Under the pieces are notes generated by a model. It made no database searches and had not been told where the DNA came from. It was given only the letters and a program-made list of their open reading frames with translations. The translations under genes and the position numbers were made by a program. Of a DNA stretch of 64,000 bases, positions 1 to 64,000 are shown piece by piece. The stretch comes from Flammeovirgaceae bacterium SG7u.111 (GTDB lineage Bacteria; Bacteroidota; Bacteroidia; Cytophagales; Flammeovirgaceae). Position 1 is the first letter of the stretch; each line of letters opens with the position of its first letter. The stretch covers positions 2,309,635-2,373,634 of the forward strand of contig CP139021.1 in assembly GCA_034044135.1 (NCBI GenBank), given 5' to 3'.

Positions 1-2442
1 AAGGCAGGTGCCACTAATGTACAGGTGAGTGCAGAATACGGTATTCAGCGAATTCAATCCGAATTCAATAATATGTCAGTGGAAGAATATAATTATATTC
101 ATTCGTTGAGAGGAACTATAAATACCGGAAGGGTTCAAGGTGGAGCAGAAGAAGATATTCACCGAAATAAAAGTTATTTCACTAACAATACAGACATTGG
201 AGAAGTGCTTTTACAGGACAATGCTCCTATCCAAAACTACTCAATTGGTCTTTCAGGTGGTAAAGAAGGACTAACTTATAGTTTTAACCTTAACTATTTT
301 GATCAAGGTGGTGTTTTTTACAACTCTGGTTTTAAAAGATTAAACGTGAGGTCTAACAACGTTTATACGAAAGGGAAAGTGAAGATTACTACTGGGTTGA
401 TGTTCAGGACGGACGAAAGGCAAGTTCCTTACGGAGGTATGATGAACAGGATTTACGAGTATCGCCCATTCCAACCAGAAATCAGTTTGGACGATGATGC
501 TCTCGGGAACGCTTCTGAAATCAGCTTGGACGATCCTACAGACGACTGGAAGCTAGACGAAGCGAGAAGATTGGCAAATGCTGCTCGATTGTTAAAAACG
601 GATGAAACCAGAAGACAAAACAGCTTTACTGGTAATGTTCAATTTGACTACGAGGTGCTTAAAGGTTTGAAATTGACAACAAGGTTTGGAGGAACGGCTA
701 ATAATAGCAAATGGGATAAGATAATCCCTCGCTTTGATATCTTTAATACAGAGGGTGAGTTGATTACCAACCCTAATGCGTATACTTCAAATACTGTTAC
801 GGATATTCTCAATACAAAAATTACTTCTGAGTTTTTCGTGACTTATAACAAAAAGATTGGAAAACACAGAATCAGACTTCTTGGACAAACGTCTTTTGAA
901 AGATCTTCAAACGAGCGCTTTCAATTAGAAATGAGAAACAATCTTCATCCAGCAGTAACTGTTCTTGATAACTACGAATTGATTTGGGATGTCGGCTCGG
1001 GAGGCCAAGATTATACAAGGGTTTTGTTGGGAAACACAGGACGTTTTCAGTACGATTATGATGGCAAGTATTTGTTGAGTGCTAGTGCTAGGTACGATGG
1101 CTCATCTCAGTTTAGCGATGGAAGAAGGTGGGCTTTGTTTCCATCTGTATCAGTAGGATGGTCTGTATCAGATGAGCCTTTTTGGCAAGGGCTGAAACCT
1201 TCGTTTAACTCTTTCAAACTAAGGGCTAGTTATGGTTCGACAGGTAATGACAGGTTCAGTACTTACAGTAACCAAACGGTAGTTAGTGCAGGTAACGACT
1301 TTGTTTTTGGAAGCAACAATGCTTCGGGTGATGTGAATGGTGCTGGAGTTGAAGAAGTTGCCCTAGGTACTACACAGTTGCAATATGCCAATGTGAACTT
1401 AGGTTGGGAGACCAATGTAGAGCAAAACTTTGGAGTTGACATGGGCTTTTTCAACGATAAGCTGACGGTAGCTGTAGATTTATATAAAAACGAGAAAGAA
1501 GACTTACTATACCAAGTGGTTAATCCTCCATCTACAGGTGTTTCGGGTGGAAATAGAAACACTATTTTTAACGTAGGTAACATGGAAAACAAAGGGGTTG
1601 AGATAGGTGCTAATTACAAGTATTTGGCAGAAAGTGGGTTTAATATGACTATTGGAGCTACTTACACCAACAACACTAACCTCATCACCAAGACTAGTCC
1701 TAACAACCCAATTATTTACTTAGACAATAGCTATATCTCAACTGCAGGTACAAGAGAACAAGTTAGTGTGCTTACTGAGGGCTACGAGGCTGCAGCTTTC
1801 TTCTTGAGAGATCCTATAGGTATCATTAAAACTGAAGAAGAACTAGAAGCTTACAGACGAATAGACCCAAGTGCACAAATGGGAGAACTTCAATATAGAG
1901 ACGTTAATGGAGATTCGACCATAGATGCAAACGATAGGGTATATGCTGGAAGTGGAGTTCCTGACTTTGAAGCAGGCTTAAATATTACGATGGGCTATAA
2001 AAACTTCGATTTCACTATGCAGTGGTATGGCTCTTGGGGTGCAGAAGTGATGAACGGTAGCAAAGCGTATGCCTATCAGTCGGGTACACACAAGGATATT
2101 TATTATTCTTGGACGCAGCATAATACAGAGGCTGATGTTCCTTGGTACGACGGTAATAATACCAGGTCATACAGGGGTGGCTCTGCGTATTTTATGGAGA
2201 AAGGAGATTTTATAAGGTTGAGAAACATTGCGCTGGGCTATACAATACCTAAAAAGATTGCCAACAAAGCAGGGATCAGAAATGTGCGGATCTATGTGCA
2301 GGCTCAGAACCCGATCACCATTACTGACTACACAGGCTTCGACCCTGAAGTAGGTGGCAATGGCTTGAGCACAAGGGGTATTGACCAGGGAAGGTATCCA
2401 ATGTCTTCTCAATATAAAGGTGGTCTTCAATTTCAATTTTAA
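1..2442 (+). CDS. SusC/RagA-family TonB-linked outer-membrane transporter, 5' truncated by window edge
   Basis: The reading frame is open from base 1 to a TAA at 2440-2442, giving the last 813 residues of a SusC-like protein. The signal peptide, any STN domain, the carboxypeptidase-like domain and nearly all of the plug lie before the window. What is visible is the TonB-dependent barrel with strands rich in aromatic residues, e.g. RYDGSSQFSDGRRWALFPSV, the late segment RDVNGDSTIDANDRV typical of SusC C-terminal halves, and a terminal aromatic LQFQF. The family imports oligosaccharides across the outer membrane together with a SusD lid. The susD gene follows after 12 bases, so they are co-transcribed. 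The substrate cannot be read from the sequence; neighbouring enzymes point to a galactose- or fucose-containing glycan. Family assignment is firm. Confidence 0.95.
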   Translation, partial: KAGATNVQVSAEYGIQRIQSEFNNMSVEEYNYIHSLRGTINTGRVQGGAEEDIHRNKSYFTNNTDIGEVLLQDNAPIQNYSIGLSGGKEGLTYSFNLNYFDQGGVFYNSGFKRLNVRSNNVYTKGKVKITTGLMFRTDERQVPYGGMMNRIYEYRPFQPEISLDDDALGNASEISLDDPTDDWKLDEARRLANAARLLKTDETRRQNSFTGNVQFDYEVLKGLKLTTRFGGTANNSKWDKIIPRFDIFNTEGELITNPNAYTSNTVTDILNTKITSEFFVTYNKKIGKHRIRLLGQTSFERSSNERFQLEMRNNLHPAVTVLDNYELIWDVGSGGQDYTRVLLGNTGRFQYDYDGKYLLSASARYDGSSQFSDGRRWALFPSVSVGWSVSDEPFWQGLKPSFNSFKLRASYGSTGNDRFSTYSNQTVVSAGNDFVFGSNNASGDVNGAGVEEVALGTTQLQYANVNLGWETNVEQNFGVDMGFFNDKLTVAVDLYKNEKEDLLYQVVNPPSTGVSGGNRNTIFNVGNMENKGVEIGANYKYLAESGFNMTIGATYTNNTNLITKTSPNNPIIYLDNSYISTAGTREQVSVLTEGYEAAAFFLRDPIGIIKTEEELEAYRRIDPSAQMGELQYRDVNGDSTIDANDRVYAGSGVPDFEAGLNITMGYKNFDFTMQWYGSWGAEVMNGSKAYAYQSGTHKDIYYSWTQHNTEADVPWYDGNNTRSYRGGSAYFMEKGDFIRLRNIALGYTIPKKIANKAGIRNVRIYVQAQNPITITDYTGFDPEVGGNGLSTRGIDQGRYPMSSQYKGGLQFQF

Positions 2443-2454
2443 TTAAGAATCGAA

Positions 2455-4455
2455 ATGAAAATATTACAGATAAACAATATGAAAATGTTGAGAGCAACCA
2501 AACAGTCAATCTCAAGAAGGATACTTCTTCTTATGGTAGCTGCATTTTTCGCTCAATCATGTGTGAATGAATTGGATCAGGTAAACCCAAATGCCTTGAC
2601 AAATGATAGTTTTTGGCAAAATACGGGTGACCTCAATGCAGGTCTAAATGCCGCCTATGCGGTACTTAGGGATGAAAATATCTTAGCCATCACTTGGGAT
2701 TACACAAGGACTGATATTGCTGTCCCATTTTCCTACAGATGGAGAAATATTGGTAACCCTATCTATGATCAGACATTTGATTTGACAACAACTCAAGTTC
2801 AGAACAAATGGAGAGCTTGTTTCAGAGGTATATTCAGGGCAAACCAGGTGATTGATGCTTATTATAATCTAGAGAATACCTTTACTTCAGAAGCTGCCGA
2901 AGAAGCGGGTATCAGAATTTTGGCTCAGGCCAGAACTCTTAGAGGGTACTTTTATTATGTGCTCCACCACTCTTACAATGGAGGTTCTGTGCCATTGTTC
3001 GAGTCTGTGCCTAAAGACATAGAGGAGTTTCAAAAGCCAATGTCACCTGCAGCTGATATCTTGAATTTTTATAGAGAAGATCTTCAGTTTGGCCTCGAAA
3101 ACTTACCTACAACATACAACGATTGGAATTCAGAAGTAGGTGCAGGGAACTTGGGGCGTGTAACTGGAGGGTTTTGTGAGGCTTTGTTGGCAAAGAGTTA
3201 CATAAACGAGAATGACTTCGAAACTGCCGAAACATTGCTATTGAACGTAATCGAAAACTATAATTATGCATTGGCTGACGATTTGGAAGAGTGCTTTACG
3301 GGTATTGCAGAATTTAACTCTGAATCTATCTTTGAAATCAACTTCTCTAGCGATGTAAACCCTCTTGGTAATGACGGGCAAAAGCTATCTCAGAGCGTTA
3401 CGGACATGCTAAGCGATGCCAATATTATTCAGTTTAGCTCTTGGTTGACCTTGAAATACAGGGCAGAAAGACCTGACCCAATGGATGAGAGAAACTATGT
3501 TGATAGAAATATTTACCTAGACAATGGAGATCTTGACAGCGTACAAACTGATGTTCTTAGAATGTACAGCCTTCGTATGCATAACTCAATGTCTTCTGTA
3601 GATGACAGGGATTCAAAAATGTATGGCGTAGAAATGGCCGAATATGGAAGAAGCTTAACAGCCCCGCCTCATGCAAAGCAGTATCCTAATTTCATCAAAA
3701 AATTCACTAGCTGGAATCTTGACAACGGTGGTGCAAGTGAACCTGAGACCCCAGAAGCAGTAAGGAGAAGTGGGATCAATATCCCTGTTATCCGATTGGC
3801 AGAAATCTATCTCTTGTATGCCGAGTGCATGCTCGAAAAAGGAAGCCTATCAGAAGGACTCAGATATATCAACAGAATTAGAAAACGTTCCGGACTTCTA
3901 CTGCTAGGAAGCGAGTCGGATGCTGGTGCAGAATACGCTGGAGTAGCTACCTATGTAAATGATATAGACTTAGATCCTTCAAATGGCGAACAGGCTGTGA
4001 ATGTTACCAACCTAATGGAGCACTTGAGGTTTACAGAAAAGCCTTTGGAACTGTCGCTTGAAGATGACCGAACAATTGACCTGAGGAGATGGGGGCAAAG
4101 AGAGGGAAGAGATATTTGGAAAGAGCAACTTCAACACCTTGCCTCGTTTGAGTATCAGGCATGGCATTTTAAGAACAACACTATGGGTAAGAACCCTAAT
4201 CGTTGGGCATGTTTCATTATGCCGGCAGGAGAGCTTCCTAGTTATGAATCCTTTAATAACTCAAGTATACCGCCTTATGCTTTTAGGCAGCCAAAGGCTA
4301 CTCCAGAGGAGCATTTTGTAGGGCCAAACTTATCTTTGAACAACCCACACTTAGTAGACAACTTATTGGGTTCACAGAACTTTGTAGAGTCGATCCACTC
4401 GTACCTGCCTATACCTCAGGACGAGGTAAACTCTAACTTAAACTGGGATCAATAG
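2455..4455 (+). CDS. SusD/RagB-family surface glycan-binding lipoprotein
   Basis: 666 residues, at the long end for SusD proteins. The N-terminus has a basic region, a hydrophobic core and the lipobox AQSC with Cys36, so it is lipidated and exposed at the outer membrane. Typical SusD features follow: the opening ELDQVNPNALTNDSFWQN, TPR-like helices, and a C-terminal half with PVIRLAEIYLLYAECMLEKG and a late ELSLEDDRTIDLRRWG segment. SusD proteins cap the SusC barrel and hand glycan to it. ATG at 2455 is used; an in-frame ATG at 2479 would give a shorter, equally plausible signal peptide. It lies 12 bases after susC and 31 bases before a PKD lipoprotein gene, forming one operon. Confidence 0.93.
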   Translation: MKILQINNMKMLRATKQSISRRILLLMVAAFFAQSCVNELDQVNPNALTNDSFWQNTGDLNAGLNAAYAVLRDENILAITWDYTRTDIAVPFSYRWRNIGNPIYDQTFDLTTTQVQNKWRACFRGIFRANQVIDAYYNLENTFTSEAAEEAGIRILAQARTLRGYFYYVLHHSYNGGSVPLFESVPKDIEEFQKPMSPAADILNFYREDLQFGLENLPTTYNDWNSEVGAGNLGRVTGGFCEALLAKSYINENDFETAETLLLNVIENYNYALADDLEECFTGIAEFNSESIFEINFSSDVNPLGNDGQKLSQSVTDMLSDANIIQFSSWLTLKYRAERPDPMDERNYVDRNIYLDNGDLDSVQTDVLRMYSLRMHNSMSSVDDRDSKMYGVEMAEYGRSLTAPPHAKQYPNFIKKFTSWNLDNGGASEPETPEAVRRSGINIPVIRLAEIYLLYAECMLEKGSLSEGLRYINRIRKRSGLLLLGSESDAGAEYAGVATYVNDIDLDPSNGEQAVNVTNLMEHLRFTEKPLELSLEDDRTIDLRRWGQREGRDIWKEQLQHLASFEYQAWHFKNNTMGKNPNRWACFIMPAGELPSYESFNNSSIPPYAFRQPKATPEEHFVGPNLSLNNPHLVDNLLGSQNFVESIHSYLPIPQDEVNSNLNWDQ

Positions 4456-4486
4456 GCAAGTAAGGTAAACTAAAGAACATACGATT

Positions 4487-6586
4487 ATGAAAAATATAAA
4501 TAAACATATAAAAATAATTCTAGCATCATTGGCCGCTATCTTGGTCATTGCGGGATGTAACGAGGAAAAGATCGAGCCTAACAAAGAGTTTACGGACTTG
4601 GCTCTTAGTTTTTCCACAGGACGATCTACTGCCAGGGAGTCGGCGGTCAATCAGTTCTACTCATTTATGGATATGTCCGCAGGCGGCACATATAGAGAAT
4701 GGAGGATTCCTCAAGGAGCTTTTTTCTTGAAAGGACCCATCCCAAATAACTTGGAATATCATGATCAGTTCATTGTAAATCCTGGTGATACGATTTCTAC
4801 TGATAGAACCATACACGTAATGTGGACTGAAGGAGATACTATTACTCCAGTAACATACTATGCAGAGTTTGAGGATTCTACCAGTTTCATTTTCCCATCG
4901 TATTGGGATACAGAGATAAATCAGGAAGTGAATGATACCATCAGTACTGTATTTGAAGGAGGCAAGTGGATAGCGGAGTACACGTTTACAATTGACGTTT
5001 ATGATACAGTGGCAGCTACTCCAAAGATCATGTACATGGATCAGACCGAGATTGACTACGAAAATACCGCTTCTATTGAATTGACTTTTGGTGATACGCT
5101 TCTTTTTGAAGACTACAGCGCATTTGTGAACAATAACAATTCAAGGCCTGATAATACCGTATTCCGTTTGCACACCACCGAAGAAAACGAAGATGACAGA
5201 ACGTATGTTCGGATTTTTGAAGACTTCCGAGATGGTGATTATGAGCGTAGAGTGATGGCTCCTTATGTATTTGAGAAACTTGGGGAATATCAGGTTGAAC
5301 TGACCGCTACGAGAGATAGAACAGAACAATTGAGGGCTAATAGCGACACTTATAGCACCCCAATGATTATCAAAGTTGTTCCTAAGACTACGCTATTTGA
5401 AATTGAAGGCGATGTTGTGGAACTAGACGGTGATGTGATCGAAATTACATTGAACGATAAGTTGGCCAATGTTGCAGATAATTTTGCCACAAACTTTACG
5501 GTTGAGATTGATGGTAGTCCTGTAACGGTATCGTCTGTATCGAAAAGCTCTTCAAGTGCCAAAAAGTTGATTGTGACATTGGAAACACCACTTGTTCCTG
5601 AAGATGCCGGCAAATCGGTTACAATCTCGTACGACGGAGCAAACGCACTTCTTACTTCACTTGACGAACGTCCGTTGCAAGCGTTTACAGATGTTGCCAT
5701 AGATGTATATGTTCCGCCTGTTGTAGCTTCATTTACAATGGACATGACTGAGATTGACCAAGGGCAAACAATCACGTTTACAAATACATCTGAAGAAGAC
5801 CCTGATACGTATATGTGGACATTTGAAGGAGGAACTCCTGCTACTTCAACAGATGAAAATCCTACTGTAACCTACGCAGAGCCTGGTTTATACGACGTAA
5901 CCCTTGTGGTAACTAGATCTGGCGATGGCAGCACCGACACGATGGTGATGGAAGATGTAATTCTTGTTAAGTCAAACAATTTGATTTTCAATGCTGGTAC
6001 GGCATCCGATTTTGAAAGTGGGAGTGGCTGGTCCATTATTGAAGGAATAGATGCAGCAAATGTAGCCTATACAACTGCTGCTGGTGCAGGAGAAAGCATT
6101 GTTAGCTTGACAGTTCCTATGGGTGGCGATTTGAGTGGCGGTGGAGTACTTAGCTCCAACAAAATCAGCTCAATTCCTGCTGGAGATTATGTTTTCAAAA
6201 CACGTTTCCGCAGTAACGGTGGTGGCTCAGAAGCTGCAGGAGGGGCACTTGAAATTAGGGCTTATATCCAAGACCATGCTACATTTACTCCAGGCCCTGG
6301 AAACGACGCAAATACTGCTCGCCAAATTATGGGTGTATTCAAGTTAGGAGGAATCAGCACAGCTGCAACCACTGATATCTGGAACAGTGCTGTTTTGACC
6401 GATTCCGATACTGATGATAACTGGGCTGACAGCGATGAATGGGTTGAAGTTGAGGTGGAGTTTACCGTACCAACCGAGCTGACAGATCATGCAGTGAAAT
6501 TCCAAGTAAGAGTTGGTGCGGCACACGCCGCTACCGAGGATGCTGTAATTGAGCTCGATTACTTTGAACTTGTTCCAGCTAAGTAA
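4487..6586 (+). CDS. PKD-domain lipoprotein, probable surface glycan-binding protein (SusE/F position)
   Basis: 699 residues with a lipoprotein signal (VIAGC, Cys24). The first 300 residues resemble no domain I recognise and contain beta-rich repeats. An Ig-like bacterial segment (about 305-405) is followed by a clear PKD domain at about 409-492 with the hallmark TYMWTFEGGTPATSTDENPT and YAEPGLYDVTLVV. A C-terminal beta-sandwich (about 500-699) starts near residue 503 and looks like a carbohydrate-binding module; it ends in DYFELVPAK. Its place directly after susCD is where the variable surface glycan-binding proteins of PULs sit, so I infer it binds the same polysaccharide at the cell surface. 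No catalytic motif was seen. The ligand is unknown. Confidence 0.8.
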   Translation: MKNINKHIKIILASLAAILVIAGCNEEKIEPNKEFTDLALSFSTGRSTARESAVNQFYSFMDMSAGGTYREWRIPQGAFFLKGPIPNNLEYHDQFIVNPGDTISTDRTIHVMWTEGDTITPVTYYAEFEDSTSFIFPSYWDTEINQEVNDTISTVFEGGKWIAEYTFTIDVYDTVAATPKIMYMDQTEIDYENTASIELTFGDTLLFEDYSAFVNNNNSRPDNTVFRLHTTEENEDDRTYVRIFEDFRDGDYERRVMAPYVFEKLGEYQVELTATRDRTEQLRANSDTYSTPMIIKVVPKTTLFEIEGDVVELDGDVIEITLNDKLANVADNFATNFTVEIDGSPVTVSSVSKSSSSAKKLIVTLETPLVPEDAGKSVTISYDGANALLTSLDERPLQAFTDVAIDVYVPPVVASFTMDMTEIDQGQTITFTNTSEEDPDTYMWTFEGGTPATSTDENPTVTYAEPGLYDVTLVVTRSGDGSTDTMVMEDVILVKSNNLIFNAGTASDFESGSGWSIIEGIDAANVAYTTAAGAGESIVSLTVPMGGDLSGGGVLSSNKISSIPAGDYVFKTRFRSNGGGSEAAGGALEIRAYIQDHATFTPGPGNDANTARQIMGVFKLGGISTAATTDIWNSAVLTDSDTDDNWADSDEWVEVEVEFTVPTELTDHAVKFQVRVGAAHAATEDAVIELDYFELVPAK

Positions 6587-6639
6587 CCTAGATAAAGATT
6601 TAAATTTTCTTTTTTCATTTTATTTGTTTTAGGCTTCAG

Positions 6640-6689
6640 AAAGCGATCGAATGCTGCTCCCTCAATAAGGGGCAGCGAGATCGCTTTTT
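6640..6689 (+). terminator. Intrinsic terminator after the SusC-SusD-PKD operon
   Basis: A 9-bp outer stem (6640-6648 with 6679-6687) and an inner GCTGC/CAGC-based stem form a long hairpin followed by TTTTT. It lies 54 bases after the PKD gene and separates it from the GH2 gene. Confidence 0.85.
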
Positions 6690-10377
<3,688 letters not shown>

Positions 10378-10398
10378 GCTTCTATAAAATACATGATT

Positions 10399-10446
10399 AA
10401 AAGCAACTTGTGCAAGTTTTTACCGCTAGCACAAGTTGCTTTTTTT
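10399..10446. terminator. Bidirectional terminator between convergent GH2 and GH106 genes
   Basis: Near-perfect inverted repeat AAAAGCAACTTGTGC (10399-10413) against GCACAAGTTGCTTTT (10429-10443), flanked by A-run and T-run. It can stop the + strand GH2 transcript and the - strand GH31-GH106 transcript. Confidence 0.9.
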
Positions 10447-10458
10447 ATAACTTCTCTT

Positions 10459-13272
10459 TTAGTTTCCCTGGTTGCTGGAAGTCCTTACCGGGGTGATGGT
10501 AACGGGACCAAGTAACCCTGAAGGTTGCCATTCCCAGTCAGATGCATTAAAGGGCTTATAGTTCAAGTCTACAAAATTTATTTCATGGTACTTGCGCCAT
10601 TCTATCCCTTTCTTGTCCAAATCAATAATGCGGTTTGCCATCAGGTTAGCCACTTCAATTTTTAAGGTATTGCTTCCTTGCTTCAAATACGTGCCAATTT
10701 TAGCTTCAAACGGAACGTGCCAAAGGATTCCCACTTCCTTGTCATTTACCCAAACTCTAGCACTTTCTCTTACATCGCCCAAGTTCAACATGTATTCATC
10801 TTGGTTTTTATCAGCAAGTTCGAAAGTGGTGGTGTAAACGGCTTTTCCTGAAAAGCTCGATGCTATTTCATCGCCAAGGTCAGTCCATGAAGAAAGTTCG
10901 GTAAGCGTTTTAGGCTCGGGTAGGGTAGGGCCACCTTCTGTAAATTCGACCTTCCATTCATTGGAAAGGGTAAGGGCTTTCTCAGTATTATCTTCATATG
11001 CCCAGTTTTTAACCTCTTTTACCTTTTGGTTTACTGCTTGTAAAATCAGGCTGGCACCGGGCTCCATTTGTACATGAGTCAAGGTTTTCCCTTCTTTTAT
11101 AGAGGTGGAAGATAGACCTATTTCTGAGGTTTGAGGGTCGAAAATAACCACGTCTTTGCTTTGGGCATTTAGCGGAATCCAAGCATCTATAGAGGATGCC
11201 GTATGGTTCACCACATAGTATAGCTTATCCCCTTCATAAGATTTTCGGATAAACTGTAGGCCAATATCGGTCAAGGCTTCTCTCTCTATGTTTAAATCTT
11301 CCAAGGTCTGCTGCATTTTAACAGAAAGCAATACTTGTCCTTTTCCCATTGGCATTTTCCGAATACCCTCAGTTTCTGTGGTAAATGCTAATTTGTCGAG
11401 AATGCTTTTTAGCTCCGCCCTTCTTTCAGCTAATTGGTTAAAGCCCGGAACGTCTTTAGGAAGTTCTTGAAAAATAACCGTTGCTCCATTTTCCGCCAAG
11501 GCTAATGCTTGCTTCAGCGTAACCAAAGGCATGAGTTCGCAAGCTGGCAAGATGAGTGTTTTGTAATGTTGCCCTTCAGCAGTAGCTATTTCCCCATTTT
11601 TCACCGTAGCATTTTTTAGCAGTTGGTCGGAAATGAAATCCATCGAATAGCCTTTTGAGTATAAGTCTTCCGACATCTTGTAAAATTGAGTTGGGTGCAT
11701 CCATTCGTCAATATGGTGAATGCTCAATTGCTCCAACAGTTTTTCAGAATGTTGCCATACATCGTACACAGGCCAGTAAACTAAGAGTTCGTTATCAGGC
11801 TTGCTGCTTTGTAAGAACGATTGGCAACGGGCTATGTACTCGTGCAAACCTTGGCTATGGTCCCAAAAACTATTGGACGGAGCCATGTTTACGGAAGCAT
11901 AAAAAAGCCAACCGGGCCAGGCTGCTTCTTTGGGCGAATAAGTAGTTCCATGATAAAATACATGGTTCACTCCTCCTAAAAATAGTTGCTCCACCGCAGG
12001 CTTGCATTGCGACAGCGGAACTTTGAAATGCTCGCCTTGCCAAGTGTAAGTTTCCGAAGCGACCAAAGGCTTCCCCGTCACATTTGCAGCCGAAGAGGCA
12101 AACTTCATCATGAACATGTCAGGCTCAATGTTTCTTCTGTCTACGGTATAGTTTGGTAAATTGGGGATTGGGAAAAAAGCAGAGCCAAACGTTTCTGTTT
12201 CGGGGATGTCAACGGCTGCATACAAATCTAACAGGTTTCCTGGTGAGCCATGTGCTTGGTTTCGGGCGATTGCCCCTTGTTCGTGTATCCATTTTGCCCA
12301 TGGCTCGGAGAAGTTTTCGAGCAACATATCCGACATGGTTTCCCGGTAGTCAGACTTAATTCGGGCAATGGTATCGTTCTTTTCGGTGCTGATCAAAAGA
12401 GGGAGAAATTGACGTAAATCGTAGCCTCTTCTGGTTTGGAATTCTTCAAAAAACCTCGGAGAAAAATCTGCTCCATAGACCTCGTAGCTGTCATTAAAAA
12501 AGGAACGAACTCCTGTAGGTTTGTGGTCAAATGCCTTGTTGAATCTGGCTAAATAGGTATTTAATGCTTCTGCCGACATGTGGTCCATTGTATACCCTTC
12601 TCCGCCTGGAGCTGCTCTTTTTACTTTTTGGCGGGTTTTGCCCAAAAAAGCTGCATAAAGTGTCCATTTTCCGCTTTCGGGCGACCAAATTAAGGTGCCG
12701 TCTGCCTGTGTTTTATCGGTAATATTTACAGTTTCTCCTGTTTCAGAGTAGGCCATAAGTGCTAAAAGACCTACGCCCAACTCCTTTTGTTTGGGCTCAT
12801 CTACTGTTATTTTTTCTGATAGCTTCTGTCCGGCAGAAAGCTGGTATTGTTGCACAATGAGTTTGCTTGCCGCTTCCTGCGGACTGATTTGCGGTCCACC
12901 AAACGGCCAACCTGTTCCCACGGTCATATCTACCCCCATGTCCAGCTCCTTTGCTTTTCTTACAGAAAACTCAAGTTGGGCCATCCATTCAGGAGAAAGA
13001 AAGTCGATGTACTTTTCTTCAAAACCAACCGCTCCATATATTGGGGCAATTTCTACCCCGCCTATGCCCACTTTTGCGTAGCTTTCAAGTAACTGTGATG
13101 TATTGACGCTATCCACTGCGCTACCCATCCACCACCAGCGTGCCCAAGGCTTCATTTCATTCGTTATTTCAGGCCAGTCTGTAACAGTTGGTTGCTCAGG
13201 TGCTTGTGGATTGCAGCTCGCTAGCAAGAACCAAATCATGATCCATTGTAGGTGGATTGTTTTCTTTTTCAT
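10459..13272 (-). CDS. GH106-type alpha-L-rhamnosidase lipoprotein
   Basis: 937 residues. The signal peptide ends in LLASC (Cys20), so this is a lipoprotein. The body matches the GH106 pattern: an early PWARWWWMGSAVD and GVEIAPIYG segment, GVDMTVGTGWPFGGP, a central SETYTWQGEHF with a candidate catalytic Glu407, then GGVNHVFYHGTTYSP. A C-terminal beta-sandwich near 810-890 contains VRESARVWVNDKEVG. GH106 enzymes remove terminal alpha-L-rhamnose; the fold assignment is stronger than the substrate, because distant members of this group act on other deoxysugars. It is the last gene of the minus-strand PUL, 35 bases after the GH31 gene, and ends at a strong terminator. Confidence 0.82.
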   Translation of the reverse strand: MKKKTIHLQWIMIWFLLASCNPQAPEQPTVTDWPEITNEMKPWARWWWMGSAVDSVNTSQLLESYAKVGIGGVEIAPIYGAVGFEEKYIDFLSPEWMAQLEFSVRKAKELDMGVDMTVGTGWPFGGPQISPQEAASKLIVQQYQLSAGQKLSEKITVDEPKQKELGVGLLALMAYSETGETVNITDKTQADGTLIWSPESGKWTLYAAFLGKTRQKVKRAAPGGEGYTMDHMSAEALNTYLARFNKAFDHKPTGVRSFFNDSYEVYGADFSPRFFEEFQTRRGYDLRQFLPLLISTEKNDTIARIKSDYRETMSDMLLENFSEPWAKWIHEQGAIARNQAHGSPGNLLDLYAAVDIPETETFGSAFFPIPNLPNYTVDRRNIEPDMFMMKFASSAANVTGKPLVASETYTWQGEHFKVPLSQCKPAVEQLFLGGVNHVFYHGTTYSPKEAAWPGWLFYASVNMAPSNSFWDHSQGLHEYIARCQSFLQSSKPDNELLVYWPVYDVWQHSEKLLEQLSIHHIDEWMHPTQFYKMSEDLYSKGYSMDFISDQLLKNATVKNGEIATAEGQHYKTLILPACELMPLVTLKQALALAENGATVIFQELPKDVPGFNQLAERRAELKSILDKLAFTTETEGIRKMPMGKGQVLLSVKMQQTLEDLNIEREALTDIGLQFIRKSYEGDKLYYVVNHTASSIDAWIPLNAQSKDVVIFDPQTSEIGLSSTSIKEGKTLTHVQMEPGASLILQAVNQKVKEVKNWAYEDNTEKALTLSNEWKVEFTEGGPTLPEPKTLTELSSWTDLGDEIASSFSGKAVYTTTFELADKNQDEYMLNLGDVRESARVWVNDKEVGILWHVPFEAKIGTYLKQGSNTLKIEVANLMANRIIDLDKKGIEWRKYHEINFVDLNYKPFNASDWEWQPSGLLGPVTITPVRTSSNQGN

Positions 13273-13307
13273 ATTTATAAGTTTTATCTCTATCGAATGG
13301 GCTGAGG

Positions 13308-15773
13308 TTATTGAATTTCCACTTCTATTGCTTTCCCATTTTTTTCTCCCAGATGAATGTATATAGATTTTGTGTTTGCTTGATAGTACCAGCTTTTGCT
13401 TTTGGTAGAAGGGTCATTGAGTTTTTCAAGCTCTTTTCCATTCACCTTCACCATTTTTGGTGTGTTTTCCGCATGTACTTGTAGTTGATATCCCCTTTCA
13501 GCAATTTGGAAGTCACCTTTAGGGGTAGAAATGTCTATTTCTACTTTCCCACTTTTCATTGTATTTGTTATTTCGGTAATAGCAAATTTTCCCTCTCTAT
13601 AGTCCAAACTTCTGCCATCATCATCGTACAGGGAAAATTTACTTGTGATGCCTTCGGTAGGGTAGATGGCTACTTGAATTTCCTTCGCTGGGATTTTGCC
13701 TATAAATTGAGTTGGCTTTTGCATAGGAACAATTGCTCCTCCCTTTACGAAAATAGGAAGTTGGTCGAGTGGGGTAAGTACATTGAGGTATTGTTTTCCC
13801 TCGTATTGTTCACCAGTCCAGTAATCGAACCAAGTTCCTTCGGGCAAGTACACTACCCTGGTTTTTGCGCCTTTTTCGGTCACAGGGCAGATCATTAAAT
13901 TTGCCCCAAACATATACTGATCTCCAATTTCATACACATTTATGTCATCTTGGTACTCCAATACCAGTGCTCGCATAAGAGGCATTCCCGTTTGGTGTGC
14001 TTCATAAGAATGACTGTAGATGTACGGAATAAGGCTGTACCTGAGCAGGTCGAATTTCTTGAAAATAGTCAATGCTTCTTCTCCATAATTCCAAGGCTCT
14101 TTGTAGCCGGGATGGTCCATGCCAAACAAATGTGCCACAGGGCTGAACATTCCAAACTGGCACCATCTGATGTAAAGCTCGGGGTCGGCATCATGTTCAA
14201 AACCACCCATGCAGTGCGCCCAATTGCTTACGCCCGAAACTCCAATATTCAGACCTGCTTTTATTACTGGGGCAAAATATTGCCACTCACTTGGCCAATC
14301 GCCTGCAAAAATATATGGGTAGCGCTGAATGCCGGCATAGCCCTCTCGGGTCATGTTCATTCCTCGCAAACCGTTGTGCTCACTAAATTTTTCGTAAGGA
14401 GCTTTGGCATAAGCTATTGGGAATACGTTGTGAAGTTTTTGAGCTTCAGGGCTTGTAGGCCCAGTTTTGTCACTTTCATTGGCTTTCCTTCCAAAGGCGC
14501 TTCCTTCGTCCGTTTTGAAGAACATGGCCTCAAGCGATGCTACTTTCATAGCACCATTTTCCCACCACCAATCAACTGATTTTTGGTCGAAAAAATTGAC
14601 AAACTCTCCAGGGTTGTCTTCTTCTGGATAGACAAATCCTTTTTCTCTTGCTTGGTCTAGTAAGTTGAGCGTGTTGCCATTGTCAAATCGAGGCCTGATA
14701 TGCACCCCAACCATGTTCAAATCCATGGCATAAAGGCTATCGAACATCGCTTTTGGATGTTCGAAGGTGGGTCTCCACTCAAAAGTCGTAGCTCCTTTGC
14801 CGCCACTTTTCCCGAAAATTCGCCAAGTAGAATCCAAGTGCAATACATCTAGGGGAATGCCCAATGCTCTGAACTTACGCGCAAGAGCCACTACATAATC
14901 GGTAGAGGTCATTTCTTCATGCCCCCATGTTCCACCGCTGTAAGTGCCTACTTGCAAGCCGTAGCCAAACTTGGGCATCATGGGCGATTTTCCTGTAATA
15001 TCTGTATAATGATCGAGGATGTCGCTGAAGCTTGGTCCGTACATAAAATAATAATCCAGCTCGCCATTTTTTGCGCCAAACGAAAAGCTTTCATTGTTGC
15101 TGCTCCCCATGTCCCACTCCGTTTCGTAGGAATTGTGGAGGAAAATCCCATACCCTCTGGTACTCATGAAAAATGGGATGGGGCTGTAGTTTGCGGCAAG
15201 CACATTGTAAGCCCCGATTATGTGAGGTCTACCAATACCTCTCCCAACAGTTAGGTCAACTTTTTTCCCTCTTCTATCAAGGAAATCCATCCTCTCTCCA
15301 AAGCCGAAAAAATGCTCGTCGGGGAAAAGCCGCTTTTGGGCTACTACTTTTGTTCCTTGGGTGTAATGCCCTTTTGGGCTGGTTTGTGTTTTGTCTGTGG
15401 AGAGAATGTTGCCATTATGGTCGGCTATGCTGATAGAAAAAGGTGCTTTTTCTATGCTTATTTTTAGTTTTTCGGTAGAAAAGGCAAAATTATTTTGTTC
15501 TTCTTGAGCCTCAACTTTTACGGGTGGCCAGTCGTATTTGATGACCATCCAAGGCTCGTCAGCTTCAAATTCTTTGCTCCAACTTGTTCGTATGCGTAGT
15601 ATTTCATTAGAGCAAAATTCTAATTGTACCTCTGCGTTTTCGTATGTAAAAGAAAAGGTGTTTCCTTCTTGTTTGAAACTCGATTGATAGTTTCCTATGC
15701 CTATTTGGGCTTGTGATGAAAAACATTGGGTAAGGAGTAGTCCTATAGTGAGTATTGTGAAATTGAGTTTCAT
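13308..15773 (-). CDS. GH31 alpha-glycosidase (alpha-glucosidase/alpha-xylosidase type)
   Basis: 821 residues with a cleavable signal peptide ending SSQAQ. An N-terminal mutarotase-like beta-sandwich contains FGFGERMDF. It is followed by a TIM barrel with the nucleophile Asp422 in FFKTDEGSAF and the acid/base Asp492 in IFAGDWPSEW, and then two C-terminal beta domains. Both catalytic aspartates are present. The nucleophile context KTDEG differs from the WxDMNE of starch-type alpha-glucosidases and fits the alpha-xylosidase/alpha-galactosidase-like branches, so the sugar removed is uncertain. The gene follows the SusD gene after 143 bases that contain a terminator, and precedes the GH106 gene by 35 bases. 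Confidence 0.87.
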   Translation of the reverse strand: MKLNFTILTIGLLLTQCFSSQAQIGIGNYQSSFKQEGNTFSFTYENAEVQLEFCSNEILRIRTSWSKEFEADEPWMVIKYDWPPVKVEAQEEQNNFAFSTEKLKISIEKAPFSISIADHNGNILSTDKTQTSPKGHYTQGTKVVAQKRLFPDEHFFGFGERMDFLDRRGKKVDLTVGRGIGRPHIIGAYNVLAANYSPIPFFMSTRGYGIFLHNSYETEWDMGSSNNESFSFGAKNGELDYYFMYGPSFSDILDHYTDITGKSPMMPKFGYGLQVGTYSGGTWGHEEMTSTDYVVALARKFRALGIPLDVLHLDSTWRIFGKSGGKGATTFEWRPTFEHPKAMFDSLYAMDLNMVGVHIRPRFDNGNTLNLLDQAREKGFVYPEEDNPGEFVNFFDQKSVDWWWENGAMKVASLEAMFFKTDEGSAFGRKANESDKTGPTSPEAQKLHNVFPIAYAKAPYEKFSEHNGLRGMNMTREGYAGIQRYPYIFAGDWPSEWQYFAPVIKAGLNIGVSGVSNWAHCMGGFEHDADPELYIRWCQFGMFSPVAHLFGMDHPGYKEPWNYGEEALTIFKKFDLLRYSLIPYIYSHSYEAHQTGMPLMRALVLEYQDDINVYEIGDQYMFGANLMICPVTEKGAKTRVVYLPEGTWFDYWTGEQYEGKQYLNVLTPLDQLPIFVKGGAIVPMQKPTQFIGKIPAKEIQVAIYPTEGITSKFSLYDDDGRSLDYREGKFAITEITNTMKSGKVEIDISTPKGDFQIAERGYQLQVHAENTPKMVKVNGKELEKLNDPSTKSKSWYYQANTKSIYIHLGEKNGKAIEVEIQ

Positions 15774-15844
15774 TTTATGTTTAAATTTTCGAATTATAAA
15801 AAGCGCAGGGTTGCCCTCTTGTACTTTTATGGATAACTATATAT

Positions 15845-15879
15845 GAAAAAAAAGGGAGAGGATTTATCTCCCCTCCCTT
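15845..15879 (-). terminator. Intrinsic terminator inside the minus-strand PUL, between susD and GH31
   Basis: On the minus strand an 11-bp stem (15869-15879 with 15852-15862, one G-U pair) with a 6-base loop is followed by eight T residues. It should stop or thin transcription from susCD into the two glycosidase genes. Confidence 0.85.
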
Positions 15880-15916
15880 ACAAGCTGTTCAATTAATTTG
15901 AGCGAAAATATTATTC

Positions 15917-17410
15917 TTAATAACCAGCATTTTGTTCGTAAAGCCCAATTTTTACATCTAACTGGCTTTGGTGAATAGCATAGATAATATCGTTTTCATT
16001 GATATTATTAATGACACCTGAAGCGTCGTCAACAGCTTCCCATGCCCTCATTACCTCTAGCACTTTGCCAGTCCTAACAAGGTCATGCCAGCGCAAACCT
16101 TCTCCGGCAAACTCCTTTGCTTTTTCAGCCAGCAACATGTCCAAATCAACATTTGAGACAGCATCTAAGCCTGCCCTTGTTCTTACTTGGTTTACAATCT
16201 GATCAATCTCTCCTTGGCTTCCGCCTGTTTGCAGCAATGCTTCGGCTTTCATCATCAATACATCCGTGTATCTTATTACTGGGAAGTTGATGCCCCAGTT
16301 GAAGCGATCTGCAGGGATTTGTGTCAAGTCTAGGAATTTTGCAAACTGTGGTGCATTCACTACGTTTCCGTTGGCATCTTCGTAGGTCATTAAGAAAGTT
16401 GCATCAAGCCTTACATCATTGTCATCAAAGGATGCCATAAACTGGTTGGAAGGCCTGATGGGCGAATCGCCAGAAACACCACCAGGGAAAGGCATGGCTA
16501 CTTGGCCAAAGGCTTCATCGTACATGGTAGTAGGCAAGATCGTACCTATTCCCCTATCACCAGTTGCACCATCGTTGATGGCTTGTATGTCAAATACAAC
16601 ATCAGGGTTGTTTTCATTAGTATAGCTAAAAATGGAGGTATAATCAGCTACCCAGCTAAATTCTCCTGAATTGATTATTTCATTTAACAAAGTCAGGGCA
16701 TCGTTGTACTTGTTTGCAGCCATTCCTGGGCCATCTATGCCAAAGGTAGGTCCTGACATGGTAAGATAGACTTTTGCCAACATGCCTTTTGCGGCAAATG
16801 AAGTAGCCTTTCCTTTTATACTGTAAGAAGCTGGTAGTTTACTTGCAGCATCGGTCAAGTCAGCCATGATGAGGTCATACACTTCAGATACAGGTGCTCT
16901 CGGTATTTCCAATGCTTCAGACGGGGCGATGGCGTGGTCAAAAACTGGCACTTTACCAAACCAACGTACCAAATCGAAGTAGAAGAAGGCTCTTAAAAAC
17001 TTTGCTTCGCCTATCATTCTATTTCTGGTGGTGGCATCTGGTACGAGTGACTCGTTTATCTGGTCAAGTACGGCATTAGCTCGCAATATACCGTTGTAAT
17101 TAGCATCCCAAGCTTCTGCCATGAGACCATTTGTAGCCAAGGTTCTCTCAAAATTATTTACTGGATTCCAAGCCCTTACCCCGGTTCCTGGAGAATAAAT
17201 AAGGTCGGAACGAACATCTGAAAGATAAAACTGCCTTACCTCGTAGCCTCTTAATCGGTTATAAGTGGCAGTTACCGCTTGCTCGAAGTCATCGGTATTT
17301 CTATAAAAATTTGCTGCTGTGTTCTCTGAAATAGGAGCTTGGTTTAGCTGGTTTTCACAGGCGCACAATCCTATCAATAGTGATATATATATGAATATTT
17401 TATTTTTCAT
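15917..17410 (-). CDS. SusD/RagB-family surface glycan-binding lipoprotein
   Basis: 497 residues, the common SusD length. Lipobox LCAC with Cys18. The start of the mature protein (NQLNQAPISENTAANFYRNT) and the FLRAFFYFDLVRWFGKVPVF segment are classic for the family, as is the late YTDVLMMKAEALLQTGG helix. It should be the lid of the adjacent SusC, whose gene ends 20 bases upstream. This SusD is unlike the one at 2455 in length and sequence, so the two PUL blocks probably bind different glycans or different parts of one glycan. No SusE/F-like third gene follows; a terminator does. Confidence 0.95.
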   Translation of the reverse strand: MKNKIFIYISLLIGLCACENQLNQAPISENTAANFYRNTDDFEQAVTATYNRLRGYEVRQFYLSDVRSDLIYSPGTGVRAWNPVNNFERTLATNGLMAEAWDANYNGILRANAVLDQINESLVPDATTRNRMIGEAKFLRAFFYFDLVRWFGKVPVFDHAIAPSEALEIPRAPVSEVYDLIMADLTDAASKLPASYSIKGKATSFAAKGMLAKVYLTMSGPTFGIDGPGMAANKYNDALTLLNEIINSGEFSWVADYTSIFSYTNENNPDVVFDIQAINDGATGDRGIGTILPTTMYDEAFGQVAMPFPGGVSGDSPIRPSNQFMASFDDNDVRLDATFLMTYEDANGNVVNAPQFAKFLDLTQIPADRFNWGINFPVIRYTDVLMMKAEALLQTGGSQGEIDQIVNQVRTRAGLDAVSNVDLDMLLAEKAKEFAGEGLRWHDLVRTGKVLEVMRAWEAVDDASGVINNINENDIIYAIHQSQLDVKIGLYEQNAGY

Positions 17411-17430
17411 TTTCTTTCTTGGGTTTTAGA

Positions 17431-20400
17431 TTAAAACTTAAGGTTTACACCAAAAATCATTGATTTAGAAAGCGGGAATGCTCCGTAATCGTCTCCATTG
17501 TTGTTAACAGCTTCTGGATTGAAACCTCCTGAGTATTTATCGCCCCCAAACCAGTTTTCTGCAGTAACATACACTCTTGCGCCTGTCACTACTTTCGAGG
17601 TAAACAATGAGCCTAAATCGTATCCCAATGTAATGTTTCTGATCCTCCAATAGTCGTTATCATACAACCAGTCGGTGTTTTTAATTCTACCAAAGCGAGA
17701 TGGGGATTTCCTTACCTTGCCCTCTATGTCTGCTTCGGTAATAGAACCATCTTCTGTCCATTTTACCCTATCGCGAATGTAGCCTAAGTGGTTGTCTCCA
17801 CCTCCTTGACCCGTCCTGTTCATTGCTCTGCCGAACGTAGAGTAAATCACACCGCCGGTCTGACCTTGGATCAAGATAGAAAGGTCAAAGCCTTTGTAGC
17901 CAAAGTTGTTGGTGATGCCCCATACATAATCGGGGTTAGGATGGCCAGAATATGTGCGATCGTCTGCATCAATTTTTCCGTCCCCATTGTTGTCAAGGTA
18001 TTTTGGGTCACCAGCTTCTTGGTTGCCATACAATGGGTAGCCGTTAGCGATATCTTCTGAAGTAAGGATGCCGATATCTTGTACCACATAAATGGTGTAC
18101 ATAGGTCTGCCCACTTCCAAGATATTATGTTGGATATCATATGCTCCGCCTAAAATTGGAGTGTTATTAGGACCTAGTTGCTTTACTTCGTTGGTATTAT
18201 GGCTCAAATTAAGGTTTGTGCTCCATGTAAAAGAGCCAACCAAGTTGCGTGTAGAAAGTTCTACTTCCCATCCTTTGTTCAATACCTCTCCTATGTTAGT
18301 AAGTGCTCTATTGAAACCACTTGATGTTGGAACAGGTATGTTTAACAATAGGTTGGTGTTGTTTTTTGTGTAGTAATCAAAAGATGCAAAGATCCTGTTT
18401 TCCAGTAAGCCTAGGTCGAAACCTATGTCAATCGTCTCAGACTCTTCCCAGCTAAGGTTAGGGTTGGCAAAGTTTACAGGAGTAGTGCCATTTGCCAACG
18501 TGCCTCCGTAGCTGTAGTTAGCTGCGCCAATTCTGGCAATTTGGTCGTAGTCGCCTACGCCGTTGTTACCTGCTATACCCCAGCTGCCTCTCAGTTTCAA
18601 GTCAGATATAAAATCTACATTTTCGAAGAAGGCTTCTTCCGAAATTCTCCACCCTACCGAAGCCGATGGGAACACACCCCATTTGGTGTTTTCGCCAAAT
18701 TTAGAAGAACCGTCTCTCCTAAGACTTGCTTGGAACAAGTAACGGCTATCGTACCCATATTGAACTCTTCCAAAGTAGGAAATTAATACGTTTTGGCTTT
18801 CGCCAGTGCTACCACTATAACTGGTAGCTGCATTTAGCGTGTTTATTTCATCCGAGCCAAAACCTGTTCCTCTTAAATCGAAGTTTTCGAATTTGTAAGT
18901 GCTATACGAATATCCCGCTAATGCCGAAATATTATGCTTATCGATGGTTTTGCTGTAGCTAAGCGTACTTTCCGTTACTAAGTTTTGGCGAGTATAACCT
19001 CTATACCTGCCACTGGCTGTTCTGTTTCTGGTGACGAAAGCAGGTGTCCAGTCTTTGCGGGTATTGCTATGGATATCATAGTTGATACTTTGCTTAAACC
19101 TTAAACCTTTGATGATTTCATATTCACCAAAAAGGGTACTGATGTTTCTGAGTGTCTTAGATTGTCCAATTCTTTCTTGAGCTACTTTTACTGGGCTAGA
19201 CCTTGAAGTACCCCAAGCGTACCGAGGATTATCTCCTATGTTAGTACCATAAATACCCGCGGAAGATTCTACAACAGGAGAAGAGCCTACCACAATATGC
19301 GTAATGGCATCTTTTCCCTCTACTCCCGGATCATCCGCTATGCTGTAAGAAGGGGATAAGTTTAGGCCAAACCTTAGTTTTTTGTTTGGTGTAAGCTCAA
19401 TATTAGCCCTTGCACTGTACCTTTTGTATCCAACGCCAATAGCTATACCATCTTGGTCGAGATAGTCCGCAGAGATATAATATTTCACAACTTCAGTACC
19501 GCCATTTGCAGATAACTGATAGCTCTGCATTTGTCCTTTTCTGAAAAACTCGTCTTGGTAATCAATATAGTCCAAGCCTTCGTGGTTAGGGTCGAGCCAC
19601 CTATCGTCGTACATATATTTGGTATTTATATCTACTGGTTGCCCCGTTATTTGTTCTAAAAGGGCTCTTCTTTGCTCGGTAGTTTGGCTCGAAGTAGCTC
19701 CGCTTCCTCCATGATCGTTCACCCAAGCATAATTAATATGCTCAAATTGCCTATCTACCCATTCTTCAGAACTCAAAATATCCAGTTTTTTTACTGTTTC
19801 GCTCCAGCCTGTGTAGGTGTTAAAGCTGATTTGTGGCTTGCCAGATTTACCCTTTTTGGTGGTGATCAATACAACACCGTTTGAACCCCTTGAACCATAG
19901 ATAGAAGCGGAAGCTGCATCTTTCAATACTTGGATAGATTCAATATCATTTGGATTTAAGTTGTTCAGCGGGTTGCCATTTCCGAAACCACCGCTGCTGC
20001 TCTGGGGAGAAACTTCCAATGGGAAACCGTCTACAACATAAAGAGGTTCGTTGTTGGCTGAAATAGAACCCGTTCCTCTTACTTGGATACTAAAGCCTGC
20101 TCCGGGCAAACCACTGGTTTGTTTTACTCGTACACCGGCTAGCTGGCCCACCAACACTTGATCCACTTTATTGAGCGGACGTTCTGTTACATTTTCAGCG
20201 TCCATAGTGGCTATAGCTCCCGTAATATCCGCTTTTTTCTGCGTTCCATACCCAATCACCACTACCTCTTCCAGTTGTTCCAAGTCTACTGTCAATGAAA
20301 TGTCTATTACTGTTTGGTTGGTGACGACCACTTCTTGGTTTTTGAATCCTATGTAGCTGAATTGCAACGTTTGCCCTTCTTTCGCATTCAATTTGTATTT

Positions 20401-20922
20401 GCCATCTATATCGGTAACCGTGCCCATGCTCGTGCCTTTTATCAAGACACTTACGCCTGGTAAAGGCTCATTATCTTCCGAGGAGGTAATGGTACCCGTG
20501 ATCAATTGTTGAAGGACAGACTCTGTTTTTATAACTTCCTTAATTGCCGGGGTAAAAGCTTTTTGTTTCCTGACATGGATGTTTCCATCTATTCGGGTAA
20601 ATTGTAGGCCAGTGTCTTTGGCAATAGCTCTTAGTACATTGCCTAACGATTCCCTCTTAGCAGAAGTAGATACTCGTTTATCACTTTTTACTATTAAGTC
20701 ATCATAATTGAATTTAAAATCGGTGTTAGCCTCAATTGCTTTAAATGCCTCAATAACTGATACATTTTGGAGGTCAATACTGATATAAACATCTTCTATA
20801 CTCACTTTCTGAGCGACGCCATCTTTCGCAAGCATCATGCTAGACAGAAAGCATTGGATGATTAAGCCAAAAAAAGTAAGCTTTGACATAAGTAAAATTT
20901 GTCTTAGTATTTTCAATTTCAT
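17431..20922 (-). CDS. SusC-family TonB-dependent transporter with N-terminal STN signalling domain
   Basis: 1163 residues. Signal peptide, then an STN (secretin/TonB N-terminal) domain at about 48-118, a carboxypeptidase-like regulatory domain at about 142-215, a LEEVVVIGYG SusC signature at about 217-226, plug to about 345, and the barrel to a terminal FGVNLKF. The STN domain is the part that contacts a FecR-type anti-sigma factor in the inner membrane, and fecR with an ECF sigma gene lies directly upstream. This makes the protein both a glycan importer and the sensor for its own PUL. The start follows a hydrophobic segment near residues 11-32; an internal Met13 is an alternative. Confidence 0.96.
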   Translation of the reverse strand: MKLKILRQILLMSKLTFFGLIIQCFLSSMMLAKDGVAQKVSIEDVYISIDLQNVSVIEAFKAIEANTDFKFNYDDLIVKSDKRVSTSAKRESLGNVLRAIAKDTGLQFTRIDGNIHVRKQKAFTPAIKEVIKTESVLQQLITGTITSSEDNEPLPGVSVLIKGTSMGTVTDIDGKYKLNAKEGQTLQFSYIGFKNQEVVVTNQTVIDISLTVDLEQLEEVVVIGYGTQKKADITGAIATMDAENVTERPLNKVDQVLVGQLAGVRVKQTSGLPGAGFSIQVRGTGSISANNEPLYVVDGFPLEVSPQSSSGGFGNGNPLNNLNPNDIESIQVLKDAASASIYGSRGSNGVVLITTKKGKSGKPQISFNTYTGWSETVKKLDILSSEEWVDRQFEHINYAWVNDHGGSGATSSQTTEQRRALLEQITGQPVDINTKYMYDDRWLDPNHEGLDYIDYQDEFFRKGQMQSYQLSANGGTEVVKYYISADYLDQDGIAIGVGYKRYSARANIELTPNKKLRFGLNLSPSYSIADDPGVEGKDAITHIVVGSSPVVESSAGIYGTNIGDNPRYAWGTSRSSPVKVAQERIGQSKTLRNISTLFGEYEIIKGLRFKQSINYDIHSNTRKDWTPAFVTRNRTASGRYRGYTRQNLVTESTLSYSKTIDKHNISALAGYSYSTYKFENFDLRGTGFGSDEINTLNAATSYSGSTGESQNVLISYFGRVQYGYDSRYLFQASLRRDGSSKFGENTKWGVFPSASVGWRISEEAFFENVDFISDLKLRGSWGIAGNNGVGDYDQIARIGAANYSYGGTLANGTTPVNFANPNLSWEESETIDIGFDLGLLENRIFASFDYYTKNNTNLLLNIPVPTSSGFNRALTNIGEVLNKGWEVELSTRNLVGSFTWSTNLNLSHNTNEVKQLGPNNTPILGGAYDIQHNILEVGRPMYTIYVVQDIGILTSEDIANGYPLYGNQEAGDPKYLDNNGDGKIDADDRTYSGHPNPDYVWGITNNFGYKGFDLSILIQGQTGGVIYSTFGRAMNRTGQGGGDNHLGYIRDRVKWTEDGSITEADIEGKVRKSPSRFGRIKNTDWLYDNDYWRIRNITLGYDLGSLFTSKVVTGARVYVTAENWFGGDKYSGGFNPEAVNNNGDDYGAFPLSKSMIFGVNLKF

Positions 20923-21023
20923 ATTTTTAACTGTTTTTGGTACAAAAAATACTGAAAATCAATGCCTTTAAAAACTGGTGATAGAGCGTCCAAACAATAT
21001 TTCCACGTTTTTGAAGGCTTTTT

Positions 21024-21047
21024 TATGGCATAGGTTTTTATGCCATA
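21024..21047. repeat. Perfect 9-bp inverted repeat between fecR and susC
   Basis: TATGGCATA (21024-21032) and TATGCCATA (21039-21047) surround a 6-base spacer. It lies in the 179-base gap upstream of the STN-SusC start. There is no T-tract on either side in the right position, so an operator or a processing/attenuation hairpin is more likely than a terminator. Confidence 0.6.
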
Positions 21048-21101
21048 TTCGCCGAATAAACCCTAACTTGTATTGCATATTATCATTGCTAAAAAGGTTG
21101 G

Positions 21102-22112
21102 TTAATAAATAGTTATAAAATTATCTTCCATAGTATATTTAATTCCTGTGGCTAGTGAAATCCCATCCAATACCCTTTCTAGGCTTTTGTTTTTGAATGA
21201 GCCGTTGTAGCTTATTTTTACCTTGCGCTTCACCTCAAAGGTGACCCCGTACCATCTGGCAAGGGTTTCTGTTATTTCTTCTAAGTCAGCTTTCTTAAAA
21301 AAGAGGGTACCATCTTTCCAAGCTATCGTATTGGCATCAAATAACCCTTTTTCTATTTCAGCCTCTTTTTTGTGGTAAATAGCATTTTCTCCTGGTACTA
21401 AAAAGACCTTGTTTTTAGTTGTTTTCTTTTTGTTATTAGAAGAGTTTACAACGACTTTTCCACTTGTGAGTGCAACTTCAATGGCTTGTGATTGTGGAAA
21501 AGCCTTTATGTTAAATGAAGTGCCCAAGGCGGTTGTACTTATATTGCCAGTTACTACTCTGAACGGACGGGTGGTATCTCTGGCTACATCGAAATATGCT
21601 TCGCCGGTTAGGTAAACTACTCGTTCGTCATCTGAGAATTGAGTGGGGTACCTTAAGGTGCTTTCTGCGTTGAGCCAGATCTTGGTTTTGTCGGGTAGGG
21701 TTAAAATTGATTTCCTTCCTGCCGTATTCTGCTTTTCTTTAAAGACAGTAGCCGATTGTTGCATCTCTTCCGTAGATTGATTTTTCTGGTAGAGATTGAT
21801 TCCAGCCCAAACTAATAGAGCTAGGCTGGCGGCAACCATGTATTTCCATACAGGGTAATTTGTTTTTTTGTAAGAAACTTGAAATGGAGATGCACCCTTT
21901 TTAATGGAGGCTTTTATTTTACGAAAAGTGGTTTCGCTATTTATGGGAGGAATGGTAGATGTGCTGGGTTCGGTATCCCAGTTCTTGTCCATTATTTTTT
22001 CTACAGCGTCTTTATTAGCTGGATCTTTCATCCATTTAATAATGGCAATACTTTCCTTTTCAGTAGCCTGATTATTCAAATATTTCCATATTTGATACTC
22101 TTCCGTTTTCAT
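21102..22112 (-). CDS. FecR-family anti-sigma factor
   Basis: 336 residues. A short cytoplasmic sigma-binding region (about 1-80) is followed by one membrane helix at about 89-107, then the periplasmic FecR domain with the family features WLNAESTLRYPTQF and YLTGEAYFDVARD. The C-terminal domain (about 255-336) ends with GISLATGIKYTMEDNFITIY, the part that meets the STN domain of the transducer. It holds the ECF sigma factor until the SusC sensor signals that glycan is present. Gene order sigma, fecR, STN-susC, susD on one strand gives this role directly. Confidence 0.95.
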   Translation of the reverse strand: MKTEEYQIWKYLNNQATEKESIAIIKWMKDPANKDAVEKIMDKNWDTEPSTSTIPPINSETTFRKIKASIKKGASPFQVSYKKTNYPVWKYMVAASLALLVWAGINLYQKNQSTEEMQQSATVFKEKQNTAGRKSILTLPDKTKIWLNAESTLRYPTQFSDDERVVYLTGEAYFDVARDTTRPFRVVTGNISTTALGTSFNIKAFPQSQAIEVALTSGKVVVNSSNNKKKTTKNKVFLVPGENAIYHKKEAEIEKGLFDANTIAWKDGTLFFKKADLEEITETLARWYGVTFEVKRKVKISYNGSFKNKSLERVLDGISLATGIKYTMEDNFITIY

Positions 22113-22242
22113 ATTTTTAAATATTCTTCACGCTCACTTGCAGGTGATTGTGATCTAGTTGTTAATCATGTGGGTTCGAAGCCCCATCTAATACATATAC
22201 AATCGAGGAGGGAAGAGGTACGACTCTGCTTTCGTCTTTTTT

Positions 22243-22836
22243 TTAAAAAATCATCAGAAAGATCAAAATGAAGCTGTGGGGCACATGGGTGTGAGTAGTT
22301 AAATATTGGCGGATATCGTTCAAAGCTTTTGTCATCTGGTCTTTGACAGTTCGGATGGAAATGCCTAGGCTGTCGGCAATTTCTTGGTGGCTTAACCCTT
22401 CGGTTCTGCTCAAATTGAAAATCTCTCTTTTTCTAGGGGAAAGCTTTTCTATAGCTTCTTGGGTGAGCTGTTTTAGTTCATTGTATTCAATTTGTTCTTC
22501 CGTATTGAAGCAAATATGGGTTTCGTGAGCTTGGATATAATTCAGGTAAAGTTGGTGGTAATCCTTCTTCTTAAATTGGTTGTAGATCAGGTTTCTGGCA
22601 ATTGTTCTTACAAATCCCTCGAAGGAGAGGTCTTCGTTCAACTTATGCTTGTTATTCCAAACCTGAACAAAAACATCATGCACTATTTCTTCAGCGTCCT
22701 CTTTTACCTTCAAATAATTGAAGGCAAAATAGAATACTTTCTGGTAATGTTTGACAAATAGTTGTTTAAACGCAACCTCATTACCAGCCTTTAGTTGTAA
22801 GACGAGTACTTTTTCTTTTTCCATATTTACGCTCAA
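22243..22836 (-). CDS. ECF (RpoE-type) RNA polymerase sigma factor
   Basis: 197 residues with region 2 at about 26-92 (EEIVHDVFVQVWNNK) and region 4 at about 130-185 (LSPRKREIFNLSRTEGLSHQEIADSLGIS). This size and layout fit Bacteroidetes ECF sigma factors paired with FecR. It should recruit RNA polymerase to the susC promoter of this PUL when released by the FecR protein encoded 130 bases downstream. ATG at 22836 is used; an in-frame ATG at 22824 is possible. The final residues (HVPHSFILIFLMIF) form an unusual hydrophobic tail beyond region 4. A long inverted repeat lies just upstream of the start. Confidence 0.95.
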   Translation of the reverse strand: MSVNMEKEKVLVLQLKAGNEVAFKQLFVKHYQKVFYFAFNYLKVKEDAEEIVHDVFVQVWNNKHKLNEDLSFEGFVRTIARNLIYNQFKKKDYHQLYLNYIQAHETHICFNTEEQIEYNELKQLTQEAIEKLSPRKREIFNLSRTEGLSHQEIADSLGISIRTVKDQMTKALNDIRQYLTTHTHVPHSFILIFLMIF

Positions 22837-22848
22837 GCAAATAGATTG

Positions 22849-22905
22849 AGAGTATGTCTGAATTTTCAGAATTCAAGTGAAACAGATAAAATTCAAACAT
22901 ACTCT
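22849..22905 (-). promoter_or_regulatory. 18-bp inverted repeat overlapping a candidate promoter of the ECF sigma gene
   Basis: Arms 22849-22866 and 22888-22905 match at 17 of 18 positions around a 21-base loop, starting 12 bases upstream of the sigma start codon. The right arm carries TATGTTTG on the minus strand (22901-22894), matching the Bacteroidetes -7 consensus TAnnTTTG, but no good -33 box is seen at the expected distance. The repeat could be an operator or a leader hairpin. Confidence 0.55.
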
Positions 22906-23624
22906 TATTGCAAACTTTATACACTGTTTATCAGTGCTCTTATATTTGAGATAATTGTTTGCCAACCATAAGTACATTTTTAATATAAGCGCGGTTTGTG
23001 GCGCTAAGGAAAAATCTTAGCCGATTAAGTTGGATTGATCTTGGTTTTGTCGGTTTGTACTTTCTAAGTTGACTATTTTATGTAAGTTAAGACAAGTTCT
23101 TTGCTACTTGGTAAGCCGAATTAGCTATATTTTTCTCGAATTGCAAGCCTTCTATCTCCCATTTGTAGATACTATGATAGTGAATTGAATTTGTATTGCC
23201 AAGGTTTTCTTTATAATTGTATTCTATACATTTGAATAATGCAATTCTATTAGGTGCAATCAAAAACTAAATCATAACTCTACACAATACTGTTCAAATA
23301 AAAGCTAAAATGCCACAATAGATTTTAAGAAGGGTTTACCTCAGTATAGCAATTTATGAAATAATTCTGGTTACGTAATTATTTGATTTTGATGAATATA
23401 CACCCCATTTCGTTCTTAAGTTAGTTGAGGAAGTTGTTGTAAAAAATGTGTTTCATGAATGGAGCCGAATCTTCAAATTTCTTCCTATTTCATAAAAAAT
23501 ATTCTTGAGGCTTTGTAAAAACACTAGTCTTAGTTCTATTTTTAGCGGTCTTTTTAGAGTTCTATTTGTTCTAACAAATTCAAAAAATAATACTATATTC
23601 AAACTCAACCTAAAAAACTAACCT
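22906..23624. other. Long divergent intergenic region between ECF sigma and LacI genes
   Basis: About 720 AT-rich bases without a plausible gene on either strand. It must contain the start signals for the sigma/fecR/susCD block and for the LacI block. A TACATTTG at 23227-23234 on the + strand fits the -7 consensus but lacks a matching -33 element. Nothing else was recognised. Confidence 0.5.
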
Positions 23625-24659
23625 TTGCGCAGTAGAGTTAAAATAACGGATTTAGCAGAAGAATTAGGAGTTTCTCCATCTACCATTTCTCGTGCACTTA
23701 GTGGTGATCAGCGGATCAGCAGCAAAACGAGGAATGCGGTGTTTGAACTTGCTGAGAGATGGGGGTATAATCCTAATCCATTTGCCATTAATTTGTTGAA
23801 AAACAAATCAAACAACATTGGCCTGATTTTGCCTGAGTTTACTCATCATTATTTTTCGAGGACATTGTTTGGGATAGAAGAAGAAATAACCAAGCATGGA
23901 TATCACCTTCTTATTAACACACACAATGGTAATTATGAAAAGGAAGTAAAAGCATCTAAAATTTTAAATGGAATGATGGTAGACGGGCTTTTGGTGTCGT
24001 ATGCCCGACATACTACCGACTTTGACCATTACAAGCGGATAACTGAAAATGGGGTTCCGGTTGTATTTTTCGATAGGCTTTGCGAAGACTTGGAAGCTTC
24101 CTACGTGATTACCGATGACTTTCCCGGTGCAAAAAGTGCTATTGACTATTTGGTGAAAACCGGTTGTAAAAAAATAGCCCACTTCAAAGGTCCAGAAAAT
24201 TTATCAACGAGTTTTACCAGAAAAACGGGCTACATAGAAGGACTGAAGCGGAACGAACTTCCAGCAGATGAATCTCTCGTGTTTCCATGGAACGAAGATC
24301 ACGATGAATACCTAACACAAATGGCTGCCTTTATGAAAGAACACCAGCCTGACGGGGTTTTCTGTTTTAGCGATTACATAGCTTACGATGCGTTGATTAC
24401 GGCTCAAGAATTGAACATAAAAGTTCCTGATGAACTCAGCATTATTGGCTTTGCCAACGAACCTATTTCAAACTATTCTAGGCCTCAGATTTCTACCGTA
24501 TCGCAACCTGCAGAGGACATGGGCAAGCGCGCTGCTGAAATATTGATTTGGCATATCGACAACCCCGAATCGGAAGACACTTTTGATGAAATGGTGCCGA
24601 CAGAACTGGTATTGAGGCAAACCACCAAAAAAATAGAAGAAGAGCCTCAGGGCGAATAA
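23625..24659 (+). CDS. LacI-family transcriptional repressor
   Basis: 344 residues, normal for LacI/GalR regulators. A helix-turn-helix lies at about 6-25 with ELGVSPSTISRALSGDQRIS, followed by the hinge helix region and a periplasmic-binding-protein-like sensor domain (from NNIGLILPEFTHHYFS). The start is TTG at 23625: the domain begins 5 codons later, and no ATG lies in frame nearby. It is the first gene of the + strand fucose/sulfatase block. Two copies of a CAAAC(G/C)TTTGACT motif with the LacI-type core lie upstream of the next gene and upstream of the lactonase operon, so these are its likely targets. The inducer is probably an L-fucose- or L-rhamnose-related sugar (inference). Confidence 0.92.
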   Translation: MRSRVKITDLAEELGVSPSTISRALSGDQRISSKTRNAVFELAERWGYNPNPFAINLLKNKSNNIGLILPEFTHHYFSRTLFGIEEEITKHGYHLLINTHNGNYEKEVKASKILNGMMVDGLLVSYARHTTDFDHYKRITENGVPVVFFDRLCEDLEASYVITDDFPGAKSAIDYLVKTGCKKIAHFKGPENLSTSFTRKTGYIEGLKRNELPADESLVFPWNEDHDEYLTQMAAFMKEHQPDGVFCFSDYIAYDALITAQELNIKVPDELSIIGFANEPISNYSRPQISTVSQPAEDMGKRAAEILIWHIDNPESEDTFDEMVPTELVLRQTTKKIEEEPQGE

Positions 24660-24692
24660 TTTACCCTTTCTCAATTGAAGAGAAAAGTTTGA

Positions 24693-24746
24693 AGAAAAGC
24701 AGTTGTTTTACCAAAACAAGGTAAATCGACTGCTTTTCTTATTTTA
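24693..24746 (+). terminator. Terminator after the LacI gene
   Basis: AGAAAAGCAGT (24693-24703) pairs with ACTGCTTTTCT (24729-24739), with an inner TTTACC/GGTAAA pairing, followed by TATTTTAT. It isolates the regulator gene from the GH2 gene. Confidence 0.75.
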
Positions 24747-24755
24747 TCACTTTCT

Positions 24756-24771
24756 GCACAAACGTTTGACT
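24756..24771. promoter_or_regulatory. Candidate LacI-family operator upstream of the GH2 gene
   Basis: Contains the perfect 10-bp palindrome CAAACGTTTG (24759-24768), the core seen in LacI/PurR-family operators, in the 90 bases between the LacI terminator and the GH2 start. A 12-of-13 match recurs at 27871-27883. Confidence 0.6.
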
Positions 24772-24856
24772 AAGAATTCACCATTGTTTTGAATAATCTT
24801 GGGTGTTCATTCGGCTTAGAACTTCACCTTCTAACCATTACCCAAAATTCAAAAAA

Positions 24857-27775
24857 ATGAAAAGCACTATTTTTTTTCTTCTTTGCCTGTGCCTTTTTGT
24901 ACAGCAATCTATCTCCCAATCATTGCCCCAAGGCTACCCCCAAACGGCTAGGGCGAAACTCGGTATAAACCAAGGTTGGAAATTTCATTTGGGCGATCCG
25001 CAAGCGGCCTATTTTGAAAAAGACTTTGACGACAGCAGCTGGGAAACGGTAAACGTTCCTCATACGCTTGCGCTCACTTCTTTGGCGCTCGATGGACTTC
25101 AAGATGACAAAACCCAATTGATTTTTCACAGAGAAGTGGCTTGGTACAGAAGAGATATTGAAGTAAGTAATAAGCCAAATCGCAAAGTGTTTTTAGAGTT
25201 TGAAGGTGCTCACCAAATCACCGATGTGTGGGTAAATGGAAAGCATGTGGGGCAACATGCCGTGGGCGGATATACGCCTTTCCACTTCGATATTACCGAT
25301 TTTGTGGAAAAAGGGAAAAGCAACCAAGTGACGCTTTTGCTGGATAACCGCAGAAATGAAGTAACTCCTCCCGATCCAGGCCCTTTCGATTATGTAAAGT
25401 TTAGTGGCTTGTACCGTGATGTTTATTTGGTAGAAACCGACCTGATGCACATCACTTTCAACTGGGAAAAACTGAGTGCGGGAATCAACATCACAACGCC
25501 AACTATCGACCCTGTAAATAAAAATGCTACGGTAAATATCAAAACCGTGGTGAGAAATGAATATGGGCAAACGAAAGAATGCCAAGTAGTTACCCGAATT
25601 GTCAATAAGGAAGGGATTGTGGTAATGAAGCTGAAAAACAAGGCACTGATAGGTGCTGGTGGAGAAGTTGAGTTCAACCAAATAGGTAGTTTGGAAGACG
25701 ATGTGCAGTTGTGGGGAATAGACAATCCATACCTTTATAGGGTGAATTCTATGGTGGTGATGGATGGAAAAGAAGTCGATTGCTTAGAAAACAAATTGGG
25801 CTTGAGGAAATTCGAACTTGACCCCGAAAGAGGCTTCATGTTGAACAATGAACCCATCGAACTGATTGGGATGAACAGGCACCAGCATTACTCTTACATA
25901 GGCGATGCGCTGCCCAATTCACTTCATTACAAAGATATGCTCCAGTTCAAAGAGTATGGTTTCAACATCATGCGGACAGCGCATTACCCACAAGATAATG
26001 CCATCATGGATGCCTGCGACGAACTAGGTATTTTGGTTTATGAAGAAGCGCCAAGTTGGATTTCGATGTCTACCAACCCGAAGTGGTGGAGTAACTTCGA
26101 AAAAGCAGCCCGAGCCATGGTTCGAAATCATCGTAATCACCCATCCGTAGTGATGTGGGGTGCGGGAATTAACCACCGTGGCTATGTTCCTAGAGTTCAC
26201 AACACCATCAAGCAAGAAGATCCTACAAGGCTAACTGCTTCGCAAGGTTCTCGCTGGACGGGCTGGCAAGCCTCAGGCCTCACCGATATTAATGCAAATA
26301 TGCTCTATGGTCCATTTATTTGGGACAGGTCCGAGCCTATGTTTGCTATGGAAGGCAGGGTAGGGCCAACGGGTGTTGCTCCTCACAAAAGGGATGAAAA
26401 AATGGTGGGCATCATTTCTTGGACAGCCCATGCTTACTACACTTTCCACCCAACGCACTCAAAGGCAAATAGCAAAATAGATAGGACAAGAAGTGGTGCT
26501 ATGACGGCATTTAGGTTTGTTCGTCCAGAAACGGAATGGTACAAAGCAGAAATGTTTGAAGAGCCTTTTATCCATGTAAAAGAAGAATGGAGAGAAGAAA
26601 CAAAATCCATTACGGTGTATAGCAATGGCGACGAAGTAGAGTTGCTGGTCAATGGCAAATCAATTGCCCGCCAAAAGCCAAGTGCCGATACGCTTTACTT
26701 AGGTTTGGACCACCCTCCGTTCGAGTTTTCAACTGTTGAATTTGAAAAAGGAGAATTGAAAGCCGTAGCCTATAAAGAAGGAAAAGTACTTGCCGAAACG
26801 GTGGTAAAAAGTCCTTTGAAACCGCATGCAATTAGGTTAGAAGTAGATACGGTAGGCAGAGAATTTACCGCCGATGGATCCGATATTTTGTTGGTGTATG
26901 CCCATGTGGTAGATAAAAATGGAACTACAATTTCGGGGACGGATCACTTGATCAGCTTTGGGGTGGATGGCGATGCCAGTGTAGTTGGGGATGGCGCTGA
27001 GATCAACGCAAACCCAATGTTTACCGAATACGGAGTAGCGCCTGCGCTTGTAAGGGCAGGTACGGAAACAGGGGAAATTACCATTTCTGCTAAGGCGAAA
27101 GGTTTGAAATCTGCCACTGCCACGGTGACTACCCAAACCTTCCAAGCTGATGTAATTGCTTCAGAAGCTACCCCAATTTATGACTTTGAAAAAATCAGGG
27201 TTGACTTTGGCGCAGAAGACCAACTTTTGCAATTCGATTGGCTTGGTTGGAATGGAAAAGACAATGCAAATTCCATAGCCGAAATGGATGCTTTTGGAGG
27301 GATAAAAGCTACGCTTGAAACAGGTTCTTCGAATGGTGTGATCAGGTGGTTGGGCGAGATGAACGTGATTGGAAAATACGGTTTTGCTTATGCCGATGGC
27401 GTAATTTGTATGGACGATGACGGTTTGAAATTGAGCTTTGAAAACTTGCCTGAAGGAAGCTATAAATTGACCACATGGCACCATGCCCCCAGGAGCAATT
27501 CGGACGAGATGGATCCTAACAAGGAAAAGCTCAAAACGCTGACCATTCACAAGCTTCCTTACGAGAAAAAAATCACCATTAGTTCGGAGCAAATGCTAGG
27601 AGGTTCTGAAGTAGACGCTACGGTAACCGAAGGACAAAATATGCAGTTTTCTCAGCCATGTATTTCCGAGATCATTCTCCATTCGGATGGGGAGCACCCT
27701 GTTCTTCTTCACTTTAAAGGGAAAGGTAAAAAAGGTGTGTGGCTAAATGCTTTTGAACTGAGCGAGTGGTTTTAG
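24857..27775 (+). CDS. GH2-family glycosidase with non-canonical acid/base position
   Basis: 972 residues from the ATG at 24857, chosen because a signal peptide (MKSTIFFLLCLCLFVQQSIS) starts there; an in-frame GTG at 24803 would put 18 odd residues before it. Domains: sugar-binding jelly-roll (about 40-190), Ig-like (about 200-305), TIM barrel (about 315-560), a DUF4982-like Ig domain (about 590-650), a GH2 C-terminal Ig domain (about 655-770), and an extra beta-rich module to the end that may bind carbohydrate. In place of WSLGNE the protein has WGAGIN (434-439), so the usual acid/base Glu is Asn439. Glu499 in FAMEGRVG is at the nucleophile position. Activity may be altered, use another acid, or be lost. 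It sits between two candidate LacI operators. Confidence 0.85.
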   Translation: MKSTIFFLLCLCLFVQQSISQSLPQGYPQTARAKLGINQGWKFHLGDPQAAYFEKDFDDSSWETVNVPHTLALTSLALDGLQDDKTQLIFHREVAWYRRDIEVSNKPNRKVFLEFEGAHQITDVWVNGKHVGQHAVGGYTPFHFDITDFVEKGKSNQVTLLLDNRRNEVTPPDPGPFDYVKFSGLYRDVYLVETDLMHITFNWEKLSAGINITTPTIDPVNKNATVNIKTVVRNEYGQTKECQVVTRIVNKEGIVVMKLKNKALIGAGGEVEFNQIGSLEDDVQLWGIDNPYLYRVNSMVVMDGKEVDCLENKLGLRKFELDPERGFMLNNEPIELIGMNRHQHYSYIGDALPNSLHYKDMLQFKEYGFNIMRTAHYPQDNAIMDACDELGILVYEEAPSWISMSTNPKWWSNFEKAARAMVRNHRNHPSVVMWGAGINHRGYVPRVHNTIKQEDPTRLTASQGSRWTGWQASGLTDINANMLYGPFIWDRSEPMFAMEGRVGPTGVAPHKRDEKMVGIISWTAHAYYTFHPTHSKANSKIDRTRSGAMTAFRFVRPETEWYKAEMFEEPFIHVKEEWREETKSITVYSNGDEVELLVNGKSIARQKPSADTLYLGLDHPPFEFSTVEFEKGELKAVAYKEGKVLAETVVKSPLKPHAIRLEVDTVGREFTADGSDILLVYAHVVDKNGTTISGTDHLISFGVDGDASVVGDGAEINANPMFTEYGVAPALVRAGTETGEITISAKAKGLKSATATVTTQTFQADVIASEATPIYDFEKIRVDFGAEDQLLQFDWLGWNGKDNANSIAEMDAFGGIKATLETGSSNGVIRWLGEMNVIGKYGFAYADGVICMDDDGLKLSFENLPEGSYKLTTWHHAPRSNSDEMDPNKEKLKTLTIHKLPYEKKITISSEQMLGGSEVDATVTEGQNMQFSQPCISEIILHSDGEHPVLLHFKGKGKKGVWLNAFELSEWF

Positions 27776-27867
27776 GTCGAGATATTGCAAAGCAAAGTAG
27801 TGTTAGTATGGAATGTATTGAAAATCAATTCTATATATGAAATTGTGGGTTTGTTAAGAGCGCTTTT

Positions 27868-27883
27868 GTGCAAACCTTTGACT
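27868..27883. promoter_or_regulatory. Second candidate LacI-family operator, upstream of the lactonase operon
   Basis: CAAACCTTTGACT (27871-27883) differs at one base from CAAACGTTTGACT at 24759-24771. It lies 128 bases before the lactonase start codon in a 235-base gap. The central CG is changed to CC, so binding may be weaker. Confidence 0.5.
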
Positions 27884-28010
27884 GGATTATCAGTCGGATT
27901 CTTGGTAAATCGGACTTAATTAGAAAGCTTAAAATCCGATAGGAAACTACTATGTTGATAATTGAATGATAGAAATATAGTAGCATGAATTAGTTCTTAA
28001 TTTAAGTAAA

Positions 28011-28841
28011 ATGAAAATAGATAGCCATCAACATTTTTGGAAGTACACCGAAGAAGAATTCGGTTGGATTTCAGATGAGATGGGCAAGATAAGGAAGAGC
28101 TTTTTGCCTTCAGACTTGGAAGGCGAATTGGCTAAGTCGGAGTTTGATGGAACTGTGGCCGTGCAGGCAAGGCAGTCACTCGAAGAGAACGATTTTCTCT
28201 TGGCTTTGGCTGAAAAATATGACCTTATAAAAGGCGTAGTTGGATGGGTAGACCTGAGAAGCGGGGCGCTTGACGGGCAGTTGGAAAAATACAGCCAGCA
28301 TCCCAAGTTTAAAGGGGTGAGGCATGTGGTGCAAGACGAGCCTGACGATCGTTTTATCTTAGGAGAGGCTTTCAACAAAGGAATAAGCAAGTTGAAATCA
28401 TTTGGCTTGACCTATGATATTTTGGTATTTCCCAAGCACTTGCCTAATGTAGCCGAATTTGTGGCATCTCATCCCAATCAACCTTTCGTAATAGACCACC
28501 TAGCAAAGCCAGATATAAAAAACAAGGAAATTAATGCTTGGGCAGAAGGTATGCACGCCATAGGCAAGTATGCTAATGTGATGTGCAAGCTTTCGGGCAT
28601 GGTAACCGAAGCGGCTTGGAATGCATGGAAAAAAGAAGATTTCTTACCCTACCTCGATGTGGTTTTTGATGCTTTTGGAGAAGATAGGATAATGATAGGC
28701 AGCGACTGGCCTGTGTGTTTGGTAGCAGCAAATGACTATCAGGAAGTGATGGAGGTCGTTCTTGATTACTTAGGGAAAAAAGGTGAAAGTGTTGTTGAAA
28801 AAGCCTGTGGGCTAAATGCCGCTCGTTTCTACGGGCTTTAA
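28011..28841 (+). CDS. Amidohydrolase-2 family sugar lactonase (L-fuconolactonase/L-rhamnonolactonase type)
   Basis: 276 residues, a complete COG3618-type TIM-barrel hydrolase. Metal/catalytic landmarks are visible: His6 and His8 in DSHQHFW, His163 in IDHLAKPD, and Asp232 in MIGSDWPVC. Members of this family in deoxysugar clusters open the 1,5- or 1,4-lactone made by a sugar dehydrogenase, giving L-fuconate or L-rhamnonate. It is followed by a zinc alcohol dehydrogenase and a FucP-type permease, which supports the role. It acts in the cytoplasm; no signal peptide is present. Fuconate and rhamnonate cannot be told apart from sequence alone. Confidence 0.87.
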   Translation: MKIDSHQHFWKYTEEEFGWISDEMGKIRKSFLPSDLEGELAKSEFDGTVAVQARQSLEENDFLLALAEKYDLIKGVVGWVDLRSGALDGQLEKYSQHPKFKGVRHVVQDEPDDRFILGEAFNKGISKLKSFGLTYDILVFPKHLPNVAEFVASHPNQPFVIDHLAKPDIKNKEINAWAEGMHAIGKYANVMCKLSGMVTEAAWNAWKKEDFLPYLDVVFDAFGEDRIMIGSDWPVCLVAANDYQEVMEVVLDYLGKKGESVVEKACGLNAARFYGL

Positions 28842-28928
28842 TGGATGTGAAATAATAGAGAGAAGGCTCTTGTCGTGAGTTTCTTCTTTCATTTTTTAAA
28901 TAAAAAAATAGATAAAGAAATATAACCG

Positions 28929-29951
28929 ATGAATACGATAATACTACAAGAAGCGGGAAAGCTTGAATACAAGCAGATAGAGTTGGATAAGGGTTTAGAA
29001 AGCGATGAGGCTTTGCTAAAAGTCCATAGGGTTGGGATTTGTGGAACAGATATGCACGCTTTCCGAGGTAAACAACCATTTTTTTCATACCCAAGAATTT
29101 TAGGGCACGAGCTAGGGGTAGAAGTAGTAGCCGTAGGTGCTGACGTTACCAATGTAAAAGCAGGCGATAAGTGCTCAGTAGAGCCTTATTTTTACAAGGA
29201 AGAAGATCAAGCGCCTCGCCGAGGCAAGCCAAATTGTGCGGAAAATATTTCAGTATTTGGTGTGCATGCCGATGGCGGTATGAGGGAATTTATAAAGCTG
29301 CCTGCAAAGTATTTGCATTCGTCATCTAAATTGACTTTCGACCAATTAGCATTGGTAGAAACCTTAGGAATTGGTTGCCATGCGGTAAACAGGGCAAATG
29401 TACAAGCCGATGATTATGTGTTGGTAATAGGTGCGGGACCAATCGGTTTGGCAGCTATGCAGTTTGCCAAAATAGCTGGAGCGAAAGTAGCCGTAATGGA
29501 CATAAACGATGGAAGACTTGCCTTTTGCAAAGAACAAATGAAGGTTGATGCTACCATCAATGTATTGAACACCGACCCTGTTGCCGAACTAGAAAAGGTG
29601 TTTGGTGGAGATTTGCCAACAGTAGTAATGGATGCTACAGGTAACCAACAGTCAATGGCAAATACGCTTGAGTATGCAGCACATGGTGCTAGAATTGTAT
29701 TCATCGGGCTTTTCCAAGGCGATTTCACGTTCTTCGATCCGCTTTTCCACAAAAAAGAGCTTTCGCTGATGGCTAGCAGAAATGCGCTGAGCAAGGACTT
29801 CGACCAGATCATTGAGCAAATGGAAGCTGGCTTGGTAGATACTACTCCGTGGATTACCCACAGGGTAGCAAGCGAGAATTTGGTGGAGGAGTTTGAAAGT
29901 TTCCTTAACCCTGAAAATGGTGTGATAAAGGCAATGATCGAGTTTTCATAA
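28929..29951 (+). CDS. Zinc-dependent alcohol dehydrogenase (deoxysugar catabolism)
   Basis: 340 residues of the medium-chain dehydrogenase family. Catalytic-zinc ligands are present: Cys38 in GICGTDMH, His60-Glu61 in GHELG, and Glu144. The Rossmann motif VIGAGPIGLAA is at about 167-177. The structural-zinc loop (about 82-103) keeps only Cys82 and Cys103 instead of four cysteines, so the second zinc is probably absent. By position it oxidises an alcohol in the L-fucose/L-rhamnose route: either the free sugar to its lactone, upstream of the lactonase, or a 2-keto-3-deoxy-sugar acid. Sequence does not decide between these. It lies 87 bases after the lactonase gene. Confidence 0.85.
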   Translation: MNTIILQEAGKLEYKQIELDKGLESDEALLKVHRVGICGTDMHAFRGKQPFFSYPRILGHELGVEVVAVGADVTNVKAGDKCSVEPYFYKEEDQAPRRGKPNCAENISVFGVHADGGMREFIKLPAKYLHSSSKLTFDQLALVETLGIGCHAVNRANVQADDYVLVIGAGPIGLAAMQFAKIAGAKVAVMDINDGRLAFCKEQMKVDATINVLNTDPVAELEKVFGGDLPTVVMDATGNQQSMANTLEYAAHGARIVFIGLFQGDFTFFDPLFHKKELSLMASRNALSKDFDQIIEQMEAGLVDTTPWITHRVASENLVEEFESFLNPENGVIKAMIEFS

Positions 29952-30000
29952 CGGTGAATTTCTTGAAAATGAAAAGACTTAAATTAGAATACTAACGCAG

Positions 30001-31308
30001 ATGGAAAAAATGATAGATAAAGTAGTAGAGAAAAAAGTGATGCTGCCATTTGTGCTAGTAACAACGCTTTTTGCTCTATGGGGATTTGCTAATGATATTA
30101 CAAACCCCATGGTATCGGCTTTCAAAACGGTGATGGAAATCTCCAATATGGAAGCCTCGTTGGTGCAGTTTGCCTTTTATGGAGGTTATGCCACCATGGC
30201 AATTCCTGCCGCCATTTTTATTAAGAAATACTCTTACAAATCGGGTATATTAATGGGCTTGGCCTTATATGCTGTTGGTGCGCTGATGTTTTATCCAGCT
30301 GCTAGTACAGAACAGTTTTGGCTATTCCTAGTGTCTTTATATGTACTTACATTTGGATTGGCTTTTTTGGAAACAACAGCCAATCCATTTATGCTTGCTT
30401 TGGGAGCAGAATCTACCGCTACGCGTAGGCTGAACCTTGCGCAGGCATTCAACCCTATCGGGGCAATTATGGGGCAGTTTGTTGCTATCAATTTCATCCT
30501 TTCAGGATTAGAGTCTGCAAAGCTTGGAGCAGAAGGATTTTCTGTGTTGGCAGTAGCTGAAAAAGCAGTTGTTCGTACCCATGACCTTATGCTGATCCGT
30601 AACCCATACGTGGCGCTCGGGCTGTTTGTATTGATCATGTTGGTGATCTTCATCTTTGTGAAAATGCCAACCCGTGGCGATACAGACCATGAGTTACACA
30701 TTGGTGCCTCTTTCAGAAGACTAGGGGCTAATTCCAAATACCTTTTTGGCGTAGTAGCACAAGTGTTTTATGTAGGTGCTCAGATTATGTGCTGGACATA
30801 TGTAGTGCAGTACGGAGAAAATTTGGGGCTTACCAAAGCAGAAGCGCAGAGCTATAACCTCATAGCTACATCGTTGTTTTTTGTCGCTAGGTTGTTAAGT
30901 ACCTTCTTACTAAAATATGTAAGTGGAGCCAGATTGCTAATGTTATTTGCGTTAGGTGCAGGTGTTTGTATGCTGGGTACTATGTTTATAGGAGGTTTTG
31001 TAGGGTTGTATTTCCTTGTAGGTGCTTCTGGGTTTATGTCATTGATGTTCCCTACTATTTACGGTATTGCTTTGGATGGTCTAGGAGATGATGCCAAACT
31101 AGGCTCAGCAGGCTTGGTGATGGCAATTGTAGGAGGAGCGATTATGCCACTCTTACAAGGTTCTATGATGGACATTGGTGGCCCAGGTTATGACGACACC
31201 CTGATTTTAGGTGTTCCCGAAGTGAATTTCTCCTTTATACTTCCATTGATATGCTTTGTAGTTATTGCTGTTTATGGCTATAAGTCATATCACAGAAGAG
31301 TAGCGTAA
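30001..31308 (+). CDS. fucP: FucP-family L-fucose:H+ symporter (MFS)
   Basis: 435 residues with 12 predicted membrane helices. It begins with LFALWGFANDITNPMVSAF and has the FucP signature FLETTANPFMLALG. Asp32 and Glu124 align with the two acidic residues known to couple proton and fucose movement in E. coli FucP (Asp46, Glu135). The protein imports a monosaccharide across the inner membrane; L-fucose is the best guess given the two fucosidases, although FucP homologues also carry other hexoses. It lies 49 bases after the dehydrogenase gene and 36 bases before the mutarotase gene. Confidence 0.9.
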   Translation: MEKMIDKVVEKKVMLPFVLVTTLFALWGFANDITNPMVSAFKTVMEISNMEASLVQFAFYGGYATMAIPAAIFIKKYSYKSGILMGLALYAVGALMFYPAASTEQFWLFLVSLYVLTFGLAFLETTANPFMLALGAESTATRRLNLAQAFNPIGAIMGQFVAINFILSGLESAKLGAEGFSVLAVAEKAVVRTHDLMLIRNPYVALGLFVLIMLVIFIFVKMPTRGDTDHELHIGASFRRLGANSKYLFGVVAQVFYVGAQIMCWTYVVQYGENLGLTKAEAQSYNLIATSLFFVARLLSTFLLKYVSGARLLMLFALGAGVCMLGTMFIGGFVGLYFLVGASGFMSLMFPTIYGIALDGLGDDAKLGSAGLVMAIVGGAIMPLLQGSMMDIGGPGYDDTLILGVPEVNFSFILPLICFVVIAVYGYKSYHRRVA

Positions 31309-31344
31309 AGCTACTTTATCAAGCTTAATGTAACCGACTAACAC

Positions 31345-32124
31345 ATGAAAAGAATAGATTCATTTAAAAGGTTTTGCAACATCCTGTCGGCAGAAAAAGT
31401 ACTAATGTACAAAGAGGTGATTGCAAATAAAGAAGCTTTTGAGCAAGCTGTTGACAGAAGCTTGTTAGAAGAACTGGGTATTGTCGAATTGAGCCTCTAT
31501 CAGGATGAATATGAGGTATTTGTGATAATGGATACAGAGGCAAGCTTTGAATACAAGAAGTATGTAAAAAAGCTTGATAAGCTAGAAGACCAAAGTATCT
31601 TGAAAGGTATTACAACGTTCGATACGCCTCATCAAGATGCTACTAGGTGTCATGGTTTTTTGGAGAGGATTTATGAAATGGACCAGGTAATGGCTTTCAG
31701 TCCCATAGGTGGTCAGCTTAAGTTGAGGCACCCGATAAAGTACAGGCGGTTTGTAAAGGCGTTGGAGTTAGAGGCTGACGAAGACTTGCTTGTAGAATAC
31801 AAAAAAGTACATGGCATAGGAGCTGCATGGCCAGAAATTACCCAAGGTATGAAAGATATTGGCATATTGGATATGGAGCTGTACCTCAAAGGCTTTAAAG
31901 CTTACATGATCATGGATACACTCAACGATTTTGACCACGAAGAAGCCATGGGTCTATTGGCTCAAAAGCCGAGGCAGGACGAATGGGAAAGCCATGTTTC
32001 CAAGTTCCAACGAACTTCGGACGATGCCTCTGCCAAAGAGAAATGGAGAGTTTTGGATTTGATATTTCAGCTTCAAGAAAGCACAGGAGTACTATATTTA
32101 GACAACTTGATAAAGATTAAATGA
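31345..32124 (+). CDS. Tandem-domain L-rhamnose mutarotase family protein
   Basis: 259 residues, more than twice the usual 100-110 of the RhaM family, and made of two such domains. The second (about 135-245) has EYKKVHGIGAAWPEI with Tyr152 and His156, matching the catalytic pair of E. coli RhaM (Tyr18, His22). The first (about 5-115) has KVLMYKEVIANKEAF: the Tyr is kept but the His is replaced by Ile and the following Trp is missing. So the C-terminal half is probably the active pyranose mutarotase and the N-terminal half is structural. The role is converting alpha and beta anomers of an imported 6-deoxyhexose. The stop overlaps the next start (ATGA), so the two genes are translationally coupled. 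Confidence 0.87.
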   Translation: MKRIDSFKRFCNILSAEKVLMYKEVIANKEAFEQAVDRSLLEELGIVELSLYQDEYEVFVIMDTEASFEYKKYVKKLDKLEDQSILKGITTFDTPHQDATRCHGFLERIYEMDQVMAFSPIGGQLKLRHPIKYRRFVKALELEADEDLLVEYKKVHGIGAAWPEITQGMKDIGILDMELYLKGFKAYMIMDTLNDFDHEEAMGLLAQKPRQDEWESHVSKFQRTSDDASAKEKWRVLDLIFQLQESTGVLYLDNLIKIK

Positions 32125-33650
32125 ATATGAAACGATTTTTTACATTGCCCTTGTTAATTGCTGCCGTTTTCAGTTGTACAGCTCCCCAAAAAAAAGCTGA
32201 AGAGACTACGGTAGCGGCAGAAGGCTACGAAGAGAACTGGGAATCGATAAAGAAATATGAGATTCCGGAATGGTTCAAAGATGCCAAACTCGGTATTTTC
32301 ATTCACTGGGGACCTTATGCTGTTCCCGCATCAGTTTCCGAATGGTATCCTCGTTTGATGTACCAAGACCAGGTGCAGGTAAACCCTAAAGGCGACACGA
32401 CTAAAACAGAGCCTACTCAGGTATATCTCGACCATGTAAAAAAATATGGTCCTTTGGACGAGTTCGGTTACAAAGATTTTATTCCTGATTTCACGGGCGA
32501 GAATTTCAATGCCGAAGAGTGGACAGATATTTTCATAAAAGCAGGTGCCAAATACGTAGTGCCGGTTGCCGAGCACCACGATAGCTTTGCTATGTACAAT
32601 TCCAAAATCACCAAATGGAACTCGGTGAACATGGGACCTAAAAAAGATATTTTGGGTGAGTTGGCAGAAGCTGGTAGGGCTAAGGGCTTGAAAATTGGCG
32701 CTTCTTCTCACTTTGCCTTCAACTGGGATTATTTCAACAAAACTGGCGATGCGGTCAATCCTGAGTACAGTGATTTTTATGGCAGAATCCACGAGCCTTA
32801 TGCTCCTGCCGATGAAGAGTTCTTGGAACTTTGGTGGGCAAGAACAAAAGATATCATCGATAACTATCAGCCAGATATTTTGTGGTTCGATTTCGTGATA
32901 GATCGTCCAGAATACAAGCCTTACCACCCAAAGCTTGGTGCATATTACTACAACAAAGGTTTGGAATGGGGCAAAGAAGTTGTGCTTCAAAACAAAAACT
33001 TTCACGGGTTTGAGTCATTTCCTCCAGGTACTAATGTGTATGACCTTGAAAGGGGAAAAATGGCTGATATCCGCAAGGAAGCTTGGCAAACTGATACTTC
33101 TATTGGTAAAAACTCTTGGGGTTATGTAACCGATTGGATTACAAAAACTCCAAACACTATTGTAGATGACCTGATTGATATTGTGAGTAAAAACGGATGT
33201 TTGTTGCTCAACATAGGGCCAAAAGCAGACGGTACTATTCCCGAAGATCAGAAAGAAGTATTGATGCAGCTTGGAGGCTGGTTAGAAGTGAACGGAGAAG
33301 CTATTTACGGTACAAGGTACTGGAATACGTTTGGCGAAGGACCTACCGAAGTTGCTACGGGTCACCATACAGAGGGTAAAAACAAAGAGCTGACAGGAGA
33401 AGATTTTAGGTTCACCCAGAAAGACGGCGTAGTGTATGCCATTGCCATGGACTGGCCAGAAAAACCAGAGGCGGTTGTGAAAGCACTTGGTTCTAAAACC
33501 GAGTTCAACGATAAGAAAATCAAAGCTGTTTCCCTACTTGGCAACGATGTTGAACTTACCTGGGAACAGACCGAAGACAAATTGACGATTAATATGCCAG
33601 TTGAGAAAGTAGGCGATTATGCCTTTACTTTCAAAGTTGAGTTTGAATAA
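32121..33650 (+). CDS. GH29 alpha-L-fucosidase lipoprotein
   Basis: 509 residues. The signal peptide ends with VFSC (Cys19), a lipoprotein. GH29 features: WFKDAKLGIFIHWGPYAVP, VAEHHDSFAMYNS, the nucleophile Asp257 in ILWFDFVID, and SKNGCLLLNIGPKADGTIP. A C-terminal beta-sandwich follows from about 400. It releases alpha-L-fucose at the cell surface or in the periplasm, feeding the permease and dehydrogenase encoded just upstream. It overlaps the mutarotase gene by four bases and is followed by a terminator, so it ends the catabolic operon starting at 28011. Confidence 0.94.
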   Translation: MNMKRFFTLPLLIAAVFSCTAPQKKAEETTVAAEGYEENWESIKKYEIPEWFKDAKLGIFIHWGPYAVPASVSEWYPRLMYQDQVQVNPKGDTTKTEPTQVYLDHVKKYGPLDEFGYKDFIPDFTGENFNAEEWTDIFIKAGAKYVVPVAEHHDSFAMYNSKITKWNSVNMGPKKDILGELAEAGRAKGLKIGASSHFAFNWDYFNKTGDAVNPEYSDFYGRIHEPYAPADEEFLELWWARTKDIIDNYQPDILWFDFVIDRPEYKPYHPKLGAYYYNKGLEWGKEVVLQNKNFHGFESFPPGTNVYDLERGKMADIRKEAWQTDTSIGKNSWGYVTDWITKTPNTIVDDLIDIVSKNGCLLLNIGPKADGTIPEDQKEVLMQLGGWLEVNGEAIYGTRYWNTFGEGPTEVATGHHTEGKNKELTGEDFRFTQKDGVVYAIAMDWPEKPEAVVKALGSKTEFNDKKIKAVSLLGNDVELTWEQTEDKLTINMPVEKVGDYAFTFKVEFE

Positions 33651-33688
33651 AATTGGCAATTTTTTTCTAAGCTAGAAAGTTCATCTTC

Positions 33689-33725
33689 AAGTAACTCTAG
33701 GCTTTTGACTGGAGTTACTTTTTTC
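33689..33725 (+). terminator. Terminator after the first GH29 gene
   Basis: AAGTAACTC (33689-33697) pairs with GAGTTACTT (33712-33720), followed by TTTTTT. It closes the lactonase-to-fucosidase operon. Confidence 0.85.
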
Positions 33726-33757
33726 TATTCACATTTCACCCTATATTTTTATTTCAT

Positions 33758-35341
33758 ATGAAACCAATTACTCATTTACTTGGGTTATTTTTGGTATTCT
33801 CTATTTTTTCTTGCCAACAAGAAAAAACCAAAAAGCCTAATATCATTTATATTATGTCCGATGACCATACTACGCAAGCATTTGGCGTATATGGCAGCCG
33901 CTTGGCAGGGCTCAACCCAACGCCTACGCTCGATAAGCTCGCAGCAGATGGCATGTATTTTACCAATGCATTTTGTTCAAACAGTATTTGTACCCCTTCA
34001 AGGGCAACGATCTTGACAGGGCAATTTGGTCACGTAAATGGCGTCTACGATTTGGATGGACACCTTGACGAATCGAAGCAGTATTTGCCCAAGGAAATGA
34101 AAAAGCTTGGCTATGAAACTGCCATGATAGGCAAATGGCATTTGAAAGAAGAACCGGCTGCTTTTGATTTTTACAAAGTATTGAAATTGCAAGGAGATTA
34201 TTTTGACCCAACCTTTAGGGTGAGGGGAGAAAAGGAATGGCCTAATAACACAGAGAAACACGAAGGGCATTCTACAGACGTAATCACAGATCTTACCTTG
34301 GAGTGGTTGAAAGGAAGAGATAGTGAAAAACCATTTTTCTTGATGCACCACTACAAAGCGCCCCACGACATGTTCGAGTATGCCCCGAGGTACGAAGACT
34401 ACTTGGCTGATGTGGAAATACCAGAGCCCGAAAGCTTATTTACCCAACCAGAATTTGGCTCTGAAGCAACAAGAGGAAAAAATGATAGCCTGATTCATAG
34501 AATTGGGACATCTATTTCAAGCCGCCATGTAGTACGGAATTATGTGCAAGATTTTAAAATTGACACTACGCTCTCAGAAGTAGAGCAGACGAAGGCTGCT
34601 TACCAAGCTTACCTCAAAAAATACTTGCGCTGTGTGAAAGGAGTAGACGATAACCTCGCCCGTTTGTTCAAACACCTAGAAGAAACTGGGGAAATGGAAA
34701 ATACGATTATTATCTATACTGGAGATCAGGGATTTATGCTTGGGGAGCACGATTACATGGACAAACGTTGGATGTACGAAGAGGCGATGAGAATGCCGTT
34801 GATCGTTCGCTATCCTGAAAAAATTAAGCCTGGAACAGTTTCAACTGCGATGGTGAGCAACTGCGATTATGCTCCGTTCATGATCGAGCTGGCTGGAGGA
34901 AAAACTCCTGAATATATGCAAGGAAAAAGTTTGGTGCCACTTATGGATGGTACAAAACCTGCGGATTGGAGGAAATCAGTGTATTATAGATACTGGATGC
35001 ACCTCATGCACCACGACAACCCAGCCCACTTTGGTATCCGCACGGAAGATTACAAGTTGATTTTCTATTATGCTCAGCCAAGGCAGACGGAGAAAATAGG
35101 TACTCCATCGATGCCTTGGAAGAAAAACTCCTTTATGATAGAGCCTACCCCAGTTGCCTGGGAGCTTTATGACCTTAAAAATGATCCGAATGAAGTGGTG
35201 AATTTGTATGGGAAAGAAGGGTACGAAGAAATTACCCAGAGCTTGAAAGCTCAACTTAAGGAGCTTCGTGCAGAAGTGGGAGAGGACGATTCTCAGTTTC
35301 CTCATATTCAAGAGGTGGTGGAAGCTTATTGGGATAAATAA
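33758..35341 (+). CDS. Type I (S1) sulfatase lipoprotein
   Basis: 527 residues; signal peptide with IFSC (Cys19). Motif ICTPSRATILTG holds Cys78, the residue oxidised to formylglycine by a separate maturation enzyme not seen in this window. Metal-binding MSDDHTTQ near residues 33-40 and a late TGDQGFMLGEHDYMDKRW support an intact active site. S1 sulfatases remove sulfate esters from glycans; the position attacked cannot be read from sequence. It lies between the GH29 operon and GH28/GH43, in its own unit bounded by terminators at 33689 and 35370. Confidence 0.93.
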   Translation: MKPITHLLGLFLVFSIFSCQQEKTKKPNIIYIMSDDHTTQAFGVYGSRLAGLNPTPTLDKLAADGMYFTNAFCSNSICTPSRATILTGQFGHVNGVYDLDGHLDESKQYLPKEMKKLGYETAMIGKWHLKEEPAAFDFYKVLKLQGDYFDPTFRVRGEKEWPNNTEKHEGHSTDVITDLTLEWLKGRDSEKPFFLMHHYKAPHDMFEYAPRYEDYLADVEIPEPESLFTQPEFGSEATRGKNDSLIHRIGTSISSRHVVRNYVQDFKIDTTLSEVEQTKAAYQAYLKKYLRCVKGVDDNLARLFKHLEETGEMENTIIIYTGDQGFMLGEHDYMDKRWMYEEAMRMPLIVRYPEKIKPGTVSTAMVSNCDYAPFMIELAGGKTPEYMQGKSLVPLMDGTKPADWRKSVYYRYWMHLMHHDNPAHFGIRTEDYKLIFYYAQPRQTEKIGTPSMPWKKNSFMIEPTPVAWELYDLKNDPNEVVNLYGKEGYEEITQSLKAQLKELRAEVGEDDSQFPHIQEVVEAYWDK

Positions 35342-35369
35342 AGTCGGGTTTTGATATTCAATCAATGAG

Positions 35370-35409
35370 TTTTGCCTTGTTCATGATTATGTGTTCAAGG
35401 CAAAATTTT
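35370..35409 (+). terminator. Terminator after the first sulfatase
   Basis: TTTTGCCTTG (35370-35379) pairs with CAAGGCAAAA (35396-35405), followed by TTTT. Confidence 0.8.
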
Positions 35410-35437
35410 ATCGGCTAAGCATGCTTTTAAACTAAAA

Positions 35438-36850
35438 ATGAATATGAAAAGAAACTACTTTATTTTTTGCCTTTTTTCCCTCGGGCTTTTTGCAACATGC
35501 AACCCTCCAAAGAAGAGTTGGGATGTTCGGGAGTTTGGTGCAGTGGCCGATTCTGTAACTATGAATACAAAAGCTATTCAGCAGGCAATCGACGCTTGCC
35601 ACCAAGCCGGTGGAGGGATAGTTGAGTTGAAAGAGGGGGAGTATATTTCTGGTACTATCCTCTTGAAAGATAATGTGACCCTTTCGGTGAGCAAGGATGC
35701 CAAATTAATAGGAAGCCCCAACCCGATGGACTACCAAAGTATCGACCCATTTACAGATGCTACGGGTCAGTTGCGTGGGAAATGCCTTGTTGGATCTTTA
35801 AATGCTACCAATGTCGGGATAATAGGAGGTGGAGTGATAGATGGGCAAGGGGAGATGTTCAAGAAAGGCAAGCTGCTATCGACCATGAAAAAACTTGGGG
35901 TAGATAAATCTGAAATCAACGCGTATGCTTCAAACCGTCCTTTTTTAGTTCGTTTTGTAAAATCTACCGATATTGTAGTGGAAGACATTGAGCTGAGGCA
36001 ACCCGCCGCTTGGACGTGCCATTTTTTCCAATGCTCAAAAATCAAGGTGAACAAAGTCAAGATTTATAGCCACGCCCACAAAAACAACGATGGCATCGAC
36101 CTAGATTCAAGTTCCGATGGCATCGTCACCAACTGCGATATAGATGCAGGCGACGATGCCATTTGCTTCAAATCTACCAGCCCTGTTCCTACCCAAAACA
36201 TCCAAGTGTCCAACTGTAAACTCAAAAGCGATTGGGGGACTATAAAGTTTGGGACGGAATCGATGGGGGACTTTAAAAACATTACAGTGAAGAACTGCAA
36301 AATCTACGATACAAAGGGTGGGGGGATTAAAATTTTGAGCGTGGATGGAGCGAATATCAGCGACATCACTATTGATAGTATCCAGATGGAAAATGTGGAT
36401 ATGCCTATTTTTATCAGGCTTGGCGAACGCTTGCGAACGTATAGAGGTGCGCCTCAACAAGCCGTTGGCAGTATCACAAATGTGAGAATAAGCAATGTGG
36501 TAGCAACTGCCCGTAGCTTGGACGAGTCGAGGGTAACACCACCTTCGGGCGTATTTATTACAGGAACACCGAACCATAAAATAGGAAAAGTATCTCTCAA
36601 AAATATCCAGGTCAATTTGCCGGGTGGAGGCACAGCCGAGCAGTCTGAGCTTGAAGTGCCCGAAGATGAAAAAAGATATCCTGAATTCAGCTTTTTCGGA
36701 GTTTCGCCAGCTTCAGGTCTTTATGCCCGACACGTTCAATATTTATCCGTTGATGCGCTTTCTGTTTCCTTGGTTGCCAAAGACGACCGCCAAGGCTTTA
36801 TTTATTCTGATGTGGACAACAAGAATTTGAATGATGTTCAAATCGATTAA
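35438..36850 (+). CDS. GH28-family (polygalacturonase-like) lipoprotein
   Basis: 470 residues. Lipobox FATC with Cys21. An N-terminal pectate-lyase-type start (WDVREFGAVADS, KAIQQAIDACHQAGGGIV) leads into a right-handed parallel beta-helix. The GH28 acids are present: Asp218 in NNDGIDL and Asp239-Asp240 in GDDAICF. The usual GHG histidine block is replaced by WGTIKFGTES, and the RIK block reads GGGIKI. GH28 members hydrolyse alpha-linked uronates such as galacturonan or xylogalacturonan, and some act on rhamnose-uronate linkages. The lost histidine suggests a different subgroup. The gene is 11 bases before the GH43 gene, so they are co-transcribed. Confidence 0.87.
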   Translation: MNMKRNYFIFCLFSLGLFATCNPPKKSWDVREFGAVADSVTMNTKAIQQAIDACHQAGGGIVELKEGEYISGTILLKDNVTLSVSKDAKLIGSPNPMDYQSIDPFTDATGQLRGKCLVGSLNATNVGIIGGGVIDGQGEMFKKGKLLSTMKKLGVDKSEINAYASNRPFLVRFVKSTDIVVEDIELRQPAAWTCHFFQCSKIKVNKVKIYSHAHKNNDGIDLDSSSDGIVTNCDIDAGDDAICFKSTSPVPTQNIQVSNCKLKSDWGTIKFGTESMGDFKNITVKNCKIYDTKGGGIKILSVDGANISDITIDSIQMENVDMPIFIRLGERLRTYRGAPQQAVGSITNVRISNVVATARSLDESRVTPPSGVFITGTPNHKIGKVSLKNIQVNLPGGGTAEQSELEVPEDEKRYPEFSFFGVSPASGLYARHVQYLSVDALSVSLVAKDDRQGFIYSDVDNKNLNDVQID

Positions 36851-36861
36851 CTTTTTTAACT

Positions 36862-38208
36862 ATGAATTTGAAACAAGTTTTTTTCTCGATTTTTACCCTG
36901 ATTACTTTTAGCTATCAACTTCAGGCGCAAAACCCTTTGGTTACACATATGTTCACAGCAGACCCAACTGCACGGGTGCACGAGGGCAAGTTGTATATTT
37001 ATCCATCTCACGATGTGGTTCCTCCCGTAGGTATTGAAGCCCCACGCTTTTGTATGCCCGACTACCACATTTTTTCTTTGGAAAATGGGAGCACTTGGAA
37101 AGACCATGGAAGGGTGCTTGACCAAAATGAAGTGCCTTGGGGCGAGAAAAACTCTTTTGGGATGTGGGCGCCAGATTGCATTGAAAGGGATGGGAAATAT
37201 TACTATTACTACCCTGCCAAACCGAAAAATGACAAAGCTTTTCGTCGGATTGGCGTAGGTGTTTCTGATAGTCCGTCAGGCCCTTTCAAATGGGAAAAGG
37301 ATTTCATCAAAGGAGTATCGGGCATTGACCCTGGGCTGCTTTTAGATGACGACGATAAGGCTTACTTGTTCTTTGGAGGTGGCCACGAACTTTATGTAGC
37401 TCCTTTGAAAAAGAACATGAAAGAAATAGATGCTGAGCCAATTTTGGTCAAAGGCTTGCCAGCTGGTTACAAAGAAGGTTCTTTTCCTTTTAAAAAGGAC
37501 TCGGTTTACTACCTCACATTTGCCCACGTATTTGCTGATGAAGGGTACACGATTGGTTATGCCACTTCTGAAAATCCATTGGGACCTTATACCTACCAAG
37601 GCAAAATTATGGACAATATTGAGAATGGGACTAACCACCATTCTGTAGTGGAGTATGAAGGTCAATGGATATTATTTTATCACTGGTGGGATGTTAGTGG
37701 CTATAACAAGCTCCGTTCGATGCGAGCTGATTACATGTATTTTAAAAAAGACGGCACTATAAAAAAGGTAATTCCAACTATGCGGGGCATAGGAACTCCC
37801 ACTCTTGGCGATACTATTCAGGTGGATAGGTACAATGAGATCAGCAAAGCTAAAACTGCTTTTGTGGGTGGAGAAAATGAGCCTCTGGGCTGGATGGTGA
37901 CGGATGCCAGAATGATGGGTTATGTGAAATTTAACAGGGTTGATTTTGGAAAAGGCGAGGCGAAGAAAATGGAGGCAAGAATAGCTTGCGGCCAGCGAGT
38001 TGGAAGCTTTGAGGTTCGCCTAGGAAACCCAAAAGGAAAATTGGTGGCAGAGTTTCCCATAGAGTACACCGGAGGTTGGAATTCTTGGAAAACCATTGAA
38101 ACCGATGTGCTGGAATCAGTTTCGGGAGTTCATGACTTGGTGGTGGTCTTTAAATCGGATTGGGGTTCTACCAAATCGGTTAATTTGAATTGGTTGATTA
38201 TCAAATAA
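36862..38208 (+). CDS. GH43-family glycosidase with C-terminal carbohydrate-binding module
   Basis: 448 residues with a signal peptide ending LQAQ (residue 23). Five-bladed propeller features with the three catalytic acids are visible: Asp34 in TADPTARVH, Asp156 in SGIDPGLLL, and Glu205 in YKEGSFPF. A CBM6-like module (about 330-448) starts near WMVTDARMMGYVKFNRVDFG. GH43 enzymes act on alpha-L-arabinofuranosides, beta-xylosides or galactans; which one applies here is unclear. It is co-transcribed with GH28. The presence of both suggests side-chain removal on an acidic backbone. Confidence 0.88.
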   Translation: MNLKQVFFSIFTLITFSYQLQAQNPLVTHMFTADPTARVHEGKLYIYPSHDVVPPVGIEAPRFCMPDYHIFSLENGSTWKDHGRVLDQNEVPWGEKNSFGMWAPDCIERDGKYYYYYPAKPKNDKAFRRIGVGVSDSPSGPFKWEKDFIKGVSGIDPGLLLDDDDKAYLFFGGGHELYVAPLKKNMKEIDAEPILVKGLPAGYKEGSFPFKKDSVYYLTFAHVFADEGYTIGYATSENPLGPYTYQGKIMDNIENGTNHHSVVEYEGQWILFYHWWDVSGYNKLRSMRADYMYFKKDGTIKKVIPTMRGIGTPTLGDTIQVDRYNEISKAKTAFVGGENEPLGWMVTDARMMGYVKFNRVDFGKGEAKKMEARIACGQRVGSFEVRLGNPKGKLVAEFPIEYTGGWNSWKTIETDVLESVSGVHDLVVVFKSDWGSTKSVNLNWLIIK

Positions 38209-38249
38209 ATTGCAGTGTGTTATTTTACCTGATTGTTTAATTATGATCA

Positions 38250-38293
38250 GCTCGACTAATAACTGTTTTACTAAAAAAAGCTATTAGTCGAGC
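38250..38293. repeat. 12-bp perfect inverted repeat upstream of the second sulfatase
   Basis: GCTCGACTAATA (38250-38261) pairs with TATTAGTCGAGC (38282-38293) across a 20-base loop in the 106-base gap between GH43 and sulfatase. No T-tract follows, so a terminator is not the obvious reading; it may be an operator or an RNA hairpin near the ribosome-binding region of the sulfatase. Confidence 0.6.
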
Positions 38294-38314
38294 CTATAAA
38301 CCTTCTTCACAAAT

Positions 38315-39703
38315 ATGAAAACAAAAAAACATGTATTCCTAATAGCCTTGTTCATTGGGCTAGTTTCGTGTAATCTTTTTGCACAAGAAAAGCCAAATAT
38401 CATTGTGATATTGACAGATGACCAAGGTTGGAGCGATGTCGGATTCAATGGCTGCACAGATATTCCCACCCCCGCGCTCGATAAATTGGCAAGCGAAGGG
38501 GTGGTTTTTGACCAAGGGTATGTTTCCGCACCGTATTGCAGCCCGTCTCGTGCTGGTTTGCTTACGGGTAGGTACCAGTCCCGCTTTGGCCACGACTGCA
38601 ACCCTCCTTATATAGAAAATGGGGAAGAGGTGGGAACACCGCTTTCGGAAGTAATGATATCCGATTATTTGAAAGCAGGAGGCTACAAAACGTGTGCGAT
38701 AGGGAAATGGCACTTGGGCGATGCCCAAAAATTCCAACCCAACGAGCGAGGATTCGACCACTGGTTTGGCTTTAGCGCAGGCGGTACAAATTATTGGGGA
38801 TTTCCTCAAGGAAATCATAAAACAATTTATCGTAATAAGGAAAAGGTTGACCAAAAAGAACTGAGCTACCTCACCGATGACTTTACTGAGGAAGCAGTTT
38901 CTTTTATCAAAGAAAACAAAGACGATCCTTTCTTTATTTACCTGGCCTACAATGCACCCCATGCTCCAGATCATACCACAGAAGAGTATCTTGAAAAAAC
39001 AAAGCACATCGAATACGGAGGTAGATCAGTGTATGGAGCAATGGTTGCCGGAGTTGATGCCGGAGTAGGGGCGATTGATAAAACGCTGACCGAACTGGGC
39101 ATCAAAGAAAATACCATGGTCATTTTCTTGAGTGATAACGGCGGTAGGGCTGAGCACGCTGATAACCGACCTTACCGAGGGCACAAAGGGATGATCTTTG
39201 AAGGGGGTATCCGAGTGCCTTTTGTAATGACTTGGCCAAAAGGTTTGGAAGGCGGGAAGCGCTATGGTGAACCAATCATTTCTCTCGACATTTTGCCTAC
39301 AGCACTTGCCGCGGCAGGGATTGATAAGAAGCCGAAAAATAAGTTAGATGGGGTGAATGTTCTTCCTTATTTGAAAGAAGAAAAGAAAGGAATTCCTCAC
39401 GATTTCTTGGTTTGGCGAACAGTGAATGGCTTTGAGTACGGGGTAAGAAAAGGGAATTACAAGCTTTACAAATCGACGTACAAAGACAAGTTTTTACTGT
39501 TCGATTTGAGTAAGGATAGTTATGAAAGAAATGACATAGCGGAGCAAAACCCTAAGGTGGTAGCTGAGCTAAAGGAAGACTTTGAAAAATGGAACAAAGA
39601 CATGATAGCTCCACTTTGGCTGGATCCACATCCTGAAAATGTGATCAAAGAAGAGAAGAGGCTTCAGGAAACAAGAAGGAAATCATTGCATAAAAAGAAG
39701 TAA
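38315..39703 (+). CDS. Type I (S1) sulfatase, secreted
   Basis: 462 residues. Signal peptide with either a lipobox-like LVSC (Cys19) or normal cleavage after LFAQ (residue 24); the sequence does not settle which. Formylglycine motif PYCSPSRAGLLTGR with Cys75. Calcium ligands in ILTDDQGWSDVG near residues 33-42 and VIFLSDNGGRAEH. It is shorter than and distinct from the sulfatase at 33758, so two different sulfate positions are probably attacked. It is similar in layout to N-acetylgalactosamine-sulfatase-like S1 enzymes, but this does not fix the substrate. Confidence 0.93.
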   Translation: MKTKKHVFLIALFIGLVSCNLFAQEKPNIIVILTDDQGWSDVGFNGCTDIPTPALDKLASEGVVFDQGYVSAPYCSPSRAGLLTGRYQSRFGHDCNPPYIENGEEVGTPLSEVMISDYLKAGGYKTCAIGKWHLGDAQKFQPNERGFDHWFGFSAGGTNYWGFPQGNHKTIYRNKEKVDQKELSYLTDDFTEEAVSFIKENKDDPFFIYLAYNAPHAPDHTTEEYLEKTKHIEYGGRSVYGAMVAGVDAGVGAIDKTLTELGIKENTMVIFLSDNGGRAEHADNRPYRGHKGMIFEGGIRVPFVMTWPKGLEGGKRYGEPIISLDILPTALAAAGIDKKPKNKLDGVNVLPYLKEEKKGIPHDFLVWRTVNGFEYGVRKGNYKLYKSTYKDKFLLFDLSKDSYERNDIAEQNPKVVAELKEDFEKWNKDMIAPLWLDPHPENVIKEEKRLQETRRKSLHKKK

Positions 39704-39742
39704 GGTCTTTCTTGTCTGACGAGAAAATATATTCACGAATGC

Positions 39743-39910
39743 TTAGAAGCTGTTTTGAAATATATCTTCAAAATTCTTATGTGCTTCTTTTGGCGCATAA
39801 TTGCGTTAAAATCTCCGCAGATAGCTCCACTATCTTTGTCTATTTTGCCTTATTCTGCATCCAAAATAAGCGATAACAATTTTTAAATATAATTCCCAAA
39901 CAGCTTCTTA
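39743..39910. mobile_element. MITE-like element, 162 bp, with TTA target duplication
   Basis: Terminal inverted repeats GAAGCTGTTT (39746-39755) and AAACAGCTTC (39898-39907) are perfect, and both are flanked by TTA (39743-39745 and 39908-39910), as expected for a 3-bp target-site duplication. Beyond the ends the two halves remain imperfectly complementary, for example CTTCTTTTGG in the left half against CCAAAATAAG in the right, so the whole could fold as a long hairpin. There is no coding capacity. The parent transposon is not in the window. Confidence 0.65.
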
Positions 39911-39927
39911 CTATTTAACTTAACATT

Positions 39928-41430
39928 ATGAAAATGAAATCGCTGATTACACTAGCATTTTTACTGCTTGGTATGAGCCAAGCTTTTTCCCAAAAGTATG
40001 AAGCCAATTGGGAATCGTTGAGCAAACACAACGAAGCACCTGAATGGTTTTTGGATGCTAAATTGGGTATTTATTTCCACTGGGGAGTATATTCTGTTCC
40101 CGCTTTTGGCAACGAATGGTATCCGCGCTGGATGCACTTTGAAGGTCATAAGTTCTACAAACACCACGTAGAGAAATACGGCCCTCCGTCCGATTTTGGT
40201 TACCACAACTTCGTTCCTTTCTTCACTGCCGAGCATTTCGACGCAGAAGAATGGGCTACACTTTTCCAAAAAGCAGGGGCTAAGTTTGCCGGACCTGTAG
40301 CCGAGCACCACGATGGTTTTTCGATGTGGGATAGCGATATCACTCCTTTCAACAGTGCCGACAAAGGCCCTATGAAAGATATCACTGGTGAGCTTGCAAA
40401 AGTATTGAAAACCAAAGATATGAAGCTGATCACTACGTTCCACCATGCCCGTAACTTGCAGCGGCATGATACCTCGAATGTAGATGGGAAAGAGAATGCT
40501 TACCGTAACTCTCATTACCCGTTTTTTGAAGGAATGCCTCCAACATCTGACCGTGAAGACTTGAAATATTTGTATGGAAATATTGAGGCTGAGCAATGGC
40601 ACAAAGAAGTGTGGTTTGGTAAATTGAAAGAGGTAATTGATAAGTACCAGCCCGATATTATTTGGTTCGATTCGTGGCTGGATCAGATTCCAGAGAAGTA
40701 TAGAAAAGAGTTTGCTGCTTATTATCTAAACGAAGCTGAGAAGTGGGGGAAAGAAGTGGTGATTGTGAGAAAACAAGATGATTTGCCGCTCGACTTCAGT
40801 GTAGATGATTTGGAAAAGTCAAGGAAAAATAGATTAGAAGAAAAGTACTGGATGACGGACGAGACCATAAGCAAAGGAAGCTGGTGCTACACCGAAAACT
40901 TGGAAATTAAACCTGCTGATGATCTTTTGCATGTATTGATTGACATTGTAAGTAAAAATGGGGTGTTGTTGTTAAATATCTCTCCAAAAGCTGATGGAAC
41001 TATTCCTGACGATCAGCGAGGTGTGCTGTTGAAAATGGGTGCTTGGCTAGGTACCAATGGGGATGCGATCTATAGCAGCCGACCTTGGTATACCTTTGGT
41101 GAAGGACCAACAGTAGAGCCAGAAGGGCATTTCAAAAACCACCAAGCTTTTGGCAAGATCAAGTATTCTTACAAGGACATTCGCTATACAACCAAAGGCA
41201 ACCGCATTTTTGCTATGCCACTGGGAGTGCCTCAGGGGAAAGAGGTAGTGATGGAGGCATTTAACAAAAAAGACTTGCCTAAGAAGACAAAAATTAAATC
41301 GGTTAGTCTTTTGGGGGAAACTAAAACTATTCCTTTTGCCTTGGAAAAAGCAGGTTTAACCCTAGACGTTAGCGGTCTTGACTTTGATGAGATGGTAACT
41401 GTTTTTGAGATTATATTGGAAGAGAAGTAA
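39928..41430 (+). CDS. GH29 alpha-L-fucosidase, second paralogue
   Basis: 500 residues with a signal peptide ending AFSQ (residue 22), no lipobox, so probably periplasmic, unlike the lipoprotein GH29 at 32121. Features: WFLDAKLGIYFHWGVYSVP, VAEHHDGFSMWDS, FHHARN, nucleophile Asp248 in IIWFDSWLDQ, and VSKNGVLLLNISPKADGTIP. The two fucosidases clearly differ along their length, which suggests different linkages or stages (surface versus periplasm). The start is 17 bases after the MITE-like element, so that element may now form its upstream region. A terminator follows. Confidence 0.94.
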   Translation: MKMKSLITLAFLLLGMSQAFSQKYEANWESLSKHNEAPEWFLDAKLGIYFHWGVYSVPAFGNEWYPRWMHFEGHKFYKHHVEKYGPPSDFGYHNFVPFFTAEHFDAEEWATLFQKAGAKFAGPVAEHHDGFSMWDSDITPFNSADKGPMKDITGELAKVLKTKDMKLITTFHHARNLQRHDTSNVDGKENAYRNSHYPFFEGMPPTSDREDLKYLYGNIEAEQWHKEVWFGKLKEVIDKYQPDIIWFDSWLDQIPEKYRKEFAAYYLNEAEKWGKEVVIVRKQDDLPLDFSVDDLEKSRKNRLEEKYWMTDETISKGSWCYTENLEIKPADDLLHVLIDIVSKNGVLLLNISPKADGTIPDDQRGVLLKMGAWLGTNGDAIYSSRPWYTFGEGPTVEPEGHFKNHQAFGKIKYSYKDIRYTTKGNRIFAMPLGVPQGKEVVMEAFNKKDLPKKTKIKSVSLLGETKTIPFALEKAGLTLDVSGLDFDEMVTVFEIILEEK

Positions 41431-41453
41431 AAGGGTAAACAAAACCTGATTTT

Positions 41454-41500
41454 AAAACCCACCTCTTGCCTAGGCAGTAGGTGGGTTATCTATTTTTTTA
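41454..41500. terminator. Terminator between the second GH29 gene and the histidine kinase gene
   Basis: AACCCACCT (41456-41464) pairs with AGGTGGGTT (41479-41487), followed by a T-rich run on the + strand and by TTTT on the minus side. It marks the end of the polysaccharide region; the kinase reads toward it. Confidence 0.85.
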
Positions 41501-42695
41501 TGGTGAACTCAAAGTTGCATCCATCCCTTTTGTCAGATTGGACAGTGATTGATCCTCCAAGGCCCTCTACAAGCGATTTTACTGTAGCCAAGCCAATTCC
41601 ACTCCCTCTTTCCCCATTTCTAGTTTTGTTTGCACTTGTTTCAAAAATTTGAAATATTTTGTCTTGTTCTTCCTTCTTCACCCCAGGGCCGTTGTCTATA
41701 ATATTGAATTTCACAAAGTTTGGATACTCTCCTATTTTTAGTGTGATTTCAGTTTTTTCTTTGTCATTGTACTTTATACTATTGCCGATCAAATTGATAA
41801 GTATTTGTTCCAAAGCAGTTTTGTTGGTGAAAATATAAATATCCTTTTCAGGATAAAGCTTAAAGAGAACCTCTCCTTTCGAATCGAGTAGGGAGATCAA
41901 CTCATTACTAAGAGTGGTAATATTGACTTCTTCCTTGTTATCAGATATTTTTTTTGTGCTCTTGCTGTACTTCAATATTCCATCTATCAGTTGTGTGAGT
42001 TTAGAAGAGGATAGGTTGACATGCTCGAGCAGACTTAACCCTTTCTCATCAATTATCTCCGAATAGTCCTGTTTAAACAGGTTATTAAGGGCTACTATAC
42101 TGTTCAATGGTGATTTGATATCGTGTGCAGCTACATAGGCAAACTTCTCCAAGCCACTATTTTGTATTTCCAGCTCATATACTTTTGCTTCTAATGCTTT
42201 TGATTTTTTTCGTAGTTCCAGTAGTTTCATTAACTGATTAGATAAGGCCTTTAATGCTCTTACTTGATTGTCAGACAAGTTGTTGGGTTTATTATCTATC
42301 ACACATAAAGTGCCCAAGGAGTAGCCTGCGGGGGTAACCAATGGAACTCCTGCGTAAAAAATAACATGTGGGTCATCAATGACTAACGGGTTGTTCTTGA
42401 ACCTTTTGTCTTTCCTAGAGTCAGGAATAATCATTACATTATCGGGTTGGTTTATGGCATGGGCACAGAATGCATACTCTTTTGGAGTTTCTGTTGCATC
42501 TGTTCCATGGTGCGATTTGAACCATTGTCTTTTGTCATCAATTAAGCTAATAAGAGATATTGGTACACCACAGATATACGATGCCAATTGGGTGATTTCA
42601 TCATATTCTTGCTCTGGGAGTGTATCCAAAATAGAATACTCCTGCAAATTGGCGAGCCGTTTGGATTCTTCTTTAGGTATATCAGGTTTAATCAT
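41490..42695 (-). CDS. Soluble GAF-domain sensor histidine kinase
   Basis: 401 residues without membrane segments. GAF domain at about 25-160 (PISLISLIDDKRQWFKS, AFCAHAINQ, GVPLVTPAGYSLGTLCVID), a short coiled coil at about 160-185, a HisKA domain with phospho-acceptor His191 in AAHDIKSPLNSI, and HATPase at about 290-401 with NLIGNSIKYND, DNGPGVKKEEQ and GSGIGLATVKSL. This is a cytoplasmic phosphorelay kinase; the ligand and partner regulator are unknown, since no response-regulator gene is adjacent. The nearest receiver gene is at 54267. Confidence 0.92.
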   Translation of the reverse strand: MIKPDIPKEESKRLANLQEYSILDTLPEQEYDEITQLASYICGVPISLISLIDDKRQWFKSHHGTDATETPKEYAFCAHAINQPDNVMIIPDSRKDKRFKNNPLVIDDPHVIFYAGVPLVTPAGYSLGTLCVIDNKPNNLSDNQVRALKALSNQLMKLLELRKKSKALEAKVYELEIQNSGLEKFAYVAAHDIKSPLNSIVALNNLFKQDYSEIIDEKGLSLLEHVNLSSSKLTQLIDGILKYSKSTKKISDNKEEVNITTLSNELISLLDSKGEVLFKLYPEKDIYIFTNKTALEQILINLIGNSIKYNDKEKTEITLKIGEYPNFVKFNIIDNGPGVKKEEQDKIFQIFETSANKTRNGERGSGIGLATVKSLVEGLGGSITVQSDKRDGCNFEFTIKK

Positions 42696-42855
42696 GACTC
42701 AAGTTATAGTTTTTATCTTCAATAGTCAATCAGATAACTTCGCATTTTACAAGTTATTGGTTCGGAATAATTCAATTTTTTTTCTCTTTTAAAAAGAATT
42801 GTTTTTTATCACAATTCAATCCGTTTTTGTGTAAAGTGCAGGTGAGTCACAACGA

Positions 42856-45261
42856 TCACCATTTTGCTCTAATTCCAATGTAAATATTTCTTCCTGCAGC
42901 ACTGATTCCTGAGCTATAGGGTCGGTAATGTTTGTCTAAGATATTTTCCATTCCTGCTTGTAATGTCAAGAACTCTTTGGGTTTGTAGGAAGTTCGGAAA
43001 TTAAGTGTGTACCAAGAAGGTGTTCCCGTAGCCGTGTAAATATGTGTCTTGCTCTGTTCGGAAGGGCTCATGTCGCTCAGCCATTTTCTTGCTGCAAATT
43101 GGACATCTGCAGATAGCCTGAGCTTTTTTCTCTTATAAGTCACGTCCCATTTCCCAAAAACCGGAGGGATGTGGCGCAAAGGTAAATCTTCTGCCAAGTC
43201 GCGGCCAGTAGTGTAGTTGAGCGAGGCAAGGCTAGATAAATTAGTACCAAGTTCTCCTTTTACCAAAACAGAAGCCCCAGCGGTATATGCTTTTCCAGTA
43301 TTTACCAACGCTTGTACTTGGCTGAGCGTTCCGTCGTACAGAAGGGAATCTTGTCCATTGAAGGAGAATGGGCGCCTTACCATGGCATCTGAAAGGTATG
43401 TGTAGAAAGCGTTAAATTCTGCTTTTAGTATTCCCCCAAAAATCTTGGCAATTCCCACTTCTCCGCTGTACGCTCTTTCAGGTTTGAGGCCTGGGTTAGG
43501 AACAACGATTGTTCCAGGTTCGGAATCAAAAACTTTCCCCGCATCGTCGACATTTGGAGCTCGGAAACCACTAGCGAGGTTTATGTTGATTTGCCAGGTT
43601 TCTTTTGGGCGAAATACCCACCCAAGGCTTCCGTTGAAAGAACCGTTGCTGAGCTTGGCTTCGGAGAATGGGAATTGGTAAAATGTAGTGTCTGAAAAAG
43701 TAGCATTTAGCTTGACCAAGTTGTACCTAAGCCCTGCGGTGAAAGTCGATTTTTCATTAAAAAGCCATTTGTAACTAGTATAGATGGCGGCACTTTTATA
43801 GCTGCTTCCTCCGTCAGGGTAGCGGGTAGCTGCCGGGGAAACTGTTCCATTATCGATGTTGATGCTTTGGGCAGAAGAAGCTACTTGGTTGTTGGTGAAT
43901 TCTAAGCCGTAAAAAAGCTGATGGGTTTCTCTCTTCCATACTTTTTCGGCATCGATATTCAAACTCCAAACATCTACTTTTTCCAAGCGTTCCCTTCTGT
44001 TCTCATCTTGGAATGTCCTATCGTTTCTTCCTTCTTTTATCTGTTGAAATGCCAGATTAGCACGAATTTGATCTGCAAATTGTCTTGATGGCCTGTAGGT
44101 AGCTCGGGCTTGATGCATGCTCCATTCCTGAGGAGAGTATTCCCAAACAGCATAGCGGGGCTTTTCATTTCTGTATTCTATAAGTCTATCATAGCGAGGA
44201 ACATCGCCCGTTTTGCTGAAGTGGAATGCATATAGAAAATCAAGATTGTTTTTGGGTTTGAATAAGAATTTTTGGGTGAAATTTGCTTGACTATAACGGG
44301 AGAATCTTTGTATATTTATATTATCGTTTCTAACAATAATGTCCTCCCCATTAGCAGTAGTGACATACTCCATCCTTTTTCCCCACTCGGAGTTGTCACT
44401 ACTTCTTTCTTTACCCATCTGGAGGTCGTCAAAGTCACTAAAAGAGATACTGCTGAGCGAGGCAAACTTCTGTGATCCGAGGTTGAGATGAACATGCCCT
44501 GTTTTCTCGTTGGCGGCAGTTCCATAGCGAAAGTTTGCCCCACCCGAAATGTTTGTTTTTTCATTTTCTCTTGCCAAAGCTGGGGTAATGGAATGAAAGT
44601 CCATGACGCCACCAAGGGCATCGCTGCCGTAAATTACCGAGCCAGGGCCCAGTACCACTTCGGCATTTTCCAATAGATTGGGGTCAAGAGAAATAATATT
44701 GTGCAAGTTTCCACTTCGGTAGATGGCATTGTTCATCCTGACCCCGTCTATCACAATCAGTACCGAGTTGGCGGCAAAGCCCCTCAGCATAGGGCTACCT
44801 CCGCCTTGCTGGCTTTTTTGCACAAAAACTTGCCCGCTTTGCGAAAGGATATCTGCCGTGGTGGCTGGGTTACCATGGGCTATTTGCTCGGCTTCTAGGT
44901 TCACTATTTGGTTAGGAATATATTTCTTGTTTTGCTCCCAACGGTTAGCCGATAGCACAATCTCGTCGAGCGTGATGGCAGAAGGTTTTAGCCGGATGGT
45001 CTGTTGGGCTGAAAGCTCTTGGCGACTGATTTGGGTGGTGTAGTACGCCAAGTGCCTAAAGGTGAGTATTTCCCCCTTTAGCTGAGAAATATTGATGCTG
45101 CCCTCTTTGTCCGTCAAGATAAAATTACTTCCATTTTCCCCTGAAACTATCACTCCCTCTATAGCTTCCTCACTTTGCTCATCTACAACCTGGATAGATT
45201 GTGAGAGCACAAGTTGGGGTATGAAAATGAAAGTTAGTAAAATTCGTAAGTAGAAATTCAT
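42856..45261 (-). CDS. TonB-dependent outer-membrane receptor, haem/metal-receptor-like
   Basis: 801 residues with a signal peptide ending LVLSQ. A short carboxypeptidase-like domain (about 22-95), plug with TADILSQSGQVFVQKSQQGG and MLRGFAANSVLIVIDGVRMN, and a 22-strand barrel ending IGIRAKW. Near residues 564-590 it carries FRAP followed by VVPNPGLKPE, resembling the FRAP and NPNL boxes of haem receptors, but the histidine usually found between these boxes is absent. Uptake of a chelate (iron, haem or cobalamin-like) is likely; glycan uptake is less so. It is not linked to the PUL. The upstream gap holds a TACATTTG box on the minus strand (45291-45284), a weak promoter candidate. Confidence 0.85.
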   Translation of the reverse strand: MNFYLRILLTFIFIPQLVLSQSIQVVDEQSEEAIEGVIVSGENGSNFILTDKEGSINISQLKGEILTFRHLAYYTTQISRQELSAQQTIRLKPSAITLDEIVLSANRWEQNKKYIPNQIVNLEAEQIAHGNPATTADILSQSGQVFVQKSQQGGGSPMLRGFAANSVLIVIDGVRMNNAIYRSGNLHNIISLDPNLLENAEVVLGPGSVIYGSDALGGVMDFHSITPALARENEKTNISGGANFRYGTAANEKTGHVHLNLGSQKFASLSSISFSDFDDLQMGKERSSDNSEWGKRMEYVTTANGEDIIVRNDNINIQRFSRYSQANFTQKFLFKPKNNLDFLYAFHFSKTGDVPRYDRLIEYRNEKPRYAVWEYSPQEWSMHQARATYRPSRQFADQIRANLAFQQIKEGRNDRTFQDENRRERLEKVDVWSLNIDAEKVWKRETHQLFYGLEFTNNQVASSAQSINIDNGTVSPAATRYPDGGSSYKSAAIYTSYKWLFNEKSTFTAGLRYNLVKLNATFSDTTFYQFPFSEAKLSNGSFNGSLGWVFRPKETWQININLASGFRAPNVDDAGKVFDSEPGTIVVPNPGLKPERAYSGEVGIAKIFGGILKAEFNAFYTYLSDAMVRRPFSFNGQDSLLYDGTLSQVQALVNTGKAYTAGASVLVKGELGTNLSSLASLNYTTGRDLAEDLPLRHIPPVFGKWDVTYKRKKLRLSADVQFAARKWLSDMSPSEQSKTHIYTATGTPSWYTLNFRTSYKPKEFLTLQAGMENILDKHYRPYSSGISAAGRNIYIGIRAKW

Positions 45262-45476
45262 TTGAGTAGTGTGGTTGTAACTACAAATGTATTAAAAATG
45301 TGTTTTGTTGGGAAGATGTGGTGGATGCAAATGTTTTGGATTTTAGTTTGTCCTGAATAATCCCGTTCCTCACTTTTATTTGCCGAAACCCAAGTTTTTT
45401 TTGTTATATGCTGGATTTGGTTACACGGATTGGGAAAAAGGTTTTTACTTTGCCCAAGCACTAAATCAATTAGCCT

Positions 45477-48341
45477 TTGCCATTGAAACTACCTAAAAGC
45501 GCATTTATACAAATATTCTCACAAAATAGCGGTTTTTTTCTACCTGTTATACCATTCTTGTTCGTTAAAAAGTTTTGCCTTAGTACTGCTAAGCCTGTAT
45601 TTTTTGCCTCCGATAATAGCATAACAGCTCACGAACCTAAACCGACATTTTATAAGCAAATTTGTATCATTTTTTGTGGAGCTTTTCTTCTGCTTTTTAC
45701 TGTGGAAGAAAGAGCTGAGGCCCAGTCTTTTCCTCTTGATAAAAAGATGGAAATCGCTCAGGCTAACTTGAGTGCAGAAGACTTGATTTTGCAAATAGAA
45801 GAGCAATCGAAGTTTAGGTTTATTTATACGAATGAACTTTTAAAGGGATTGCCCTCTCTTCAGCTCGCCAACAAACAACATACGGTTGAAGAACTATTGG
45901 CTCTCACCGAAACTCAAGTTGGGGTTACTTATCAGCAAAAAAGGAATTTGCTGATCCTTTCCAAGGCTCAAAAAAAAGTGAAAGTAGTAGAGCCACAGCT
46001 TTTTGTGATCAGTGGGTTCATAAAGGAAGCGGAGTCAGAGGAAACGTTGATTGGGGCGACGATGTTGGCTATTTCTTCTTCGGGCGAGAGGAAAGGCGCT
46101 GTTTCAAATCCTTATGGCTTCTATTCCATTACCCTGCCCGAAGACACGTACCAAATTATTTATTCTAACATAGGCTTTTATGCCGATACTTTCGAGTTAG
46201 ATCTTACTGGGAACATACGGCTCAATTGGTTCATGCAGCCTTTCAGCAAACGGCTCGCAGAAGTGACGGTTATTGCTGATCAGGAAATGGAAGCGAACTT
46301 GGAGCAGGTTCAAATGAGCACGCATAGGCTGGATATGAAGAAGATTGGGAAAATACCTTATTTATATGGTGAGGTAGATGTGATTCGGGCATTGGGGAAT
46401 TTGCCAGGGGTGAGTACGGTGGGGCAGGTGTCTACCGGGTTTAATGTAAGGGGAGGGAGTGTCGATCAAAACCTTATTTTTCTCGACGATGCTCCTGTTT
46501 ATTATACCAGCCATTTTTATGGACTGGTCTCTGTTTTTAACTCAGATGTGGTGAAAGATGCGAAGATTTATAAAGGTAGTATACCTGCTCGGTTTGGTGG
46601 GAGCTTGTCTTCGGTAACGGAGATTTGGCAGAGAGAAGGGAGTAATGAAGAGCTTGTGGTGAGTGGAGGAGTTGGTGTGATTTCTACACGGCTTTCTGTA
46701 GAAGGGCCAATCAAAAAAGACAAAAGCACTTTCTTGATTTCGGGCAGAACGGCGTTTTCAGACCTGTCAAACATTGGGCTGAGGAATACAGGCTTAAGTA
46801 ATGTGGGAGGAGATTTTAATGATTTAAATTTAAAACTGAACTATAAGCTTAATTCGAAAAACAGGTTATACCTCTCTGGGTTTTATGGGTTTGATGAATC
46901 GAAATTGGAGAATGGGGAAGATTATCAATGGGGGAATATCAATGGAAGTTTTCGGTGGAATAGAGTTTATAACCGAAGCCTTTTCTCCAACTTTACGGCA
47001 GTTTATAGCCGCTATGAATATAGCGCATTGGATTTTGATGGAATTAACGATTCGGAGCTTTTTTCCAAGCTGGCGAGCTACCGTCTCAAAGATGATTTTA
47101 CTTGGTTTAAATCATCGAAACATACCTTCAATTTTGGTGGGCAATTGATTTTTCATGAGTTTTCCCCGGGTACTTTTGTAAAAGAAAATGTGGATTTGAA
47201 AAAGGAGTTGGCTTTGCAAAGAGAACATGGGGTAGAGGCAGCTCTGTATTTTACTGATGAATGGAAATTTTCTGAAAAGCTTAGCGTCGATTATGGTTTG
47301 AGGTATTCAGGGTTGTTCAATTTAGGACCTTCTGAAGTATATGTCTACGGACCTGAAGGACCTGTGGTTGGAGAACCTATTGATACGTTGAGTTTGGGCA
47401 AGGGCGAGTTGGTTAAAGCCTACCACGGTCCAGAACCTCGCTTGGCTGTTAGGTATAGGTTTTCCCCTGAAAAAGGGGTGAAGTTCTCCTATAATCGTCA
47501 TCGGCAATATATACATTTGGTCTCAAACTCGACAAACGTGTATCTTACGGATGTATGGAAGCTGAGCAATACGCATATAAAACCTCAAATTAGCGATCAG
47601 GTTTCTATAGGTTATTTCCAGAATTTTAAAGACAAATCTATTGATGCTTCGGTAGAGGTTTACTTCAAAAATATGCAAAACGTGCTGGAGTATAAGGACG
47701 GGGCTGAGTTGGTGCTCAACCAGCGGGTAGAAAAGGATTTGCTTTCCAACAGAGGAGTAGCCTATGGCTTGGAGTTTATGGTCAACTGGAATACTGATAA
47801 GTTTGAGGGAATGTTGGCTTATACGCTTTCGCGATCTCAAAGAAAAACTTTGGGTGAGTTTGAGCAAGAGCAGATAAATAAGGGTGAGTTTTACCCATCA
47901 AATAGTGATAGGCTTCATGATTTGAAAGTGTTGGGCACTTATCACCTGAATGATAAATGGAGTTTTTCTGCCACATTTACTTATGCTACTGGCAGGCCTA
48001 TTACTTTGCCCGATTCTCGTTTTGTATTTGAGGGTAAGGCTATCCCAAATTTTTCGGATAGAAACCAAGACAGGCTTCCTTCCCATCATAGGCTCGATTT
48101 GACTGCCGTGATGCGTGGACGAGTAATTAAGAAAAAAGGGAAAAATGCTGGGAAATTGAAGCGTACACAAGGCTATTGGGTATTTTCCCTCTACAATGTG
48201 TATGCTAGGGAAAATACTTTCTCGGTAAATTATAGCCGTGACCCAAATGATCCTTCGAAGGGACAGCTAGAGCAATTTTATATTTTCAAAACTATCATTC
48301 CATCAGTTACTTATAATTTCAAGCATACAGGTAGGAAGTAG
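45477..48341 (+). CDS. TonB-dependent receptor with N-terminal STN-like domain
   Basis: Up to 954 residues. A hydrophobic signal segment at about 61-75 ends in AEAQ (residue 83), followed by an STN-like domain (about 91-160), a carboxypeptidase-like domain (about 172-255), plug with GEVDVIRALGNLPGVSTVGQ and FNVRGGSVDQNLIFLDDAPV, and a barrel to the C-terminus. The start is uncertain: no ATG occurs in frame before residue 91, so translation would begin at a TTG (45477, 45483 or 45558). The domain set is that of a transducer to an anti-sigma factor, but no sigma/FecR genes are adjacent. The cargo is unknown. It is divergent from the receptor at 42856. Confidence 0.82.
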   Translation: MPLKLPKSAFIQIFSQNSGFFLPVIPFLFVKKFCLSTAKPVFFASDNSITAHEPKPTFYKQICIIFCGAFLLLFTVEERAEAQSFPLDKKMEIAQANLSAEDLILQIEEQSKFRFIYTNELLKGLPSLQLANKQHTVEELLALTETQVGVTYQQKRNLLILSKAQKKVKVVEPQLFVISGFIKEAESEETLIGATMLAISSSGERKGAVSNPYGFYSITLPEDTYQIIYSNIGFYADTFELDLTGNIRLNWFMQPFSKRLAEVTVIADQEMEANLEQVQMSTHRLDMKKIGKIPYLYGEVDVIRALGNLPGVSTVGQVSTGFNVRGGSVDQNLIFLDDAPVYYTSHFYGLVSVFNSDVVKDAKIYKGSIPARFGGSLSSVTEIWQREGSNEELVVSGGVGVISTRLSVEGPIKKDKSTFLISGRTAFSDLSNIGLRNTGLSNVGGDFNDLNLKLNYKLNSKNRLYLSGFYGFDESKLENGEDYQWGNINGSFRWNRVYNRSLFSNFTAVYSRYEYSALDFDGINDSELFSKLASYRLKDDFTWFKSSKHTFNFGGQLIFHEFSPGTFVKENVDLKKELALQREHGVEAALYFTDEWKFSEKLSVDYGLRYSGLFNLGPSEVYVYGPEGPVVGEPIDTLSLGKGELVKAYHGPEPRLAVRYRFSPEKGVKFSYNRHRQYIHLVSNSTNVYLTDVWKLSNTHIKPQISDQVSIGYFQNFKDKSIDASVEVYFKNMQNVLEYKDGAELVLNQRVEKDLLSNRGVAYGLEFMVNWNTDKFEGMLAYTLSRSQRKTLGEFEQEQINKGEFYPSNSDRLHDLKVLGTYHLNDKWSFSATFTYATGRPITLPDSRFVFEGKAIPNFSDRNQDRLPSHHRLDLTAVMRGRVIKKKGKNAGKLKRTQGYWVFSLYNVYARENTFSVNYSRDPNDPSKGQLEQFYIFKTIIPSVTYNFKHTGRK

Positions 48342-48367
48342 AGTTGTTTTATAGGCAAGAAAGCCTG

Positions 48368-50410
48368 TTAATTTTCTCCATTAAGTTTCTTCTTTAATGC
48401 TTCCAAGGTCGGGATCATCAAAAACATGTTGAAATCTTTGTCCTCCATTTCTTGGGTAAGTTGCTCGTAAGGGATAAGTTGGTCATGGATTTTCAAGTCA
48501 TCTTTTAATAGCTTTTTTGCCTTCGAATTATCGGAGGGAAATTTTCCATACCTAAAGCGGAAAGCTAGCTTTTCGGAGCACCAGCGGGCATGCTCAACAG
48601 GAGCGAAGATTTTATAATAGGGTTTCACTGTTCCTTTGCTTATCACCCTATGTCCCATTTTTCTTATAAAAGCGGTTTTGGTGTTGAGGTGGCGGGCTAC
48701 ATACCTGTTCGATTCTTGTTTGATGTCGGTAAGGTCGTTCCAACGATAGTTGATGGCAAAGAGTGGCTTTAAGCTTCTTTTATCTCTGCCAAGTGCGTTG
48801 GAAATGACTGACAAAACAGCGTCTTCTAAGTCGTTCAACGGATTGTCCGAAGTGAATTCTACATTGATGAAAGCATTTTCCGCTTCGTCCAAAACCTTAT
48901 CGGTCAGGAGGGCTGATTCTTTTTCATCCAGTAAATACCTGAACTCATATTTCATGGAGTAGAAATAATTGATCACTTTGGAAAGTGTATCAATGGTGTC
49001 GAGTTGGTCTATCAGTTTTGTTTTGGTGCAAGTATCTGTAAAGAGCCTTACAAAATTGATGTTGAGGTCGTGCTTTAGCGAGTCGTAAAGTTCGGTAGTG
49101 CCGCCTTCGCTTTGTAGCTTGTCGGGGTTGAGAAGGGCAAGGGCACGTGTTTTTTCAGGTAGGCAAGTAACAATGGGGGTGTCATTAAGGTCGCCAATAG
49201 AGGAGTACAAGAGTTGGCGGAACGAATTGGACATACCGATGAGTTTAGCATCATTGTCCCCAAAAATGTAGACTCCGCTCAGGAGTTTGAGTTTTTTTAT
49301 AAAACTATTGGAAGAATAAGAGCTGCTGTAGAATACTTCGTCTTCATATTCTATGGTTTCTATATCCAAATAATCTTCTATGAATGGGAACTTGAATTTT
49401 ACTCTCTCATAAACATTTTTAATGTCTTTGTCTATCAAAATCACCTTGAGCCTTTTGAGGCCTGGGCGGTGGCTTAGGATATAATTTTCGAGCAAGAACA
49501 TTTCCGCTGTTCTGTTCAAACCAAGTATCAGAATAGCATTGTCGGTGCTTTTTACTTGTTTTATCTTTCCTTCCTCGTCTTTTACAGTTTCATAATCTAC
49601 ATTGCTGAGGGGAGGGTAGGTGTCATAAATTAATTTAGCTGCGGCCAGATCGGCATTGAACGCATCAATATCAAACTTATTGGTGCGGTTGTATTTATCC
49701 ATGTAGTCTTTGAGGAAATTGTTGTTCTCCCTTCCTTCTACATAAATAAGTACTTTCAGTTCATTGTCGAAAACGAGAGTTCGGTTGAGCCAGCTGAGTA
49801 GGTTTGCCGTTTGCATATTGTCTTCGTCGTTGATGCCCAACACAAGGCAGTACTTTGCCCGTTTAATTCCTGCACGGATAAGATCAGAGCTCATGGAATC
49901 GGACGCCCCCAGTAATTTTCCTCCCATCGAAGAAATTTTCAACAGGTTCTCGTTCACTTTGTCCGCTTTTTCTACAATTACTACTTTTTGCCCATCTGCA
50001 AGTAATTCATTGGCTATTCTGAAACTAATATTGCTATTGCCCAGAATAATACTGTGATCACTGTAAAAATAGCGGGTGATCACACCAGTCCACCAGTTCG
50101 TAACATAGTTCCATGTGTATTGAATGATACCGAAGCCAAGGATAAGTGCAGCAAGAAAACTTGCTAGGATTATCTGCCAGTTTTGGAAGTTAGGCTCTAA
50201 GTTGCCCATCAGGAACATGCCCAAAATAGCGTAAAGAGTATTCCAGAGGTGGAGTTCTTTGTCGTACGTTTCTTCAGATGTTGCATGGAGTGTTTTGTAT
50301 ACTTCCGCATCATAATACCCCCAAAAACCGAGAAGGAAAACTAAGATTATTCCAGTAACAATTACTACTGGGATTAATTGATGATTTTTTTTAATGGGTG
50401 TAGACGACAT
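48368..50410 (-). CDS. Membrane RCK/TrkA-N protein with C-terminal RyR domain
   Basis: 680 residues. Membrane helices at about 13-31, 55-69 and 78-100, then a TrkA-N/RCK Rossmann domain at about 119-240 (SIILGNSNISFRIANELLADG, GASDSMSSDLIRAGIKRAKY), and a second Rossmann unit starting near NAILILGLNRTAEMFLLENY. A RyR domain at about 605-668 contains EHARWCSEKLAFRFRYGKFP and LIPYEQLTQEMEDKDF. TrkA-N domains bind nucleotides and gate or regulate potassium transport; the RyR domain, named from ryanodine receptors, also occurs fused to TrkA-N in bacteria. The membrane part is too short for a full Trk transporter and has no clear TVGYG filter, so it may be a regulatory membrane protein or a reduced channel. 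Convergent with the gene at 45477. Confidence 0.83.
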   Translation of the reverse strand: MSSTPIKKNHQLIPVVIVTGIILVFLLGFWGYYDAEVYKTLHATSEETYDKELHLWNTLYAILGMFLMGNLEPNFQNWQIILASFLAALILGFGIIQYTWNYVTNWWTGVITRYFYSDHSIILGNSNISFRIANELLADGQKVVIVEKADKVNENLLKISSMGGKLLGASDSMSSDLIRAGIKRAKYCLVLGINDEDNMQTANLLSWLNRTLVFDNELKVLIYVEGRENNNFLKDYMDKYNRTNKFDIDAFNADLAAAKLIYDTYPPLSNVDYETVKDEEGKIKQVKSTDNAILILGLNRTAEMFLLENYILSHRPGLKRLKVILIDKDIKNVYERVKFKFPFIEDYLDIETIEYEDEVFYSSSYSSNSFIKKLKLLSGVYIFGDNDAKLIGMSNSFRQLLYSSIGDLNDTPIVTCLPEKTRALALLNPDKLQSEGGTTELYDSLKHDLNINFVRLFTDTCTKTKLIDQLDTIDTLSKVINYFYSMKYEFRYLLDEKESALLTDKVLDEAENAFINVEFTSDNPLNDLEDAVLSVISNALGRDKRSLKPLFAINYRWNDLTDIKQESNRYVARHLNTKTAFIRKMGHRVISKGTVKPYYKIFAPVEHARWCSEKLAFRFRYGKFPSDNSKAKKLLKDDLKIHDQLIPYEQLTQEMEDKDFNMFLMIPTLEALKKKLNGEN

Positions 50411-50722
50411 AGTTTGGTGTAAAAATCCTCTAATGGTGTTAGGCTATTCCTTTCTAAAAATAGAAAGGATAGCGCCTGACTTCACTGGTCAAACAAAGTA
50501 GACTAAACATACTATAATATTCTGACTTTAAAAATTTGAAAATCATTTTTTGCTACCAAGATTTTTTTTTGAAAAGCTATTTGTTTTGGCATTTGTAGCG
50601 TTGATGTTAACAGAAGTAAATAAAGGAATCATTTTTGCAAACTGAGCAACGAGCAGTTTGTGAAGGAAAATGATTCTTACAAAAAGCTTTTTTACTAACC
50701 AAAATCTATAACAGCTAAGCGT
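50411..50722. other. Divergent intergenic region with a hairpin in the RCK-RyR leader
   Basis: No gene. CCTTTCTA (50449-50456) pairs with TAGAAAGG (50461-50468) over a 4-base loop, extended by CTAT/ATAG with a one-base bulge. It lies 32 bases upstream of the RCK-RyR start on the minus strand. The rest, up to the DUF1800 start, shows nothing I recognise. Confidence 0.5.
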
Positions 50723-52411
50723 ATGGTTTCACTCGAACCAAGAACAGGTCCATTAGGGCTAAAACTATCAGCACATTTATTGAGGCGGGCGACTTTTGGC
50801 GCTACTCGCAAACAAATTGACGATTTTGCCAATATGACGGCAGCCCAGGCCGTTGCCGAATTATTACAAGCTCCTGAAGAAAAAGCTCCACCTCCTATCG
50901 ACCCCTTGACGGGTTCGCCTTGGATAGATCCTGAAAATAGCGTATTTACGGCAGGAGAAGGAAACAGTGGGGAAGATGAGTTGAAAGATGTTGTATTAGG
51001 ATGGTGGCTTTCGCAAATGGCAAAGTCAGGAATGTCTCTTTCAGAGAAGATGGCTTATTTTTTACACACGCACATTCCTCTTATCCAGTCGCGAATCCAA
51101 AAAAGTGCGGCGCTTTATTATCATATTGAACTATTGAGGTTTTATGGACTTGGCAATTTCAAAGAATTTTCGTTGAAGCTTTGCCTTGATAATGCGATGC
51201 TCCGCCATTTAGATGGATATTTGAATGTGGTTGGCAGGCCTCAGGAAAACTATGCCCGAGAGTTTATGGAGCTGTATACCATAGGGAAAGGGCCTCAGGT
51301 AAGTTCTGATGATTATACCAACTACACCGAACTGGATGTACAAGAAGGTGCAAAAATCCTTTCGGGGTATGGAGAAGACACGAGCTTCAGAAATATAGAT
51401 GAAGATACAGGCTTAGCAGCGGGTGTTATCCAAGGTGGAGAGTGGCAAGGAGATGTGTATGTGGTAACCAGCGCAAAAAAGCACGATGAAAGCACCAAGA
51501 CTCTTTCGGAAAGGTTTCAAAATACGGTGATTGAACCTGCGGAAATAGTGAACGGCAAAGCAACTGCCGAAGCTGCACTGGGTGAACTTCAGCAGTTTGT
51601 AGATGTGATTTTTGATCAAGAAGAAACGGCAAAGCATATTTGCCGAAAACTGTACCGCTTTTTTGTGTACTATAAAATAGATGAGGAAGTAGAAACTGGA
51701 ATCATCGCACCCTTGGCAGAAACATTTAGGGACAACGATTACGATTTTGTTCCTGTGCTTAGCCAACTTCTTCAAAGTCAGCATTTTTATGATGTGGATA
51801 ATGCAGAGTTGAAGGACAATAAGATTGGGGCAATTATCAAATCGCCAATCGAATTGGTGATGGGGATGATCAAGTTTTTCCAAGTAGAGCTTCCAGATGA
51901 TCAATTGGATTATGCGACCCTACTAGACGGCGGGTATAGCAATATCATGAAATATATGAGCGAGCAAGGCATGTCCTTTGTAGAGCCATATGAAGTTGCA
52001 GGATATCCGGCTTACCATCAATTCCCCGTTTTTAACCGTAACTGGATTTCGGCCAATTACCTCGCCCAGCGCTACAAATTTATAGAACATCTTCTCAAAA
52101 AATCGGAGGATGATCCGAACTCTCCTTTGTTGGATATAGTGGCTTATGTGAAGGATACCAACAATATTTCCGACCCGTTTGATCCAGATAAACTAGTGGC
52201 AGAATTGGTCGATTACCTCCTTCCCGAAGGTGTGTCAGACGAAAGGTTTACCTATTTCGTAAATGCTGTTTTGTTAGATAACCTTTCGGTGATCAATTGG
52301 CAGTCTGAATGGCAGCAATACCTCGATAGTGGGGATGATGTGGCGGTGCGAGGGCAGTTGGAAAACCTCTTAAAAGCGATCCTCCAGTCTCCCGAAAGCC
52401 AATTGCAGTAG
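50723..52411 (+). CDS. DUF1800 family protein
   Basis: 562 residues. Opening LSAHLLRRATFGATRKQID and the central AMLRHLDGYLNVVGRPQENYAREFMELYTIG are diagnostic of DUF1800, an uncharacterised family typically encoded next to DUF1501, as here. No signal peptide is seen. The late AGYPAYHQFPVFNRNWISAN block is also typical. The function is not established; the constant pairing suggests a joint role with DUF1501 in envelope or secretion functions. The gene is 58 bases before DUF1501 and presumably shares its transcript. Confidence 0.9.
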   Translation: MVSLEPRTGPLGLKLSAHLLRRATFGATRKQIDDFANMTAAQAVAELLQAPEEKAPPPIDPLTGSPWIDPENSVFTAGEGNSGEDELKDVVLGWWLSQMAKSGMSLSEKMAYFLHTHIPLIQSRIQKSAALYYHIELLRFYGLGNFKEFSLKLCLDNAMLRHLDGYLNVVGRPQENYAREFMELYTIGKGPQVSSDDYTNYTELDVQEGAKILSGYGEDTSFRNIDEDTGLAAGVIQGGEWQGDVYVVTSAKKHDESTKTLSERFQNTVIEPAEIVNGKATAEAALGELQQFVDVIFDQEETAKHICRKLYRFFVYYKIDEEVETGIIAPLAETFRDNDYDFVPVLSQLLQSQHFYDVDNAELKDNKIGAIIKSPIELVMGMIKFFQVELPDDQLDYATLLDGGYSNIMKYMSEQGMSFVEPYEVAGYPAYHQFPVFNRNWISANYLAQRYKFIEHLLKKSEDDPNSPLLDIVAYVKDTNNISDPFDPDKLVAELVDYLLPEGVSDERFTYFVNAVLLDNLSVINWQSEWQQYLDSGDDVAVRGQLENLLKAILQSPESQLQ

Positions 52412-52469
52412 ACTATTCAGTTTAATCTAAAACATTAACCTCGGTTTTTCCGAAAATACTAAAGCTACG

Positions 52470-54128
52470 ATGAAAAGAAGAAATTTTCTCAAACAAGCAG
52501 CAAGTGCGGCTACTGGTCCATTTTTATTAGGAGGAATTCCTATGCACCTTTTTGCTCAAAACAGCCAGTTGAGCAGGATGGCAGCTGCTAGCCCTAACGA
52601 TAAAGTTCTGATTATTTTGCAAATGCACGGCGGGAACGATGGACTCAATATGGTAATTCCCGTAGATCAGTACGATAACTATTATAACCTCAGGCCAAAT
52701 ATTGCCATTCCTCAAAATGGGAATAGAAGTTTTATTGAATTGGATAAAACGATAGCCAAAGAAAAGCAAGTAGGGCTTCATCCTGATATGCTCGGGGTAA
52801 AATCTATGTACGATGAAGGATTGGTGAATATCGTACAAGGGGTTTCTTACGAAAACAACAATGGTTCGCATTTTAGGGGAAGAGATATTTGGTTTATGGG
52901 CGGCAGTTACGATGATTATTTTGGTTCGGGATGGATTGGTCGTTACCTGGATCATACCTACCCAGGTTACCCAGAAGGACCTCCCGCAGCCTATCCAAAT
53001 GCAACTATGCCCGACCCTTTAGGCATCGAAATAGGAACAGGAGTATCTATTGCTTTCCACCGAGAAGATGGAATTCCAGCAGGTTTGGCGGTTCAAAATC
53101 CTCAACAATTTTATGATCTGATCAATAGTGTCGGTGGAGACCCTCCAGGAGATATTGTAGACTCTTTTTATGGAGATGAGCTGAAGTACATTATGGATAT
53201 AGAAAAACAATCTAACCTGTATGCTGCACGACTTAGGGAGGTGTATGAAAACGGTTCAAATAGTAGTGTTACTTACCCTGAAACCTATCCATTGGCGGCT
53301 CCTCAGGGAAGCTTGAAAAATGGTCTTTCTAACCAATTAAAGTTGATTGCCAGGTTGTTGAATGGAGGAATCAAAACAAAAGTTTTTCTTGTCAGAATTG
53401 GTGGGTTCGATACGCACGCTTCGCAAGTTGAAGATTATGATCCTACACTAGGGGCTCATTCAGCACTTCTTTATCATATTTCTTCGGCTATGAAAGTTTT
53501 TCAAGATGACTTGAAAAACTTGGGTATAGATGAAAAAGTGTTGACGATGACCTATTCTGAGTTTGGAAGAAGGGCAAAGTCTAACGGAAGTTGGGGTACA
53601 GATCACGGTACTGCTGCTCCTATGATGCTGTTTGGAAAAGGTGTAACACCGGGAATTATAGGTGACAACCCTGATTTGGCTAACTTAGATAGGAATAATG
53701 TCCCCATGCAATATGATTATCGCCAAGTGCTCGCATCAGTGATGCAGGATTGGTTTGAAGCATCGGATGAGGCTTTGGAAGCAACGCATTTCGACCAGTT
53801 TTCTGGTGAAAAATTGCCTGTGGTAGGAGGGAGTGTTACTTCTACCGATGAGTTTTTCAATGAGCGCTTTAGGTTGGATACTTGCTACCCTAACCCTGTA
53901 AGGACGGAGACTAAAATATCATGGAAGATTAATACTCCTGCCAATGTGACTTTGTCGCTTTTTGATAACTCAGGGAAGAAAGTAAAGGTGATTTATGAAG
54001 GGAAACAGCCCGCAGGTGAGCATGAAGTGATCTTAAATGTAAAAGGACTTACTCCAGGGATGTATTTTTATAGGATAAAAGCAGGTAAGCTTAAAGCTTC
54101 TAAAAAAATGGTGATTATTGGAGGATAA
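52470..54128 (+). CDS. DUF1501 family protein with Tat-like signal and T9SS C-terminal tail
   Basis: 552 residues. The N-terminus MKRRNFLKQAASAATG is a twin-arginine signal with cleavage near LFAQ. The DUF1501 body has MHGGNDGLNMVIPVDQYDNY, IGGFDTHASQ, and the alkaline-phosphatase-fold-like YSEFGRRAKSNGSWGTDHG. A C-terminal domain at about 469-552 (CYPNPVRTETKISW, GLTPGMYFYRI, KASKKMVIIGG) is a type IX secretion sorting tail of the Por_Secre type. The protein is thus predicted to be exported folded and then moved to the surface. Function is unknown. It follows DUF1800 by 58 bases and ends at a terminator. Confidence 0.92.
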   Translation: MKRRNFLKQAASAATGPFLLGGIPMHLFAQNSQLSRMAAASPNDKVLIILQMHGGNDGLNMVIPVDQYDNYYNLRPNIAIPQNGNRSFIELDKTIAKEKQVGLHPDMLGVKSMYDEGLVNIVQGVSYENNNGSHFRGRDIWFMGGSYDDYFGSGWIGRYLDHTYPGYPEGPPAAYPNATMPDPLGIEIGTGVSIAFHREDGIPAGLAVQNPQQFYDLINSVGGDPPGDIVDSFYGDELKYIMDIEKQSNLYAARLREVYENGSNSSVTYPETYPLAAPQGSLKNGLSNQLKLIARLLNGGIKTKVFLVRIGGFDTHASQVEDYDPTLGAHSALLYHISSAMKVFQDDLKNLGIDEKVLTMTYSEFGRRAKSNGSWGTDHGTAAPMMLFGKGVTPGIIGDNPDLANLDRNNVPMQYDYRQVLASVMQDWFEASDEALEATHFDQFSGEKLPVVGGSVTSTDEFFNERFRLDTCYPNPVRTETKISWKINTPANVTLSLFDNSGKKVKVIYEGKQPAGEHEVILNVKGLTPGMYFYRIKAGKLKASKKMVIIGG

Positions 54129-54215
54129 AGATTTTAGTGACTAGACCTAACAAATGAATATGGAGGTTGATTTCAACTTCCTTCGTTTAGCAATACAGAT
54201 TAACTGAAAAAACGA

Positions 54216-54247
54216 AACCCCTTTGGCATTGCCTAAAGGGGTTTTTC
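54216..54247. terminator. Terminator after DUF1501, shared with the receiver gene
   Basis: AAACCCCTTTGG (54216-54227) pairs with CC-T-AAAGGGGTTT (54233-54245, one bulge), with T-run on the + side and A-run on the left. It serves convergent genes. Confidence 0.85.
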
Positions 54248-54266
54248 TATGGAAATAAGTTTGGCT

Positions 54267-54635
54267 TTATGCAGCAATAGCTGTTTCTAATACGTCCATA
54301 AAGCCTTTGTTTTTCATAACATAGTTCATGATCCCAGCCCTTATTACATCGAAAAGAAGGGCTTCCTTGTCTTCGGGCATAAGCAAGATAAACTTAGTGT
54401 CTTCCAGCAAAGGGCTTAGTTTTTCAAATAATGTCAATCCGTCTACCCCAGGAAGGTTGTAGTCTATTACGATTACATCGGGCATATCTTGGTTGGATTT
54501 GTTTAGCTCAAATAAAGCTTTAATGCACTCGCTAGCATTATTGAATCCTTCTACAGCAAAATCATCTTTTAGCATAGTGCTCTGAAGTTGTTGTATGTAG
54601 GTGGTTTGGGGTTCTACAAAATATATGCTTTTCAT
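54267..54635 (-). CDS. Atypical response-regulator receiver domain protein (stand-alone)
   Basis: 122 residues, a single CheY-like domain with no output domain. The phospho-acceptor Asp58 is present in VIVIDYNLPGVDGL. Other conserved sites differ: the N-terminal acidic pair is reduced to Glu8 (FVEP), and the Thr/Ser on the fourth strand is Met86 (LLMPED). Lysines are present near residue 108. The domain may still be phosphorylated weakly or may be a phosphorylation-independent pseudo-receiver. It is isolated, with a gap of about 820 bases upstream. A link with the histidine kinase at 41490 is possible but unsupported. Confidence 0.82.
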   Translation of the reverse strand: MKSIYFVEPQTTYIQQLQSTMLKDDFAVEGFNNASECIKALFELNKSNQDMPDVIVIDYNLPGVDGLTLFEKLSPLLEDTKFILLMPEDKEALLFDVIRAGIMNYVMKNKGFMDVLETAIAA

Positions 54636-55266
54636 TTTATATTATGTTTTTGGTAATTGGAATTCCCTCTTAGCAGATGAAGCTATTGGGGGAGGTTGAG
54701 TTGGTTGTTATAAATTGGATTATATTAATGTTTGATATTGTTTAAAACGTTTTCTGTTCTTCTCTGTTTTACAGCTAAAAGTAACCATATGTAATATATA
54801 CGCCAAATAAAACAATAATATAATTACTTATTGATAACATTTGTTATGGATTTCTATGATTAATCCCATTAATTATAGGGTTGGTACTAGCTTATTATCG
54901 TTAAGGCAATGTTTGTGTTGAAATTGTATTTTTGTGTTATTTTGAATAAATAACAGGAAGCATTGCTATGGTTGCTTGATAAAGTATTTAGTATTGTGAC
55001 TATGGTAATTAAATATGTGTTTGTTTATGATATTGGTTATTGAAGAACAGAAAGGGTTGATATATTATGAAATCCGTATAATGATATGTAACGAGTTGCT
55101 TTTGTTTATTCAGAAGTGTAAGTTCTTTTGAAAGAAGGTGCTGTTGTGCTTGTGAAATGCCTTTTATAGGTAATTTCGGTATGATATTAATCATATTTTG
55201 CTGTGTGTGTAATCATAGCAAAAACAAGGGCTGATCACCAAATTTATACCATTAAAAAGAAGGATA
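54636..55266. other. AT-rich intergenic region upstream of the receiver gene
   Basis: About 630 bases without a plausible protein gene on either strand; the few open frames have low-complexity composition. It must hold the receiver promoter. No repeat, tRNA or motif was recognised. Confidence 0.5.
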
Positions 55267-55306
55267 AAAAACTTGTTCTTCTGCAAGTAACAGAAGAACA
55301 AGTTTT
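55267..55306 (-). terminator. Strong terminator downstream of the nucleotidyltransferase gene
   Basis: A long, essentially perfect stem (AACTTGTTCTTCTG at 55270-55283 with CAGAAGAACAAGTT at 55291-55304, extended by flanking A/T pairs) around a 7-base loop, followed on the minus strand by TTTTTT. The minus-strand transcript would carry a 3' leader-free tail of about 150 bases before it. Confidence 0.85.
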
Positions 55307-55321
55307 GCCTAATTAATTTTT

Positions 55322-55430
55322 AGAAAGCAACTATCTGTGATTGTTTTGCTTTCTCCTAAGGTCTAAGACCTGTATCTGATTTTTTTAACTATAACCCGCA
55401 AGATGCTGACGGCTTTTGCGGGTATTTTTT
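55322..55430 (+). other. Row of three hairpins ending in a + strand terminator; possible small RNA
   Basis: AGAAAGCAA/TTGCTTTCT (55322-55330, 55346-55354), AGGTC/GACCT (55359-55363, 55367-55371) and ACCCGCAA/TTGCGGGT (55394-55401, 55416-55423) followed by ATTTTTT on the + strand. The last is a good + strand terminator, yet no + strand gene lies upstream for over 1.2 kb. A + strand non-coding RNA would explain it; antisense 3'-end structure of the minus-strand gene is the alternative. Confidence 0.45.
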
Positions 55431-55457
55431 ATAACATTAGTTCTGTGGAATTGTTCC

Positions 55458-56372
55458 CTATTCCCAAAGCTTTTCTGGATACACTTTGGCTTCCACTAAT
55501 GCTTTTATTTTATCGACAGCTTCTTGCTTGTCTTCCTTATACGTTACTCCAAACCATTTAGCATCTGTATTAAGAACTTTTACACTTGCATGCCCAGTTT
55601 GGATGACCATATTTACTACCCAAGGCAGGTAGAACTCTGCTTTGAGCTGCGTGCCATTTTCTTTCAAAAATTCAATGAAGTATTTTTTGAATTGAGCCAT
55701 GGCTTCTTTAGGAAAGCCCATGAGGTTCATAGAAGCAACATCTTTATCATCAAGAAGGTGTTTTTGCTCATTTTCATCTTTAAAAAAAATCACTCCGTCA
55801 TCACCTCGTTGAATTTGAGTTCTTTCTACTATGGTCTGTAAATTGTCTTGACTATCTGTGGCGCAAATCCCTCTAGATACGTATCCGTGTTCAGATAAGG
55901 TGTTTCCCAATTGGTAACCTACCATGCAGTAGCTTTCAGATTCGGGCGTATCTTCTAGGTTGCTCAAAAAGTCAGAAATAATTTTATAAGCTCCAGCTCC
56001 GTAAAAATCATCCGCATTGATGACGGCAAATGGCTCGTTGATTACAGGTGCGGCGGCTAAGATGGCATGACCTGTTCCCCAAGGTTTTTCTCTGCCTTCG
56101 GGTAGGGCAAATCCTTCAGGCAAGTCTTCTAGTTCTTGGAATACAACTTCGATTTTTATTTTATCTTCTAGTTTATTGACAAAGGCTTCTTTAAAAGCAT
56201 CTTCAAAACTTCTTCTTATGACAAAAACTATCTTGCCAAATCCTGCTTGTATGGCATCATAAATAGAATAATCGATGATTTTCTCATCATTTGGGCCGAA
56301 CCCGTCCATCTGCTTTAATCCTCCGTACCTGCTGCCCATTCCTGCAGCTAAAATCAATAGTGTTGGTTTCAT
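55458..56372 (-). CDS. Sugar-phosphate nucleotidyltransferase
   Basis: 304 residues with the nucleotidyltransferase signature LAAGMGSRYGGLKQ at residues 8-21, the substrate-loop GEN equivalent PWGTGHAILAA at 98-107, and the metal-binding VINADDFYG (Asp121-Asp122). It should couple an NTP to a sugar 1-phosphate. It does not match GalU, RmlA or RfbF closely by eye, so nucleotide and sugar are left open. It has no adjacent sugar genes; the radC gene is divergent, with start codons about 140 bases apart. Confidence 0.87.
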   Translation of the reverse strand: MKPTLLILAAGMGSRYGGLKQMDGFGPNDEKIIDYSIYDAIQAGFGKIVFVIRRSFEDAFKEAFVNKLEDKIKIEVVFQELEDLPEGFALPEGREKPWGTGHAILAAAPVINEPFAVINADDFYGAGAYKIISDFLSNLEDTPESESYCMVGYQLGNTLSEHGYVSRGICATDSQDNLQTIVERTQIQRGDDGVIFFKDENEQKHLLDDKDVASMNLMGFPKEAMAQFKKYFIEFLKENGTQLKAEFYLPWVVNMVIQTGHASVKVLNTDAKWFGVTYKEDKQEAVDKIKALVEAKVYPEKLWE

Positions 56373-56510
56373 TTTTAAATATACTTTGTTGCAATTATTT
56401 GTTTCTCTGCTTTTTAGCGTTACTTAATTGGTGTGTTAGCGTTATAGCTTGCGCATAGCCGTTAACAATATTCTTTATTGAAATTACTATTCACCTTAAC
56501 TGGTTGGCAA

Positions 56511-57203
56511 ATGTACAAAGCAGAACTTAGCATCAAAAAATGGGCCGAAGAAGATCGCCCACGGGAAAAGCTGATGTTGAAAGGGAAAGCCGCCCTTTCG
56601 GATGCAGAGTTATTAGGAATTATATTAGGCTCGGGTACTCGGTCGCTTTCGGCTGTGGACTTGTCCAAATATATTTTGAGCCAAGTGGGGAATAATCTTA
56701 ATGAACTGGCAAAATACAGTGTGTCGGATTTGACAAAGTTCAAAGGGATAGGACCTGCAAAGGCTATTTCTATAGTAAGCGCATTGGAATTGGGCAGGAG
56801 AAGAAAGGCTAGCGAGGTATTGGAAAAACCCAAGATCACTTGCTCGACAGATGCTTATGAAGTGATAAAACCTTATTTGATGGACTTGCACCACGAAGAG
56901 TTTTGGTTGTTGCTTCTGAATAGGTCAAATCTTGTGATGGCTACACACAAAGTGAGTTCTGGTGGCATTTCGGGAACTGTTGCCGACCCCAAGATAATCT
57001 TCAAAAAAGCACTGGAAGTTAGCTGCAGTGCGGTGATTTTGGTGCATAACCATCCTTCGGGAAACTTGAACCCTAGTTCAGCTGATATAAAACTAACCAA
57101 GAAGTTAGTTGAAGCGGGAAAGCTGTTGGATTTGCCTATTTTGGATCATTTGATTTTTACCGACCATGCGCATTTTAGCTTTGCAGACGAGGGAATGATC
57201 TGA
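56511..57203 (+). CDS. radC: RadC family JAMM-domain protein
   Basis: 230 residues from the ATG at 56511; an in-frame TTG at 56478 would add 11 residues that other RadC proteins lack, and MYKAELSIKKWAEEDRPREK is the normal opening. Helix-hairpin-helix at about 76-90 (FKGIGPAKAISI) and the JAMM metal site His179, His181 and Asp192 in HNHPSGNLNPSSADI. Despite the name, a DNA repair role has not held up and the biochemical function is unsettled. A terminator follows, so it is not part of the ribosomal operon. Confidence 0.95.
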   Translation: MYKAELSIKKWAEEDRPREKLMLKGKAALSDAELLGIILGSGTRSLSAVDLSKYILSQVGNNLNELAKYSVSDLTKFKGIGPAKAISIVSALELGRRRKASEVLEKPKITCSTDAYEVIKPYLMDLHHEEFWLLLLNRSNLVMATHKVSSGGISGTVADPKIIFKKALEVSCSAVILVHNHPSGNLNPSSADIKLTKKLVEAGKLLDLPILDHLIFTDHAHFSFADEGMI

Positions 57204-57230
57204 TACTAGGCGTTTTTTCAAGAAACAGGT

Positions 57231-57260
57231 GGCAACAAGATGAAAATGTTGCCTTTTTTT
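57231..57260 (+). terminator. Terminator after radC
   Basis: GGCAACA (57231-57237) pairs with TGTTGCC (57247-57253), followed by seven T residues. It separates radC from rpmI. Confidence 0.88.
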
Positions 57261-57293
57261 ATGCTCAAAATATAAATTACTGCAATAATGTGC

Positions 57294-57301
57294 TAAATTT
57301 G
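57294..57301 (+). promoter_or_regulatory. Possible -7 promoter element for rpmI-rplT
   Basis: TAAATTTG matches TAnnTTTG and lies between the radC terminator and rpmI, about 75 bases before the start codon. No convincing -33 TTG is at the right distance, so this is weak. Confidence 0.35.
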
Positions 57302-57375
57302 CAACTCGTTTTGCCAGAAGCTCTCTGGGTTTCGGGTGAATTTATATAAATCAGTACTATTAAACATTTCTAACA

Positions 57376-57570
57376 ATGCCGAAAGTAAAAACAAAATCCG
57401 GTGCTAAGAAAAGGTTTAAGTTGACTGCAAGTGGAAAATTGAAGAGGAAACACGCTTTTAAAAGCCACATCCTTACCAAGAAGGAAACGAAGCAGAAACG
57501 TAACCTTACCAGCATGACAGTAGTGCACAAATCGGATGAAGGTAGGGTGAAAGCAATGCTCAACCTCTAA
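57376..57570 (+). CDS. rpmI: 50S ribosomal protein L35
   Basis: 64 residues, the usual size. Opens [20 protein letters not shown] and continues with [20 protein letters not shown], the standard L35 pattern, strongly basic. It is part of the large ribosomal subunit. The rplT gene follows after 54 bases on the same strand. The gene infC, usually directly upstream, is absent here; the upstream neighbour is radC with its own terminator. Confidence 0.98.
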
Positions 57571-57624
57571 TTCGAAGCACGGTCAGAAAGAAATTATTTT
57601 TAAACATTTAAATTTTATTTTAAG

Positions 57625-57969
57625 ATGCCTAGATCAGTTAATCATGTTGCTTCTAGAGCCCGCAGAAAGAAAATCTTAAAATTAGCAAAAGGTTATTGGG
57701 GCAGACGCAAGAATGTGTGGACGGTAGCAAAGAACGCCGTCGAAAAAGGTTTACAATACGCATACCGCGATAGAAAGCAGAAGAAACGCAAGTTTAGAGG
57801 TCTTTGGATCCAGCGTATCAATGCAGGTGCAAGATTGCACGGTATGTCTTATTCTCATTTTATGGGGCAAGTTCGTAAGTCAGAAATTGAACTTAACAGA
57901 AAAGCTCTAGCAGATTTGGCGATGAATCATCCAGATGCTTTTAAAGCTATTGTAGATAAAGTCAAATAG
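57625..57969 (+). CDS. rplT: 50S ribosomal protein L20
   Basis: 114 residues, standard length. [40 protein letters not shown] and [20 protein letters not shown] are hallmark L20 blocks. L20 binds 23S rRNA early in 50S assembly. It is co-transcribed with rpmI and ends at a strong terminator. Confidence 0.98.
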
Positions 57970-57996
57970 ATTGGCGGAAGCCATGAAATAAGAGGG

Positions 57997-58025
57997 AAGC
58001 TCGGCAATTTTGCCGAGCTTTTTTT
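57997..58025 (+). terminator. Terminator after rplT
   Basis: AAGCTCGGCA (57997-58006) pairs with TGCCGAGCTT (58011-58020) over a 4-base loop, followed by TTTTT. Confidence 0.92.
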
Positions 58026-58066
58026 ATGCTCAATTTTTTAAATTTATCGCACCTATACTAACATAC

Positions 58067-58095
58067 AAAAAACAGCCCTAGTAAAACCAGGGCTG
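58067..58095 (-). terminator. Terminator at the end of the CDP-sugar operon
   Basis: CAGCCCT (58073-58079) pairs with AGGGCTG (58089-58095); on the minus strand it is followed by TTTTTT (58072-58067). It lies 32 bases after the stop of the SAF oxidoreductase gene. Confidence 0.85.
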
Positions 58096-58126
58096 CTAGC
58101 AGATTTAACAGAGTATCCAATACAAA

Positions 58127-59425
58127 CTATACAGCTTGTGTTTGGAAAGCCTCCAACTGCTGGTGGAATAAGTCGAATACCAGGCTGTCTTCTGGCATTA
58201 TAATATCGTCAAGCGTAATGGCTTGATCTTTAGGGATATCGTTTTTCAATTTGACTCCATTGGCCAATCCTACAGGCAAGAGGTTTTCTGCTCTCATCAC
58301 TGGAGAGTTTTCACACATTCCGTAGTATTTATAGCCGCCAAGTCCATCAAGTGTTTCCCCAGCTTTCAAATCAGTTTTTGCAGCAGTCATAACCTCTACC
58401 ACAGGCGCTCCTATAGGTGCTAAAATAGTATCCTTGAAATCGACCATTCTAGAAATAGAGTTAGGTATTTCAAATAACAAAAGGTGGTAAGGGACGTAGA
58501 AGCTATACAATGGTCCGTCACCAAGCTTACCATATTTCAAATAGTGCGCCGAAAGCGGATCGTCAGTAGTTGCATAGATAAACACGCCAGGACCAGGTTT
58601 TGGTCCTACTACATAATCAACAATTCCGCCTAGCTCTTTCAGTTGGTCTACATCAAATAGCTTGGTCAAGTCATCGATATGCTCTTTTGAGTGATGGCCG
58701 ATCATTCCTCTTTGGGCAACTTTCATTCCTGTAGCATTGGCTATACATGCTTGTTCGATAGAGATTTTTGTTCCATCGGCAAAGCTAGTTACCATTTCAG
58801 GAGCCATTTGCCATTGCTTGGCAAAGCTAGCCTGAGTAGTTGGGTTACGGTAGCGGTCTTGTAGGCCTTTGATATTTCCTGCTACAAGAGGAGTGAAGCC
58901 CATACTTTTCACAAAGCGGTACAAGTTTAAAGTAACACCAGGCTGATCGCCATCTGCTACGCTGTACATCACACCAGCTTGATCAGCTTTCTGCTTCAAG
59001 ATAGGGCCAAGAGTTGCATCAATTTCAGCATTGAACGACAAGATATGTTTGCCAAAGTCCATAGCTTTTAAGAATAACCTTGCGGTAAATTCTACTGCAC
59101 CGGTCGCTTCTACCAAAATATCGATATTTCCAGCTTCAATAAGCACATCGATATTGTCGGTGATGACTGATTTGCCTTTTGCAATAGTTGCTTCAGCTTC
59201 ACTCACGCTGTTGGTGATCTTATAACCCGTTATTCCAGCATAATCATATGATGTTGTCGCCTTTTCGATGGTACGTGCATGAGTGGCCGCTACTACCATT
59301 CCGGGAGTATATTTGGCGATTTGGTTGATCATTCCCTTCGCCATTGCGCCAGCGCCTATGATTCCCACTTTGATAGGGTTTCCAGCGGCTTCTCTGGCTT
59401 TTAATGCATTATCTACTAAAATCAT
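58127..59425 (-). CDS. NAD(P)-dependent oxidoreductase with C-terminal SAF domain (homoserine-dehydrogenase-like)
   Basis: 432 residues. Rossmann motif KVGIIGAGAMAKGMI at about 19-33, a central VEATGAVEFTARLF, the DGDQPGVTLNLYRFVKS block, and a C-terminal SAF domain (about 350-430). Proteins of this type are commonly encoded beside CDP-hexose synthesis genes, as here, and are thought to act on sugar-nucleotide or sugar precursors. The exact reaction is not established. It is the last gene of the minus-strand rfbFGC operon, 24 bases after the epimerase, and ends at a terminator. Confidence 0.85.
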   Translation of the reverse strand: MILVDNALKAREAAGNPIKVGIIGAGAMAKGMINQIAKYTPGMVVAATHARTIEKATTSYDYAGITGYKITNSVSEAEATIAKGKSVITDNIDVLIEAGNIDILVEATGAVEFTARLFLKAMDFGKHILSFNAEIDATLGPILKQKADQAGVMYSVADGDQPGVTLNLYRFVKSMGFTPLVAGNIKGLQDRYRNPTTQASFAKQWQMAPEMVTSFADGTKISIEQACIANATGMKVAQRGMIGHHSKEHIDDLTKLFDVDQLKELGGIVDYVVGPKPGPGVFIYATTDDPLSAHYLKYGKLGDGPLYSFYVPYHLLLFEIPNSISRMVDFKDTILAPIGAPVVEVMTAAKTDLKAGETLDGLGGYKYYGMCENSPVMRAENLLPVGLANGVKLKNDIPKDQAITLDDIIMPEDSLVFDLFHQQLEAFQTQAV

Positions 59426-59449
59426 AATTTCTTGTTTTGAACGAGTTGC

Positions 59450-59992
59450 TTAAAATACAAATGGGGTTTCGTACTCTTCGAAAGTCGGAGCATTCGTGTC
59501 TTTTTCCGATACAAGTGGGTTCATATCTGGCCACTCTATTCCACATGAGTCCCAGCGGATAGCACCATCGCTATCTGGCTGGTAAATCTCAGTTGTTCTA
59601 TAAAGGAAAACAGCTTGTTCGGTCATAGAATAAAAACCGTGGGCCAAACCAGCAGGTACATAAAGCATGTTCCCTTTTTCGGCACTTAGCTCTATCCCAA
59701 ATGACTTTCCGTAGGTAGGCGAGCCTTTACGGATATCAACCACTGCATCAAATACTTTTCCGTGCAGTACGGTCACGCATTTTACTAACTCGTGGGGAGG
59801 AGTTTGGAAATGCAATCCTCTCAAAACACCTTTGGCAGATACTGAATAATACCCTTCGGTAAAGTTTGTGTCCAAGCCAAGGTCTTTGTAGGTAGGCTCG
59901 TGGTAAGTTTTTACCAAGCGTCCTCTGTGATCTTCAAAAATTCTTGGTTGGAGTTCAAAGCAACCAGCAATACCAGTTTCTATTTTTTCCAT
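59450..59992 (-). CDS. rfbC: RmlC/RfbC-like NDP-4-keto-6-deoxyhexose 3,5-epimerase
   Basis: 180 residues in a cupin fold. Catalytic candidates are His61 in LRGLHFQTPP and Tyr131 in FLYRTTEIY, with Lys71 and His118 also conserved, so an active epimerase is expected. RmlC proteins act on dTDP-4-keto-6-deoxyglucose. Here no rmlA, rmlB or rmlD is present, and the gene lies between CDP-glucose genes and the SAF oxidoreductase, so a CDP-linked substrate is a reasonable inference. It lies 7 bases after rfbG. The gene name is by homology. Confidence 0.9.
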   Translation of the reverse strand: MEKIETGIAGCFELQPRIFEDHRGRLVKTYHEPTYKDLGLDTNFTEGYYSVSAKGVLRGLHFQTPPHELVKCVTVLHGKVFDAVVDIRKGSPTYGKSFGIELSAEKGNMLYVPAGLAHGFYSMTEQAVFLYRTTEIYQPDSDGAIRWDSCGIEWPDMNPLVSEKDTNAPTFEEYETPFVF

Positions 59993-59999
59993 TTATCTT

Positions 60000-61094
60000 C
60001 TATTTTTTAGAATTGTCATAAAGTTTGATTTGCTTAAGAGTGATCTCTTTAGCACTTTCTGGGTTTGAATACACCTCTTTGTACCAATCCACAGTTTGTT
60101 TAATGGTTTCCTCAAAATTCCATCTAGGTATCCAGTTTAGTAAATGGAAAACCTTGTCGATAGTCAAGTTAAGGAGTGACGCTTCGTGAAGCGCATCTAC
60201 GTTGCTGTGGTCTTCCCATTTGCCTTCGCCCCAGTTTTTGAGTACTTCTTCTACCAAAATTCCCACATTTTTGTTGGAACTGATAAGCGGTCCGAAGTTG
60301 AATCCTCCGCAATACACATCTCTTCCGCGAGGTGGCTCTTCTTCAGACAAAAGCTGGGTCCCTAGCGCCAAATAACCATGGATAGGCTCAAGCACATGTT
60401 GCCAAGGGCGAGTTGCATGAGGATTTCTAACCTCAATAGTTTTTCCCTCAGAAAGGAAGCGGATACAATCAGGAACGATCCTGTCTTCTGCCCAGTCGCC
60501 ACCGCCAATTACGTTTCCAGCACGAACACTTGCTACTTTTACCTTGTCATTGTCGCTAAAGAATGAGCTTCTCCACGAAGAAACCATGATTTCACAAGCT
60601 CCTTTACTGGCAGAATAGACGTCGTGTCCTCCCATTGGGTCATTTTCCCTATAGCCAAAGAGCCATTCTTTGTTCTCGTAACTTTTGTCAGTTGTGATAA
60701 CTACTACAGAAGTAGAAATGCCCAATTGCCTTACAGCATCAAGTACATTTACAGTGCCCATTACGTTCACCTCTGTAGTTTCCAAAGGTTCGCGATACGA
60801 GTATCTTACTAAAGGCTGTGCTGCTAAATGGAAAATGATGTCGGGATCGACTTCTCCTATATAAGACTTGAGTGTGGCAAAATCTCGGATATCTCCAATT
60901 TTGTGGTCGATATCTTTTTCTAATTCTAATTGGTCAAAAAGTGAAGGGCTAGTATTTGGCTCTAAAGAGTAACCATATACATCAGCTCCTAGCATAACTA
61001 ACCACTGGGTCATCCAGCTTCCTTTGAAGCCGGTATGACCAGTAACTAGAACTTTTTTTCCTTTATATGCTTCTTCAAATGATACTTCTATCAT
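60000..61094 (-). CDS. rfbG: CDP-glucose 4,6-dehydratase
   Basis: 364 residues of the extended short-chain dehydrogenase family. Cofactor motif GHTGFKG at residues 19-25, TTDKSY at about 134-139, and the YxxxK pair Tyr160/Lys164 in DVYSASKGACE. The FKGSWMTQWL context and the SLFDQLELEK stretch are typical of RfbG rather than of dTDP-glucose dehydratases. It turns CDP-glucose into CDP-4-keto-6-deoxyglucose. It follows rfbF by 55 bases and precedes the epimerase. Confidence 0.95.
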   Translation of the reverse strand: MIEVSFEEAYKGKKVLVTGHTGFKGSWMTQWLVMLGADVYGYSLEPNTSPSLFDQLELEKDIDHKIGDIRDFATLKSYIGEVDPDIIFHLAAQPLVRYSYREPLETTEVNVMGTVNVLDAVRQLGISTSVVVITTDKSYENKEWLFGYRENDPMGGHDVYSASKGACEIMVSSWRSSFFSDNDKVKVASVRAGNVIGGGDWAEDRIVPDCIRFLSEGKTIEVRNPHATRPWQHVLEPIHGYLALGTQLLSEEEPPRGRDVYCGGFNFGPLISSNKNVGILVEEVLKNWGEGKWEDHSNVDALHEASLLNLTIDKVFHLLNWIPRWNFEETIKQTVDWYKEVYSNPESAKEITLKQIKLYDNSKK

Positions 61095-61149
61095 GCTTAA
61101 ATTTTAAGAATAAATAAAGATTGCTACAGTTGAATGTGGAGGTTTGGGA

Positions 61150-61932
61150 TTACCAAACTTTCCAAGGGGCTTCGTTTTTGTCCCACATTTCTTCGAGGAC
61201 GTTTTTATCTCTCAAAGTATCCATTGGTTGCCAGAAACCTGTATGTTTGAATGCCATTAGGTTGCCAGTGTCAGCAAGAGTTTCCATTGGTCCTCTTTCC
61301 CAAACTGTAGTATCATCTTTCAAATATTCTCTCACAGATGGTTCAAGTACGAAGAAACCACCATTTATATATGCTTGGTCATTTCCATCACCCTGAGGTT
61401 TTTCACGGAAGCTACCAATTGAAGGGTCGCCAGCATGAAGGTTGAAAGCGCCGAATCTACCAGGTTGTTGTACCGCTGTGAGGGTAGCTTCTTTGCCATG
61501 GCTTTTGTGGAACTTTACTAGTTCGGTTATGTTCACATCACTTACTCCATCGCCGTAGGTAAGGCAAAATGTTTCGTCACCAATGTAATCCATTACCCTT
61601 TTCAAACGACCACCAGTCATAGTTCCTTCGCCGGTGTCAATCAACGTAACCTTCCAAGGCTCAGCAGATGAATTGTGAATTTCCATGTTATTGTTTTTCA
61701 TATCAAAGGTGAAATCTGAATTGTGGGTAAAGTAATTCGAGAAGTATTCTTTGATGAAATAACCTTTGTACCCACAGCATACGATAAACTCGTTGATGCC
61801 ATGTGCAGAATAGATCTTCATGATATGCCACAAAATTGGCTTGCCACCGATCTCAATCATAGGTTTTGGTCTAATACCACTTTCTTCACTAATTCTTGTG
61901 CCGTATCCACCAGCAAAAAAGACTGCTTTCAT
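61150..61932 (-). CDS. rfbF: Glucose-1-phosphate cytidylyltransferase
   Basis: 260 residues, the normal length. [20 protein letters not shown] at about 5-24, [20 protein letters not shown] and the late NGGFFVLEP block are the RfbF signature. It makes CDP-glucose from CTP and glucose 1-phosphate and is the first gene of the operon rfbF, rfbG, rfbC-like, SAF oxidoreductase. The product probably goes into a surface polysaccharide or lipopolysaccharide. Confidence 0.96.
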
Positions 61933-62795
61933 GTTTAAATAGGTTTTGAAAGGTTTGTGATTAATAAATTTTTCTCAATGATAATGATAAAATCACATCC
62001 TGTTTTGAAACATATGTTAATGCTTGGTCTAGGTATATAATTCTGATAACCATGTTAATGGTAGTAAAAGAATTGTTTTTTTAATATTAAACAAAATAAT
62101 ATTCTGAATGTATGACATATAAAGAATAATGTAATTGTTTGTCTTTGATTTGAAGAAACTTACATGGCTTTGTCTTGTATTTTGTTTGTTATTCTCTTTA
62201 AGAATAAGCTGTTGTTATAATACTATAAGTGTAATTATATTTTGTTTTAAGTTGTATTATGAGAATATTATTGTGTTTATATTACTTTTATTTGCTTTAA
62301 GATCTGTTGAGTTCCTTATTTGTATTTGTTAAATGGTTTGGTTTTTTATTACGTCTGAAATCTTAGGTTTCCTTGTTTGAATATTAAATAGCTTACATGT
62401 AGAAAGGTGTTTAGAAAGTGGGCTATGGAAGGGTAGGGTTGCTGCTTTAGCCAAGCATGTTTTGGGGTGTGTTTCCCAAAGTTGTGTTGTTGGGGTACTG
62501 TTATATACAGTCTGATAAAGTAATAAAAGTAAGCTTGACGATGTGTGCCATCATTGCTTATTGTTGGGCAGGGGGGATTTGGGTCTTTTATTAAAAGACA
62601 TCATTAATACTGGCTGGTATTCGGTTTTGCTCAAGAGAGATCTTGTTTATAGTAGGGTGCCAGCCTAGGAAACATAATTGTGCTGGCACTGTCAATTAAT
62701 GGAGAGGGGGGAACTTAGTTGTTTTTGAGAAGTGTGTATAGCTACGAGCAGGTATTGTTTGGGGTAGTTGATAAGGACTATTTGGTATTCTTACA
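61933..62795. other. Intergenic region upstream of rfbF: very AT-rich part and a G-rich part
   Basis: 61933-62400 is extremely AT-rich, probably the rfbF promoter region; a 65-codon frame at 62135-62332 is low-complexity and not credible. 62400-62790 is less AT-rich and contains GTGCCAGC (62657-62664) inverted against GCTGGCAC (62682-62689) with a 17-base loop, and AATAC/GTATT around 62600. No coding frame fits. It could be a small-RNA or decayed-gene region. Confidence 0.5.
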
Positions 62796-63161
62796 TTATT
62801 TGAGTTCATTTCGCACAGTTTCAATTTGAAGTTGCTGCTGTGGAGGGGTTACGGGGATATAAAATTTCTCATTCAACATATAAATGCCCTTGTTGCTTGG
62901 GTCAGCCTCGGTGATGCAGCCGAATTCAATCATGTTGATCGATTCATTATAATACATCACATATAAATTCTTTTTGTTGAATTCTAATTCGACATCTGTG
63001 ACTTGAAAATTGACTTTTACTTTTTCAAGCGAATCATCGAAAGTGATACCTAGTGATTGAATATCTTTAGCAGATACATTGATATTGGCTGGGCGTACAA
63101 CCTCTTGCGCCAATAATTCAAGGGGGATAATCAATAAAAGTAGAAATACATATTTTTTCAT
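62796..63161 (-). CDS. Small secreted protein of unknown function
   Basis: 121 residues with a clear signal peptide (MKKYVFLLLLIIPLELLAQ) and a mature part of about 102 residues. The mature part is beta-rich in appearance with VKVNFQVTDVELEFNKKNLY and a proline-glutamine tail. I do not recognise a family. It stands alone in a non-coding region between the rfb operon and a secreted protein gene at the window end. Confidence 0.72.
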   Translation of the reverse strand: MKKYVFLLLLIIPLELLAQEVVRPANINVSAKDIQSLGITFDDSLEKVKVNFQVTDVELEFNKKNLYVMYYNESINMIEFGCITEADPSNKGIYMLNEKFYIPVTPPQQQLQIETVRNELK

Positions 63162-63641
63162 GGCTTTTAAGTTTATAGCAATCCTAAAATGAACAGACTA
63201 TTTAGATTAGGATTTTACTGGATTCATAATGAGGAAAACTGTTCAAATTCTCCCAATTTCTAACATTGGTCATTTAATGATATGATCTTGTAAGTTTTAT
63301 ACTGTATATACGCAAATAGTCAGCTCCTTAGTTGCAATGTTGTGTTAATGTAGTTTAATAACGCCTTAAAATGTTGGGAAAGAGCTTGTGAAGCCTTGGG
63401 TCGATAAGTATAAGTAAATGTAATTAACAAGGAAAAATAGTAGTTTTATATACATAGACACACCAACTTTATTGAATTTTTGTACCTAGTAGCTATTTCA
63501 GACGTTTATATAACTAACAAGAAATTAGGCAATAGTCATAATGTTACAAATATACTATGTCCTCAATATGTATAGTCGACCAATTTTTTTGGGGATTTTG
63601 CGTAACTTAAGAAGACTCATTGCTTTACAGGCAAAAGGAAA
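63162..63641. other. Divergent intergenic region before the last gene
   Basis: No gene found. AATCCTA (63180-63186) is inverted against TAGGATT (63208-63214) with a 21-base loop, 19 bases upstream of the minus-strand start. Otherwise AT-rich sequence with nothing recognised. Confidence 0.5.
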
Positions 63642-64000
63642 ATGAAGATCATGCTTGATTGGACAATACATTTAATATCCACACTAAAAAACTGGTTAGC
63701 TATTGGGTTGCTAGTTGTATTTGTTTGGGATGTGCCCCAAGTAAATGCGCAGCGACAAAAAGCAGAAGAATTGTATGAGAAAGCAATTGAGTTGACTACT
63801 GGTGTGTACCATTTAAAAGAGAATCAAGTTTCTATTAATATGTCATACGGGATGTTTAATTCTGTAGACCAAGCCTTGTTAGATACCTTTGATATCAATC
63901 AAATCAAGCACGTCGATCTAGTATTTTCCGACTTTCCAGTTGATCAATCTTTTCGGGAATTGAATATTAGGAGAATTGCGACTTTGGGCAGGATGTTGCC
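63642..64000 (+). CDS. Secreted protein of unknown function, 3' truncated by window edge
   Basis: Open from the ATG at 63642 to the window end: 119 codons and two bases. A signal peptide covers residues 1-37 (hydrophobic LAIGLLVVFVWDV, cleavage after VNAQ). The mature start RQKAEELYEKAIELTTGVYH may be helical, then a beta-like region VSINMSYGMFNSVDQALLDT. I do not recognise the family. An ATG at 63651 is an alternative start. Confidence 0.75.
   Translation, partial: MKIMLDWTIHLISTLKNWLAIGLLVVFVWDVPQVNAQRQKAEELYEKAIELTTGVYHLKENQVSINMSYGMFNSVDQALLDTFDINQIKHVDLVFSDFPVDQSFRELNIRRIATLGRML

What the first reader, a model, noticed from the sequence alone, without database searches (positions are those of the whole stretch)
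48368..50410. Membrane RCK protein ending in a ryanodine-receptor-type RyR domain
Three short helices, two TrkA-N-like units and a RyR domain in one bacterial chain. RyR domains are otherwise known as parts of animal calcium-release channels. In bacteria their ligand is unclear, so this could be a ligand-gated ion-flow regulator.
Basis: partly seen in the sequence, partly recalled or inferred. Interest (0 to 1): 0.6.

Follow-up and report, generated by a model that had tools for sequence, protein, structure and literature searches.

The report
RyR-tipped bacterial channel linked to TIRs
A bacterial membrane protein built like a nucleotide-controlled ion channel ends in a domain that phages use to hold ADP-ribose-type alarm molecules, and many of its relatives sit beside enzymes of the kind that makes such molecules, which suggests an immune switch acting on the cell membrane.

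Summary
In detail: an intact 680-codon gene (48368-50410, minus strand) encodes two membrane helices around a pore-like helix, two RCK units and a divergent RyR domain. RyR is below Pfam's cut-off, but relatives' RyR domains recover it far above shuffled controls.

Of 17 loci with this architecture examined, 8 have a TIR or DUF4062 (TIR-like NADase) gene next door; within 1.5 kb it is 6 of 17 against 0 of 39 control TrkA-type loci. In two genomes the only TIR_2 match is that neighbour. The window gene and its closest kin are orphans, yet 7 of 7 genomes with an orphan copy hold 15-26 TIR_2 matches; 13 same-family genomes without it hold 0-4.

The four ligand-contacting residues of phage RyDEP, a RyR protein that cleaves 2'/3'cADPR, are conserved.

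Best reading: an RCK-ringed membrane effector whose RyR tip senses TIR-made ADP-ribose-type signals, here from TIRs encoded elsewhere. Homology and genomic linkage are shown; ligand, conduction and defence are inferred. The pore segment lacks the K+ signature, and two relatives appear to have only one membrane helix.

The parts
48368..50410 (-). gene for the 680-aa TM1-P-TM2 / RCK1 / RCK2 / RyR protein (P0001)
   Evidence: ORF and translation; Pfam
50321..50377 (-). TM1, residues 12-30
   Evidence: hydropathy; helix 7-34 in model
50210..50260 (-). pore-like helix, residues 51-67, running into a filter-like loop MFLMGNLEP without the K+ signature
   Evidence: model helix at low confidence; alignment and motif test; TM-only profile alignment to 12 K+ channels scores 28.8 vs maximum 20.3 in 20 shuffles, (37 columns: TM1 and the start of the pore helix only)
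50066..50182 (-). TM2, helix 77-115 (membrane part about 78-96)
49616..50059 (-). RCK1 (TrkA_N), residues 118-265
   Evidence: Pfam TrkA_N 26.5 bits; structural matches to RCK rings
49046..49540 (-). RCK2, residues 291-455
   Evidence: model; dual-RCK matches (GsuK, CASTOR, DMI1, KtrA)
48746..49045 (-). helical linker, residues 456-555, longer in the window subclade
   Evidence: alignment; model
48383..48745 (-). RyR domain, residues 556-676, with a 10-residue insertion between the two pocket histidines
   Evidence: Pfam 15.1 bits (below cut-off); relatives' HMM 36.7 bits and profile-profile 78.7
48590..48592 (-). H607, equivalent of RyDEP H75 (ribose contact, catalytic in RyDEP)
   Evidence: H in 13 of 14 aligned members; RyDEP residue from PMC13232231
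48581..48583 (-). W610, equivalent of RyDEP W78 (adenine bracing)
   Evidence: W in 14 of 14
48485..48487 (-). H642, equivalent of RyDEP H100 (phosphates)
   Evidence: H in 12 of 14
48434..48436 (-). D659, equivalent of RyDEP D117 (ribose contact, catalytic in RyDEP); H642-D659 spacing 17 as in RyDEP H100-D117
   Evidence: D in 12 of 14; spacing from the sequences printed
50723..54128 (+). divergent DUF1800 / DUF1501 gene pair; a DUF1800-like gene keeps this position beside the RyR gene in close relatives (conserved synteny, not clearly part of the mechanism)
   Evidence: Pfam; similar ORFs beside the gene in L002/L007, L003/L011, L005, L006, recognised by eye

Best explanation
The protein is a membrane effector of TIR nucleotide signalling. 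Four subunits probably surround a TM1-P-TM2 pore, with a cytoplasmic ring of RCK units as in GsuK or CASTOR, and carry RyR domains at the C-terminus. A TIR or DUF4062 enzyme, when triggered (for example by a phage), converts NAD+ to an ADP-ribose-type nucleotide (ADPR, 2'cADPR or 3'cADPR). The RyR pocket (H607, W610, H642, D659) binds it, the RCK ring moves, and the pore opens or the membrane is damaged, stopping the cell. In about half of the family loci examined the enzyme is encoded next door. In the window's orphan group the effector probably serves TIR proteins encoded elsewhere in the genome, perhaps the triple-TIR proteins with WD40 or WG repeats. Shown: architecture, RyR homology, conserved ligand residues, genomic linkage of relatives, co-occurrence with TIRs. 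Inferred: ligand identity, assembly, gating, ion conduction, defence role, trans partnership.
For: (1) Foldseek's best matches to the model are GsuK, TrkA, CASTOR, Slo1 (34 chains with E<=0.001, 31 of them RCK-type and 3 mannitol-phosphate dehydrogenases); VIA-align Z 16.0 KtrA, 15.0 DMI1, 14.5 CASTOR, 13.6 GsuK. GsuK is NAD+/ADP-activated (PMC3510474, abstract and section 12). (2) RyR homology; RyDEP ligand residues conserved. (3) Linkage: immediate neighbour TIR in G070, G091 (same genus), G268, G059, G983; DUF4062 in G588, an Arcobacter plasmid and an S. meliloti plasmid (the last 23.6 bits vs cut-off 24.7). That is 8 of 17 loci; within 1.5 kb 6 of 17 vs 0 of 39 control TrkA-type loci, p=3.8e-4 (relatedness not corrected, and the two profiles used were built from these very partners and other TIRs, so the family hits are partly by construction; Pfam confirms them). 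(4) In G268 and G983 the only TIR_2 match of the genome is that neighbour; 1 of 2 in G070 and in G091, 1 of 3 in G059. (5) G983 groups with the window protein (100/100). (6) 7 of 7 genomes with an orphan copy hold 15-26 TIR_2 matches (G000 25, G003 26, G007 24, G009 15, G011 22, G1128 20, G1129 18); 13 same-family genomes without the gene hold 0-4; 1 of 182 other genomes of a phylum sample reaches 15. (7) DUF4062 is reported to be a TIR-like NADase making ADPR (PMC13174449, abstract).
Against: No TIR or DUF4062 match anywhere in the 64-kb window or in L007, L008, L011: the window gene's link to TIRs is by co-occurrence only. The 5 same-family carriers fall in 3 genera, so the p value by genome (5e-4) overstates it; by genus, at 15 or more matches, it is 3 of 3 vs 0 of 5, p=0.018. 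G983, the TIR-linked member of the subclade, has a single TIR_2 match in its genome, so TIR-richness is not a feature of the whole subclade. No K+ filter in 14 of 14 members with the segment, and the G983 and Arcobacter relatives show, by eye, one N-terminal membrane helix before RCK1, so a pore is not universal. G562, G474, G1029 and G794 have no TIR or DUF4062 match within 1.5 kb. The window's RyR has a 10-residue insertion and lacks the usual GW pair; its model is poor (mean pLDDT 48.7 alone; below 50 at 615-622 and 634-648 in the full model). Kept position beside DUF1800-like genes suggests vertical rather than mobile inheritance. 8 of 8 RCK-RyR proteins tested have no PADLOC match. Nothing was tested at the bench.
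Confidence: 0.5

Rival explanations
1. A nucleotide-sensing ion channel or regulator of ordinary physiology (NAD+/ADPR-sensing, CASTOR- or GsuK-like) that is vertically inherited in this lineage and not part of immunity; the TIR links of relatives do not apply here.
For: Orphan gene with a kept DUF1800-like neighbour in close relatives (by eye); best structural matches are physiological channels and transporters; no TIR or DUF4062 in the window and nothing recognised by eye as defence among its ORFs of 150 aa or more.
Against: G983, grouped with the window protein, lies in a TIR/DUF4062-nSTAND1 cluster; 7 of 7 genomes with an orphan copy are TIR-rich.
Confidence: 0.25
2. A membrane-anchored effector without an ion-selective pore: nucleotide binding clusters the membrane helices and damages the membrane, as proposed for Thoeris TM-macro ThsA.
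For: No K+ filter in 14 of 14 members with the segment; single membrane helix, by eye, in G983 and Arcobacter; precedent of nucleotide-induced TM clustering in PMC11204291 (abstract and passages read).
Against: TM1-P-TM2 layout with helix 51-67, an aromatic residue at position 60 (Y in 13 of 14, F in one) and an acidic residue in the filter-like loop in 14 of 14, weak but above-shuffle similarity to K+ channel membrane parts.
Confidence: 0.15
3. The RyR tip is an enzyme or sink that removes cADPR-type signals (RyDEP glycosidase or sponge-like), making the protein a terminator of TIR signalling rather than its effector.
For: The catalytic dyad of RyDEP (H75, D117) has equivalents H607 and D659.
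Against: In PMC13232231 (section 5 read) six of eight homologues bound the signals and the homologues tested other than the founder did not cleave; a sink does not need RCK units or membrane helices.
Confidence: 0.05

Closest known systems
GsuK (dual-RCK K+ channel of Geobacter, NAD+/ADP-activated)
   Same: TM1-P-TM2 followed by RCK1-RCK2; best Foldseek match; nucleotide control (PMC3510474)
   Different: GsuK is a K+ channel; the window family lacks the T-x-G-Y-G filter and adds a RyR domain
CASTOR / DMI1 plant nuclear Ca2+ channels
   Same: Dual-RCK ring and no TVGYG filter, with an acidic filter residue (PMC6697748, passages read); VIA Z 14.5 and 15.0
   Different: Eukaryotic, Ca2+-regulated; no RyR domain (recalled)
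Thoeris anti-phage systems, especially TM-macro ThsA
   Same: TIR enzyme beside a membrane protein with an ADPR-binding sensor domain (PMC11204291)
   Different: Sensor is RyR, not macro or SLOG; transducer is RCK; no PADLOC model matches the RCK-RyR proteins, though the G268 TIR partner weakly matches ThsB models
Phage RyDEP / RyR (R12) domain proteins
   Same: Ligand residues H, W, H, D conserved, H-to-D spacing 17
   Different: RyDEP is a phage glycosidase, its homologues sponges; here a C-terminal module of a membrane protein with a 10-residue insertion
DUF4062 'Swarozyc' defence
   Same: Some relatives' neighbours carry DUF4062
   Different: The preprint's main text has no occurrence of RyR, TrkA, RCK or channel

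Membership tests
RyR domain family (PF02026) | Pfam gathering score | tested here: not met
   15.1 vs 27.4 bits for the window protein; relatives L013-L016 pass
RyR domain family (PF02026) | Homology by profile comparison with accepted members | tested here: met
   36.7 bits; hhalign 78.7 vs shuffle maximum 18.6
RyR domain family (PF02026) | Ligand-contacting H, W, H, D of RyDEP / RyR3 R12 | tested here: met
   H607, W610, H642, D659 (equivalence by alignment and spacing, not by structure)
RCK-gated channels (GsuK / MthK / CASTOR type) | Membrane hairpin followed by RCK units | tested here: met
   hydropathy, TrkA_N, second RCK from the model and its matches
RCK-gated channels (GsuK / MthK / CASTOR type) | Re-entrant pore helix and pore geometry | tested here: inconclusive
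   helix 51-67 at low confidence; GsuK chains with the membrane part align with 9.5-10.1 A rmsd
K+ channels | T-x-G-[YF]-G selectivity filter | tested here: not met
   0 of 15 members; 14 of these have the segment, G983 lacks it
RCK-gated channels (GsuK / MthK / CASTOR type) | Ion conduction by a tetramer | not testable with these tools
   no oligomer prediction or assay available
Thoeris-type TIR signalling systems | TIR gene adjacent to the effector gene | tested here: not met
   not met for the window gene; met for relatives G070, G091, G268, G059, G983
Thoeris-type TIR signalling systems | Effector activated by a TIR-made nucleotide | not testable with these tools
   needs biochemistry
Known defence effectors in PADLOC-DB 2.0.0 | Model match | tested here: not met
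   0 families for the window protein and for 7 relatives

The most novel reading that the evidence does not exclude
Bacteria possess a counterpart of the animal cADPR-ryanodine-receptor axis: TIR or TIR-like NADases make an ADP-ribose-type messenger that is read by a RyR domain on an RCK-ringed membrane channel. In the window lineage one such channel is a shared hub for many triple-TIR proteins acting in trans, a many-sensors-one-effector immune network.
Probability: 0.3. Interest if true: 0.9.

Novelty: new variant of a known kind. Interest (0 to 1): 0.76.

Why it matters
If true, it adds a channel-like effector class to TIR nucleotide immunity, gives bacterial RyR domains a role as receivers of the signals that phage RyR proteins intercept, and makes the old question of whether RyR domains read cADPR-type messengers testable in a small bacterial system. 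My ten paper searches listed no title or abstract opening that describes a TIR/DUF4062 + RCK-RyR pair; several of these lists were capped, the library lacks most subscription papers, and the Burroughs et al. 2015 survey, which I recall as relevant, was not held.

Tried and rejected
K+ channel membership: rejected, the filter signature is absent. c-di-AMP sensing through TrkA_C: no TrkA_C hit. Phage or plasmid origin: one scan of viral contigs with A1 confirmed no relative; with the G268 protein as query, phage records gave three short RyR-only matches and plasmids three partial ones, two of which proved to be RCK-RyR loci. Wide profile search with A1: 153 of 395 phylum genomes matched, but most listed matches cover only the TrkA_N or TM-RCK part and are ordinary channels or TrkA proteins; (109 of 341) is likewise mostly channels. 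I took as members only proteins with RCK plus RyR, the latter sometimes only by profile A3. RyR-only proteins (many in genus g94) were set aside before counting. G461 is identical to G474 and its contig starts 374 bases before the gene, so it was dropped from the neighbour counts; the G009 and G011 copies are cut by contig ends and were not in the 17 loci; their contigs carry none of the TIR_2 matches listed. L112 (G582) RyR proteins without an RCK channel were not counted. The 17 loci: G070, G091, G268, G059, G983, G588, G562, G474, G143, G1029, G794, S. meliloti, Arcobacter, L007, L008, L009, L011; the window was scanned separately. The G059 and S. meliloti partners are not counted within 1.5 kb because the TIR/DUF4062 domain lies at the far end of a long neighbour gene; hence 6 within 1.5 kb but 8 by immediate neighbour. 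G143 has a TIR gene third upstream and is counted in neither. The 39 control loci are TrkA_N-type hits (TM-RCK channels and TrkA proteins) from other genomes of the same searches, not matched one to one.

The RyR-alone model was too poor to search. G000's TIR count is 25 but 22, where the tool scored fewer candidates. The rows span model residues 20-474; the rest is barely tested there, and rows above Z 10 include ordinary Rossmann dehydrogenases, so only the dual-RCK coverage is meaningful. A motif for the putative TIR catalytic glutamate was found in 3 of 5 TIR partner proteins tested (not in those of G268 and G143), with a narrow pattern of my own. PMC9503650, a survey of NAD+/ADPr systems in viruses, has no occurrence of ryanodine, RyR or TrkA.
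Full report
What is there. The finding's coordinates hold an intact gene on the minus strand, 50410 to 48368, 680 codons. It is convergent with a TonB-dependent-receptor-type gene (45477-48341) and divergent from a DUF1800/DUF1501 pair (50723-54128; Pfam). The genome has 7.7 Mb; the nearest named relative of the protein is from Flexithrix dorotheae, 56% identity.

Architecture. Hydropathy shows two membrane helices, 12-30 and 78-96. An AlphaFold2 model from five sequences (mean pLDDT 68.2, pTM 0.57) shows TM1 7-34, a short helix 51-67, TM2 77-115, Rossmann-like units at 120-265 and 291-455, a helical linker and a helical C-terminal domain. Foldseek's best PDB matches are GsuK (E 7.2e-8), TrkA, CASTOR and Slo1. 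VIA-align 2 ranks KtrA (Z 16.0, 259 residues, 3.5 A), DMI1 (15.0, 295, 3.9 A), CASTOR (14.5, 291, 4.6 A) and GsuK (13.6, 272, 5.5 A) among the top rows. GsuK chains that include the membrane part align over residues 7-472 but with 9.5-10.1 A rmsd, so the pore geometry is not established. Pfam sees one TrkA_N (26.5 bits, cut-off 23.8) and a sub-threshold RyR (15.1, cut-off 27.4).

Is the C-terminus really RyR? Diverged relatives of the same architecture found with the window family's own profile pass Pfam's RyR cut-off (41.0, 31.5, 56.8, 43.5 bits; also 44.4, 45.4, 54.5); G143, S. meliloti, G794 and G983 do not (18.7, 18.2, 22.3 bits and no hit). An HMM of eight RyR domains finds 6 of 6 window-clade proteins (36.7-53.5 bits), and profile-profile comparison scores 78.7 against a shuffle maximum of 18.6 in 50. 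The profile of 13 rows finds RyR1, RyR2, RyR3 and 'putative ryanodine receptor' chains in the PDB; because it contains accepted RyR rows, one search shows only that the group as a whole is RyR. The window clade has a 10-residue insertion between the two pocket histidines (35 residues apart instead of the 25 of RyDEP) and lacks the GW pair, which may explain the weak Pfam score.

Ligand pocket. In phage RyDEP, H75, W78, H100 and D117 contact the ligand, and the preprint says the same residues are conserved in animal R12 domains (PMC13232231, section 4 read). The family has H in 13 of 14, W in 14 of 14, H in 12 of 14 and D in 12 of 14 aligned members; the window has all four (H607, W610, H642, D659), with H-x-x-W and the 17-residue H-to-D spacing of RyDEP (sequences printed). 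The preprint reports that six of eight RyDEP homologues bind 2'/3'cADPR and that those tested do not cleave, unlike the founder (section 5 read). That the window domain binds such a nucleotide is an inference.

Pore. None of 15 members has a T-x-G-[YF]-G-like motif in its first 130 residues; one of them, G983, lacks the segment. The segment that would hold it has an aromatic residue at position 60 and an acidic residue in the loop in 14 of 14 aligned members. Profile alignment of the membrane parts alone to 12 K+ channels scores 28.8 against at most 20.3 in 20 shuffles, over 37 columns (TM1 and the start of the pore helix). CASTOR shows that a dual-RCK channel can lack TVGYG and be a Ca2+ channel (PMC6697748, passages read). 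Against a universal pore, the G983 and Arcobacter relatives show, by eye, only one N-terminal membrane helix.

Genomic company of the family. G070: TIR-WD40 gene overlapping by 11 bases. G091, same genus: TIR gene 22 bases away, with an in-frame stop. G268: TIR gene 4 bases upstream. G059: TIR-WD40 gene 23 bases upstream. G983: a TIR_2 + DUF4062 gene 32 bases downstream, then an nSTAND1 gene. G588: DUF4062-NACHT-TPR gene 32 bases downstream. S. meliloti plasmid: DUF4062-like TPR gene overlapping by 4 bases (DUF4062 23.6 bits, just under the 24.7 cut-off). Arcobacter plasmid: DUF4062 gene next to separate TrkA and RyR frames. G143 has a TIR gene third upstream. G474 has a 194-aa gene without a Pfam hit and a second RyR gene. 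G562, G474, G1029 and G794 have no TIR or DUF4062 match within 1.5 kb. Counting immediate neighbours, 8 of 17 loci; counting domains within 1.5 kb, 6 of 17 against 0 of 39 control TrkA-type loci (p=3.8e-4). The p value is not corrected for relatedness, and the TIR and DUF4062 profiles were built in part from these partners. G268 and G983 each have a single TIR_2 match in the whole genome, and it is the neighbour. DUF4062 is reported to be a TIR-like NADase that makes ADP-ribose (PMC13174449, abstract and section 6 read).

The window's subclade. A tree of 18 rows puts the window protein with L007, L008, L009, L011 and G983 at 100/100, so a TIR-linked member exists inside its subclade. The others are orphans as far as seen: no TIR or DUF4062 in the whole window or in L007, L008, L011, nor within 1.5 kb in L009, a 5.9-kb contig. 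Yet the genomes with an orphan copy hold 25, 26, 24, 15, 22, 20 and 18 TIR_2 matches (G000, G003, G007, G009, G011, G1128, G1129), while 13 genomes of the same family without the gene hold 0, 4, 0, 0, 1, 0, 0, 0, 0, 1, 0, 0, 0. Among 182 other genomes of the phylum sample one reaches 15 (G226, 19). Relatedness weakens this: within the family, 3 of 3 genera with the gene and 0 of 5 without reach 15 (p=0.018). G1129, a Bacteroidales MAG, and G1128, a Cytophagales MAG, fit as well. In G000, seven large ORFs each hold three TIR matches; five of the seven were scanned, four carry WD40 repeats and one WG repeats plus an FGE-sulfatase domain. An S-x-x-C-x-x-E motif around the putative catalytic glutamate (role recalled) is found in 19 of 21 TIR units of these seven.

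Mechanism. I therefore read the family as TIR/DUF4062 signalling effectors: the enzyme makes an ADP-ribose-type nucleotide, RyR binds it, the RCK ring transmits, the membrane part opens or disrupts. For the window protein the enzyme must act in trans; this step is the weakest. Rivals are an NAD-sensing physiological channel, a pore-less membrane-clustering effector as proposed for TM-macro ThsA (PMC11204291, abstract and passages read), and a signal-removing enzyme.

Known or new. Each domain is known. The RCK-RyR proteins have no PADLOC-DB match (0 families for 8), and the ten paper searches listed no title or abstract opening describing the pair, within the limits of that library and of capped lists. 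I call it a new variant of a known kind: a TIR nucleotide-signalling system with a channel-like RyR effector.

Noticed in passing
G000 (window's genome): L131, L132, L133, L134, L135, L136, L137: Seven large ORFs (1152-1554 aa) with three tandem TIR matches each; five scanned: four with WD40 repeats, one with WG repeats and an FGE-sulfatase domain. Unusual density of TIRs.
   Followed up: partly
L112 (G582:C91:15000-34000): A cluster with a TIR-NB-ARC-TPR gene, a SLATT-like gene (below cut-off), a fused RelA/SpoT + LSDAT (TRPM-type SLOG) + RyR gene (RyR just below cut-off), an RyR gene with a weak AAA part and a further TIR-like gene by eye.
   Followed up: no
L129:7686-10224: A stand-alone 105-aa RyR protein (126.7 bits) overlaps the start of a TM-RCK-like gene with a RyR-like C-terminus, in a genome without any TIR_2 match.
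   Followed up: no
window 50723-54128: DUF1800 gene and DUF1501 gene with a secretion-system sorting domain; a DUF1800-like gene keeps its place beside the RyR gene in close relatives.
   Followed up: partly
L083 (Methylobacterium plasmid): A 910-aa RyR-domain protein lies near a SIR2-family protein gene and a transposase.
   Followed up: no
L111:4459-7066: Beside the RCK-RyR gene lie a 194-aa gene without a Pfam hit (start looks SLOG-like, by eye) and a 672-aa protein with two RyR matches and sub-threshold AAA hits.
   Followed up: no
window 1-40000: Several SusC/SusD-like, glycosidase, sulfatase and rhamnose/fucose-type sugar genes, a polysaccharide-utilisation region (by eye; rhaM confirmed).
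   Followed up: no
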